From Owenia fusiformis (lineage: Eukaryota; Annelida; Polychaeta; Sabellida; Oweniidae), in contig CAIIXF020000001.1 in assembly GCA_903813345.2 (NCBI GenBank), positions 17,937,915 to 18,001,914 of the forward strand: DNA of 64,000 nucleotides, written 5' to 3'. The position numbers and the translations under genes are program-made. The notes beneath the pieces were generated by a model. That model was given only the letters and a program-made list of their open reading frames with translations, was not told where the DNA came from and made no database searches. Shown here in pieces: positions 1-64,000 of the stretch. Position 1 is the first letter of the stretch, and every line of letters begins with the position of its first letter.

Positions 1-1908
1 TTCTGCTATCATTTTACTTAGCTCTGAGTTCTTATTTACATTTTCTTCTTCCTGTACATATTATGCTTGTAATTGCTACAGCAAAGCCACTACATTTGTG
101 TGTTATGTTTTTATATGTAATGTGAAATAAATTCTATGAATAAAATAAACATTGAACATCAAGAAAATGTATGCAATACTCCATACACCTTCAAAATCAT
201 ATCAATGAGTAAAGATCCGGTCTCAGTCAACAGTACTTTCAAGGTTTATAGAATCGGTATACAATTAACCAGTTACCATCAAGAGAGGTCTAGAATTGCA
301 TGTTATAACATGGGTTTGCTTTATGCGCCTATGTTTATGATTTTGCATATTCTTGTATTCCAAAATCAATGGAATAAAAAATATTGAAGGAGAACATTTC
401 TTTTAAATAAAAATTCCCAAGGTTTGACCTACACTGCAGCTTTTACAACCACAAAACTGAATCACTGATGATTAGCAAATAATTGAGCATAATGATGAAT
501 AAGTAGATGGATAGAGATGTAAAACTGCCAGAACATTCATAATTACATGCTCAAATATATACGGATATAATACATAACCCTAACATGCCCTCTTTCAAGA
601 TCGGGCTTCACTGCTATAGCAGCTATAAGGAAAGCATGGGAATATAAACCCTTGGACCAAGGATACCAGCATGTGTATCCTCACTCTCACTTTGAAAAGG
701 GGACAGACCCTGTAAAACTTAAGAAAGTTTTTCAAGGAAACGAATACACTCTTTAACCAGAATATTACCAACCGTTTTTGTAAATTATGCGGACGAAGTA
801 ATTCCTTAGAAATGAAAAACATTGTCAATTTTTGAAGTTTACCTAATGCCACTCTGAAAAATTGAACAACATCATCTTATCAAATTTCAGAGCAAATTGA
901 TAACGAGATAATGAGGAAATCATTAATCAATTAGAAAATATTGGTGAAACTTATATTTGCATTTCCATTTCCAAGGTTACGTTATTTGATTGATTTTTTA
1001 CACGACATTTTCAAAAACAGTTGGGTTAGTACGGTAGTTGATGTTTTGTTTAATTTGGAACATGATTTATAGGGCCTTGTATTGTAAAAATATTGTTCCT
1101 CTTATTTTCTAAACATTTCAAACACACTAATTGTATATCTTAAAGTTTATTTTGGCATGTACAACTCAAGAATAATACATTAAATAGTTTGTTGCCAGGT
1201 GCACAGAGATACAACGTAACGCCCCATTATTAGTAACACACTGACATTATAATTTTGTATTTTCCCCATAATGTTTACACAGGTTTTGCTATTCATGTGT
1301 TGCCCTTATGCATTCTCCCCAACATCAGCAATGGAAAGGGAAACCTAAAATGCCTAAAATTTCACAGTATGATAAACTTTCCTGTTAAATAAAATGAGAT
1401 ATATCTATTAACGCCTTAGAATTTGTAACAGGCATAATTTTAACTTAGCTCAGCAAGTCTAATCTTTGAAAATTGTTTTTATACAATGGATGAAGAATTT
1501 ATTTGCAGACAAGTCAACATCATAAGACAAGTCAAGAAAGATTATCTAGTAAATTATTTTAGTTTATAAACAGCAAAGCTCCCGTATTTGTGCCCTGGGG
1601 TACACCAGCCTTTAGCTGATCAGATTCTAACCATTTGAAATATCATGTTAACTTATCCTACTTTCATCAATCAACAAGAATGAGTTGGTTCAAAACGCGA
1701 ATGCATTATAGTCATACCATCTCCAGACAGTAAAATGGATTGATGTGATCACAATCAAAGGCTAACGCTACATCTAAAGATATAGTATCTATTCTATTCT
1801 CTTTTCTCAATTTCAAGCTGCGATGTTGAGTTATTTGCGCGATATATATGGATTTAATCATATTTTTTCTCATGTTCAACTTTGAGTCAATAAACTCGAA
1901 TAAATAAA
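1..1908. other. Intergenic, no gene recognised
   Basis: AT-rich sequence. Short open frames at 136-387 (+) and 595-852 (-) have no recognisable domain, codon bias or splice context and look like chance. I see no repeat with a second copy nearby. Confidence 0.5.
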
Positions 1909-2518
1909 CACGCCCAGTGATCGTACAAAATGGATGGAGGGGGATTAGGCGATTTCTGCAAGAAAACTCAACAAATTTGGAAGATTTATTTTTTCAAGAG
2001 AAAATTTACAACTGGATTGAGAAATGAATAGGCGCAGTGCATGGCAAAATATGTTAGGTCATCTAGTAAACTTTTTTGAACTGATACCCTTCTAAGATAT
2101 GAGATCTATTAAAAAAGGCGCATCATCACCAACGTGCAAACGTCATGTTTTTGCTATAAATCGGGCAACAATGGTCTACACGACCTATAATAAATAGGTA
2201 TAAAGAACGTTATTATCACAATACTAATGACATTGCTCACTTTTTAAAGTTAGTTTCCATGCGTTATACAAAAAATAATCGAAATGAACTAATATTGGAT
2301 GGAGGGGGGGGGGATTGGATAGATATCATATCTTAGAATGGTATCAGTTCAAAAAAATTACTAGATGACCTAACATATTTTGCCATGCACTGTGCCTATT
2401 CATTTGGCAATCCAGTTGTAAATTTTCTCTTGAAAAAATAAATCTTCCAAATTTGTTGAGTTTTCTTGCAGAAATCGCCTAATCCCCCTCCATCCATTTT
2501 GTACGATCACCGGGCGTG
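1909..2518. mobile_element. Foldback (long terminal inverted repeat) DNA element, non-autonomous
   Basis: Two arms of about 195 bases (1909-2105 and 2321-2518) are near-perfect reverse complements. The outer ends read CACGCCCAGTGATCGTAC on the left and its complement (one mismatch) on the right. The element is flanked on both sides by ATAAA, a 5-bp target-site duplication. The loop of about 215 bases has no coding capacity and contains a G-run near 2305. This architecture is that of a non-autonomous foldback/MITE-type transposon. The superfamily is not assigned from the ends alone. Confidence 0.85.
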
Positions 2519-5500
2519 ATAAAGCAGATCCATTATTTCAGAATTGTTCGATTTACGTACGGCTGAATTTTGTATCAAATGGCCTTTTTGAAAAACAATA
2601 ATAGTTGAACCCCGATTTCTCATTCCAGCTTCACCAAACCAATATGAAACATCAAAAATCTACTATATTCACCATTCATTTAACAATTTTTAAAGATCCC
2701 ATTGAGTTAATTTGGATTTACAAGCCAGCGTTTCAATTGCCCCTCCCTTAAAGTTGATAAGGTGACTATGAGTATCAAATTTTGTTGATAAAATAAGTTC
2801 AACCTTGCAATTTTCTTTGGACTTAGGTATATCTCTCCACTGTAAACCTCGATCGTAACAGAAAATTGTGTTTATTGCATGTATACACTCGCTATCTTTT
2901 TTAAGTATACACTGTAGAGTCTATAATATACATGATAGCTGCACTGTTTAATTGGTAGAAAACACGCCAATACGATTAGAGTAGCACACAATAAATTGTG
3001 GCGCAATTTGCTCTATGATTCCAAATCCCTATTTGAAAGGTGATTAAGTGTCACTTAACTAAATTTATACATAAAATTGTATATTTGTAATTGCATTCTT
3101 AAATATAGGAGAATTATGTAAACTTTCGTATTTCTATGATCGTTAGTTGATACGAGTAGAAAAGTCAAATTAATTCATAAAACATATGTACATTTGGTGG
3201 GAAGATGTTTTTAATGTAAAGTAATATATTTATCTAAACATAGTTTTCCAAGCTTCTTACAAAATTTAGAATGATTTGCTCCACATTTGTTTGACCACCC
3301 TGTACATTGTCTCTTACGTACTCGAAATTGCAGTTTTAGTTGAAATGAAGGTTTTAGCCTACACATTGTCAGTTATGTAAACCTATTTTATTTGCATTCG
3401 AATTGAGCATCTTAAAAATGTAAATGTATGTTACGACCGTTAGGAGTTATCTACTCTGCAGTGGTTATCTAAATTACAGATATACCATGTCTGTTGTCTG
3501 CTTATAGCTAATTTTAAGGCTATGCCATTAAAATTATTTGCCATTCAATATGATATGATCGTAAAGTTAACCTCATCGTGAGTACTATGTCCCTAGGATT
3601 CATAAAACATCGGTTAAACGCATTTAATTAGACATAAATCATGTTTGTTTTTCATTTGGACTTCATTAGCATTCTTTATGTTAATGTATTTAAACTTTTG
3701 TTTAACGAAAATATGAATAACCATTATACAATCGGAATCCGGGAAACATACAGTGAATCTCATGGATACTTTCTATTATGCTATTCAGCCTCTTTCAAGC
3801 ACCCTTTGCCTCGGGGGTCATACTCGTCGATTCAGGTAATTCATTCATCTTATATTTATTTGTTTTCATTGCGCTTAAAAATAATTATTCAACCATTTAG
3901 CATATTTTATTATCGTAATGTCCACTATAGTCTACATGGTTCATTAACTGTTTATGTGTTTAAATCAATTTAGATCGTGGCAACCCTAACATATAAATCA
4001 TTGACAAACATTCGAAATATATTCATTGATCGAGGTCAGAAAAGTTTTTAACAAAGTTATATAAAAGAACGCCGATCTCTGTTTTTAAGGATATTGAGTG
4101 ATCTCATCCTCATGCATGGACCTTTTATTTTAGGATTCAATTGTTTTAGCATTTTCTTCCGAGTTAAAATAGCATGGGAAATAAACGCACCTATGTTTGA
4201 ATACAATTACAGACATACATTTCTGAATGTAATTTAGTAACCTACAACCTTAGAGGTTCAATTGCTCTCATATATAATGGAAATAAAACCTGGTCTGTAC
4301 TTAGAACTATCGCAAGCCCTCCTAAATATGGCAAATTTAGTTATTGGGAAAAGACAGAACTGAAAGATAACCAAGAAATACGACTCAACTTTGGCCAACT
4401 TGAAAATATACTGACGCTATAAATCCCCTGGGTTAGATAGGCAAGTGATTTAATAAACGCAACGAGCACATTTTTCATCCTAATAACTGCTTAGACTTTG
4501 GTTGCCATGTAGTCGCAATCTCTGCTAAAGGCGATAGGTCTCTGAGACCTTCCCCCAGTTCACCCAGTGCTGCTTTTATTGCTGCGCTCATTGAACGCAA
4601 AGTGAAGACGGTCGTAAATAAAAAATATATTGAAAAGTGGATAGTACTCGCACGACCTCGAATCTTGAAGCTGAAACCAACTCTAGTTTCAGGCCTGACT
4701 ATTAAACTGTAACGTGAATTGGGAAGGAAGAGGGGATTGGTTGGGAGAAAACATGTGCTCATCAACCATCAATAGCAGAATTTGATTGTATGTTTAATTG
4801 TGGTATTGGTCTTGTAGTGCAAGATCGATGGTTAATCTCGTTGCTAGGAGACACGCTTTAACGTTTTCAAAACCGGATATACTGGATTATACATTAGATT
4901 ATGCTGCCATCTTTTGGAAAATGCCATTGCTTGCATTGCGATGACGTATATGAAACATATGGCATATCAACAACGCATATCAACAACAAAGCAAATGCCT
5001 TCAAAAGTGGACGTGGCCTTCATTCGATCGAGTACACATCTGTGATGTGGCAGACACATGATATTTCCAAATTCGAACTTAACACGCAAATCCCCATGTG
5101 CAGTCTGTATATGGTTCCAGGTTTTTTGTTAATTAATTTGAGTAATTCGTACAACATTCTTGTTCTAGTATCTCAGAAGCAAGACAATACAGCATTTGGA
5201 CGCAGTGTGCAAACATCAAAGTATTCCAATCAATTTTGCACTATCAATTCACTTAAATGTAACAGCTAAATTTACCTTAAAATGTACTAAAATCGAAATA
5301 AACTTTCATAGATCGATATGGTACAAAGGCAACACTTATTTCAACCATTTAGTGCAACTAAACCGGAAGGATGTATGGAGGCCATTTGACTTTTGTCAGC
5401 TGCAGCAAGAAGATTCTTTCCTTCACAATGACCTTCTTGGAGTTTACTGGATCGGTATTTCCGAGTGGTGGAAAGGTTGTACACTATATTTTCTGGATTC

Positions 5501-8500
5501 TCTGAAGTCTTGTCTTTACCCTGTAAATCGAGATTGTGTCGCATTTTATCACTTCTCATTTCACAGGGTAAATACAAAACTCAGTTTTTGCTTCAAATCA
5601 AACCATTCCCGACGGCCCCTTCACAATTTGCCATATACCTTCAGCAATATAGTTGCGGATTTGCTGCTCAACGCTCAAGATAGTCAACTCCCACGTTAAC
5701 TATTGGAATAACTTTTTTGAGCTTGAGAAGTAATTGAATAAACAGAGCACCAAATGTGTTGTCAATTGAAATATGACTTAGGTGAATAGCTTGTCTTCCA
5801 GGTTATGATATATTGCAATATTGGTGTAGTTGACATTTTTTGTTGCCACTATGAGAGAATAAAACTTTTTAAAATTGACATAAAGAAGTTTTAAGCACTT
5901 TATAATGATCAAAAAGGGTAGCTAAGGACATAGGATGTTATGTACGACGCACTCGAGTGAACAGTTGACTATTATATATGTATTTATTCAAGAGGTTTGA
6001 AGTGAAATCGATCCCATAAAATCCATGTTGAGAGTTTTGACTCTGGCATGCAGATTTTCACTTCCACTCGAATAAGGAACAACAAGTTTGCACTTTTAAT
6101 GTTGGGTCATGCCACTTTACTCGTATAGTTCCTTTACGGATCTGCTTTATGATTACAAAAGGCTATCATTAATCTGATAAAACAAAACATGTAATGATCC
6201 CGGAATATGATCTTGTATTTGATATGTGATTAATACTTATATCAATTCTATTCCATTTTAAACCTCAATACATATCATCTGATATCAACTATCATCGATA
6301 TGAATCTTAACGCCTTGAAATTTTTCCGCAAAATCCGTTGCCATCTCACAAAACAAGTCTCTGTTGTAAATGTGATTCCGAGTAGCTCAAAGATATGCAA
6401 GAACTATTTTCTAGTGGTGTTGTATTCAGTATAAGTATCCATCCGCCAATCACCTTCAGGGAGTAACCGATGTGGTAAGTTGTACATTTTATGATTATTT
6501 TATGAAAATATTAACCATTTTATAGTTTGACGAGGTAATTATAGATGTTGATATGTATTTAGATTCACTAGAAATTGTTTTTTAAACATGAATTAATGAA
6601 TAGATTGACAATAAAACAGCTTATATTTCCTTGTACAAAAAGTCAAGGAGGCATTTCACCGCTTGGTTAATCCCATTAACGAACCATTGACCATTCATTA
6701 TTTGCGCGTATTTATTCACGTAAACCTCCGTTTCGACGTACTATTTTAAACAATTATTTCTAAATTAAAACAATGCAATTTTGTCAAAATTTGAAAAATA
6801 TTATACGATAGTAAGGAATATTCTTATAGAAGGAACTGTGATTATCGTTTACGGTGGTGTGTCAAGATGCATCGCTAAAATTCCGCTTTCAAAAAGGTTG
6901 TAACGTAACCAGCAGGAATATTTTGTATCATTTCAAGCGAAATGCTGAGCATATACCTCAGTACGTTCTATATATGATCCGTTAAAGTGTAAAGTATAAG
7001 TTGTATTTCACAACCTATATGGTTCCGTTCCTGTCCGTTCACTCCGCAATTCAAATCATCCTGGTACCGTGTATTCACATAAACTCCAGTGAAAAAGACA
7101 TTGGATCTAAAGCTTATGCGTAAAGTGATTCAATACCAATGACATGTTCTTGGATAATTAAGGGGTTTCCCTCCTCCAAAGTAAAGGAGTAAAATGATAA
7201 ATCAGAATGTCCTATCAAGAATTGTAGTTTATGATAGATGAAGAGCCAAAAATATAGTCATATATCACCACTTCTGTCGTCTCAAATAATGCTTGTCCTG
7301 ATCCATAACTTACTTACAAGACACTTCCATTTACAAAATGGACATATTCATTAAAGATGTACGTATCTACGTGCGTTTGGATGGTTATTTTCCCATGTTT
7401 TATCGAAAAAATCTGTGTCAGTAATTTTAGGAACAAAAGTATAAACGTTGAATGCCCATACACACATAATGCATTATAGGCAAGTTTATCTCATAACCAT
7501 TTTAAAATAGTCATACGTACTATTGTAGTGCCATGGTGATACTTGAACTATTTTTCAACACTACTTACGGTCATCATAACTATACTCTTCATGTGGCAGA
7601 TGCTCAAAAAACTATAAATAACAATACATATGAATAAGTTATAAATTCTGATCACTGGAACAGTTATTCCTATTTACATGAATTTAATCGCCGATTTATC
7701 ATTTGAATTATAAATACATTCACTTTAGTTCGCTCTTTAATACAAATCAATCAACCTGTCTTTTTACTGAATAAATATTATACAATTTTGCAGCCATAAA
7801 CAGACTCATCAATATTTATAACAATAATTTGTGAGTACTAAAATTCTGTCCTGATCATATATCCGTTATTTCTATGTAGATTTAGATGCAAATTGAATCA
7901 TTCACTTACCGACGTTACATGTGATTAGTTAATCCTGTTTTACCATCCCCTAAAGGTCTACATTACGACCAATTTATGTAACAATACAATTATGATATAT
8001 TTCAAACCTGTATTATGATTCTAATGCGGCTATCACGATTTATGGTTTTTAGGTTAACATTTTGACTTTGCTGCATTTTGAATTAAATCTTCCTCCGAAT
8101 CTAAGATACTTTTCTAAATGCAAACACTAAGATGTTTTTCATTTAAATAGCTCCCAGACAAAACGGTGTTGAAACTGTATAAAACAGTAGTTTCGAGGTA
8201 AGAAACCATACATAAAAAACAAATAAAATGTCTGGACCATTCTGTCCTTGTGAGGTGTTTTGGATCGGTGCTAATTACCTCTGATATTTCAATATAAAAT
8301 AGGTAAAATATTAAATATTGTATTTTTACAATATTCATTAACTCAATATGATTATGAATATAGGAATTGGCTCCATTTTTACATCAAAAATAATTATTTC
8401 AAATTAATCATTTTTGCGTTTGATTGAGTACAGGGTGGGCTAAAAAGTAACATTGTAAAAATATTATGGAATTTGAAAAATAAATAATTTATGAATGTCT

Positions 8501-8818
8501 AAAGATATGTTTTATTTTCATAATATTTCAGCACATGTATTTGTAAAATAATAATTTTGGTTTCGTAGACACAGTCGTTGGTTTAGAGATTGCATTTTTT
8601 ACTTATAACACAGTAGTGCAATATCAGCACATTGGACAGTCAAAGGTTGCATTTGTATGAAAATAAGGAAAAACACAAAAATCTTAAATTAATATGACGT
8701 TTCATGAACACAACTATGTTATATATAGTGGGCCTCCATAATCGTGTTAATTTGATCAAACTTAATGATTCAATAACAATAAAATCCAAATTTAGAATAA
8801 GTCAAATGAACAAACATA
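2519..8818. other. Intergenic, no gene recognised
   Basis: Mostly AT-rich unique-looking DNA. Small open frames at 3641-3973, 4475-4765 (-), 4901-5269 and 5196-5699 overlap one another on both strands and show no domain or splice structure, so I do not call them. Two isolated sequences look like solo ends of TA-inserting elements: CCACCCTGTA at about 3296-3305 and TACAGGGTGGGC at about 8429-8440. No matching partner ends were seen close by. Confidence 0.45.
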
Positions 8819-10160
8819 CGAGGGTTGTCCCAGAAGTAATGCACTATATGCTCTAACTTTCTTTAATATTCTTCAATTCAGCTGAAATTTTGTGTATACA
8901 ACAATTGAAGTTTTATCTATTATATCCTGAAGTTTCAGCATCCAAAATTAATATTAAGTCTTAAGATGGTTGCTATAACAACATGGGGGTAGGGTTGGGC
9001 GGGGCAGGTACCAATTGTTCTTATTATGAAAAGATCTAAAGTGTTATTTTATTAATATTTCTTTCCTTTAAATGATCAAAATGTTTGGGAAATTGTTAAA
9101 TTTATTCAACATGATGTTAACCAAGTACAAATAATGACATTTAGCACTGTGATGTCATAATACCACATTTCAATAGTCACGAATTCAAATACAGTCGCAG
9201 TCAAGAAATTGCAAAACTGGCTGCAATTCTCACCTGATAACAGAAGGCCTTGCGTTTGGTGACCTAATTTCATACTTCACTTGGACTCACAGCCATGCAA
9301 AACAATGCTACCATGAAGAAAGTAGATAGAATATCAGTTATCACACGTTTCAGCATGTGATACAGGAAATATTCCACGAAAGGTAATACTGTATCATCCA
9401 CGAAAGCGAAGCTTGAGTGGTGATACATTGTTACCCGAGTGGAATATTTCCTGTATCACATAAGCTGAAACGTGTGATGACGATTTTATCACATGTCTAG
9501 GAATCTTGAAGCATTTTGATTTGGTCAGTTATGATTGTGTTCAGTACCTGGTGTACTTCTGGTAACTATTATAATTTTTGATTTCGCTTTGAAACAATAT
9601 GACGTCATACCGTTGTATTCGTACTTGTTTGTGAAATATTATGACGTCATATTGTTTTCCTTAGCTAGAAGTGATATAATCAGTGACGTCACATCGCTGC
9701 TATTGATCATCACTGGTTGCCTCTAGTAACGTGTGAGACGGCCGTGTGAGACGGGAAAACTCACACGGTAATCAACCAATCAGATTACTTGAATTTTACA
9801 GAGCATGTGATAATGTGCAATATACATTCATTAAATCTAGGATGTGCTCATAGCAATTTAGTATCTTAAAATGTATTTTTGAGCATACTTCTTATAGCTA
9901 CACCAAATGGTATTTGTTGATTAATTATTTCATATTTTCAATTTTTCATTCCTTTTGACTTGACTGTAAAACCTGCCCCGCCCTACCCAAACTCAACAAC
10001 TTGATTTTATCATAACATCAATATAGTTTTATCAATCAACATGAAAATTTCTAGAATGATCAAAATGTCTTTAAGGAACATTTACTGAAAATTTCATGGA
10101 AAAATATTAATTATTGATGAAGTTAGAGCATATAGTGCATTACTTTTGGGACAACCCTCG
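8819..10160. mobile_element. Tc1/mariner-like non-autonomous element flanked by TA
   Basis: The left end CGAGGGTTGTCCCAGAAGTA at 8819 is matched by its reverse complement (one mismatch in the first 20) ending at 10160. The match extends about 40 bases inward (ATGCACTATATGCTCTAACTT). Both ends are bordered by TA (8817-8818 and 10161-10162), the target duplication of the Tc1/mariner superfamily. The 1342-bp interior has no transposase frame. It contains a second inverted repeat (GATACAGGAAATATTCCACG near 9360, and its complement near 9440), so it may be a composite or a nested insertion. Confidence 0.8.
9358..9465. repeat. Inverted repeat nested in the mariner-like element
   Basis: GTGATACAGGAAATATTCCA near 9358-9377 is repeated in inverse near 9440-9460 (TGGAATATTTCCTGTATCAC), enclosing a loop of about 65 bases. 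It is followed by several TGACGTCA-like motifs (9601, 9650, 9685). It looks like a small foldback unit inside the larger element. Confidence 0.6.
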
Positions 10161-10930
10161 TATATCTACCCAAAATAGGGGAGATTTTGTTTTAAAATTT
10201 AAATCAATCTATAAGCCAATATGGTTATCCTGTATTTTAAAGTTAGATATGTAGTGTACCTTTTCTAAAAGATTGCTACTGTATAGTCGGAATATAGTAT
10301 TGCATCAAGTCCCTATCCACCCCCTCATTATTCGTGTCCTTGTATTTCATTTGAAACACATCACATTCTCCAAAAAGTGAATTGGGAGACTCAGTTAGTT
10401 AGAAAATAAGAGTACAACTGGTCATTAGAAAAGAACCTCAAAATCCCCCCAAAAGAGTGATCAAATATATAAGAGGCTCAAATGATGTAGGTCAACCTAT
10501 TGATAGAAAGTGTTATGATATTTTGAATGTGACTGGGAGAAATTAGGAAGATTACGTATTATTTACTGTACAGTATATAGGTTTCAACTATATGGTTGGT
10601 CTTGTCAAAATGCACAAAGCATAAAATACGAAGTTTGGTTGGGAACTCTGAGGGTCTGCTATATACCTCATGATCTAGGTACTGTTTAAGTGGAAACTGG
10701 AAACCCCAATATATGGCATGTAACATGAAAAGTACCTGGGGAAAATAAATTTCCATTTTCAAGTTCCTTGTGTCACATATTTCTTTTTTCGTAAAGATAA
10801 ACAATAGTTTATGCTTTTGTAAATTATAATATTTCACGAAAGGGTCAAGCACTGCAAAGTATGACAAAGAGTATTTAGGATGAATATTAGTACGAGACAA
10901 CTATCCTAAAACACTTTGGCACCCAGTCGA
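10161..10930. other. Intergenic, nothing recognised
   Basis: AT-rich sequence. A reverse frame at 10559-10900 has no domain or supporting splice signals. Confidence 0.4.
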
Positions 10931-11500
10931 AATGTTGAGACATGCGCAGACCTCTATTTAGCGATATTTTCATTTCAAATATGGCGGCCAATCCGATGTC
11001 TGACGACCCTTACAAAGAATCTAGGCAGTGTGCATTTTTACTTCCTGTGAAATAACAAGCGGCATTTAGTAGTTGTTTTGTGTTTTATTATCATTCTGCA
11101 TCGTAATTCTATGTGATGTGGTGTTGAAATGTCAGCAGAAATACATATCCATACGATAATCGAGTGAATCAGATAACAGATTTTTCGGAAACCCGTCTCG
11201 TGCTAAGCGTGTAAAAACTTGTATTAACATGCTCAAAAGTGTCAATGTGCACATCAATGTCAAGCTAAATCAATGTTGTGTCGAAAACAGGTACCTGATC
11301 TACTCAAAACAGCTTGTCATTCACGTATACACACTTAGCAAACACGGCGAAATGATCTGAATCTTGGAATTTCGTTCGAGAGCTAGTAATGTTTGCTCCG
11401 GTCTTTGTCATAAGTGTTTATCAGACTTCACGCATGCTCAGAAGAAAAACCATCAACCAATAACGTTTATAAATCAATTTTGCGCATGCGCCTTACAACG
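10931..11500. promoter_or_regulatory. Promoter-like stretch with NRF1/YY1-type motifs
   Basis: This stretch is richer in CpG-containing motifs than its surroundings. It holds CATGCGCAGA (10941), a YY1-like AAATATGGCGGCCAAT across 10978-10993, CGCATGCTCA (11431) and a palindromic NRF1-type TGCGCATGCGC (11481-11491), plus CCAAT motifs. The ATGGCGG at 10981 opens a 24-codon frame that ends at 11055. Such a combination is typical of TATA-less animal promoters. No downstream gene could be recognised, so this is a weak inference; it could instead be an enhancer or an old insertion. Confidence 0.25.
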
Positions 11501-14490
11501 GTAAAGAAATTCGTATTTATAAACGAACCAATTTGAGATAACCTGGTATCAGTCGGAGAAATCTGACGATCTACGAAACTCACTTCAAAAAATCAAATGC
11601 GGACTGACGGCGTATTCTACTATGTTTGGATCTAAGACTTTCAGTATAGATAAAGTCTTTTATGATCTTTCGAATGAGGTAAGTCTCTAGTTCGAAAGAC
11701 AATCGTATCAACTTGAACAAAAGTTGAGTTTTGACGAAAGATTTTAACATGCGCAGAAGTCCCATTTTCGTTATACCATATTGACTGCACCTTCTAAAAA
11801 TACCAAAGAACAGATCAAATAAAGCAATTAGAAAAATAATCTTAAGCATTTTAGGTTACAATAAACCAACATTCAGGAATATTTTATTACAAATCTGTAT
11901 TCTCCAAAAAAATATTTTTTGATTTCACCAACAAACTAATCTACTTTATTTTTAGTTATTAATGTGGAAATAAAACTAGATTTCATCATTGTTTTACTTC
12001 AGAAGCTAAAATGTATCCAACCAAGATAAATAATATTTCAATTTAATTAACGTGCACATTCGTTTGCTTTTAGTTGCTTAGAGTATGAGTAATAATGTAT
12101 GTTTCTTATGGGTTTTGATACAATATCCTTGTTATCAACCAGCTCGAGCTCTATATTGGACACGGCAAAAGAATGAAGACCTGAAGAGAAACTACTTAAA
12201 GGAAGATTCCTTAGGTGCCTCCTTTTGGCACCTCAAACCACTTTTGTCAAAAATAGGTTTTTATGTGACCTTTATGTTAACCTTTCTTTTTATGGCCAGA
12301 TTATGAGTTATCTAAGCCTAAAATATATAGAGTTTGGAATCAGTACCTTGGGCGTTTCCTAAAGGACTCAGTTTAATTTGGGCCTATATCACCAGGACTG
12401 TTTAAAAAGGTGATTTTAGCCAATATGTTAAAAAGCATGTTGCCTATGGAGCCGTTTCTTAATAAGAGAAATATTTCAAGAACACACTTTTGAGGCTTTT
12501 TATTCTTTCATTTTGAAATATGCCATGTTTTATCTTATGTCAGATATCTGTCCATTATAGTTATATTCTTGTTAATGTCTGGATTTTGTGAGGTAGTCAG
12601 TAGTAAAATGATATTGTATAACGTATATTAGCTAAAATGAAACACGACGGTAAAATTGCATTTTAAAATGTAAACTTATTTTATATTGTCAAGATTAAAA
12701 CATGAAAACAAAATCTAGGGCGGAAGACGTTTCCATGTTTTGACATTCTTTATCCTAATTTCTCAATCCTAAATATGTTTAGATTCGCACTTCTTGTCAT
12801 ACAATTTTATTCCAAATGTATTTTACTCTTTACCATTCCTTGAGTTGATCAATATTTCGATTCACGAAATTAAATGAATGCACAATAATAATTGAATAAT
12901 TGTATAATAATAGTATTAAAACCAATATAGATAGATATCAATCATATTTCAAATGAGACATGATATCCCTTATTTTTACTTTCCATCGATTTTGTTTATT
13001 TAGTACGTCCACACGACATCATTTCCCACCACTTTAATTTGAAACTATAATGATAATTAATGTTTTAATTAAAATAAAGAATTACCTGTGACTACTATTT
13101 CAAATATCAATTATAAATGAGAATAGAGTTCTTTGAATAAAAGTATGTCTTATAGAAAGAGATAACAGCTTTATTATCGGGGTTACAATTATTGTATTCA
13201 TTATATCAACATCATTGAAGAAATCAATAGATTAACAAGAGAATTGATTTTAATCTTAGTTTGATTTTTGTTAAGTCTATGTTTTTTTTAAATACGCTTT
13301 AATGTGATTTCACGTGACATTTGACTAGCAATGTATAATACATTGGAATTTGTAAGGTTACCCCAAGATATGTTGCTATCGTAAAGTGCAAGAGGCACTG
13401 TTTGCTGGAAAACACGAAAGTCCACAAAAGTTGAAAGCTAGCGATAAGAAAACTTTAACATCCGAACTGAGGTCAATTCTTGGGCGAGTAAATAAAGTAG
13501 AGAAACATCCCGAACAACTCAAATGAATGGATGTCCATGATGAACGAATTGCCACACCTTCATTTGCTAAATTGCAAATAGCTTTTTCATTCCCACGGGG
13601 ATGTGATATCTTTACTACAGTACCTCATCATCCCATCTTAGTTTACTTTGTACCAGACATGCTAAAATGGGAGATGCGCATTGCTTACTGATGTGAGGCT
13701 GAGCTTCATTACGACATATGTCACAATACTATATCCCACTATTTATTCCAGAAGCGTTCCAACAAGCAATATTGCGTCTCTAAATCCCAATCTCCTTTGA
13801 AGTTAGAATGAAACATTTTTTCTAGATTTGCAGTGAGACATAAAATGAACATTATTAAAGAACTAGAAAGAGAATGCCAAGGGGTAGTAAAAGAAGCAAA
13901 CTAACTAGAATGAAAACAAGTGGCCATAAAACTAGATGATAAGAGTCGACCTTTTTAGAATACAAATTCAGTTTCAAACAAAAAATGTAAATTGGATAGA
14001 AGGCTATTCATAGAATGCACCGAGTGACCCTAGTTTCTCACCCGAAAAAACTCGGGCTATAGGGAGAAGCAGAATGATACCCTTGATATTCGACAATGTT
14101 GCACTAATTGCATCTACCCATGCAGATAAACTCTTCGACTTTGTCTACAGGGACGGAAGAATAGGAAAGTGCTAAAATATAGGTCAGCGAGGTTTCAGTT
14201 CTAGCAAAGTAATCGGAGTTAATTGTTGATGTGGCATCTGATTTAGTGTAGCCTCATCAGTCAAAGAAACAAATATATAAGAATTGCAAACCATAGTTCT
14301 AGACATTTGTTGTTGCTCACTGCGATATATTGTAATAAAGACCCTCTAAATTATATTTCGCAACTCAACTATGCTTCCATGATGGAGTGTGTGCATGAAG
14401 CAATATATTTCAAATTTCTATCCAATGTCGACCAAAGTATTGTCTAGTTAAATATAGAGAGCAACATTTGGCACCTTTATATTATCTTCT
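11501..14490. other. Intergenic; possible decayed coding remnant at 13.36-13.69 kb
   Basis: AT-rich. Around 13360-13526 a forward frame stays open for about 50 codons with a lysine/glutamate-rich, helix-like composition. It is followed directly by a second open stretch of about 55 codons (13527-13692). I recognise no family, and no splice or frame evidence links them. Otherwise nothing is identified. Confidence 0.3.
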
Positions 14491-14960
14491 TCTGATACAA
14501 AATACTTTTCATATGAAAAGTAAAGTATTACCATACTTTTCATCTTTCTCTTCTGATACAAAAATACTTTTCATATGAAAAGTAAAGTATGACCTTACTT
14601 TTCATCTTTTGTGATACAAAAATACTTTTCCTATGATAAGTAAAGTATTACCTTGTACTTTTCATATTTCCTGATACAAAATACTTCCCATATTAAGATT
14701 TAAGTATCACCATACTTTTCATATTTTTTCTGATGCAAAATACTTTTCATAAGAAACTAAATGTATTACCATACTTTTCATATTTTCTGATACAAAATAC
14801 TTTTATATAAAATGTACCATTCTTTTCATATTTTTTGGAAACAAACTACCTTTCATATGAAAAGTAAAGTATTGCAATACTTTTCATCTTTTTGATTCAA
14901 AATACTTAAGTACATATGAAAGTCAAAATATTAAGCTAGTTTTTCATATTTTTTTTAGTT
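14491..14960. repeat. Tandem repeat, about 8 units of about 60 bp, each a small palindrome
   Basis: Units begin CTGATACAAAATACTTTTC at about 14491, 14552, 14611, 14671, 14730, 14787, 14836 and 14892 (spacings 49-61). The best-preserved units contain the palindrome ACTTTTCATATGAAAAGT centred on CATATG, followed by ACTTTTCATCTTT. Copies diverge towards the 3' end. It is a minisatellite whose unit can form a hairpin. Confidence 0.85.
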
Positions 14961-16719
14961 TATTTGAAACTTAACGTATTTCCATAAGTTTTATCATACT
15001 TCATTTTAAAAGTAAAAGAATATAATGTAAACTCTTTTGCATGCATTTTCTCACCATTGTATATCTCAGATTCGAGTTTTGAATATTTGGCACGTTATTT
15101 TTGTTTCATAGTGACATATATTCCTACTAATTTCATCTTAAAATCATCATCAAAATGTTCTGTTGATCATTACATATTTCAATTGTATTTTGCACTTATA
15201 TCTGAGTACCTTCAATTTAATCAGTGGCTAGCCGACCATAGAGCTAACAGGCCTTTATCAAGTTCTTGGCTATTTTCTAAAAGCTTTTTAAATTAAACTG
15301 ATTATATTCTTAACGAAAATGAAAGCCAAATGGTATGATAACATGAAGTAGCAAACCACTTTATCCTTCCATGTAGAATCCAGCAGATAACTACCCCCAT
15401 TAAAAATATTAATTTGATGAATATTTAATCATTTTATGCATTGTACGAAATAAAATGAGCATTATTTGGACATCATTTTACTTTCATGCCCTACAATTGC
15501 CTATAAAGTAAATATATCACCACGTTGAACCGCTTGATTCGTTTAAGGATATTGGCCCTATACCACTTTAGAGGAATATTTTCATTAGTTTTATTCTTTT
15601 ATATTAAGTGTTATGCGTTTGGTAATAGATAGTTCTTTCTTAAGGGGATGTGGACTTCATAATTCTGTAGCACAACCAGGGGTAGTTTTTGCCATGGGTC
15701 ATCTTTCTATTCAAGTAAGGAAATACTCTTATTCAACTAAATAGGTTCTAATGATGGTCAATCGGTAATATTTACGGTATGTATATCTTTCCATTTAAGA
15801 CATATAACTATAGGTGATAATAGTAGTCATGGGGAAATCTGTTATTCGTAGAAATATACATATGTAACTTCTAAAAAGTACAATTATAACCACAATATCT
15901 TTAATAAGGGGCAACGATTACTAAAGACGAATGAAAACAAATCGACACATTTCACATCAAGCATACTCTCTAAAACATATACATGTAAAGAATCTTAACA
16001 TTATGTCATAATAGTGGCTTGAGTTGTTATTTGTGTCAATAAATTAGAAACGGGTGGTCGTCTCATTAATTTAAAGTTCTAATGAATTTGGATATTTTCG
16101 CATCTTAAATCATCACTACCTCACAAATTGGATCAGATGTCTTAGTTCCTTTTGGATAATACATTAAAACAGGATGAAAGTGAGGAAACATTAGCATGCT
16201 TCTTAAGTAATTTACTTATTTATTTTTCTTTTAAATGATGCTGGTGAAACAATATTCCAATGGTCACACCATCAAACCACCACACCTGGATGAATACATC
16301 CATTATAAAATACTAGATTGAAAGTCTTTCATTTAAACTACACGTCGTTCTTCAAGGGTTGGCTCCGTAATAATTGATACTCAATTTTACGTTACAGATT
16401 CGGTTTCTTACAAAGTAAAGTGTGAAAAAACGTGTATATTAAATATTTTTCCAAATGTTAAGTGTAACATATGCAACCTTTAGTAAACTTAATATATCAT
16501 AAAATCCACAAGGGAAATATAAAGTGGGATAAAGTAATACTCGAATTGGGCCCTGTCATGCCGTATCAATGAAAAGGGCAACAGTTTTACTAAAATAGAC
16601 AAAACTACAGGATGATCAATAAGTTATCAGAATTACTTTTTTTACTAAATCTTAGACAAACCAGTTTAATGCTGTAGAAAGCAACACACATTTTGATTCT
16701 CGCGTGAGCCAGCTGATGT
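14961..16719. other. Intergenic, nothing recognised
   Basis: AT-rich sequence without a supported gene. A frame at 15057-15296 has no recognisable features. Confidence 0.4.
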
Positions 16720-16995
16720 GACCTATTTTTGATGCTATGAGTATAAGTTTTCAATTTCAATTTATTTTTAAACATGTTATTATGATGTCTATTTTTGTTG
16801 TGGTATCGGATTGTGATCATGGAATTTGAATGGTGGGGAGGAGGTATAAGGCATTGGTTCTTTTCACGTAAGACTAAAGCTTAGGATAGTTGGGGTTTGT
16901 TTTCCTTATGACAGGGGTACTCTTGGGTGTTTTCTTTTTCTTGCTCTAATGATGTTTTGTCTTTGGCCTATGGCACTTGTACATATATACATGTG
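16720..16995 (+). repeat. Dispersed repeat, copy 1
   Basis: Shares a collinear block with 19370-19670 and, reversed, with 48455-48672. Landmarks in order are GATTGTGAT, TGAATGGTGGGG, GTTCTTTTCACGT, a CTTTTTCTTGCT block and a TTTGGC.TATGGCACTTG block. No coding capacity. This copy is more diverged than the other two. Confidence 0.7.
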
Positions 16996-19369
16996 TACAT
17001 TCTAAATGTGTTTCATAATGAAGTTTTGTGATGAATGTCAGAATCGGTATAACCATTGCAAACAGCACAATATTTGTTTACCCGGGACAGAAAAATAGTG
17101 ATCAATTTAGTGATCACCCTGTATTGATATTTTACCAAACAGTTAAGTGGTGTCAGATAATTCTCTAAAATCATTTGTAAAATATTGGAATTGTCAAGAA
17201 AAACAATATCATAAATGTGTGTAATCAGGTATAATGGATATTCCTTTTCAATAATCTGGTTCCAAACCCACCGTTAGCACGCACATTCGCATTTACATAT
17301 CCATTTGATGATTGCATTTCACTCGGTCTCAAAATTACCTTACTATACAATTATTTACTTGAACCTCTGATAAAAACCAACCCTGCAAACATTTTGAGGT
17401 GAAGCGCATAAAAAAGGAAATAAACTCAATGAGAAATACTCAAAAAGCACGTAAGTTGATTTTCCTGCATGATTATACCATTGTGATGATTATGTCAAAA
17501 TAATTAATGTTAAATATTGATTAAAACGTCACTTGTAGCTAGTTCTTTACAGTTCCACGGGTCTATTTCTGAGTAATTGTCTTGAGTAATATGTACATGT
17601 AGATAGAGTTATTGGACCATGTCAAAAATTGTCTGGCCATGGTAGCACTTTGCATCTATAAATGTCATCAGAACTAATTAATATATATTGTCATGTTTGG
17701 CATTTAGTGGCAGTGTCTATTGTCCTTAGATCTTGCAAGATTGGATAAGATATTTATAGTAATGACATGTCACCGTTAGACAATGTATTAATTCAGCCCA
17801 TATACGACATCAGCGCAATATTTCATATGTAGTATATCATCTATGCACTGGGATCAAAGACTATGAGGCAGTATATATTTTAAGCTTGCTTATAAACATA
17901 CAAATAGACCAAGTAAAATGGGCCAAATGAACGGGAAGACCACTCAGACACAAGTATGGATTTGGTTTTAGGCAGAGGACACTTTCTTCTTCAGGGGATA
18001 TTATATGGTATGGACCATTTTCGGTATATATCAATGGAATTTTCAAGGGTCGTGTCTTTTCCAAAATATACATGGATGTAGCACAATCTAAAACTCTGAT
18101 TCTATCTTCGACTAGAACTAATAAAAGTAAAACCAAACACTGATGCTATTATTCGTAATGAAAATGATCTGTCTTCGTGCTGACTGCAAATGAAAAACGA
18201 GAAATGCATTAATATAATCGGTATTGATGGTTGTATTGAATTGAAGTGAATTGTCACCTGTGGTATGCATCTAAGCCATTCAATTACTTTTGCGTATACA
18301 GGTACAGTAGTTGGGTGCATTCCATGTTTCCTGACAGAAAATAGGAAAACTGCCTCTCAATAAAAAGTTTGATTCTGCTTCTTTAAAAGAGAACTTCATC
18401 TACATCCGATATATATAATTTCAATTCCATGTTATTTTATGAACATCTAAGGCATTTTTTGTACCTGTTTTGTTTGACGGGTGTTTGTTTTGGCATTGCA
18501 AAGAAATGCATTCGTATTACTGCACTCGTCTGTAAAGTAAAAGGTATGTTCATTAGTGATCATTCATGGTGTTAAAACGTACTATATTGGTATATACAGA
18601 GTAGTACAAAATAGTGTACGCATTTTCATTATAGTATTAATTATTCAAACTGCACGACCCATCTATTAGTTTATATTCACCTTTCAATATTTTAGCCAGA
18701 ATAAATCTGTTGAACATATTCCGTTTAGTGTCAACAATTACGTATGTGATTGGATTTCAGTTATGTCAACCAAATGATTGAATCTTATTTATTGCAAAAT
18801 GTATGCCTGCTGCAGATAAATTATATTTTGAGAAAAACTAGGCATAAACGAAAGGTATTCAGTAACTGCCAATGGACAAAAATTGATATTAATTGATATG
18901 ATATTGATACAATCTTTCAGGAATAGTTTGGAGGGGATGCTAAACATTCTTTCGTTGAGTGTCATATCCAAATTTTGCCTTTGTTTTCCATATGATGGGT
19001 TTCTCTTAAATTACCTTTTGAGCACTGTGTTCTGTAATGCTTTGTTTTCACCCTTTTCACTCTTATTTCTGTGTTTACCATACACAACTTCCAATCGCGT
19101 ATTGTACAGTTGTAAACAAATAGATCATGATCATGTATATTGTGAGAAAAATGAGTGATCACCCTGTACACCCTGTATAAGGCGCCATTCATATTGGGGA
19201 CTAAAGGGTTCTCTAACTGGTTAAAGGCACCTAGAAAGCAGAAATTCATAGGGAAAAAACTTATCCTGATATACCAACTAGAACAAAATATCTTTAAATG
19301 TTAATTTACATTATTTTAAGCTAGCAATTTTCTATCTTGTATGAGTACTTGTATCTACAACTATTTTTG
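16996..19369. other. Intergenic, nothing recognised
   Basis: AT-rich. The motif GATCACCCTGTA occurs at 17114-17125 and again at 19158-19169, resembling ends of TA-inserting elements, but no paired element could be delimited. Small frames on both strands (17861-18320, 18789-19249) overlap each other and are not supported. Confidence 0.4.
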
Positions 19370-19670
19370 AGGTTATGAGTATTGGCTGTCAATTGGCTAT
19401 CAATTTCTAATTTTTTCTTCAACATGTATCGTAATGTCTTCAGTATGAATGAAATGTCCCTTGGTCTTCTGGTCTTGGATTGTGATATTGGTTCTTGAAT
19501 GGTGGGGGAAAGGGGGTATTAGACATTGTTTCTTTTCACGTTAGATCATGGTTTTGGGCTATATGTTTTTTTTTTCTTGACTGGTATGCACTTAGAGTTT
19601 GCTTTTTCTTGCTAAGTTCCATTACAACTTTTGGTCCTTTCCCTTTGGCACTTGTGCTTATATATTTAAG
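19370..19670 (+). repeat. Dispersed repeat, copy 2
   Basis: Closely matches the reversed copy at 48455-48672. Shared strings include AATGTCCCTTGGT, GGATTGTGATATTGGTTCT, CATTGTTTCTTTTCACGTTA, GATCATGGTTTTGGG and CCCTTTGGCA. It also matches copy 1 at 16.7 kb. No coding potential, no clear terminal repeats. Confidence 0.8.
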
Positions 19671-20689
19671 GATATATCACTATCTACAGTGCATATCAGG
19701 AATACCATCTAGTTGTATGTCAATGGAGTTTTACATTAATATAATTGAAAATATTTGAAATCAAGAAATCAAATGACTTCTGTAAGTGTTTTCCATAGCG
19801 AATATAGGCCGATCAACACAAATGCTGCCATCTATTTGTTCGTGTATCTATCGTGCAGCTAGTAATTTCTATATATATTTATATATATATTAAATGGGAG
19901 AAAGCGGGACACAAATCCCAAGCTCTGAAACAGTTTTTTATGATTGCATGATTTACAGATAAACTGGAAATTTTTTTTTTCAGTAAGTCCAATTGGTGAA
20001 TTTGTGGTTGCCAAATGTATGATAGAGGTAATGTCAATATCATAACTTGCAGATTTTAGAAGATAAACAGAAATATGATAATTGTAAACAAATGCTTTTT
20101 AGATTACACTTGGTGAAATCAATAAAATAATATATAAAAAGATGTTTTATTTTCGGATATTTGTGTAAAAAGGTGCGTAATAATACAGTATTTCCATTCA
20201 GTATTGTAATTATTATATTATATTATGAAGGAAAAAAATATAATCAGCATAATATACTCTATTATATAGAGATTAATATAATATAATTAGAAATAAGTGA
20301 GATCCAAATATGATGATTGCAGTTTATTTAGAATTTTTTTCTATTCTAAAAAATATTATTTTCTAGTATTTTCCAATCTAAACAAAATATATCAAATTAT
20401 ATTGTATTATTTGGGTTCTTAAAATATTATACGCGATTATTCTCGCCCAACTTGATGTACAATCCATCTGGTTAATTACTTAACCAAACAAAACAAAGAA
20501 TGCACAGCATGGCAGTTAATAGGATTAACCGTTCTACTGGCCTTCTCATCTCCATTACTTACAAATGTCACACATACATTTTATTTTGATTGTTCTATTT
20601 CTATTCGAAACATATTTACAAAATAAATATTTAGAAGAAATTAATAAATTTAATTTGATTTAAATTAATGTTAACAATGGAGTAAACAT
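19671..20689. other. Intergenic with AT-only low-complexity DNA
   Basis: From about 20200 to 20440 the sequence is almost purely A/T (ATTATAT-type strings). A similar AT-only stretch lies at 24560-24790 on the far side of the repeat cluster. A sequence near 20427 (ATTATACGCG...) recurs in inverse near 24530, so the two may be the borders of one large element. Confidence 0.45.
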
Positions 20690-21100
20690 GTGAAGAAAAG
20701 TCATCAATTGAAAATCAAAAAATTAATTTTCCAATGAGTTAATCAATTCAATCCAAATTTTAACACAATGTTAATCATAGAAAGAGGGACACTTTAACAT
20801 CAAATGAATATGAAAAACTTAATTTGATTATTATTTTTTTGTGGAAATTAGAAGAATGAGTTCTAGATATTAATCCATTAACTCTAACAAACGGATTAGT
20901 TATCAGTGAACAAAACTCATTTCATAGAAATTGAAAAAACTTAGGGATTAAGGTATTACTTATATTGCTCTGACATTAATACATGTATGTGAATGGTGAA
21001 AATCTGCATGATTTTGAAAGAATTGTTGGCCAAGGGGAGGGGATCGTTACTCGATAGGTACAGGCCTGTATAAAATGCGTAATGTATTTAACAGAAAAAT

Positions 21101-21470
21101 TGAGCAGTTCGGTGTCAAGACTATTTTTGTGGTTGGCAAAGTGAATACAGGTGGTTGATTGTGTCTCTGTAAGAGGGGGCCTTAAATGTTGTTTGTTGTA
21201 AACTTCATGTGGCGGAGAAACAATGGAGTAAAATATGAGGAAACCCATTGATTAAAACTTAACTTTCCATTGAGTCAATCAATTAAATCCAAATTTTAAC
21301 ACAATGTTAATCATAACATAAGGGGCATTATATAATCAAATAAATACGAAAAACGTAATTTTCAAATACTTTTTTTGTGGAACTTAGAACTGTTGGCTGT
21401 AGGAAATTAATCCATTGTCACTAACAAACGGATTAGTTATCAGTGTTAATCAAGCTCATATTAAAGAAAT
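21101..21470 (+). repeat. 370-bp tandem duplication, first copy
   Basis: Begins TGAGCAGTTCGGTGTCAAGA and appears base-for-base identical to 21471-21840. The identity implies a very recent duplication or an assembly duplication. Confidence 0.9.
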
Positions 21471-21840
21471 TGAGCAGTTCGGTGTCAAGACTATTTTTGT
21501 GGTTGGCAAAGTGAATACAGGTGGTTGATTGTGTCTCTGTAAGAGGGGGCCTTAAATGTTGTTTGTTGTAAACTTCATGTGGCGGAGAAACAATGGAGTA
21601 AAATATGAGGAAACCCATTGATTAAAACTTAACTTTCCATTGAGTCAATCAATTAAATCCAAATTTTAACACAATGTTAATCATAACATAAGGGGCATTA
21701 TATAATCAAATAAATACGAAAAACGTAATTTTCAAATACTTTTTTTGTGGAACTTAGAACTGTTGGCTGTAGGAAATTAATCCATTGTCACTAACAAACG
21801 GATTAGTTATCAGTGTTAATCAAGCTCATATTAAAGAAAT
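21471..21840 (+). repeat. 370-bp tandem duplication, second copy
   Basis: Direct, adjacent and apparently identical copy of 21101-21470. After 21840 the sequence continues with the normal unit end (GAAATAATTAGGGATTAA). Confidence 0.9.
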
Positions 21841-21890
21841 GAAATAATTAGGGATTAACATTTTACTTATCATATTGCTCTGACATGCTG

Positions 21891-23449
21891 TATCACACTA
21901 CTATACCTAACACCTAGAAATGCATAAGATACTTTGTTTGTCTAATTGAATTGTTTAATATATTTTTGAAAGTGCCTTACTAGCATCTAATTTTCAACCG
22001 ATAAACCATTCACAAGGAACAGACAAATAAAAACAAATACATAGTCATTACTAATAAGCCAAATGGGTTGCTCATGAACACCAAATGCAAGGTATAGTAG
22101 TGTGTGTATGTCAATATGTTATTTACATCAGTTTGTTCTACCATGCACCAATTTGCTCAAAGCGTAATCATAATGCTTTGTCAGATGAAACATTAGGAAT
22201 AAATGTAAATTGTGCCCACTTCTTTTTTTCATTATCAAACAACTAAACATACCGAATCTCGCACCTTTTGAATATATACATTTGGATATGGAAAACCAGT
22301 GTTTTCAGTAGGCTTGTCCAAAATTGCGTCCCTTGGACGTAATGATTTTCAAAAAATGCGTCTCCCTTCAAAAAACTGCGTCCCTTGAAAAAATGTTCCC
22401 GGGAATTCAAAAGTCACGTTTTTACACTGGATGAAATAAATTGATGAAATTTTGTACCACTGCTTTTGCTATTTATCGGTCTGAATCAGCGTTCTTGCAA
22501 GTCTAGTATGTCATTGAATGATACAGATACCATCATAACTTATATTCTCCCATTTAAAACACCTTTTCCTTGCGAATTTCGAAACAATTTGCTATTGATT
22601 TTGCTTTAGCATGTTTAGTTTAGGGGCAATCTGCGCGAGGTTCAACTTTTTAGTTCAGTTTCTTGCGCATATGCAGTCTCAAATAATGATCACGTGATCA
22701 CACTTGACCAATTGAAAATGGTTTGAATCAGGTCTTAAGCTACCGGCCAATCGTAGGACTCATACTGATTACTGCTCGGAAATCGAGTATTGTATAAATT
22801 TTTGTCCTATCACATGCCTCGTACTATTTCGATCAGAAATCAACTTCCGGGAAGGAAATTTCGAAAGAAAATTTTATTTCTTTTAGAAATAGAATTTTCT
22901 TCAATTATTTATTGGATTCTGACGAAATAAAGAGACTGAAGGTAAGATCTTTATCAAATCATTCATCCAAAGTTGATTGTATGAGTATGGCTTGCACTGC
23001 GTCCACAAAACGCAATCACTTTTTATTTCCGGGTCCATGGATTTTTCATTACGTTTTTGCAATACTTGGACGGCGTTATTGAAATAGCAGGAAAACAAAG
23101 AAAGTTGTAATAAAAAGAAATGATCCAATTGTAGTAGAAACAGATGTATAACATCATGTTCTAATCTGTTGTTTATATCCCCCCTCCCGGGATATCCCCA
23201 GTTTATATCTCAGATATTATATGGATAATAGAAAACACACGAATTGTGAAATGTGAGAGAATACAAGTTCTTATTTTGTTTTAGCATGGCTTAACACCAC
23301 TTGTATCGGTTAACCTAATGGACGTTTCCTTATTTATTATCAGTGATTTGTCAGAAAAATCGGAGCAAAACATACAATATATTACAGGCTTGTAATAAGT
23401 TTTAGCCCAGGGGATCAATTTTCAAAACATACCAAGGGTTCACAATTGA
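21891..23449. other. Spacer between repeat blocks, no gene recognised
   Basis: More GC-rich from 22.3 to 22.9 kb. It includes short direct repeats of the type TGCGTCCCTT (22327-22385) and a perfect 14-bp palindrome TGATCACGTGATCA at 22687-22700, which contains an E-box. A reverse frame at 22901-23128 is unsupported. Confidence 0.4.
22687..22700. promoter_or_regulatory. Palindromic E-box (TCACGTGA core)
   Basis: TGATCACGTGATCA is a perfect palindrome around CACGTG, a bHLH-zip (MiT/USF-type) consensus. Function here is inferred only from the motif. Confidence 0.3.
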
Positions 23450-24520
23450 TAATAGGATTTTGAAAGAATTTTGGCAAGGGGGAGGGTGATTTACTCGAAC
23501 CCAACGACCCCCCCCCCCTTCCTTGCCAAGGACCTGTATCAAATTTGTAATGTATTGATATATAGTAGTATCGTGTCATCAATGTTTTGTGTTTTTTGTG
23601 AAGTGAATAAAGGTGTTTGTGTCTGTGTGAGAGAGGGCTTTAAGTCTTATTTGTTGTAAGCTTAATTTGACAGAGAAACTTTTGATTTAAATTGTGAGGA
23701 AACCCAATGAAGTAAAAATGTGAGGAAAGCCATTGATTAAAAATTAACTTTCCATTGAGTCAATCAATTAAATTCAAATTTTAACACAATGTTAATTATA
23801 ACATAAGGGACATTATACGATCAAATAAATATGAAAAACTAAATTTGCAAATTATTTTTCGGTTGAAATTAGAACCATCGGCTGTAGAAATTAATCCATT
23901 AACTCTAACAAACAGATTATTTATCGGTGTGAACAAAACTCAAATCATAGAAATAAAATAATTAGGGATTAAAGTTTGACTTATTATATTGCTCTGGAAT
24001 GTCAATACATGTATGTGAATGTTGAAAAACTATATGAATTTGAAAGAATCATTGGCCACGGGGAGGGGGGTCCTTAAGTATGGTTCTGTATAAAATGCGT
24101 AATGTATTAATTAATTATTGAGCAGTTCTGTGTCATGACTGTTTTTGTTGGCAAAGTGAATACAGGTGGTTGCTTGTATCTGTGTAAGAGAGGGATTTAA
24201 GAGTTATTTGCCAAAAACCTAATGTGACAGAGAAACAATGGAATAAAAATGTGAGGAAAACCAATTAATTAAAAATTCAAAAATTAACTTTACAACGAAT
24301 TAATTGATTGAATCAAAAATTTAACACAATGTTAATCATAACATAGGGACATTATACAATCAAATATATATGTAAAAACTTATTCTGCAAATTATTTTTG
24401 TGGAATTTTTTAAGAACCATCAGCTGTAGAGATTAATCCATTAACCATAACAAACGGATTAATTGTCAGTATGAATGAAACTAATTTCATAGGAATTGAA
24501 TAATTAGGGATTAACGGCTC
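23450..24520 (+). repeat. Block of related repeat units (part 2)
   Basis: Two further diverged units (about 23450-24000 and 24000-24520), each containing TTTGAAAGAAT, a G/C-run of the GGGGAGGG type, GTGAATA(C/A)AGGTG, AATTTTAACACAATGTTAAT and a terminal TTAGGGATTAA. They are homologous to the block at 20.69-21.89 kb and in the same orientation. Confidence 0.8.
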
Positions 24521-26985
24521 GAAAATAAACGCGTATAATCGGTTTTTGATTGCAGATGCCAACATATTATTTGCTCCTGACAAAAATATTATTCTATATT
24601 ATATGGTATTATATGTTGTTCCCTTTAAATAATACACGAATAATATTATTAAATCAAAAATAATTCTTCAAAATACGTATTATATTTTTTTCCGCTATAA
24701 TACAAAAAATAACTGCCTACTATACTGGAAAAAATATTCTCTATGATTCTCTCTTAATGCAACTTATTTTGCAGTATATTAAACATTTTATTCTATATTA
24801 TTTTTACATTTTTACCAAGTGTTAGTGTTTAAAAATGTACATTTTAATCAAAAGGTTTAATTTGGTATATAGTAAATAATTAGAATAGAATGTGACACTT
24901 GCAAATGAATCTCGCAGTTCAGGTACACTTACATCAAACAAATAAATATGTTTAATTTTGAACATATCTATAAAATAAATCTGATGTTATCTTAAATGCA
25001 TTGAAAGTACGCTATGTGTTCAGATTAATTGGAACAATACAGAAAAGTATTTTGACATATAGACTTTTCGCGGCTTTTCTTAAACCTTAAGATATATCAA
25101 ACCTTACATCAGAGGAAATTATAGATTTTGACATACCAAAATATGATATTCATATTTATTATTTCAGATTTGGATTTGTTTTACCATTCTCTATTTTATC
25201 TTGAATTACTTTTGACCCATCGTCTTTTTAGATATTATACTTTGAGGATGCTGAAGAGCGCTCACATGGATAGTTTGTAAATATTGCGAGTAATTTGATC
25301 ACCCTTTCATGACATATTTTTTAGATTTTATAAACTTTTAATGTTTTTAACATTCTATAGACTACTTTAACGATATTTGAATTCTTTTTCAAAACTATTT
25401 ATCCAATTTCCATACGGTCCATGCTGATTATAAACCTTAGGTTTGTTTTTAATGTCATCGTACTTTTAAATAGATTGCATTGATCCATCTCTTGTAACTG
25501 TGATTGTTGTAGAATTCTCTCAAAATATAGTTTATAGAAAATGAGTATTGATATAAATTCAATATAATTCTCTTCAGTTCCATTGTCAAAATGCATTCGG
25601 CGAAACACAGACTCTTTCAAATTTCTCGTACATTCCCTGCTATTTTAGGTAAATGCATTGATTAATTTATACATATTTAATACACGCTGGTATACCTATA
25701 TGCGTTTTCGTATATTCTATTTTTAACTTTGTGTGATCTTGAGATAGAACTTAACTATTGTTTTATAAAAAGTTGACATTTTGTGTTGGATTAATATGGT
25801 TAAGTATGACTTATAGATATGTGCTTTTTCAAATGTTGCCCCGTGTGTTTTATCTGGTCAAACACAAATAATGTATTGGTGAGTAAACTAAGTCTACAGA
25901 AATGCCAGATTACCATGTGTATCGCGACATAAAAGTCGAAGAAATTGTTCTCTGCGATGTCGCTGTCACATTTCTTATTTTAAACAATATTGATGGCTAT
26001 CATTATATTTATAATGTTAAGTGATCTGACAAATAAAAACACTAACTCAGCTCAACATTTCTTAGCACTTGTGGTTTCATAACGCAATGTGCTATGAGGG
26101 ATCGGTCACTTGGAAATTATTTTATTTTAATACAAATAGTTAATTTTATACAATAAGTACAACACTTATAATTAGTTTTAATTGTAACATGCCTTATTGA
26201 ATTTTATTCTGGTTTTATCATTGAATATTTATTAGAAATGTATAATTGATGTCAATACCAGCATTATTGACATTGAAAATATCTCGGTTATCATATAAAC
26301 TTAATGGTTCAAATTACAACGCCGGTCACGTGACAAAATGAAAAACAGAGCAAGATCAAAGCGTATTCCTCTGGTAGTCAATCGCATCAAAACATTAAAA
26401 CCGCTAACTCTATCAAATTAGGCTTGGTGTACGGCTAGCTAAGCTAGAAGTGTCTATGATACGTTGAAGTGACTATGATACGTTGATACGAATAGTTTCT
26501 CTATTGACCGTAAGTCTTTCCAAGACATGCTGATTCATTCGAAAACAAAATGGCGACCGATCTTTTTTCTCGTCTGACCTACTGGAGAACGTTGGATTTT
26601 ATTCTGGTTTTGTACAAAACAAGTTGTGCTTTTCAAACATTATTACCTCAATGGAAATGGCAGTTTATTTGATACCTGGTACCGCATAGTGAACAAATGT
26701 TTCACTCGAAACAGGAGAATATTGAAGTAGTTCGTTTGCGGCCATATTGGGAAGTAGAAAACACGGCTAGTTTTAAGTCCCGCCTTCAAAAGTAGTTCCG
26801 ACCTAAAGCAATCATGAACTATATCTTGCTTTTTAAGTGTATATACACATACTTTTTGCTTTTTCTTCAAACCAATCTACGACATATTCTTATTTGCAAC
26901 TAAATATTAAATAATAAACTCCTAAAGTGTTGTATGTTTTAATATTTCGTTAGAAAAATAGAGAAAAGTAGGATGGGTTTCCTCA
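24521..26985. other. Intergenic region upstream of the Hox gene
   Basis: Starts with an AT-only stretch (24560-24790), followed by unique-looking DNA without a supported gene. The last 700 bases contain several GC-containing motifs, including GTCACGTGAC at 26325-26334 and CAAAATGGCGACC near 26546. Regulatory content is possible but not demonstrated. Confidence 0.4.
26325..26334. promoter_or_regulatory. GTCACGTGAC (CLEAR-type E-box)
   Basis: A perfect palindrome matching the MiT/TFE-family consensus, about 1 kb upstream of the first proposed Hox coding exon. Related TCACGTGA cores occur at 13310, 22689 and 34152. Motif match only. Confidence 0.3.
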
Positions 26986-27200
26986 TTTATTATTACTTAG
27001 TTGTGATTGGACGAGGATTGATGACGCGGTAATTTATTAGGTTTCATTATAGTATCTATGATTGGTTAATGTCAGGTCAAACAGTACATTTTCAGTAATT
27101 CCAATTCCAGCAGCAGTTCTTTAGTTTATGAAAAAAGTTGAGCATTTTCTGAATAACCATACACATGAATGCAGTTTCGTGGATACATATTAAGGAAAAG
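26986..27200 (+). promoter_or_regulatory. Candidate promoter and 5' UTR of the Hox11/13-type gene
   Basis: Two inverted CCAAT boxes (ATTGG at 27006-27010 and 27061-27065) lie 55 bp apart. TTTATTA-type motifs (posterior Hox/Cdx-like) occur nearby (about 26983, 27032, and TTTATTGG at 27294). No TATA box is evident. A possible 5' UTR splice donor, AAAAG|GTACGT, sits at 27200/27201. Transcription start is not determined. Confidence 0.35.
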
Positions 27201-27366
27201 GTACGTTTGTCTTAAAGTTTGATAATTTCTTGATTTCTTGGTTGTGTAGCCTCGTGGGATAAACATAACCCCGTGAACTCTATAATAAACCTCATTTATT
27301 GGCTGATGTGATAGATAGCTTGTGGCTAATGTGACTCATTTAAAGCAATGTTTCTGTAAAGTACGG

Positions 27367-27412
27367 ATGCCTACTACGGAAGCCTCAGAGATCATGGGGC
27401 TAGAGAATCAAG
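27367..27412 (+). CDS. Proposed first coding exon of the Hox gene
   Basis: ATG at 27367 opens 15 codons ([15 protein letters not shown]) ending one base into the next codon at a good donor (CAAG|GTAAAA, 27413). Joined to the acceptor TTTTTCAG|GGGAG (exon start 27746), the frame runs straight into the ATGATG at 27754, adding GEP before MMDS. The intron would be 333 bases. The alternative is that translation starts at 27754 and this stretch is 5' UTR. The in-frame join with consensus sites at both ends favours an exon, but it is short. Confidence 0.5.
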
Positions 27413-30400
27413 GTAAAACTTTTCTTTATTAGATCTATGTGTTTGGATACTCTATGAGGTAATGTTTCTTTCAATGATTCGCATGTTAACTGCAAGGTGC
27501 GGCGTTACAACTCTAGCGATGATTGAACAGCGTAAAGTTGTGTGTATATTTTATTATGGCTAATGTTATCTCTTGTAGGACTACACTGGTCAATAACTTT
27601 ATATTGGCAGATCAAGAGGAGCGGCAATCCTCGAGTACTCTCTATCAGTGTTATTGCTTATCATTATGATCATTATGAGTGGTAATGTTGGGTGGTTTAA
27701 CATTTGCAACAACATTTATCATTTAGTTATGTCCCTGTTTTTCAGGGGAGCCAATGATGGATTCCACAACCAGTATCCTAGCTCGAACGGGACTCCAGTA
27801 TTCTGCTAGTTCAGTCACAGCCGCGGGATTAGCGGCGGGGCAGGCTCAGGACACACGAAGGACTTTGTTAGCCGCTGGGGCGGCTCAGAACGGGTGGCCA
27901 GGTGCGGGGGCATACAGTGCATCAGAAAGTTCCGCTCACACACCCTGCAACTTCCCACCGTATAGTAATCTAACGGCCTCAGCCAGTGCGAATGCACACA
28001 AAGCTAGCTCCTACCCAGGAGTTCCAAGTAGCATGGACTTGATGACCAACTGCCAACAAATGCAGCTAAATACCCTGAACTCTCTTCCCCCGCGTACATT
28101 TCCCTTCTATGGAGATATGTATCAACCTGGTCACGCAGTAATGGGCGGTGGGGGTATTTTCTCAGACCTCGCCCAGACCATGCCCGCCTTACCACGTTTC
28201 GACGACAGTGGAGCCTACCTAAACGATACATCAAACACAAGCAATGGTACGTATGCTATACATCATGGTGGTCAATACCCATAAAAAGTATCAATTTACT
28301 CAACAGCACGGTTGATATTACACTAGCACATTTTTTGTAGTAGAAGTGATGGTTATTTTGACGTATTCACACTAGAGTAATTTCCTTTCCATAAAATCTC
28401 TATAAAGTTGGGGCATCACAGAGATAATTCGGTTAACGATATATTTGGAAGAAATAAAAATGATTTATGCCTTAAATGATTGACACTTTGTTGTGTCATA
28501 GAAACTTTGTCTAAAAGATGGCGTGATATTAATTAAAGGTTGTTGTGTCATATTATAACATTCATCAATTATAATGATTGTTCCTTTTTGACGTTTATTA
28601 TCTAGAAGTGATAGACCTAAATCTTTCTGATACCCATGACAGCTCTTTGAGTAATTAAGCCTTTACACTTGACCAACCCTGTTATAATTTCAACTAATGC
28701 CTAATCGAATTCTCTGCCATTACCAGTGCAGTTGCCCCGCTAAATGACAATATGTTCAGTTACTTGCACTAGAATTGGCCTTTGTGGTAAAACACATTAT
28801 CATCAGTGGATTAAGAGATAACAATAATGCAGATCGTTCTCTCAATTCAATGCCTGGTAATTTGCATCATCTCCTTCTCCAGATGACCGTCCATTAAGAC
28901 TTGTCTTAATTGGTTTAGAGATGTGATACATCTCTCAAAATCACATTTCTGTCAAATAAGTGATTCCAGTATTTCCTAAAATCAATTTAGAACTGTAAAC
29001 ACGAAGTAAGAAAATGTTAGACCAAACAGTTTGGTGAAGGATTCTGAATGCGAAATGTACTTGTTGTAGATCTTTCAATTCATTTTAATCAGCAAAAATT
29101 TAAGGAATCAAATCTGTTTATAATCAAAGGGCTAAGCCGAATAATCTTCGATCATTCACATCTTTTCACAATCAGAAATTTTTATCTCTTTCCAAAGATG
29201 TTCAATGGTTAGATAAGTTTATAATACTGTGGAATCCTCAAAACTAGTATATTTTCAAAATCGGAAACTTTCAACTCCATTTGTGTTATAATCATTTCAA
29301 ACGTAAGATAAAAAAGCATTTATGCAGAAAAATACTTATGATCTACATATACTATAATGAAATCAACACAAAAATACTAAACACATAATGTACGCATATG
29401 AGGCAGTTAAAGTGAAATGAATCTATTCATATAGGATGAATCTCCAATATAATGTGTCTGTTTAATCGTGTAAAGTATTTTCACATTGTACAGCTACACT
29501 GATCAGTTTAATATGCTTTGATGTTGAGTTCCATAAATAATTAAGTTAAATCATCTTTCTCGATTGTTTCATACTGTTAAAACAATGTATTCCATCAGTA
29601 TTGATCAAGTTGGATTGTTTATACTGACTAGATAAATCTGAAATGTTATCGTGTTAGTTATATGTTTGGGATGGTCAATGTCTTCATTAAAACGGCTCTT
29701 TGTCTTTCCTGTGACTAATCACACTTAATAAAGGTAATACTAAATAGATGGAATAGATGCTTAATAGGTTCTTGTAAGACAAGAACATATGAGTCCAAAG
29801 CACACCAGGCTTGCGAATTTGCCTTATCTATGTGATACAACATAAAATACGCAAATGGAAAATCTGAGAATATAAGATATTCCAAAGGTAAACACACACA
29901 CAAGGAAAACATAAACACAATGTATAGTTCAATTTTTGGGTTTATAGGCTTTGGTGACTTCATTGCTCATAAAAATGATATGAATATTTTGGTCTCTGAT
30001 TTACTGAGCTGTGGAGAATGGCATGCACTTCATCCAAGCGACTGTCACCTCCCACCTGCCCAAAGGCAGTAGAGGGGTCATATTCTCCCTTGAGAGACTT
30101 CATGCTTACACTTCAGTTGCCATGACGATGTGATCAATTACCCCAATAATCTAATGACCACACTATAAGATTATAGGTTATCCTTTGTTTGAAAAACCTT
30201 CAAATGATCGTCTTGTTCATCTTTGTTTATTTCTTTTGGACTGCGATTAAAGATATTGTCAAATAGTATATCACTAGTTATTAATATTAAAGATTAAACA
30301 AACGTGAGAAAAATAAACAACTGTCGACGTAAATCAGTATTGTTAGTAATTATACCATTTTCCCTGTAAAATAACCGGTTGGTTGAGAGCCAGTGGGCAA

Positions 30401-33151
30401 CGGCTGTGCGTACTTTGACAAATCAGAAAAAGCTATAACTTCACTGAAGGAGTTGTATTCTATGATTTATCGGTTTGCACCCATTTGGCATCAGATCCAT
30501 GTGTTCAGGTCTATAATTATCAGAGGATAGTTCTCAACAATTACTATGCCTTTGATCTCAGTCATAAGCTGAAAATACTACGCGGCCGTTTCATAAAAAC
30601 AATGGTCAAAGTCCAGCTCACTCGGAAGTAATATCATTGCATTGCTCATTTGTAATATCCTTTCTTGAATGAGAGCAGATTGGAAGTAATTGCAGTTGAT
30701 AACATGCATAGAACGCATCAGTTCTCAAATCAGGATGTGTACATTCATTCATTCCCTGTGTCAGACTTTTCTCTACACAATATGCGTCAGATTTCCAGTT
30801 TTAATATGACTATTCTTTTATTTATTACTGTTTAATAGTTTACTTTTTACATGTTAAAAACATACAGAAAATAGAATCAATGTTTTGAGGGACAATAATC
30901 AATTTTCAGCCCCAAACGCCCAACATTCTATAATAGAATCTAATTGATTCGAGAGTACTCTGAAATAAATCATAAATTACATTCATTGAGAACGGTACAC
31001 AGGTTGCTGTTACGTAGATCTATTATGAACAGCCATCAAATAGCAATTCTAAACGCCGTGTTACCGCATGTATGTCTGAAATATGATTTAAAATGATCCT
31101 GAATACGTTTTCCAAGTGGCATTACGTTGGTTATGTGATGATAATGTACAATATAGTAGGTTTTGGAGCATATGCCATATGTGTCAAGTCATTTAGGATG
31201 ATCTATAGAATATGAAATATGGGAAAGAGATGTCAACTGAACACGTTGAACGTAAGCAGTTGGAGTTGCTGGTTCCAATTTTACCGCCACGTGTTCATCT
31301 CGTCAGGCCCGTAGCCAGGGGGGGAGGGGGTTCGATAGGTTCGAGCGACCCCCCCCCCCCCGGCCAAACATTCTTTTAAAATCAGCCAGTTTTTCACCAT
31401 TCTGTGCACATTTTAAGTGATTTGGCCATTTTTGGACCAAGATTGTCAAAAGTGAACCCCCCCTGGAATTTTCCAAAAAGTGAACCCCCACTTGACAAAT
31501 CTTGGCTACGGGCCTGCTCGTTGTCAATATTGCATACTGTATAGATACACCTTCTGCAATTAGGATATACCAACGACATTCCTTGACACAATTAATGAAA
31601 TACTTATTGATGTTAAGTTGAATTAGTTTGATTTTGTCAATGGCCATTTTGCCCTGTTCACATCTTTCACTAATCCGGTTGATGTCAAACAAATGAGCAC
31701 TTCGTGTAAACTTTTTGATTTGTTCCTCGTGGTCTGCATCATTCAAAGGATTTGTTATGGATGGTTTTGACTAGTACATTTTGAGAAGTAAATCATAAGC
31801 AAAGGATGCATGTTATAATTCAGTGTTTTATGACTGGCTATTATAGGAACTCCATTTGCTTTATATTGGGATTTGTCATGGTTCTGTCAAATATCTTACC
31901 TGTCACATTTTACAAATGCCCATTGTCTTACATGCTTAAGTATCTTTTTATAACAAAATTCACCTAGAGTTTCACATCAAGTGAAACATATAAATATCAT
32001 AGATCATTTTGACAATGTATCTTGAGTTTTACTTCAGGTGAAACATAGATACCATAAATCATTTTTGTTACTATTCATGGCAAGTTTGTTCATCTCTATG
32101 TGTCCTCTGTGCGAATGCTTTTACGAGTAAAATGTCACATACTTGTATACTCACGTTGTTCCCAACAAACCCACCCATTGAATAAACCCGCTATATTTCC
32201 ATAAGTCATATGAGAATAAGCATATGAATTACATGTTATTGCTGTCAAGGTATTTTACCGTTTTATTTGTTCAACTGCTAATTGTTTTATCTATGGTTTT
32301 CAGTTGGCAATTATTGTCATTCCCTAAAGCTACATAGTATATATTGCGTAGGTTTGTTACCACGGTGACCTGAGACTACTTTTTTAATTTTTAGGGTTCG
32401 ACAATTCTCTCAGTATTGAAAACACTGATATGGCCACGCCAAAATTATATGATGTGTGTTGTATTTTAATGAATATCACTTAGAAATTAGAGCTTCCATT
32501 CATGTTTTTGTGCAATGTCTCCTTGCAGAGCCCAGACAACGGAAGAAACGCAAGCCCTATACAAGGTACCAACTGATGGTATTAGAGAATGAGTTCATGA
32601 ACAGTAGTTTCCTAACGCGCCAGAGCAGGTGGGAAATAGCCTGCAAGCTTCAACTAACAGAGCGCCAGGTGAAAGTGTGGTACCAAAACAGGAGGATGAA
32701 ACGCAAAAAATTAAACGAACGAGCCAAGTCACTGACAGGCTCATCGCACGTGGGAGATACAGGGAACCCCTCAGGAGTGTTATCAGCATGACCAGTAAGA
32801 TAGAGTCCCGCCACACCATGCTTAGCATGTCTCACTCTTGCTAACTACGTGTATTTATAGATACTTCATCCATTTTCAGAACCACGCCAAAGAAAAAAGC
32901 GAAAACCATACACCCGGTATCAGACAATGGTATTAGAAAATGAATTTCTGAACAATAGTTATATCACAAGGCAGAAGCGTTGGGAAATATCGTGCAAACT
33001 GCATCTGAGTGAGAGACAGGTGAAGGTCTGGTTCCAAAACCGACGCATGAAGAGAAAGAAAATGAATGACAGAGTAAAAATGCTCGTCAAAGATGAGACA
33101 ATAAATGGCGTTGGAATGAGCCATGTTGAACCAAGTCACATGCAAGTGTGA
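27367..33151 (+). CDS. Posterior Hox protein (Hox11/13 type) with two alternative homeobox exons
   Basis: This is a homeodomain transcription factor of the ambulacrarian Hox11/13 group, expected to pattern posterior body regions by binding DNA in the nucleus. Proposed coding exons are 27367-27412, 27746-28246, and then either 32529-32791 (form A, 269 residues in total) or 32880-33151 (form B, 272 residues). All junctions have GT/AG borders and phase 1, and both last exons restore Glu-Pro-Arg-Gln at the junction. The N-terminal half is Ala/Ser/Thr-rich and has no YPWM hexapeptide, as usual in posterior Hox proteins. The two homeodomains share 49 of 60 residues and both keep W48, Q50, N51 and R53. 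Paralogue assignment (11/13b or c) is not secure. It could instead be read as a partial gene duplication in which only the homeobox exon was copied. No other Hox gene lies in the window. Confidence 0.85.
27746..28246 (+). CDS. Main 5' coding exon of the Hox gene (N-terminal region)
   Basis: Preceded by a pyrimidine-rich acceptor (CCCTGTTTTTCAG) and ended by the donor AATG|GTACGT at 28247. It encodes an Ala/Ser/Gly/Thr-rich segment with Tyr/Pro motifs ([17 protein letters not shown]) and a C-terminal Asn/Ser/Thr stretch (NDTSNTSN). It ends in phase 1. GC content is clearly above the surroundings. It contains no hexapeptide for PBC cofactors. Reading through the donor would stop at 28284. Confidence 0.85.
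28247..32528 (+). other. Large intron of the Hox gene
   Basis: A 4282-bp intron (4633 bp if the second homeobox exon is used), bounded by GTACGT and CCTTGCAG. Position is typical for Hox genes: one intron between the N-terminal exon and the homeobox exon. It contains a small transposon at 31304-31516 and otherwise AT-rich DNA. A reverse frame at 31303-31746 crosses the transposon and is not real. Confidence 0.8.
31304..31516. mobile_element. Small TIR element (CAGGCCCGTAGCCAG family) in the Hox intron
   Basis: The left end CAGGCCCGTAGCCAG is mirrored by CTTGGCTACGGGCCTG at the right end (one mismatch). The element is 213 bp and flanked by the 5-bp duplication CTCGT on both sides. It carries G- and C-runs and no coding capacity. 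A related, more degraded copy is at 54196-54318. Confidence 0.85.
32529..32791 (+). CDS. Homeobox exon A (first alternative homeodomain)
   Basis: The acceptor TCTCCTTGCAG ends at 32528. With the phase-1 G of the previous exon, the frame reads [15 protein letters not shown] and then a full 60-residue homeodomain. It carries [20 protein letters not shown], a recognition helix with W48-Y49-Q50-N51, RRMKRKK and a 24-residue tail ending GVLSA before TGA (32789-32791). Tyr replaces the near-invariant Phe at position 49. No polyadenylation signal lies between this stop and the next homeobox. CCA|GTAAGA follows the stop by three bases and could act as a donor to 32880. The frame is intact with no frameshift, so it appears to be under coding constraint. 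Confidence 0.8.
32795..32879 (+). other. Short spacer or intron between the two homeobox exons
   Basis: 85 bases from GTAAGA (32795) to TTTTCAG (ending 32879). It can be the 3' part of the large intron (form B) or a mini-intron in the 3' UTR of form A. No AATAAA in it. Confidence 0.5.
32880..33151 (+). CDS. Homeobox exon B (second alternative homeodomain)
   Basis: The acceptor CATCCATTTTCAG ends at 32879. Joined in phase 1 to the exon ending at 28246, the frame reads [15 protein letters not shown]. The homeodomain continues with [39 protein letters not shown] and MKRKKMN. The tail [20 protein letters not shown] and further residues end at TGA 33149-33151. This is the canonical ambulacrarian Hox11/13b/c-like homeodomain, with F49 intact, and likely the ancestral exon. 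An AATAAA (33100-33105) lies inside its coding part. Confidence 0.88.
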
Positions 33152-33982
33152 TCACGCATCAGCAGCGGGATTGTATATAAAAAGAGTCATACAAACGTGG
33201 GTGTGTACTGAATGATGGATGTGGATGAAATTAAGTGTTGATGGACTAGTATTTATAAAATACAATGTTGCAGTTGGAACCCCAACTGAGGAGGCTTTCA
33301 GGGAAGATAGTATTATTTGCCTCAACTTAAGGCGTTCACCAACTAACCATCGCTTCTGATGTTTAGAGTGTATATATTATAACATCATTTGCGAACCTCG
33401 GAGTCATTGAATTAAGCGGCAAGAAGCCGAGCATGGCTGGTGTACGCCATGGTATCACCACGTTGTACTTCCTTTATAGTAATAGATCGTTTAGGTGTAG
33501 AGTCGATATCTGTATAGTAAATATTAATATATTCTATGATTAACAAGTATATGTAGAAAAAAGCATTGTTTCGTGTGGTCAACCTATGTATTCTAAAGAC
33601 TATGTTCTCCTTGTAAATCACCATTAACATTTTCATTTGTATATAGATCATTATGAATAACATTTTTAAATGTCAAACCACTGCGAAACAGATCTGATTG
33701 TAAATCAGAAAGATATTTATTTGAAAAGTTCCAACAAGTTGTATGGTATTATGAATATGTGTGCTTTATCGTAGTTTAAATGCTAAATTACGGACGAGTT
33801 AATTGCGGGTTAAATATATTATGATATGTTTCATTGTGGGAGTTTACATAAAATCCTCATTTAGTAAACATAAACACCGCCATGGAATATAGAATATACG
33901 CTGATTAATCATTGGGTTGATTTTTATAACTGATCCTAAAGGGATATACATCTCTCGTAAAGTCTACCAGGACTGTAATAAA
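33152..33982 (+). other. Probable 3' UTR of the Hox gene
   Basis: The first canonical AATAAA after the exon B stop is at 33977-33982, giving a 3' UTR of about 0.85 kb. Another AATAAA lies at 34104-34109. A reverse frame at 33412-33663 is unsupported. Confidence 0.4.
33977..33982 (+). terminator. Candidate polyadenylation signal
   Basis: AATAAA, the first such hexamer downstream of the exon B stop codon. An alternative signal lies at 34104-34109. Confidence 0.35.
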
Positions 33983-34150
33983 ATTCATATTAATTTAATT
34001 GGAGGTCTCAATTTATGATGACCTTCACAACACATCAACAAGACAAATTTGCTGAAACTTATGGTGAAGTTCAACTTTATAAAAAAGCACTGAAAACTTA
34101 CAGAATAAATATATGACTGAAACACCCCTAGGGGTAAATTTGATGGTGCC

Positions 34151-34160
34151 GTCACGTGAT
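34151..34160. promoter_or_regulatory. GTCACGTGAT E-box downstream of the Hox gene
   Basis: Contains TCACGTGA, one of four such cores in the window (13310, 22689, 26326, 34152). Motif match only. Confidence 0.2.
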
Positions 34161-37100
34161 ATCCAGCTATCGGGTTGCAATATATGTCGCCCACCCCGAG
34201 ATTACGTTTATCTTATATCCTCTTTTTATAACTGGCCTAAGGATGATATACATCTACTTAAATTGCTGGAAAAACACATGGCCATAATCAGTGTAGGAGC
34301 ATGCAGCTTCTTAAATGCTAAAAGGGAGCCACCTCAAAACATGTTGATGTCCTTCGGTACTGTACTTGCAATCCTGATAGAATATATGATTTTTAAATAC
34401 AAAATGATTTGTTATGATTAAGTTAGATTTGCTCAATGCATATTATACACATGTCTCATGAAACAATAATTTAGGATGTGAAATAGCACCAGTGATCACT
34501 ATTCAATACCATTGAATAATTGAATAGATGATCACTCGTATTTTTCACATTTTTATTAGGTACTTATTTTTTAGAGACACCGACATTTGTCTTTGTTTTA
34601 AACATTGAACGGTGGAACTGCTTCCTTGTTATATAATTTGCACATTTCCTTTTTACGAGTTTTGCAATATTTTCGAATTTGTTACTGACAATTTTAATTA
34701 GTCGTTCATTCCTTATTAAACAGTTTTTGTTTCTTTCAGCAGGCTTTGGTTATTTGTTTTTACAAAATATTTAGTACTCCAGAAGTGTTAAAAGGGCCTC
34801 GAAAGTCGAATGAGCAATATCAATATGTTTTTTAAACCAGTTCTTCATTTAAGATTGTATTACCATTCTGAATTCTTATGCTAAGAATACTTTTTTCTCG
34901 TCAGACTTTGTTTTTTCAAAGTCAAATGAGTAAAACTGTTACACAGTGTGACTGGTTCAATGATATTGCATATGGTGTAAACATATTATTGAAGGAACAT
35001 AGAATGATTTGGAGGGGAAACCTAAGAGTTTTTATTGTTGTTTAACCATCAGGTTAATATACTTTATAGTACGTATGATGGTTACAAAAATATGTTCAAA
35101 TCGATGGGCGATCATTTAAATTTTTGTTTTCATTCTAACACCAACAAACAATGCCTCAGACGTAGACATTAGTTATGTATATTACGTCGATTTGGTTTAA
35201 AGTTTATATAAATCATTCTATGTTGATGCAACAGAATAATGTGGAAATGGTGCTTGAAACTGAATGGAAACAGTTTTCATATATTATATACGTGTGTTTC
35301 ATATGTTCTTTTTTGTAGACCAAGGTTTATCTTGCCAAGTTCTTAATATGTAAATCAGAGTTTTGAAAATTTAAAGACCATGTGTAAAGTTTAAAAACAT
35401 GCTTCTTTATTCAAATATTTTTTTTAAGATTTCAAAGCTTACCCCGAATAAATTGAAATGAAAAAGCAAATTTGGCCCTTTTTTCACAAAACCTCAAACA
35501 CCCATCTGGTTCAATATAAACACTATTAACATTTTAATTTTATATTCACTTTTATAAGACTTTTACAGTTTTAACTTTACACTGGGTCTTTAGAAATTAT
35601 ATGTTGGTATAAACAAAACATGATTGTGTACAACAAAATCTATGTTTGGTCTGTATGTATATTAGCATTTTAGTTTAGACAATAACATTTCCTGACAATG
35701 CCAAAAATGCAATCGCAGATATGAATAGCGCCATGTGTGTCGATAAACTCAACTGTGCAATTATATATAAACAGGGGTTTGTAGCATAGTATAAGTAATA
35801 TGAAGTAAATGATTATGTAAATTATGAAAACAGATGTTGTGTTGACTTTGATATGTGAGGGTTAGGGTTAGACCTATAATCAATATGGGCACATCGTAAT
35901 TCCATTTCCATTTTTGATCTTTCAGAGTATTCCTTTTAAAATATTATTTTGTCGTGAAGTCTTTTTCTTTTTTATTGATTTCCTTCACATTATTCCTTTC
36001 CTCAAACAAAATGACGGATTTGCCGCAACATCTTGTAAAACAATTACGCAAGTAAATGTAACTCTAACTCCAAGATTAGACACAAGGGACCAGTTGCCTG
36101 TCGCAAAATTACTTAAAGATATATTTGATATATGATTCTCACTCTATATTTTCTCGTCAACGTGACTCAACGATGATCCCCAAAGAATGGATTTCAGCAA
36201 CTTAACAAAAGTTATGTTCCAGGAACTATGAAACAAACATTCTCAAAATGTCAAACCTCTGAAAACTTACTTTCTCAAATGGCTACACGAGAAATTTCAA
36301 AATCCACAACATGAATGCCTGCAATTTTAAAAGGAATAAACCCGCTTATTTGTTGAGGAATATTGTTCTAAATTTTAATTTTTCAGAAAATGGGGTTATA
36401 CCAAAGTCTTTTCATTGCAAGTTACATATTTATAAATATTCTTTAATTTGGGATGGTTCTAAGTATAACTTTTTTCTTTGGCTTTCACTTGATATTACCG
36501 GCAAGTTCTAGAGTTATTAGATTAAGCATAATTCATGCCTCAATTTTATGTCTTCACTATTCAATTGATATGTAGTGTCAATTTAAAACAAAACTGGCAA
36601 TGGCTTATTTGACCTTGATACTTGAGTTTTGATTTTTGACTCCCATATGGTTGAACTCCCGCTGACACCAGCATGCATCTTGCTTGACCGAATTCTATAT
36701 TTTCATATCTGAAAATTACATCTGACTGACATTTTTTAAATGGTTAGTCGTTTTTATGTTACTCACATGCCCTGGTTTTCTGATTTGCTCGTTTATAGGT
36801 CATTTGGCCATTATTCATGGACCGCAATTTGAATCTCAACTTGAAGTTTAAGAAAAAGCGGCCATTTTACATTTTGGAGAATATTTTTTGTCAAGTTATA
36901 GTTCAATGCTCATAATTCATCGAAGCCTATAAAAAACCATAACTCCTGATGAAAGCCATTTATTATTTTCTTGGTTTGCATACATTAGCAATATACCAGC
37001 GTTTTAATATCTATTTTTATTGTTTAATGAAAAAACAATGTTGTATAACATTTACTGTGCCTAATGAAAATAAAACAAAATGAATGGTGAAAGTGAACTA

Positions 37101-37692
37101 TGGCGATAGTCATTTCTCTAATCCAAAGTTGATGAACGACGCTACATCACCAACGTTACAGAGAGAGAAAAATGATTGTATTAAAGAATACATTCATTAA
37201 ACGATTCAGTTTTATTATCTCTCTAAGATTTACAGGATGATTTCTATGCAAAGTTTATCAATCATCCTAAGTTATGAGCTTGCACTGATTAGTCATCTTG
37301 CCGCTTGATTATCTATTCATATTCCATAATATTACGTTCTTTTATCTTCTTTGTCAATGAAGTGTAATTGTAAATGTCGATATTTATTGCGGCATTGTTA
37401 CCGGTCACTACAAATGAGCAGCGCCCCCGTTAATAGCTTATCGTTAAGGCAGGATCGGATCTAGCAACGATAAATAGTAGTAGTAACAATCATTGTTTCA
37501 CTTTAAGATTATTTTGGGCTTATTTTATTCCTTGTCATGTATTTTTTCTAAAAATCACCAAAGTGTATACATTTTTTGAAAAAAATAACGATTTTTTATA
37601 ATTTGGAAAATTAAATACTTTTCCCCATTTTTGAACTTTGAAACATAAACAACTTCAACGTTATGACAAACGTGGATAGTAAGGAATGTATT
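34161..37692. other. Intergenic downstream of the Hox gene, nothing recognised
   Basis: AT-rich. Frames at 34113-34421, 35914-36135 and 36311-36511 show no domain, no splice context and biased AT codons, and are treated as chance. Confidence 0.4.
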
Positions 37693-37945
37693 CACTGTTC
37701 CACAAATAGATACTTTGACGGGGTCAATGTAACAAAATGGATGAACTTCCTGGTTACGATTTTTTTGTTTTCTCGATTTAAACCTACTTATAAGTCAAGC
37801 TGCAGATTATATCTTGGCACAAAGCTAGAAAATATAGTCTAGTTTTAATAAGTTTAAATCGAGAGAACAAAAAATCTCGTATCCAGGAAGTTCATCCATT
37901 TTGTTACATTGACGTTCCGTCAAAGTAACTAGTTGTGGAACAGTG
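37693..37945. mobile_element. Foldback MITE with 5-bp target duplication
   Basis: Arms of about 100 bases: the left begins CACTGTTCCACAAATAGATA, and the right ends with its near-complement TAGTTGTGGAACAGTG. Conserved inner parts are AATGTAACAAAATGGATGAA and ACTTCCTGG. Both flanks carry GTATT. 253 bp, no coding capacity. Confidence 0.88.
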
Positions 37946-38064
37946 GTATTGCTAGGTAATATGTACACATTCCTTGCATTAATCACTCCTTATAGAACTG
38001 ATTCTGCCTCTAGAACCGTATCAGTATACTATACTTTACATGTACTAATACGTATATGGTATAT

Positions 38065-38614
38065 CAGGGTGAGCCAATAAAGGTGACCAAAACAAATGAT
38101 AACAACTCAGTCATCCAGCATGTGTTTACCTTAAATGATCATTGTTCAATGTTCTTTCATTTTAAAAAGTTCCACTGATCTTTTCCAAATAGTCATGATT
38201 GTGTGGCCATTTTACAAAACGTGCATGTGCCAAAATCACCCAATATGAACCCCTAGAATTTCATCTCTGGGGCTATTCAAAGAAAATGTCTACACTAACA
38301 ACCCTAGGTGCATCTGAGAGTTGAAATAATAGCCTGGAAGGAAAGAGAGCTATTACACTAATCTCATTCTGTGAGTGTGAAGTCGGAACAACATAACCCG
38401 ATGCGTCCTAGTTGCCTCCAGAGTAGAGTCCAGAGACGAGACCAGCATTTTGAGCATGTTTTGTAAAATGGCCACAAAATCGTATCCATTTAGAATAGAC
38501 CAATGACATGAAAGAACATTGAACAAGGTTCAATTGTGCCAAATATGACGCCAAACCCATGCTGGATGACTGAGTTATGAACTTTTGTTTGGGTTACTTT
38601 TTTTACTCACTCTG
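38065..38614. mobile_element. TA-flanked inverted-repeat element
   Basis: The left CAGGGTGAGCCAATAAAGG and the right complement of CAGAGTGAGTAAAAAAAGTA are related ends, bordered by TA. The arms share CAACTCAGTCATCCAGCATG, TTCAATGTTCTTTCAT and TGTGGCCATTTTACAAAAC in inverse. About 550 bp and non-coding. End sequence and TA flanks suggest the Tc1/mariner superfamily. Confidence 0.7.
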
Positions 38615-39216
38615 TAGGATCAGGCTTTGGACTTTCTGTGTGAATTAGAGCCTTAAAACATACATCATTCTCACATTTGACCTTTGATATGACCTTGTAA
38701 ATGTTGCTAGGGAAGTTGATACAAGACTCAATGGAACTGTAGACGGAGTCAGGTGCTTACGATAGGAACAGAAAATGCGACAGAAACATCGGGAAAATAG
38801 ATCATCAACCAAATACTATAACAAGGCATACTTGATGTTTTTGGGTCCAATGCCTATCTGTCATCACAATGGCAGGCCTGTCGTTTACACTTTACAGGGC
38901 CACACCCTGAATGTAACATACCTACTAGAACCTTTAGACAGTTCAGATTGGGGTGTGGATGCCCGTCACATAGACACATATTTCCATGGACGCATTTACT
39001 AAACATTTCCGCCAACAAGCTGATGTGATGACGTATATATGGTGTGAACTAATATATTATATATATGATAACTACCCCAGCATGTTTCCAACATCTACTT
39101 TTTTGTTTTATAGCTCTTTTATGATCTTGATCGAAGTACTAAATGGGCATGCCATTTGTTCTTTCGCATTATTTTATAATCTATTATGCTTAAAAATATA
39201 GTGGTCTAAAGATTGC
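38615..39216. other. Intergenic, nothing recognised
   Basis: Frames at 38775-39002 and 38986-39201 overlap and have no recognisable features. Confidence 0.4.
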
Positions 39217-39990
39217 TTAAAGTCCCCGTCTAAAGTTTGAAAATATATTTTTATCATTCATTTACTATTTGTCAGGACTTAAAAAGTGATTTTAGAGATT
39301 TTTGAACAAAAATTTTTTTTTGAAATTTCTTAATCATCAAATATTTCTTAATGCATTTCAAAAAAGATTATCTTTTTAACACCAATGCAAATGTTGAACA
39401 AAGGACACACTATTTCAATAATAAAATGCCATATTTAATGGGCCACTTCAATGTTTTAGCATATCAAAAATATTTTGAAACATTAGTGATGTCACTAAGG
39501 TACCAAAAACTTTTTGAAAAAAATTGAAATTTTTTTTTCAATGTCAATCTTTTCTAAATATGTTAGACTTTCATAAAAAACCAATGTTGATTGTCTAACC
39601 AGGTTAAAAGGAAGAATAAATTATGTTTTAGATATCATTGTACCATTGGTTTCTATGAGAACTAAAATTTTGAAATGCATTTTTCTCAGAACCATTTTCA
39701 TGCACTGATAAGTTCATTTCTCGCTTATTTATGAACTGATTTTCTTAATTTTTTCGGCAAAAAACACGGGAGGATGAATGCTATGCATTGGTATGAATTG
39801 TGGCTAATTAGAAGATATGAGTGACCTCTCAAAGTTGGTTTTAAATAAATTCACAAATTTTGGAACAAAAAGTCTATCAAAAACCACTTTTTGAAATTTA
39901 AAAAAAAAGTTTCACATATCACACTTTGATAACATTGGGTAAGACTACAATATAAGCCAAAGTGGTTTAAACTTTATATGGGGCCTTTAA
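39217..39990. mobile_element. TTAA-flanked non-autonomous element (piggyBac-like target)
   Basis: TTAA (39217-39220) followed by AGTCCCCGTCTAAAGTTTGA is mirrored by the complement of AGGCCCCATATAAAGTTTAA before TTAA (39987-39990). TTAA duplication is characteristic of piggyBac-type insertion. The interior is AT-rich with runs of A/T and has no transposase. Confidence 0.7.
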
Positions 39991-40269
39991 GGTGCAGTGG
40001 TACTTGGCAGGAAATGACAAAACAGGAAGTGACAAAAAATGTGGCACTTTTAGATATTTTTTTAACAAAGATAACAGAGTTCTGTTTTGACCTCCAGTCA
40101 ATTCAAATAGTTCCACATATCATTTACAGGACCAGGATCACAATGTCCCTGGTCAGAATGACCCTAAACATGATAAAATAACTTTTTCAGCCCGTTGAAA
40201 ATGTGACTGAATAATAGATAAAAGTAGCCCCTCTGGAAAGGTCACTGAACAGAATCTTTTGAATTTTAA

Positions 40270-41781
40270 AGCGAGCTATCAACGGAAATAACAGCCTTAA
40301 AAAATACAGCCGCGCCAGGCCTTGATGGGTTCAAGGCTGATATAATAAAATCTGTTGGTGCTTATCTCGTCAGGCCACTACTATATATCTTCAATCTCTC
40401 ACTATCAACTGGAACATTTCCCAATCAATTAAAAGTAGGAAAAGTCACACCAATTTTCAAAAAGGGAGATACTCAGCTCTTTTCAAATTACAGGCCCATT
40501 TCAGTGTTATCCGTATTTTCAAAATTACTCGAGAGATGCGTACACTCTCGCCTTGTAAGCTTTCTAAACAAATTTGAAATACTTTATAAAAACCAATTTG
40601 GTTTCCAGAAGAAAAAGTCTACATACATGCCACTTCTAGCTTTTATTGAAAAGATAAGATGTGCAAATGAAAGCAAAATTCCTTCACTAGGGATATCATT
40701 AGACTTCTCAAAAGCATTTGACACTATTGATCATAATATATTATTAGATAAACTCTCACACTACGGAATGCGCGGTGTTACCCTTTCCTGGTTTCAAAGT
40801 TACTTAACTCAACGTCTTCAGACTGTTATTTCTAATGGCTGTAAATCGAAACAAACCTCATTATCTCATGGTGTCCCTCAAGGTTCAGTGCTTGGTCCTA
40901 TTTTATTTCTTCTTTACATAAATGACATCTACAAATCCTCTGATTTCTTTGAATTCATACTATTTGCTGATGATACCAATCTCTTGGCCTCTCACAAAGA
41001 TTTACCCACTCTATTTGACACCGCAAATGAAGAACTTTCAAAGCTCAGTGACTGGATCAATGCCAATAAACTTTCTTTAAACATTGACAAAACTAAATGG
41101 ATTCTCTTTGGACCAGGTAAAACTTCTAACAATCATTTTCTCAAAATAAATGACACCAAACTCAAGCAAGACATCACTATATCTTTCTTAGGAATAGCTA
41201 TTGATGCCAATTTAACTTTCAAAGAGCATATCAAAAACTTAGAAAAAAAGATTTCTCAGTGCATTGGGGTCTTGTATGGAGTCCATAATCTTTTAACAAA
41301 AAGTGCTTTGCTCAGTATATACTACTCTCTTATTCACTCTCAACTCAATTACTGCAATATTATTTGGGGTAACAACTACAAATCTTATCTTAATAAAATT
41401 CACATGATTCAAAAACGATTTGTTCGCATTGTTTTAGGAAAAAAATACCTTGATCATACAGCTCCATTATTCAAAGAACTTAATCTTCTGAATATATATG
41501 ATATAAATAAGCTGAATACAGCAATTTTCATGTACCAAGTAAAAGATGGTGACCAAATACTAAATTCTCTACTCGATACAAATTTCCAAATAAACTGTGA
41601 TACACATAGTTATAATACCCGCCAATGTGACAACTTCCATATTGAACATGCGAACAAATTTTCCATAAAACGGAATGGGCCTTCACTATGGAATTCTCTT
41701 AAAAATTCCACAAAAATGTCAAAATCTATAACCTCCTTTAAAAAGGCCTACAAATCTGACCTCTTGTCAAGCTACTTATAA
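40270..41781 (+). CDS. LINE reverse transcriptase, partial (5'-truncated ORF2)
   Basis: An uninterrupted frame of 503 codons without its own natural start: it opens after a stop at 40267-40269 where the element is truncated. Order of motifs: APGLDGF (finger), VGKVTPIFKKGD, NYRPISVLSVFSKLLER, motif A LDFSKAFDTIDH, motif B HGVPQGSVLGPILFLLYIND, motif C FADDTNLLAS with the catalytic aspartates intact, then thumb and C-terminal region (HSQLNYCNIIWG, IQKRFVRIV). This is the reverse transcriptase of a CR1/Jockey-type LINE, which copies its RNA at a nicked target. The apurinic endonuclease domain is absent, so this copy is not autonomous. The lack of stops or frameshifts suggests recent insertion. 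Confidence 0.9.
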   Translation, partial: SELSTEITALKNTAAPGLDGFKADIIKSVGAYLVRPLLYIFNLSLSTGTFPNQLKVGKVTPIFKKGDTQLFSNYRPISVLSVFSKLLERCVHSRLVSFLNKFEILYKNQFGFQKKKSTYMPLLAFIEKIRCANESKIPSLGISLDFSKAFDTIDHNILLDKLSHYGMRGVTLSWFQSYLTQRLQTVISNGCKSKQTSLSHGVPQGSVLGPILFLLYINDIYKSSDFFEFILFADDTNLLASHKDLPTLFDTANEELSKLSDWINANKLSLNIDKTKWILFGPGKTSNNHFLKINDTKLKQDITISFLGIAIDANLTFKEHIKNLEKKISQCIGVLYGVHNLLTKSALLSIYYSLIHSQLNYCNIIWGNNYKSYLNKIHMIQKRFVRIVLGKKYLDHTAPLFKELNLLNIYDINKLNTAIFMYQVKDGDQILNSLLDTNFQINCDTHSYNTRQCDNFHIEHANKFSIKRNGPSLWNSLKNSTKMSKSITSFKKAYKSDLLSSYL

Positions 41782-42107
41782 AAAGTCTTATTAAACATCT
41801 TTATTTACTATCCACGCATTGTATATTACAATAGTCATGGCACATCATTTAAACACAACGTACATACATGCTTAGTATATGCATTGTACTATGTTATATC
41901 ATGTAAATACTTGTATATATGAAACTCATATACCTATATACCCTTGTAAACTAGTTAGACTATATATATATATTTTTTATATTTGCTAGTGATACTTTTT
42001 TTTTGATACTTGACATTATACTTTTATATGCCATTTGGTGTCAGTATTAGTCATGTATTATTATTGTATATACATTTTTTCTAAATAAATAAATAAAAAT
42101 AAAAATA
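41782..42107 (+). other. 3' UTR and tail of the LINE
   Basis: Non-coding, AT-rich, ending in the short repeats AAATAAATAAATAAAAAT. A microsatellite-like tail rather than pure poly(A) is usual for CR1-like LINEs. Confidence 0.7.
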
Positions 42108-42586
42108 AATTTTTCAGAAAATGTACCCAATATATTGTTCTAACTGATACAATCTTCGAAATTTTAGAAAATTGACTGAAACAAAAATGGCGGTCATAAA
42201 AAGGAAAATAGATCGCCTCTTAATTCAGCTTATTCAGTTTTTTCCTTTTTCTACGAATGATATCACATTTTCAAAGATTGTATTATTTAGAGCCATATAT
42301 TGGGCACATTTTCAGAAAAATTCAAAAGATTCTGTTCAGTGACCTTTCCTAAGCTTCTACTTTTAGCTATTTTTCAGTCACATTTTCAGAGGGCTGAAAA
42401 AAATTTATTTCATCATGTCTAGGGTCATTCTGACCATGTACATTGTGATCCTTGTCCTGTAAATGATATGTGGAACTATTTGAATTGACTGGATGTCAAA
42501 ACAGAACTCTGTTATCTTTGTTAAAAAAATATCTAAAAGTGCCACATTTTTTGTCACTTCCTGTTTTTGTCATTTCCTGTTAAGTG

Positions 42587-45500
42587 GGTGTATGTGTTTG
42601 AAAAGAGTTTTTTTATCACTATTTTATGTTATAAAGGAGTTTCATTCATTTGTTTATAACGAATTTCACCGACTGATCATTCCTCAAAAAGGTGTTTTGT
42701 GCTAGATGAGAAGACTCAAGATGCAAGACGATAACGACAACGTCATGGTGACAAATTGCATGTCAATATTTTTTCATTCGAATTATAAAGGGTCAGTCAG
42801 CAATTCTGATCCACTCCGAAATCGCTTCATAATGATCCGTCCTTTCGATAGACTGATTTTCATATATAAATACGCAATTGATCACGTAACAAGTGAATTT
42901 TGTTTGCATTTTACAAATTAAAAAACATTTCAAGGTGGTTCATGATCAGGGCAGAGACTGCGAGCCTTACTTATTCCCCGTACACAGGGCTCCAAGTATC
43001 CACTTTTTTCCAGTTCCAGAACATGATATCTAGATCAGAGTCTTGAGTTTGCCCTTGTTGAACAAAGAAATAAGAGCGCTTGGATCACTTTTCTATCTGA
43101 GGGATTTTGTTGGATCGGTTTGTTACTTTTAAGGTTATAGCACACAATTCTTGATCGGGATTGTCGTTTAAAGGGAATTGTTTTTTTTTTCAGACTTTTG
43201 CTGTACAACTGAATACGTTTGCCTTATCACCATTTTCATTCAACTGCTTCGATATATAGACTCATATGTCGGCAGAGTGTACCTGGACCCATGCGATAAA
43301 CCAAGTCCTAAGTTAGATTTTGTAGAGGTGTCTGAGTAGATGGCTATAGTAATCAATGTCCGTTATAAAACCTGACGTTTGTCTGTGATCTATTGACATT
43401 TGACATTTTAAAAGAATGCTAATAGCGAATTGTAATTTCTAATAACGGTACATTTGCATGAGTTTCTGCCATCTTACATTGGTACTGTGATTGTCCCAGA
43501 GCTCCCGCCTTATAACAATAACTATACTCATTGTACTTGATAACCCTGATCAGTCTGTGAAATACATGTATTCTTATTGAATATATCATTTTTAGCTTTC
43601 CTAATTGTCCCATAACTCAAATAAAACGAGATTATACTCGGCGTAACATCCGGGTGGATATACTGTTGCAGCTATTCATACTGCAGTACACGTAATTGAC
43701 GAGGACTATGGTGACCTTTGACAATCAAGGGAATTAAGAGGACAGTTAAGGACCCCGATTGCTGATTCAAAAAACATATTATGAAAATACATCATGCCAA
43801 ATGAAGTGGTTCCCCTTGTTTAGCAGCTGACATTGTTTATATGTGATCGTCCTCTCTGACCGATCGTAAACCATCACTAGCTCGAATAACACAAGTTTGT
43901 ATTGTTTTGTACGCAGTTACTTTCCCTGCTTCAGTGTCTATGTTCGAGTCCTCTTGACAACCCATTCTATATGTGAAGTACCTCAGATCCAAGTAAACTG
44001 TTTATTGATTCTAGACAATGACATTTACCTTGCAATTAATATAAACAATAAAAACTTTAATTAAACCTGGGACTATTTAACTTTGGTCTATTTACTAACT
44101 TTATTGTCTTTGCACCAATGAGTAAGGCAGGGTGGACAGAAGGTCATGTTTGCTCTCTGAATGTTTCGAAGACCGTCAAGATAAAATGCTCACATCATAA
44201 ATACATAACTGAACGTCACCCACGCATCAATTCAGATATTCCGTAACATTTTGAAGAATAAAAAATGAAAAAATTGCCATGATAAAAAATATCTAAAAAA
44301 CAAAGATAACAGAGATTCAATTTCTGTGTGGAACGTTTATTTACGTATGCCGTCGACCATTGTATTTAAATTCTTTGTATACTTAATGGTTGTCATGTTT
44401 TGTTAAGCGTTGCTAGGTGATTTCATCATATCTAACAGAACCTCAATTTTACTGCATCGTCTTGAGGTTCACTCAGTGCAAGTTCAGTCTTCATTTAACC
44501 CCACTTTCGCCTTAATTTACGACATTTTTATACCATGGCGGTCTTTTATTAATGGATAAGTGACCGTGTAAACGGTATATTCTACCTTCTTACAAATTTC
44601 CCCAATTCGTAACTGTCTTTCACATGTCCAAATATAGAAATAATTATGCTCATGTTCGTAAAATGAAAAGTGTAATACACAGCTTTACATCTATTTAACA
44701 ATTCTCATATCAACGCTTTATACTACAAATATAGTATCTGATGGCATAAAATCCGCACTTTGATGGCAACGGTTTGACAATAAAATTTAAGTTCTGCGAG
44801 GTATATGTCTATGCAATTGATGTTATTAGTAGTAGGTGACCTTACTTTTGCCAGTTTCACTTGCTGTTAGGATAAATACAATCATGTCGAGTAAACTCTA
44901 TACAAAACAACATTCCTGAAACCTACGTGGTCAACATAACAGGTAAGATAATTTACGTATAAAATATATTAATCATTTTCAGTAGACAGTGGGACCCCAT
45001 ACTGCGGTTAGCCACCCCCTCGATGTGGCCCAAATGAAGGTCATTTGTGACGACAATATCGCCACATCACTCCAGTATTATGAGATTTGTGGCATCTTCC
45101 TTGCGGCCTCCTTATCTGAAGACAATCATGGATATGATGAAGAATCCACTACTATAGGGATGAGTTGTGATGTTCGGGGGATTACTGAATCGTATAAGAG
45201 CTTAGGGACGCGATAAATCAAATGATGGGAAACTGCTAGGCTACGACAAACTGGATGCGCTGCTTTGATAATGACCTTATCTGACTGAGGTTATTCGGTA
45301 CAAACTAATAAAAACTAATAATATCATTTCGATTTCTATATTATCCATTCAATGGGCTTGGTTTAGATTGCGCTATGAGAAAGGATAATGGCTGCAGTTA
45401 GTGAAAGTAATTCGATGCATTAGAAATATCGCGGCATTTAGTGAAAGCGATTTTGAATATCGCATATTTTTCCCATGGAGCTATGAGATCATGGTATAGT

Positions 45501-45963
45501 TGTCACAAGAACACAAGATTTGACTGAGTCATACACGCTGTTACAAATTGTTAATTTTATAGTTCGCTCAAACCTTCTGATCAAGTTGATTGATTAAAAG
45601 TCAGTCTTATGTAAATTTTTAATTCGATGAATATGGATCTAGGCTTCTCTTGCTCACCCATGCTTATCCTCCTAGGTGCCATTCACGTCATATTAATCTC
45701 TCTGCTATATATGATGTATATGTGCGATAACTGTTACATAATAACAAACGGCAAAACGAGAATTTGAATACAAACGGCAAAACCGGAATTTGAATGCATT
45801 ATTAAAATTGGCAGATTGGTATTAGGAATTGTATAATTGGCTCTAAGTATGATCATAGTACTATATAGACCGCTGGATGTTATTACAGATTTAAAATGTA
45901 AAATTGTTAGTTTAATTTGTTAGTTTTCATCTTAAAATTGGGCAACAATATGTCATATACCGT
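42587..45963. other. Intergenic, no gene recognised
   Basis: AT-rich. Small frames at 42493-42921, 43419-43613 (-) and 44989-45216 were considered. The last lies just after TTTTCAG (44982) and a GTAAGA donor at 44943, only 40 bases upstream, but lacks an ATG at its start and any known domain. Confidence 0.4.
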
Positions 45964-46555
45964 ATTCAACCATACTAGATGTAACCCTAAATAGCAAGGC
46001 ATACCATATCGTATTTAACTGTATGCAACCATAAGGAACAAGGCATAACATATTTATTCAACCTTACTAGATACAACCCTAAATAGCAAGGCACAACTTA
46101 TCGTATTCAACTGTATGCAACTAAAAGAAACAAGACATAACAAAATTTAAGCTTACTGGATGCAACCCTAAATAGCAAGGCAACGTATCGTAATCAACTG
46201 TATGCAACCAAAAGTATAAGCATAAAATTTTTATTCAACCATACTTGATGCAACCCTAAATAGCAAGGTATACCATATCGTAATCAACTGTATGCAACCA
46301 AAAGTAACAAAGCATAACATTTTTATTCAACCATACTTGATGCAACCCTAAATAGCAAGGTATACCATATCGTAATCAACTGTATGCAACCAAAAGTAAC
46401 AAAGCATAACATTTTTATTCAACCATACTTGATGCAACCCTAAATAGCAAGGTATACCATATCGTAATCAACTGTATGCAACCAAAAGTAACAAAGCATA
46501 ACATTTTTATTCAACCATACTTGATGCAACCCTAAATAGCAAGGTATACCATATC
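45964..46555 (+). repeat. 92-bp tandem array (higher-order repeat), part 1
   Basis: Units start ATTCAACCATACT at 45964, 46055, about 46144, 46233, 46325, 46417 and 46509. The three units from 46233 to 46508 are essentially identical. Each 92-bp unit is itself a diverged dimer of about 46 bp: ATTCAACC...GATGCAACCCTAAATA and ATCAACTGTATGCAACCAAA are homologous halves. Not coding and no unique spacers. Confidence 0.92.
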
Positions 46556-47281
46556 TTAAATCCCACTTGGGTAGCAACACAATAGAATTTGCTGTGGTTT
46601 ATTTTTAAGAATGTATGGTTTTATCAAAAGGAAAGTGCATTATTTTTCTATTGTTTTTAAAGAATGTACACTTGGCAAGCTATCAAAAACAAGTGAGACA
46701 TAAATGACCATTGACAGTTTTTGATAGTTTTCATTCCCTAAAAACAATATACAAAAATACATGTACCCTTCTCTTGTTACTGTGCATTCTTTAGAATAAA
46801 ACAATTTATCAATTTTTGTTGCTATCTACATCATTGATCTTATCTTACTTACAAATATTCGGCTGTATTCAAATGCAATGTTCTGGACTGGACAGTCACC
46901 TGTAGTGCACTGAAGCTAGACTAATTATAGCCCACTCAGTCAATTACATCAACTCACACTCATGAGGTCAATGCAACCAACTCTTTTTGTTGTTACAATT
47001 AATTGGCTAACTACATGAACAGTCAACTCAAAAGAACTCACTCACTTACATGTATCAAACCACTAATTACCCTACATGAACAGTCAACACAAAAGAAATA
47101 AAATTTTCCAGATTAGATCATTGACCATTTACCTGCAATATACCATTTACCTGTAATAAGAATGTGTGTGATTTAAGTAAGATAAAGCATTCGAATTCGA
47201 TTTGATAAGAAATAATACCTCAGGCCTTCGGCCTTCGGTGTATTATTTCTTATAAAATCTCATTCTTATGCTTTATCCAGT
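46556..47281. mobile_element. Insertion that interrupts the 92-bp array
   Basis: The array breaks inside ACCATATC|GTAATCAACTG and resumes at 47282, so about 726 bp were inserted. The insert begins TTAAATCCCACTTGGG and ends with a large hairpin (47181-47277). It shows no terminal inverted repeats matching each other. A 3'-terminal hairpin recalls Helitrons, but the CTRR end is not clear. Confidence 0.6.
47181..47277. repeat. Hairpin at the end of the insert
   Basis: GATAAAGCATTCGAATTCGA...TAAGAAATAATAC is mirrored by GTATTATTTCTTATAAAATC...ATGCTTTATC around a GGCCTTCGG-rich loop. Confidence 0.75.
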
Positions 47282-47725
47282 ACGTAATCAACTGTATGCA
47301 ACCAAAAGTAACAAGGCATAACATTTTTATTCAACCATACTTGATGCAACCCTAAATAGCAAGGTATACCATATCGTCATCAACTGTATGCAACCAAAAG
47401 TAACAAGGCATAACATTTTTATTCAACCATACTCGATGCAACCCTAAATATCAAGACACCACTTATCGTATTCAACAGTATACTCGTACAAATAAAAGTA
47501 ACAAAGGCATAACATTTTTATTCAACCTTACTAGATGCAACCCTAAATAACAAGACACCACTCACCGTATTCAACTGTATGCAACCATAAATAACAAGAC
47601 ACCACTCACCGTATTCAACTGTATGCAACCATAAATAACAAGTACAACATATTTATTCAACCTTACTAGATGCAACTGTAAGGTACTACGTATCGTATTC
47701 AACTGTATGCAACCATAAGGGGCAT
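47282..47725 (+). repeat. 92-bp tandem array, part 2
   Basis: Continues the array after the insert with units that become increasingly irregular, some single 46-bp-like units (TATTCAACTGTATGCAACCA) near 47570-47620. Faint remains extend to about 47900 and 48410 (TTGTATGCAACTAG). Confidence 0.88.
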
Positions 47726-48018
47726 CGGGCCATGAAAAAAATGTTGTGTTTTGGTTGTAGCATGGGCTTTGAAAGCCCATGGTTTGAGGGGCCCAAAATC
47801 TTTTTCCACTCAAGTTGAAATGTGCCCACCCCCCTTGTCAGCTTACGGATCCGCCAGTGCAAGCTTATTGTATGTAATCAAAAGTAAGTTGGCATACCAA
47901 CCACACTTAATTCATCCATATTGCTGTTTGCTACCTTAAGGGACCATAGATACGGTATCTTCCTCAACAAGGCATAACTTAATGCATGCAAGATAAAGTT
48001 GCATATTGTATTTAAGAA

Positions 48019-48147
48019 ATATAGACCGATGAGCAGGGGTAATATTGTCGAATACACCCCGCAGGGATACGTACAAACATTTTGAAAGTTTGTGCCTAGC
48101 CCTAAGGGGTGTATTCGATGATACAACCCATGCTCTGAGGTCTATAT
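48019..48147. repeat. Small inverted-repeat element
   Basis: AATATAGACC...GAGCA...TCGAATACACCCC is mirrored by GGGGTGTATTCGA...TGCTC...GGTCTATATT. About 129 bp, MITE-like. Target duplication not clear beyond TA. Confidence 0.7.
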
Positions 48148-48454
48148 TACGATTAGAACATGATAACTCACCAAAATGTTTTCAATATTCATTATGGTCC
48201 GCCATCACTACGACCCGCCGTTATGACGTCACACATTACACGTTTTACCAGGGGTATTCTTCGCGAATATACCCCGGGTGAAATGTTGACTTTGTTTACA
48301 GTTTATAGAAGGAGTGAATACAGTCGTGTTCGAATCAACCGTGCATACCTTGCTGTGCAACCAAATGTAAACAGACTCACTAAATGATTAAACCGTGCAT
48401 AAATTACATGCAAGTATATTGTATGCAACTAGTGAAGAATTGCTCCTGGTTGTT

Positions 48455-48672
48455 GAATATATAAGCGCAAATGCCAAAGGGAAGGGAAAAACTTTAAAGA
48501 AACCCAACAAGAAAAGCAAACTGTAAGTGTAAATCTGTCATAAGAAAAGTAGACCCTATATATCCCAAAACCATGATCTAACGTGAAAAGAAACAATGTC
48601 TAACATCCCCCCCCCCCTCCAATCGAGAACCAATATCACAATCCAGGAACAGAACACCAAGGGACATTGATG
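48455..48672 (-). repeat. Dispersed repeat, copy 3 (reversed)
   Basis: The reverse complement closely matches 19455-19670, with GGATTGTGATATTGGTTCT, CATTGTTTCTTTTCACGTTA and CCCTTTGGCA, and a G-run replaced by a longer one. It is the third copy of the family at 16.7 and 19.4 kb. Confidence 0.8.
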
Positions 48673-49379
48673 TGTTTCAGAATGTCAATAGTTTTGTCTC
48701 GGCAAGGCGTACAAGGCGCACAAGGCGGCCGTAGCTTCACGAAATGGACATAGAATATCTACATCGCACTGCTTATCCATACATTGTATTGTTATGCTGC
48801 ATACTTCTCTCGACTTTGGAAAGCTATGGCCGCAGTAGATCAAATGTTACTGAAGCATAGGCTTATGTATTTTACAAGTAGACTATACTAGAGGACATTT
48901 GCAAATCTTAAGATTCGATTGTTTTCCCTGTGCATTTGGCTGCTGAATACAGTCATGTAAGCATTGATTTGATAGTGGCCATGCATGATCAATGATATTA
49001 ATATCATTGGACAACGACATGACAAGGCTTATCTTTATTTCCAAGTAAGTGAGTTGAGTTATTTATCTATTTCACTTTACTTTCGAATACTGTTCTTCGA
49101 CAACGAGGAGTGCAAGTTACACATTTCTAAGAGAATGTGTACTTGTACTCTTTTGTAAGGGTGTTGTTTCCCGGGGACCACTGTACCCTACGATCCCAAA
49201 GGTTGCAATCATGCCTAGCTTTCGGTAAGGAGGTAGATGGAAACATGAAGTGGGCATGGTTGGAACTCAAATCACAAATTGAGAACTGCTTAAGATAGTA
49301 TTCCACATTGTAAGATAAATAAGAACTTCTAATATAAATAAAAGTGTCTCATGTGTGATTTCATCTATGCGACGCACCA
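48673..49379. other. Intergenic, nothing recognised
   Basis: No supported gene. A short CAAGGCG-type direct repeat lies at 48703-48727. Confidence 0.4.
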
Positions 49380-49460
49380 TCTCTGTAGAGCACTGTGGCT
49401 AGTCGATCTATGTGGATGCAGTCATTTATATGTAATGTATCGTGGGTACTCGCGTTCATT
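49380..49460 (+). repeat. Inverted partner of 52320-52405
   Basis: CACTGTGGCTAGTCGATCTA and GGATGCAGTCA, then ATGTAATGT and GTACTCGC, all occur in inverse at 52320-52405. A fragment (GCTAGTCGATC) recurs at 52940. Confidence 0.75.
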
Positions 49461-49936
49461 ATAGGGAATGGGATCATTGCAAAAATATGACAGCAAATCG
49501 AGGTAAGTGATCTCAGAGTTTCTACTTAACATTGTGACTTGAAATCTTGCATACATATTCAATATACATAGTATGACAATGTGTGAAATTTTCAGCTACC
49601 ATATTCCTGTTATAGAGAAGATATTTGAAAAACATTTCGTAAACGTCAACATATATGTATAAAATGGATGCACCTATGTATCATTTGGATTCAGAACGGT
49701 AACAAATGGATGCTTTAATGAATTATACTTTTATCATGATGATTTATTTACTGATGGACAACTGGCCAGATTTTCTTTGTATACATTGTTCGGATAAACA
49801 TTCCTTACTCATTAAAGTAATTAGCCACCCCATTACAAGTAGTCTAAAGACACCCTCTTGAAAAATTGAAAATACTATATATAAACCCATCAACTGGAAA
49901 ATGCCATTACAGATGAGATAAAGGACCCACGGTCCT

Positions 49937-50901
49937 GCTCACACAGTGTAGAACCTTCAGAGGAATGTATATCCTGATGTTCAAACAAAAGTATTGGTAA
50001 ATATGAGATCAATGAAAGATGAGTCCTTTGTTGTTGGTTCAGATATGATTTGTTGTAGTCAAAGGAAAAACTATGAATTTAACCTAGATTTTGACCTAGG
50101 CCTTTTAGTGTCCAAATTTTGAAGGAAAGTAGATTTTGAGGACGGCTTCTATTGTAGATTCTTATTAAGTTGGCAGCATCCAAGCTGTATCTAGTGTTGT
50201 GTTGTTACAAAAATGCCATAACTTCCGAACCGAAAGTCGGATCAAAATCTGGTTTGCAGATTCGGATTCTTTGGACAATTCTACACATATTTCATAACTC
50301 ATACATTGAATTCCAAGAAGTTTTTATTGTGACCTACTTTTCGGATGCCATATCTCAAAAACGGTAAGAGTGATCAAAAACAACTTGCCTGTAGGGATTA
50401 GCTTTTTTCCAAGGAACATGATTAAAAAACGGAGCAAAAATATTGAAGGACGACTGAGAAAATTGAAAAAATGACAAAGTACTGGATTTGACCTAGTTCT
50501 TGACCTTTGACCTAGATAAAACCTGATTAGACCTAGATCTGGACTTGGACCTGAACTGGACCTTGACTTGGACCTGGACTTGGACCTGGACTTGGACCTG
50601 GAAATGGACTGGACTGGTATTTTTTCAATCTTTTCTTCACTTCTCTTGACTTTCTATAAGGCTATCATCAGATCGATTTTTCTCGAAATTTAAAATTCAG
50701 CAATTTCTCGGAAACCGGGCGAACTTGGGAAATGGCGATGATAGGTCAAATAGACATTATGGATATGCATAAAACAAATGTGGAAATGACTCAATCCGAA
50801 TGGCAGTTTTAATTTGTGCAGCAAATGTTGACAGACGGACGGACCAACGGACGGACCAATGGAAGGACGCCTGGTCGATCCCATAGGCTTACTGTGTGAG
50901 C
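49937..50901. mobile_element. Possible repeat element with short terminal repeats
   Basis: GCTCACACAGT at 49937 is mirrored by ACTGTGTGAGC at 50891-50901. The interior contains a GGACCTGGACTT minisatellite (50537-50617) and a GACGGACGGACC-type stretch (50832-50870), a composition often seen in invertebrate repeats. The reading frames are not supported. Borders are tentative. Confidence 0.4.
50537..50617 (+). repeat. GGACCTGGACTT minisatellite
   Basis: Repeats of 6/12 bases (GGACTT, GGACCT) with some variants, preceded by scattered GACCTAG copies from 50488. Confidence 0.85.
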
Positions 50902-51051
50902 CAAAAACTATGGTTTTATCGCTAATACTGTTAATTTGAAAAACGGGTCCATAACATGTAATGATGACAATGAAAATGTTGAAATTAGGTACGCCAATGA
51001 AGTGAATTCAGAGCAAACGACCCATCGACCCACTGGAATACCCACAAATCA

Positions 51052-51647
51052 AGTTTCATAGCCTTGCCCAAGTCGGTCTCTTTTACTTATCTTGATTTCT
51101 ATCATGACCACCTTGTACCTTAGAGAAAGCCACGTGCTTTACCGACCCAATGTTTTTGTCGGTACAATTTGACAAATCAACGACGAGCCTACATTACCGG
51201 ACTAGGTCTTCGTGCATTTCTTCGAGAATTCAGTTTTGATTTTTTTGAATCAACATTGAATTGCATGATTTCATTTAGACGAGTATTAATGACTGCTTAC
51301 ATTCCAATGTACATTTAATAACATAATATATTGTAACTCTCAAGAAACACTCGATCAGATCATTGAATTTCAAGTCCTAGATGGGTAGTTTGCTTTTTTT
51401 ATGCAGGTCAACCTGATAACGTTTTGATTGGTCAATCAGCCTGAAGTCACACGTTGTGTCCATGTCCATATTGTCAATCAATATGGTTTTGCGATACCGT
51501 TAGGTAGCCTAGGTATTATGGGAATCTCGAAACCGCTGAATAACTTAGTATAATATCAGCGATGCTGCATAGGATTGTTTAAGGTTGTAATAATTCAAGA
51601 TCAGATAAGTAAATAAATACCGACTTGGGCAAGGCTACAAGTTTCAG
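51052..51647. repeat. Inverted-repeat (foldback-like) element
   Basis: TAGCCTTGCCCAAGTCGGT near 51060-51080, with TTTACTTATCT downstream, is mirrored at 51600-51640 (ACCGACTTGGGCAAGGCTA). Arms of about 70 bases, loop of about 450. No target duplication identified. Confidence 0.6.
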
Positions 51648-52319
51648 AGCCATTAACATTCCTTGAAAATGACAATGAGCAGCCAACAGATGTACAATCC
51701 GTAAATCTTGATGATTTTGTCAGCTCAGCTGAACGAGCCTCCAGATTCCTTGAAACAAATGACCATAATTCAAGAATAATTTTATCTTATCGTGGTAAGT
51801 GGAATCTTTCCAATTACCAATATAGCATTATTATTGTTTTTTGACACTGTGGATTAAAATATTAAAAATACACACATTCAAAATGATTCAATTGAAACCT
51901 AGCCAGTCTGTTCAATGAATCCAATCAGAACGTCTACTAATCCACATGATACATCATAATTAAATTGCTTTTTTAAAGCGGATATTTCATACCATAACCC
52001 CAAAAATATTATAGAACGCATTGTATTTGTAATTTACTTCACACAGACATATTTGTGTATATGTGAAATAATTATATTACTTGACTTTTTTATTCCCCAT
52101 TACAAGGTAAACCTATGGCAAATTATACAGCCTTCTCACAGCTGTGAGCGAGATGATAAAACTGGTCGAGTGAACTTGTTTGAGTTATCTATTCTCCGTA
52201 AAAATATCAGAGAATGTGTGTTTATAGCGTAGCTTTGGTTTTATAAATCAATGAAGTATGATATACACGGATGAGTAAATATAGATTATTTAAACAGAAG
52301 AGCAAAATTCTTCCATTGA

Positions 52320-52405
52320 AAAGTACAGAGGCGGGTACTCATGAAACATTACATGTGCCTGACTGCATCCTCATAGATCGACTAGCCACAGTGTAGAGAG
52401 CATCC
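52320..52405 (-). repeat. Inverted partner of 49380-49460
   Basis: Contains GACTGCATCCTCATAGATCG and ACTAGCCACAGTG in reverse relative to 49380-49460. The two copies lie 2.9 kb apart and enclose two smaller elements. Confidence 0.75.
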
Positions 52406-53147
52406 ACACACGTTATTATCGTAAGAAAGAGAGAACTGGGAAAGGTAAATCCATCAGGCTGGATCCGACTGGATCCGACTGTGCATGACAAATATATCGC
52501 ATATACCTACTGTTGTTCTCGTTACACTCTACCTTCCGAGGTTCTGAAATTTAAAAAAATATTAATATTTATTTAAAAATGGATTTAAAATGTTTCTTAA
52601 AAGTGAAAAATTTCATATCCAAAGTGTTAAATTTGATATTATTTTCGTTTGTTTATTTCACTGAAATTCAGTGGATTCAGATTCAATGAATATTGTTGAG
52701 TAAAAATAGTATGCCAAAAAACTCACATGTTATTCCCGATTGTTCATTGGTGGCAAAATAACGACCAATCAGAACACAATAACGTAAATACACTCAGCTT
52801 GTATTCGCGAATGCAACTAACGACTGTTGGCTATCGGATTAACACACTATCTTACAGATAACTCATTTAAATATGAATAGTACCTGCCGCAATTTCATTT
52901 ATATTCAAATGAGTTGGTCATAGAATAGTAGGTAAACCCGCTAGTCGATCCGCTCGACAAGCTCAGTGTATTTATCTTATACTGTGTTCTAACTGGCCAG
53001 AAGATGTAACGCTTGCCTACTTATATGTAACACTCACCATATGGTTCAGTGCCTTTTTGATTATTCATTTTAAATGGCAATGGGTTACGTATTAGTTTCA
53101 ACCCGTTTTGATCTTGATGTAACATACATACATAGAGATTATCCTAT
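52406..53147. other. Intergenic, nothing recognised
   Basis: AT-rich with no supported gene; a tandem GGATCCGACT pair at about 52462-52481. Confidence 0.4.
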
Positions 53148-53712
53148 ATGAGGTTCAGGATATTGGGATTACCCCGAGGCCAATATAATATATTTGCCCG
53201 AGGGCCGCAGGTCCCGAGGGAAAATATATTATATTGGCCAAGGGATAATCCCAATATCCTGAACCGACTATATAGGGGTTATGCACTGGGAGGTTTTGGA
53301 TACAGGGAATATCCCGAGGGATATACAATATATCTTCCTGAGGGACCGAAGGGACCAAGGGAAGATATATTGGATATCCCAAGGGATATTTCTTGTATCC
53401 AAACCGACCGTGCATACCTGTTGTATTCCATACCTGATGAGGTTTGAAATAATAAGCACGTATCCCATTTTTTCTAAATTTTTTTCAAAATCTTTTTCAC
53501 ATTTTTTTGCATAATTTTTTTTCAGAATTTTTTTCACATTTTTTTCAAAACATTTTTTCTCAACATTTTTTCAAATTTTTTTGAGCGGGACATACGATTT
53601 ATATGTCCCGGAGCTCCGTTGGAGCGGGACATACGAAAAATATTTGCCCGAATATGGAATATATTCCCGGTTGATATGTCCCTGAAACCTCATAAGGTAT
53701 GGAATACAGGAT
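53148..53712. repeat. Cluster of consecutive hairpins
   Basis: Hairpin 1 is 53152-53265 (GGTTCAGGATATTGGGAT and its complement). Hairpin 2 is 53282-53414 (GGTTTTGGATACAGGGA and its complement). Hairpin 3 has arms at 53421-53445 and 53685-53710 (TGTATTCCATACC...GAGGTTT) around a T-rich tract and a small CGGGACATA palindrome at 53586-53610. Open frames on both strands here (53148-53537) arise from the palindromes. A fragment of hairpin 1 (AGGGATTATCCCAATAT) recurs at 60169-60185. Confidence 0.85.
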
Positions 53713-54195
53713 AATATGTTTATCCCATACCAATCTTGGTCATCTGGTTCACATTGTTCAATCGTGAAAATATTTAAGAATATTCATGTCCAGTTTTGTT
53801 TTCTTGGCCGTGGGCGGATTTTCCTGTTCTCTCAAATATTCCCACATTTATTTTCTCGATTTTTTTGATTGATTAAGTGGATGCTCCTTCCCTTTTTTAA
53901 ACCATCAAACAGATCCCGATTGTCTATGTTTTCTCCATTGTCGTTTACAGTCATTACGCGAACGTTACAAATTAGGAACAAATATGCGAGCGGGGCAGAA
54001 TATAAGATACGTTTGTCATAGGGACCTCAGCGAGGATATAGACTATATCATTTAGTCTAAAATTATTTTGAAAATGAAAATATTCAAACAATAGCCCACA
54101 TGTATTAAAATTTGGGATTGAAAATGATTTGTTTACATAGACCGTGCCATTCAAAATGTCAAGTCTGTCGTTGCATGAAATGAATTGTTATACTT
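53713..54195. other. Intergenic, nothing recognised
   Basis: No supported gene; follows the hairpin cluster. Confidence 0.4.
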
Positions 54196-54318
54196 GCCCG
54201 TAGCCAGCTCTTACCAGGAGGGAGGGGACCTTTTGACAGGTTTGGCTAAAAAATCATGCGAAAACTTCATGATTTTATAAGAACTTCCGGCCGGGGGAGA
54301 GTTTCCCTGACTACGGGC
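54196..54318. mobile_element. Small TIR element, GTAGCCAG family (second copy)
   Basis: GCCCGTAGCCAG at the left and CTGACTACGGGC at the right, with internal G-runs, relate it to the element in the Hox intron (31304-31516). The outer CAG is degraded and a target duplication is not clear. Confidence 0.7.
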
Positions 54319-57300
54319 CTCTTATCTGTCTATTCCCTGTTGCAATAAATATACCATGCCCGTTATTCCTGGTTGCATTAAGTATTTTACGCTTCGTCAA
54401 TTCTGACTAGGACATGTACCTATTGTTTAAAGTACAATGTTTGCATTGTCAATTAAGTTCTATCATCTAGTCGTTTTGAGTCATGCCGTCTCCACTCTAC
54501 AAATATAACAGTGATATTCATGGTAAAATAAATACTTACCAAGAAAATAAAAAGTTCTGGTTCAATGTATTTAGCACTTAATGCTTTCATTTAATATGTT
54601 ATTAAACGATTTAATATTTTAAAAACAGTTTCATTGCAAAATGCAGCACAAATCGACATTCACAGGATGATCTAGTCAGGACGTTGTTGGTCAGACTGTA
54701 TACATACATACATAATATATTTTAGTTTTGGATTACATAATGGAATCTAAAAATAAAAATGGTTTCATGTACTTTGTTCCACCTATGCATATATAAATCT
54801 AAGTGAAAATGTAAATATCTTTGATATCCAGCAACCTAACAAACTTCCCACAAACGGAAATAGTGAAAATACCCATTTATCTAAATCAAAAGTGACAAAG
54901 GTTTCAGAAGTCTCTTTAGAACAAGAGTCTTAGTAGCCATGTCTGCTACTTTCAGGAGCCTTAACCCAGAATGTATGGAAATATGAATATACATGTTCTA
55001 AAGAGCTATTGAGTCTGCTTTCATTTTTTCTGAGAGGACAATGGAAGAAAGGAGAAGGGATGCAGATGAGTTTAGATTAAGATTAAGTTAATTAATCTTT
55101 TATCTTATTTTTTCCTTCAATCGCGTCTATAGACTTTGTGTTCGATCTGTTCTATTCTTTAGAAATAAAATAAAATTGTAAGGGAAATGTTGGCATGTTT
55201 TTGAAAAGATATATTCCAACGGGCTATTGTTTTTGTCTTCTTATTCCCGGCCTACAAGTTATTCTTAATGTCAGATCTTATCTGTCCATTTAAGTGGGAA
55301 CAGTCATTTTCATCAAAGTAATCAGGTAAGTATGCATTTTTCATTTCACTTTTACTCTGGTGGAATACCTTCAATATTGATTTCAATATGACTTTTTTAG
55401 AATATTTCAGGTCTGAGTTTTTCTTAAAACCCGCAAACTTCATTTTCGGCAAATTGTTGTAGCTCTAATTGAAACATTAGGGTTTATCTTCAGGATTAGA
55501 AATCCAGTTGGGTTCAACTTACAACTTGATTGACAAATGTATAATTGTTTTATGGGGTTATTGAAAAGCTGTCCGAAATAATATATATCTGATAATGGTG
55601 AATAAAGTTATTGTAATTTGCAATGACTATTGAATAATTCCACATCCTTGTTTAGCAATAAGCTGTCTACAATTTCATTGCTGTTGTCTGATGGCATATC
55701 ATACTGTTCAGATAATATGATAATTATTGATTCTCTGGTGTCATACCAAACTAGAATAGAAATACAAGAACAAGTCAAATGTAAAATACAACATGACAAA
55801 ATGAAAATACATCAGTGTGATGTATCATTTTTAAATGAAGACAACAAGCAATAATGGAAATATATTTTTGCAAAAACATTGAAATAAAAACTTACGATCT
55901 GAATGATTTATAAACCGTTTGACATATGCATCTCTACCACACGTTTCATTTGAATTTACTGTTACACATATAAATCTGATGTAATACCTTCACTATTGAT
56001 AGTTAAATGACAATGCGTTGTTGAACAAACATATTTCATGATTGATTTTTTCTGAAAAGTCATTTTTGTATTTCGGCAAAATGTTCGAACCTTAATTGTA
56101 ACATATGTTTGATTGATAACATCGTAACATTGATATGATGTATCGGAACAGTCGGGTGAAATGAAGGCGTGTCATTGTCTTCAATTTAGTATAATATGTG
56201 CTAAAAGATGGAGGTCCCGTTCGGTCGGTAAATCGAGTTGTTCACATATTATCCATTTAGATATCCAAATAATTCCATTTCCAGATGCAATCGATATATT
56301 TGGGCATTTGGAGAATCGACCCATCACGCAAAACAGATATTGATAAAAATAATGGAACTCAATAATTGCAATTCGCAATGGCTATGATTCTAAGTAATGT
56401 TATAAAATAAAACATAATATAGCCTAGTCTGGTGATAAAATGAAAAACAAATGAAAAACAAAGAACATAAGAAATATTTGCTAACCTTCCACATATCCCA
56501 TATTTAAGATCATTTCAATATTTTTGAAATCTGGTAAAGACGTTTCCATATCAAGTCTGATGCAAATTGGTTTGATATTTAATTCTCAAAGATGATTCTT
56601 GCACCTGTTTTAAAAACACAGTTGGAATGTGTTCTAATTGCTGGCTGGGTAACTTTGGTTTTCCTTGCGTTGGGCCTTGTGCTCGTGATGCGTTTGCTTC
56701 CGAAAGTTAGAAATGACTGAGATATTTCGGAGTCAACAATGGTTCGCAAGATAAATTTGGGTCATCCTTGGTGACTAGAGCTGTCGTTTACTGTCACTTC
56801 GAAGAGAGTGTTTCACTCGAATTTCAGCAGAGAACACAGTCTTGTTATTTCACCATCATAAGGTGTGACATATTGTTATTTGTCGCAAACCGTTTTGTGG
56901 TTGGTGTTTGGCGTTCTGCGTCTGTCGGTAGGCGTTTGGCGTCTGTAACAAATGGCGACAATTGGTTAATGCCTTGTGTTGTATTTGTTATTTACAATCT
57001 GATTTCGTTTCGTTAGGGATTGCAGAATGTGTCAGAAAATTTGCAGAAAATCATTTGACTAGGTATCAAAGGATTTTCTGACCTTAATAAGATAAGAAGG
57101 ATAAGATCGTAGGGATAAAAATCGATGTTCAGCAATTACAGACACTTGACATTATTTTACCAGTAAACATAATCTTCCAGATCCCCATGTTCGAATTGCA
57201 TTGTTTTCTTCTCATTTAACGACTTTAACGGAGGCTGGGAGGTATGATAATATCCATAGAGTATAAATTGCATTTTGAACATACTGTTATAGAAACATAT

Positions 57301-60300
57301 ATTAGAATTTTAATGTATGTCCACTAAATGTGAAATACATGCATATTTCGTATTATGTCAATTCTGGTAGCAATAGTATATTATTTAAAAAGTAATGTCA
57401 CTTAGGCAAATAATATATGGGATAATGCGCCACCCACCCATAGGAATATATAGTACATCTTATGTTAATAGCTCCATGCTAAGATCAAGGCTTCAGTTTT
57501 ATGGTTATTTACGCGCTAACATTTTCATTTTATATCTTTCAAATAGCATTTCCCAAATAAGTTGAACTTCCAAAAGACTTATTGGATTGGGCTAAACTGG
57601 AATATGTTGACCTGTTTCTGAAAATAGAATTATTCATGCATTTATGTGGTGTTATATGTGTTTTCTATGCAATTAAATTGAAGCACATTGTGATATTTCT
57701 AGGTCTTCTCCTTATTGGATTGAATATGCAGACTCGAACATTTTTTATGCTTTTAAGATGTTACATATGGAGTGGTATATGAAACATTGAACCATTTTAG
57801 CCTCTCGATAAATATTCACAATTTTAATTAATTATCACAGAATCAAAGTTTTTTTCTCGAAGTTTCTCATTTTATCGATTATTGTGTATATTTTTCATTT
57901 TCTCGAAACAAAAAAACATATTCTTTGATCGAAATAAGACATTACAAATGATACACTCTACTGGAACTTTATCCATGATGCAGTTGGACTATACCACACT
58001 GTCCCCCAAGATATTCAAAAATGAATTATAAGAAATATTTTCTGCTGGGCAGAAGCTGTAAAACGTGATACAATATAGCCTCTCCTCATAGCGCCACCTA
58101 TAGAATACTATAGAAAATATAAAGATTTGAATATTTTTATTTTCATGAGTGTGCTAGAGGTTCCAAATTTCCTCTCAAATAACACCATCTAGTCAATTAT
58201 GAATTTTTAAATATTGTATTAAGGTATCAGGTACCCGCGGGTAGTACTTCTTCCTAATTAGACCGGTAGTACAACATGATCATCAAAAATACCATAATGC
58301 AAATTACCCGAGCGACAATTCAATAGTTTTGGTACAAAAATGAAGATTTGCAATCAAAAGGTAATCAACTGTGCAAGGTCGTATTTTTTAATGTTAATTA
58401 AAGATAATAAAATCCACAATAAATGTCAGAAAACATTATAATAACTACTTCCCAAATAATCTTCTTTATAAAATGATACATTCGGTTCCTTTGCCAATTA
58501 AATCATTCAGAATTTTGATGAGAAATTAAGACGACAGTAGAAAAAATGTTTTATTTTCATTAATGGAAAGCTTTGATTTTGATTAAAAAAATATATCTTT
58601 AGATCAAGAATTCAGTCAGAAAATATGGTCAAAGATGATCTAAATGATTCAGATTTTCATCGAATTGCAAACAACTTTCTATACCTATAGACAACTATAA
58701 TTTCGGTGCTCTGGTATTTAATGAACTTTAGAAATAGTTTATTACAAAACGATCAGAAGTTAAATTATTAAGGTAATTCCAGACCAAAACCAAAAAATGA
58801 GAGAAATCTATGCTTATTTTTTTCTTAAAAATAGTAAGTAAACGTAAATAATCAAGACGTCGTACTGCTCTTGTTATTGTCTTTTTCAACATTGTCAATA
58901 TGTATTCATGAACACATTCGTTTTGTTGTTGCTGTTTAATTAAGCTTCTGTATATTCCACCATCTCCATTAGAACCTGCCTCACTCCCTCTATATACTAT
59001 ACAATGAACTACGGAATGGTTCATTGTATAAACATTTATATTTAAATTCATTGGAATTTAAATGTCAAATCTATTGAACTTTGCTACAGCGGCGGAGGGA
59101 TTTATACATGGCATCCAAATATGGTATCGCACTAATACTGTTGCTCCGCCCCCATACGTCAAGGTACACCCCGGCTGTCTCTGTTTATATAATTAATCCA
59201 GGATAAAACCACAAAGTGCTGATACTATTATAACTGCACCGAGTTATTTTTTAATATGAGAAGTAATCTTCGGTAATATTAGTCGCAAAACATCGACACC
59301 TTACTGAGCACCCGGTCAATTCCTCGATTTACGGATAATCTTCCTTCGTAATGAAGAGTCCATTATCAATGTTTTATTGGTCTAGTATATAGCTGTAGAA
59401 ACTAAATTAGATCTAAAAAAGTAGTTTCGACATTTATGGTGTTCCATATCATGTTTTCGTGTAATTTGTCAGGCCAGCGTCTTGTAAATGGAACAAACTG
59501 CTTGGCATCGGAATGTTTCTATACATGCAATGGAGACGTCTGTGTTTAATTAGAATCGCATCATTGAATGGTAAACAATGAGATTATGGGTGCTAGTACA
59601 TACGTAGCGTTTGGCTCGACAAGTCTCACAGAAAATAGTTCAAATATACAAATAAGAAAGATGATCCATGGAAAAAATCACCAATTTTAGTGAAACATAC
59701 CCGCAAGCCATAATTATTACCCACGGGGAAACGAAGGATTAAATATTCTTTCCTTTTCTATTATATGATATTAAATCGAACGACCATTCTATATAACCGT
59801 CAGTGACTGAATATAAGGAATATATTTCTGTTTCTTAATATATCATATGACCTAAATAGAGATCTTGATAAACGTAAGAAAAGCCTGAACAATATTAAAA
59901 AGAAATGCGGCTAAAAGAGTCTCAAACAGTATCGCATCAATTTTCAATTTATAAATCCATGTCGAAGTCTCTGTTAGATTATTCAGTACCAGAAACTGCA
60001 AATACTGAGGTGGCCTCACCATCTCTATGGTGGACAAATTTGATCTGAACCAAAAGTTATGTTCAGTGATTATCTGTATTGGGTTGATGTTATTTTGAGC
60101 GCGTGACGAAACTCTGATAAATCTGCTCGAGGACTGGAAGTCCAATAGGTAGCTATATTATTAATGACCAAGGGATTATCCCAATATTCGTGAACCAAAT
60201 TTAGGATGATCTGATCCTGTACTATATAATTGTGTTATTTGTATATTCAATCATTCATTATTTTCTGGAGGTGTCTGATAATTTTTGGGTGATTTTTTTC

Positions 60301-62129
60301 AATCCTGACAGTTTCTCTTTAAAAAAGAGAGAAAAACACTATATTTTAAATTTTTAGGAAATATTCTTTTATTTTGAGCAAAACTTGAATTTTCCGTAGA
60401 CTTGAAATTTTCCGTAGACGTAAAACTAAGTCTGCTTGCTGCAACCTTTTTTAAATCCACTTTGAGTACATGAAACACATCCAGGTATGTTATAAGCACG
60501 TTTACTCTTCTCGGATTTAAAATCGAGAAAAATTATTTTGTAACCTGCCCCGGAGGCTTTAATTAGAAATATCTCATCAGTCAAAGAAAAGCAAAAATAT
60601 ATTTAAGCCAACATATACTGAAAACGAATGTGAATTCTCAGAAATGAGATACCCGCGTGAACTTGATGCTCCATCGTACGATACAAACATTCACTTCATT
60701 ATATGTTAATATTAACTTCTCTTCTCACCTGTAGCATTACTGTTTTTCTCAAATCTATGTTTATCTTTATTGCCCTTCATTAAACTGATATGTATGTATA
60801 TTGTTTTATATAAAAACACAAACAATAATGTTGTTGTTTTATTACTATGCCATTAATCTCTTTGCAAGAACAATATATATGGAATGATACATGTTTGTAT
60901 TTAACCACTTTTTTATTGTTTTTATGTTTCAGGAAATTACTTCCAATATGTGTTAAAAGTAACCCATCTTCTCGACAGGAGCATCAACCCCTATAATATT
61001 ATCGGTATTATCAGTCTTATGTGCCATCATATAGAATTTAATGTCATCTATCGCGATCTTTCAAAGTCTCCTTTGTTTGTATTTAAGGTCTGGTGTCCTT
61101 TCCATAATAATGCAGGGAGAAGTAACTAACAATATTGCTTATCATTATCATGGTTTTTGGCATTAAGGTTTTTGGTCTATATGATATGACATGTAATGTA
61201 GCTGGTTAATATTATCTAACACAGTTTAGAATGAGGATTCAGCGATTTCATGTACTCACTTTTTGGTCATTCGACATTCACTTTGAAAATGAAAATTCAA
61301 AACTAAAATTCTGATTCCTCCATGGTGTTCAGTAAAGATAATTAATTGAAATAAGATATAACTTTTTTGGAGGGTTTCAAAAGAAATGTGCAAGAATATT
61401 ATCATCTTGATGTAAAATTAGAGAAAGGGAAAAGCGGAGAGAAATCCAACATTTATTTTGAGTGATGTGATATACACGTAAACTTTTTAAATATGCTCCA
61501 AAAAAGATTCGGGGTATATACATAATTTGTAGGTACCCCTGGCACATGACCTGCAATAAATTGTAATATTAAGAGTTTCAACAACCTTGTAATATTGTAA
61601 GTTGTAATCAACCAAAATTTCCTTTGTACAATTACAATATTGAGAGACCTAAACATGTTGTGTTTATGTCGTTTTGTTCCAATGATGTTCGGAAAGATGT
61701 TTCATTTCACTCTGGCAACATGATACCAAGAACAAAACATTGTGTTTGATGTGTTTTCTGAAACAATATAGAGAAAGGTATATAAATGTTTTTCAAATTA
61801 TATTGTTACCATTCGAAAGATGACCATTAAAATGACGATGTGTAAAAGTTTTAGATTTCTTATGACAGGTTTAAGAGAAACGTGTGTTCAAAAAGTTCTC
61901 CATATCGATACCACTCCTTTGTATTGTATTAATGTTCCTCTATAATTCTCTCTTAAAATTAGAGTATTTGTATCTTTCCTTTCCGGACACCCTATCACCA
62001 CATCTATCAGCAACCACTGCAGAATGTTCCAAAAGTATTCTTCAGGTTATCTCAAATACACGGGCATGGGTCGAAACATTTGTCCGCTGGGAGAGCATGC
62101 TATTTTTCATAAAACACTAAGAATTCTTT
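54319..62129. other. Intergenic, no gene recognised
   Basis: Nearly 8 kb of AT-rich DNA. Frames at 55252-55854, 56161-56378, 56768-57016, 57582-57782, 58728-59051 (-) and 59852-60145 (-) show no domains, and several overlap on opposite strands. A GC-richer spot at 59085-59190 has CTCCGCCCCC and a TATATAATT motif and might be regulatory. A fragment of the 53.2-kb hairpin lies at 60169-60185. Confidence 0.4.
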
Positions 62130-62385
62130 TCGAAAAAATAATGTTTAATTGTCCGCTGTGACGGAGCAGTTAAGAATTAAGATTTTAATAATATATGCTT
62201 TACAACAACACTTTAGAGAAATACGTTTACTTGTCATAATTTAGGAAATGAGTTTGACACGTTCTCTCCTCTATAAAGTGTAGTTTTTAAAAGAAATATA
62301 ATGAATCCTCAATTCTTAATTGTGTTTCACATTTGAAACTGCTCCGTCACAGCGGACACAAAAATTGAACATTAATCTTTATAAA
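62130..62385. mobile_element. Inverted-repeat element (GTCCGCTGTGACGGAGCAGT ends)
   Basis: GTCCGCTGTGACGGAGCAGT at 62151-62170 is repeated in exact inverse at about 62337-62356. Flanking AATGTTTAATT / AATTGAACATT extends the arms outward, and AATTAAGAATT-like strings extend them inward. Non-coding, about 250 bp. Confidence 0.75.
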
Positions 62386-64000
62386 AAAAATTAAATCACC
62401 AGTACTATATTGTCGAAGAAGTATATCTACGCAGTTATCCTTGGATTTTCCCAGGATATCTTTTACGTATAATTAGAATATAATTGATATTTGACTCGAG
62501 AGTCAATCACATCATCATTGCAACGATATTTTCAATAGTCCTCGATCTCATTTATCTAAAGACAGACTTGGGATCTTCAAAATAATACTAGAGCTATGCA
62601 AATGCATGGATGATAAACAACTTGATAATTCAATTTCCAAGAAAATATCTTACAACACTATTGAAGATGTAATAAGCAGTCTGAATCTCTAATTGGATTG
62701 TACTTAGCACATAGAACAACTCTTTGGTTATTTTAACTACAAAGCTAGTGATATTTCCCCACAAGACACGATTTATAGGACGAGACTGCCAACCTGTGAA
62801 ATGTCGTTATTTTCGCGGACATTTTGAAGTCATGTGACCAAGACAGCTTGACGTACATGCCCTTTGTTTAAGTTATTCTGGCGCCAAATTTAAAAGTTGA
62901 TATCGCAAACTTGCGACAATACAAAGTCGATTCAGAAGTTCTGATAAAAAACACTTTATATCCTTTTCTTAAGTGAAGATAATCACTTGAATTTTTTAAA
63001 CTATGTACATGATTTATATGCCTATACAACAGGGACTTTTCAGAATGATTGATTGATCACATTTGTTCTATCTCATGGTAGAGGCACTTGGTCCAGCACT
63101 TGAGCTCATATTGAACTTATATTCAAAAAACTAAATCCAAACAGCAATTTGTAGAATTAAACCTTGCCATGTGGTTGTGATCATTTAGTCAAAAGAAAAC
63201 TAAGTTTAAGCTTCACATATATTACCCTGTCCCGCTTTACGTTATTGAGGTTACCATGCAGCCATAACTTCAAAAATATTCCTTACCAGCATCTCGATTT
63301 TTGTAACTTATGTGGAAATAAATGACCCAGTTACTCTGTAAATATTGTGGAAAACGAATGACAAGGTTTTCAGTAATATCATTTTTATCAGAACTTCTGG
63401 AACGGCCCTTGTAGTTGATGTAAGCTCTAATCTGACATCACATGGTCTCGGTCACCCAAAGAAACAAGCACATAAATAACCTACCCAACAACTGGTTTGG
63501 CTTTTCTGAACAGAACAAGTATAACAAAGGCAGGAATGATTCAAATGTAATCAACAAGAATCTAAATTATTTGCTTTTCTTTAGTCTAACTAAGGCCAAA
63601 CCAAAGTAAAACTATACATTAGTATCACATTCATAGACAGTATTGGTTTTCCTTCGGTAGATAGGGAGTTCTCATTTTGAGAAGACGCCTTTCGCCATAG
63701 CATGCTCTTTCTTTAGAACCACATCTATTTTTTACATTCATACACAACAATTCAAATCATTCAAGAATGATATAGGCAAGACATAGACTGAAGTTTAATT
63801 GCGTTTAGAAGATGCACTTTGTGTCACCCTGTAGATGGGACTTGAATTTAACTAAGTGAAACACACAAATTCATTTTTGAACAATTTCTACATGTTTCAA
63901 TCTTTATATCATCAAACCACATTTTATTTTTAATCTCCACGCGATCATTAACTTTTGAATTTGACAACCAATGTTTATCATAAAAGCCCATATTTTTGGG
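62386..64000. other. Intergenic, nothing recognised
   Basis: AT-rich. CTGGCGCCAAATTT at 62878 resembles an E2F site. CACCCTGTAGAT at 63825 resembles a mariner-type end or the seed of miR-10 but is neither convincingly. Confidence 0.4.

Follow-up and report, generated by a model that had tools for sequence, protein, structure and literature searches.

We propose that the homeobox exon of a Post2 gene was tandemly duplicated long ago and that a common 5' part, ending in a single phase-1 donor, is spliced to either of the two copies (termed here A and B) to give two proteins, a reading to which we assign a probability of about 0.8. The gene lies in the window, i.e. the whole stretch of 64,000 nucleotides that was analyzed (C1:17937915-18001914); genome searches covered the assembly of 498,259,871 bases in 525 contigs. 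Two homologous homeobox exons face one splice partner (Table 1): both acceptors match the phase-1 donor at 28246, and each exon continues in frame from the final base of exon 2. The preliminary description of this DNA had already reported a single 5' exon set ending in phase 1 at this position and two downstream exons that continue it in frame, each with a complete 60-residue homeodomain and its own stop; phases, acceptors, frames and stops all held on re-examination, and the homeodomains reached profile scores of 72.2 bits (A) and 78.1 bits (B) at a cut-off of 22.9, by which a chance likeness to homeodomains is ruled out. Exon 2 comprises 501 bases, forms a single open frame with exon 1, and has a G+C content of 54% vs 34% in the intron downstream. 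Exon 1 is supported less firmly than exon 2, as in-frame ATGs occur near the start of the latter.

Table 1. Features of the Post2 locus, in positions of the window; a slash marks the exon boundary.
Feature	Positions	Strand	Remarks
Post2 exon 1, coding part	27367..27412	+	donor AAG/GTAAAA, phase 1; exon and start codon predicted
Post2 exon 2, N-terminal region common to A and B	27746..28246	+	open frame of 166 codons; phase-1 donor ATG/GTACGT
Intron preceding exon A	28247..32528	+	4282 bases
Homeobox exon A	32529..32791	+	acceptor ...CTCCTTGCAG/AG, first exon base 32529; whole homeodomain with Tyr49 (WYQNRR); own C-terminus and stop (32789-32791); 87 aa counted from the split codon
Spacer from A stop to exon B	32792..32879	+	88 bases; acceptor CATTTTCAG
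Homeobox exon B	32880..33151	+	acceptor ...CCATTTTCAG/AA, first exon base 32880; whole homeodomain, the more canonical of the two copies; own C-terminus and stop (33149-33151); 90 aa counted from the split codon

Both predicted acceptors are ordinary and canonical. According to a crude splice-site score they tie at the third-highest value among 240 AGs, with two AGs scoring higher and at least four others tied with them, and judged by eye they share phase 1 with the likeliest acceptors of the homeobox exons in the neighboring Lox2 and Lox4. Upstream of exon B there is a branch-point-like CTAAC, whose A at 32844 lies 36 bases before the exon. Since no in-frame ATG precedes either homeobox within its stop-to-stop frame, each of them needs an upstream exon. 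None of the homeodomain matches listed reveals a further homeobox in the long intron.

In the simplest model of the switch, two 3' splice sites would compete for a single donor, which would be joined either to acceptor A or to acceptor B. Exon A supplies its own stop, and the bases between that stop and exon B contain none of the four polyadenylation hexamers sought (AATAAA, ATTAAA, AGTAAA and TATAAA), so the A transcript would most likely include B, in part or in whole, in its 3' untranslated region. The first AATAAA past the A stop is found at 33100, within the coding part of B, and the A transcript might end near it or further on. We also considered a protein that contains both homeodomains in tandem. 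In addition to the stop in A, such a fusion is made unlikely by the lack of any phase-1 GT in exon A downstream of the homeodomain, as its sole phase-1 GTs (32604 and 32607) fall inside the homeodomain. We infer the use of both junctions, its regulation and a functional difference between the products from the arrangement of the exons.

A recount of the two homeodomains agrees with the earlier figure of 49 identical residues out of 60. The differences are located at positions 13, 21, 23, 25, 26, 30, 35, 39, 41, 49 and 59; they spare positions 47, 50, 51 and 54 as well as the arm up to position 12, and it is positions 47, 50, 51 and 54 together with the N-terminal arm that read bases in homeodomains. 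The C-terminal tails of A and B differ. The two proteins would thus have in common the N-terminus and the core residues with which helix 3 and the N-terminal arm read bases, while differing in 11 homeodomain positions and in the tail. Position 49 is occupied by Tyr in A and by Phe in B and in all seven comparison homeodomains; Tyr49 occurs in BarH proteins too. Exon A differs from the comparison homeodomains (n=7) at more sites than B does, and at the sites that distinguish the two copies only B matches all seven at positions 23, 25 and 49, while only A does so at position 41. To judge from these residues, A has changed more, yet B is not simply the ancestral form. The closest match of known structure is Abd-B for both copies (74.0 bits for A, 80.7 bits for B). 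A search of a structure library with the helix containing Tyr49 returned, among the five matches listed, alignments to Phe49 proteins only. Structure prediction from single sequences gave the three-helix layout for A and B with middling confidence (mean pLDDT 71.4 and 65.4, respectively) and adds little. A and B are expected to recognize similar sites but to differ in affinity, in backbone contacts or in partners; because the 11 differences avoid the base-reading positions, altered affinity or partners would be likelier than a new core motif.

The duplication happened long ago, and selection has maintained A as well as B. In the 68 codons that can be aligned between A and B, 54 residues are identical, and the same codon is used in only 20 of these 54. 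The copies differ in 67 of 204 aligned coding bases (16 at first, 8 at second and 43 at third codon positions), only two of the ten fourfold sites common to both agree, and the NG86 method gives dN of 0.165 with dS undefined due to saturation. In a neutral simulation (5000 runs), in which the A branch alone drifted until 43 third positions differed, 8.5 of the 68 residues were kept on average and 24 at most, compared to the 54 observed, and the frame stayed open in 120 runs, as it is in A. Together with the saturated synonymous sites, these results imply that A and B have remained protein-coding for the greater part of the time since they separated. A rough yardstick, which gives no date because the rates may differ, is provided by Lox2 and Lox4 in this genome: their homeodomains share 50 of 60 residues, compared to 49 for A and B. 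The origin of Lox2 has been placed, in one of two readings given in the available part of the source, in the common ancestor of annelids, nemerteans and molluscs (PMC7011278). No relatives of exon A were found in viral contigs, nor of the A-B alignment in bacterial and archaeal genomes, as expected for an animal gene.

These data bear on the alternative raised in the preliminary description, namely that the duplication is real, that only B is spliced in, and that A is a silent or dying relic. The lower Abd-B score of A, its odd Tyr49 and its more derived sites would suit such a relic, but the frame of exon A is open, its acceptor is canonical, and amino acids were conserved there while the synonymous sites became saturated. 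With neutral decay since the duplication excluded by the simulation, a silent A would fit only as a recent loss of use, and we consider it unlikely. Still less probable is a pair of separate genes, in which A or B would be served by a promoter and 5' exon of its own, located in the 4.3 kb intron or at another site. Multiple promoters can occur at posterior Hox genes in other animals, and a small unrecognised 5' exon would be compatible with the sequence; on the other hand, the two homeodomain matches are 180 bases apart, with only the short spacer between the A stop and exon B, both copies need the identical incoming phase, and exon 2 gave a single match in the genome search, although a missing match is not proof of absence. 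Finally, mis-assembly or haplotypes collapsed in tandem can yield tandem near-duplicates, but this possibility, also mentioned in the preliminary description, can be practically dismissed, since 67 of 204 differing bases is far above allelic difference, the C-terminal tails are different, and when the assembly was searched with the DNA of 32400-33200, the sole match was this place, with no second haplotype copy (again, a missing match being no proof of absence). The preferred reading thus remains a single Post2 locus in which one donor would serve two homeobox exons.

The identity of the gene was deduced from its neighborhood. Ten Hox loci, all of which were translated, follow one another in order along the + strand of C1, with the window gene outermost; the nine that follow we take to be Lox2, Lox4, Antp, Lox5, Scr, Dfd, Hox3, pb and lab, based on signature residues (Lox5- and UbdA-type peptides) rather than on a tree. 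Posterior-type genes were sought among 19 translated homeodomain matches (out of at least 139), and a Post1-like homeodomain was found on C1, 39 Mb from the cluster. The preliminary description had named the gene Hox11/13 and assumed an ambulacrarian host. An ambulacrarian cluster is characterized by several Hox11/13 paralogs together with Hox9/10, while translation of the present cluster reveals a single posterior locus, followed inward by two genes of the central class with UbdA-like peptides. Because the cluster is lophotrochozoan (lab to Lox2, with the Post1-like gene at a distance), we identify the window gene as a lophotrochozoan, annelid-type Post2, a member of the posterior, Abd-B-like Hox class. 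Of the earlier reading as an alternatively spliced gene, the single locus, the common 5' part and the two usable homeobox exons are retained, while the name and the host have to be replaced.

In agreement with this assignment, the gene adjoins Lox2 at the posterior end of the lab-to-Lox2 cluster and has a posterior-class homeodomain starting with RKKRKPY (both A and B read QRKKRKPY), a motif that served as a degenerate primer site for the isolation of Post1 and Post2 from Capitella, according to the sections available (PMC2603591). The match of the pb-like homeodomain stops at profile position 51, as expected if an intron interrupts the homeobox, and an intron within the homeobox is described for Capitella pb in the same sections (PMC2603591). 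The ten clustered Hox loci and the Post1-like locus fit the layout published for Owenia fusiformis, for which the available part of the genome paper gives 12 chromosome-scale scaffolds and 11 Hox genes, the cluster being ordered and located on chromosome 1, where Post1 lies further downstream (PMC9977687); the word Post2 is absent from its main text. The host is most likely this annelid or a close relative of it. In the assembly analyzed, 278 of the 284 listed domain matches (homeodomain, zf-C4, T-box, forkhead and Ets) are located on C1-C12. Two other elements were seen in this part of C1: a Gbx-like homeobox (C1:18962559), 494 kb past lab and on the same strand as the Hox cluster, and, between Post2 and Lox2 and hence inside the cluster, a 503-codon open frame (window 40270-41781) that by eye resembles the reverse transcriptase of a non-LTR retrotransposon.

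We also scanned the genome for other tandem exons encoding DNA-binding domains, using at least 139 homeodomain matches (150 of 218 candidates were scored). Among the matches listed there are 27 same-strand pairs within 5 kb, and three close pairs (less than 300 bases apart, overlapping in the profile and in different frames), which belong to Post2, to the gene of the Hox cofactor PBX, and to a gene we call POU6-like, a name based on its residues. The PBX/Extradenticle gene (C6:27585081-27600340) contains tandem PBC exons, separated by 58 bases (hand-counted), the first of which has a GC donor, and tandem exons that encode the beginning of the homeodomain. The latter are two 136-base exons located 351 bases apart (lengths hand-counted) and share one downstream exon (VSNWFGNKR); as 136 is not a multiple of three, joining both of them would break the frame. 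The POU6-like gene (C7:7976218-7981167, minus strand) contains tandem POU-specific exons, about 50 bases apart (hand-counted), and two terminal homeodomain exons with their own stops behind one phase-1 donor; this recurrence of the plan seen in Post2 speaks for the reading proposed for the latter. The PBC exons, as well as the POU-specific exons, would be mutually exclusive, since gaps of only 58 and 50 bases could probably not be removed by splicing. In a comparison of the five exon pairs (six hand-chosen segments), the identities were 54/68 for Post2, 34/46 for the PBX homeodomain, 31/33 and 26/27 for PBC, 40/45 for the POU-specific domain and 30/40 for the POU homeodomain. The NG86 dS was undefined due to saturation in five of the six segments; for the POU-specific segment it was 2.18, with 7 of 13 fourfold sites agreeing. 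A speculative extension, which we regard as rather doubtful, is that in this lineage splicing, besides gene number, sets Hox identity, with the ancient alternative DNA-binding exons of Post2, PBX and the POU6-like gene providing a combinatorial Hox-PBX isoform code.

The other families were judged by eye from the match tables, which hold 66 zf-C4, 24 T-box, 38 forkhead and 17 Ets matches. For zf-C4 there is a looser pair of overlapping nuclear-receptor zinc-finger matches (C8:15137543 and 15139299) on the same strand, separated by about 1.6 kb, which may represent an exon duplication. A pair of T-box matches on C11 is separated by about 380 bases, and its upstream member is interrupted by stops. 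No comparable tandem pairs were seen by eye among the forkhead and Ets matches. The homeodomain matches further include arrays of TALE-type homeoboxes that resemble one another, mostly in long open frames (C5:39469706-39483441 and C1:58459690-58471199), which possibly correspond to the spiralian TALE expansion, and four homeodomains in one 1717-codon frame (C262:14791-17163), at a guess a zinc-finger homeobox gene.

The diversification of Hox genes has been attributed to whole-gene duplication, to regulatory change, and to small isoforms with altered linkers or N-termini, while each gene is taken to have a single homeodomain. If our reading of Post2 is correct, exchange of a complete homeodomain by splicing, maintained until the synonymous sites were saturated, would add a further way in which Hox proteins diversify. 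Such a gene would also lend itself to a clean test, in which the promoter and the N-terminus are constant, and only the homeodomain and the tail vary. Hox inventories that count one homeobox per locus, as well as probes on the common exon, could then miss isoforms.

Known Hox isoforms include those generated by the Ubx micro-exons, the m and r forms of Abd-B, and the homeobox-less forms of HOXA9. They resemble the proposed Post2 isoforms in that one Hox locus gives several proteins, but differ in that the linker or the N-terminus is varied, or the homeodomain is dropped. To our knowledge, no Hox isoform swaps one complete homeodomain for another, and in the open-licence literature searched, mostly at listing level, we found no description of a Hox gene with alternative homeobox exons. 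The closest counterpart of the gene itself is Capitella CapI-Post2, which, in the sections available, is likewise a posterior Hox gene that adjoins Lox2 at the end of the cluster, has a homeodomain starting with RKKRKPY, and consists of multiple exons with one long intron, of 2,905 bases in Capitella, the last short intron being 147 bases (PMC2603591). It differs in that those sections mention no second homeobox exon or isoform, and the words "isoform" and "alternative" are absent from the main text (PMC2603591); the terms "isoform", "splic-" and "exon" are similarly absent from the available part of the Alitta virens paper.

The nearest precedent for the exon arrangement is unc-62 (Meis/Homothorax) of C. 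elegans, whose alternatively spliced exons 7a and 7b encode the N-terminal region of a TALE homeodomain (PMC3585033). According to the available part of that study, the two isoforms differ in their tissue distribution, and a yolk-protein reporter is lowered by RNAi directed at 7a but not by RNAi directed at 7b (PMC3585033). In both cases a single homeobox gene has two versions of a homeodomain-coding exon, for Post2 as judged by exon structure. On the other hand, unc-62 is, as described there, a TALE cofactor gene in which part of the homeodomain is swapped, while Post2 is a Hox gene in which the exchange would extend to the entire homeodomain together with the C-terminus and its stop. Alternative homeodomain exons are therefore already known from unc-62; the structure of Post2 suggests that they occur in a Hox gene as well, which is apparently new and unexpected.
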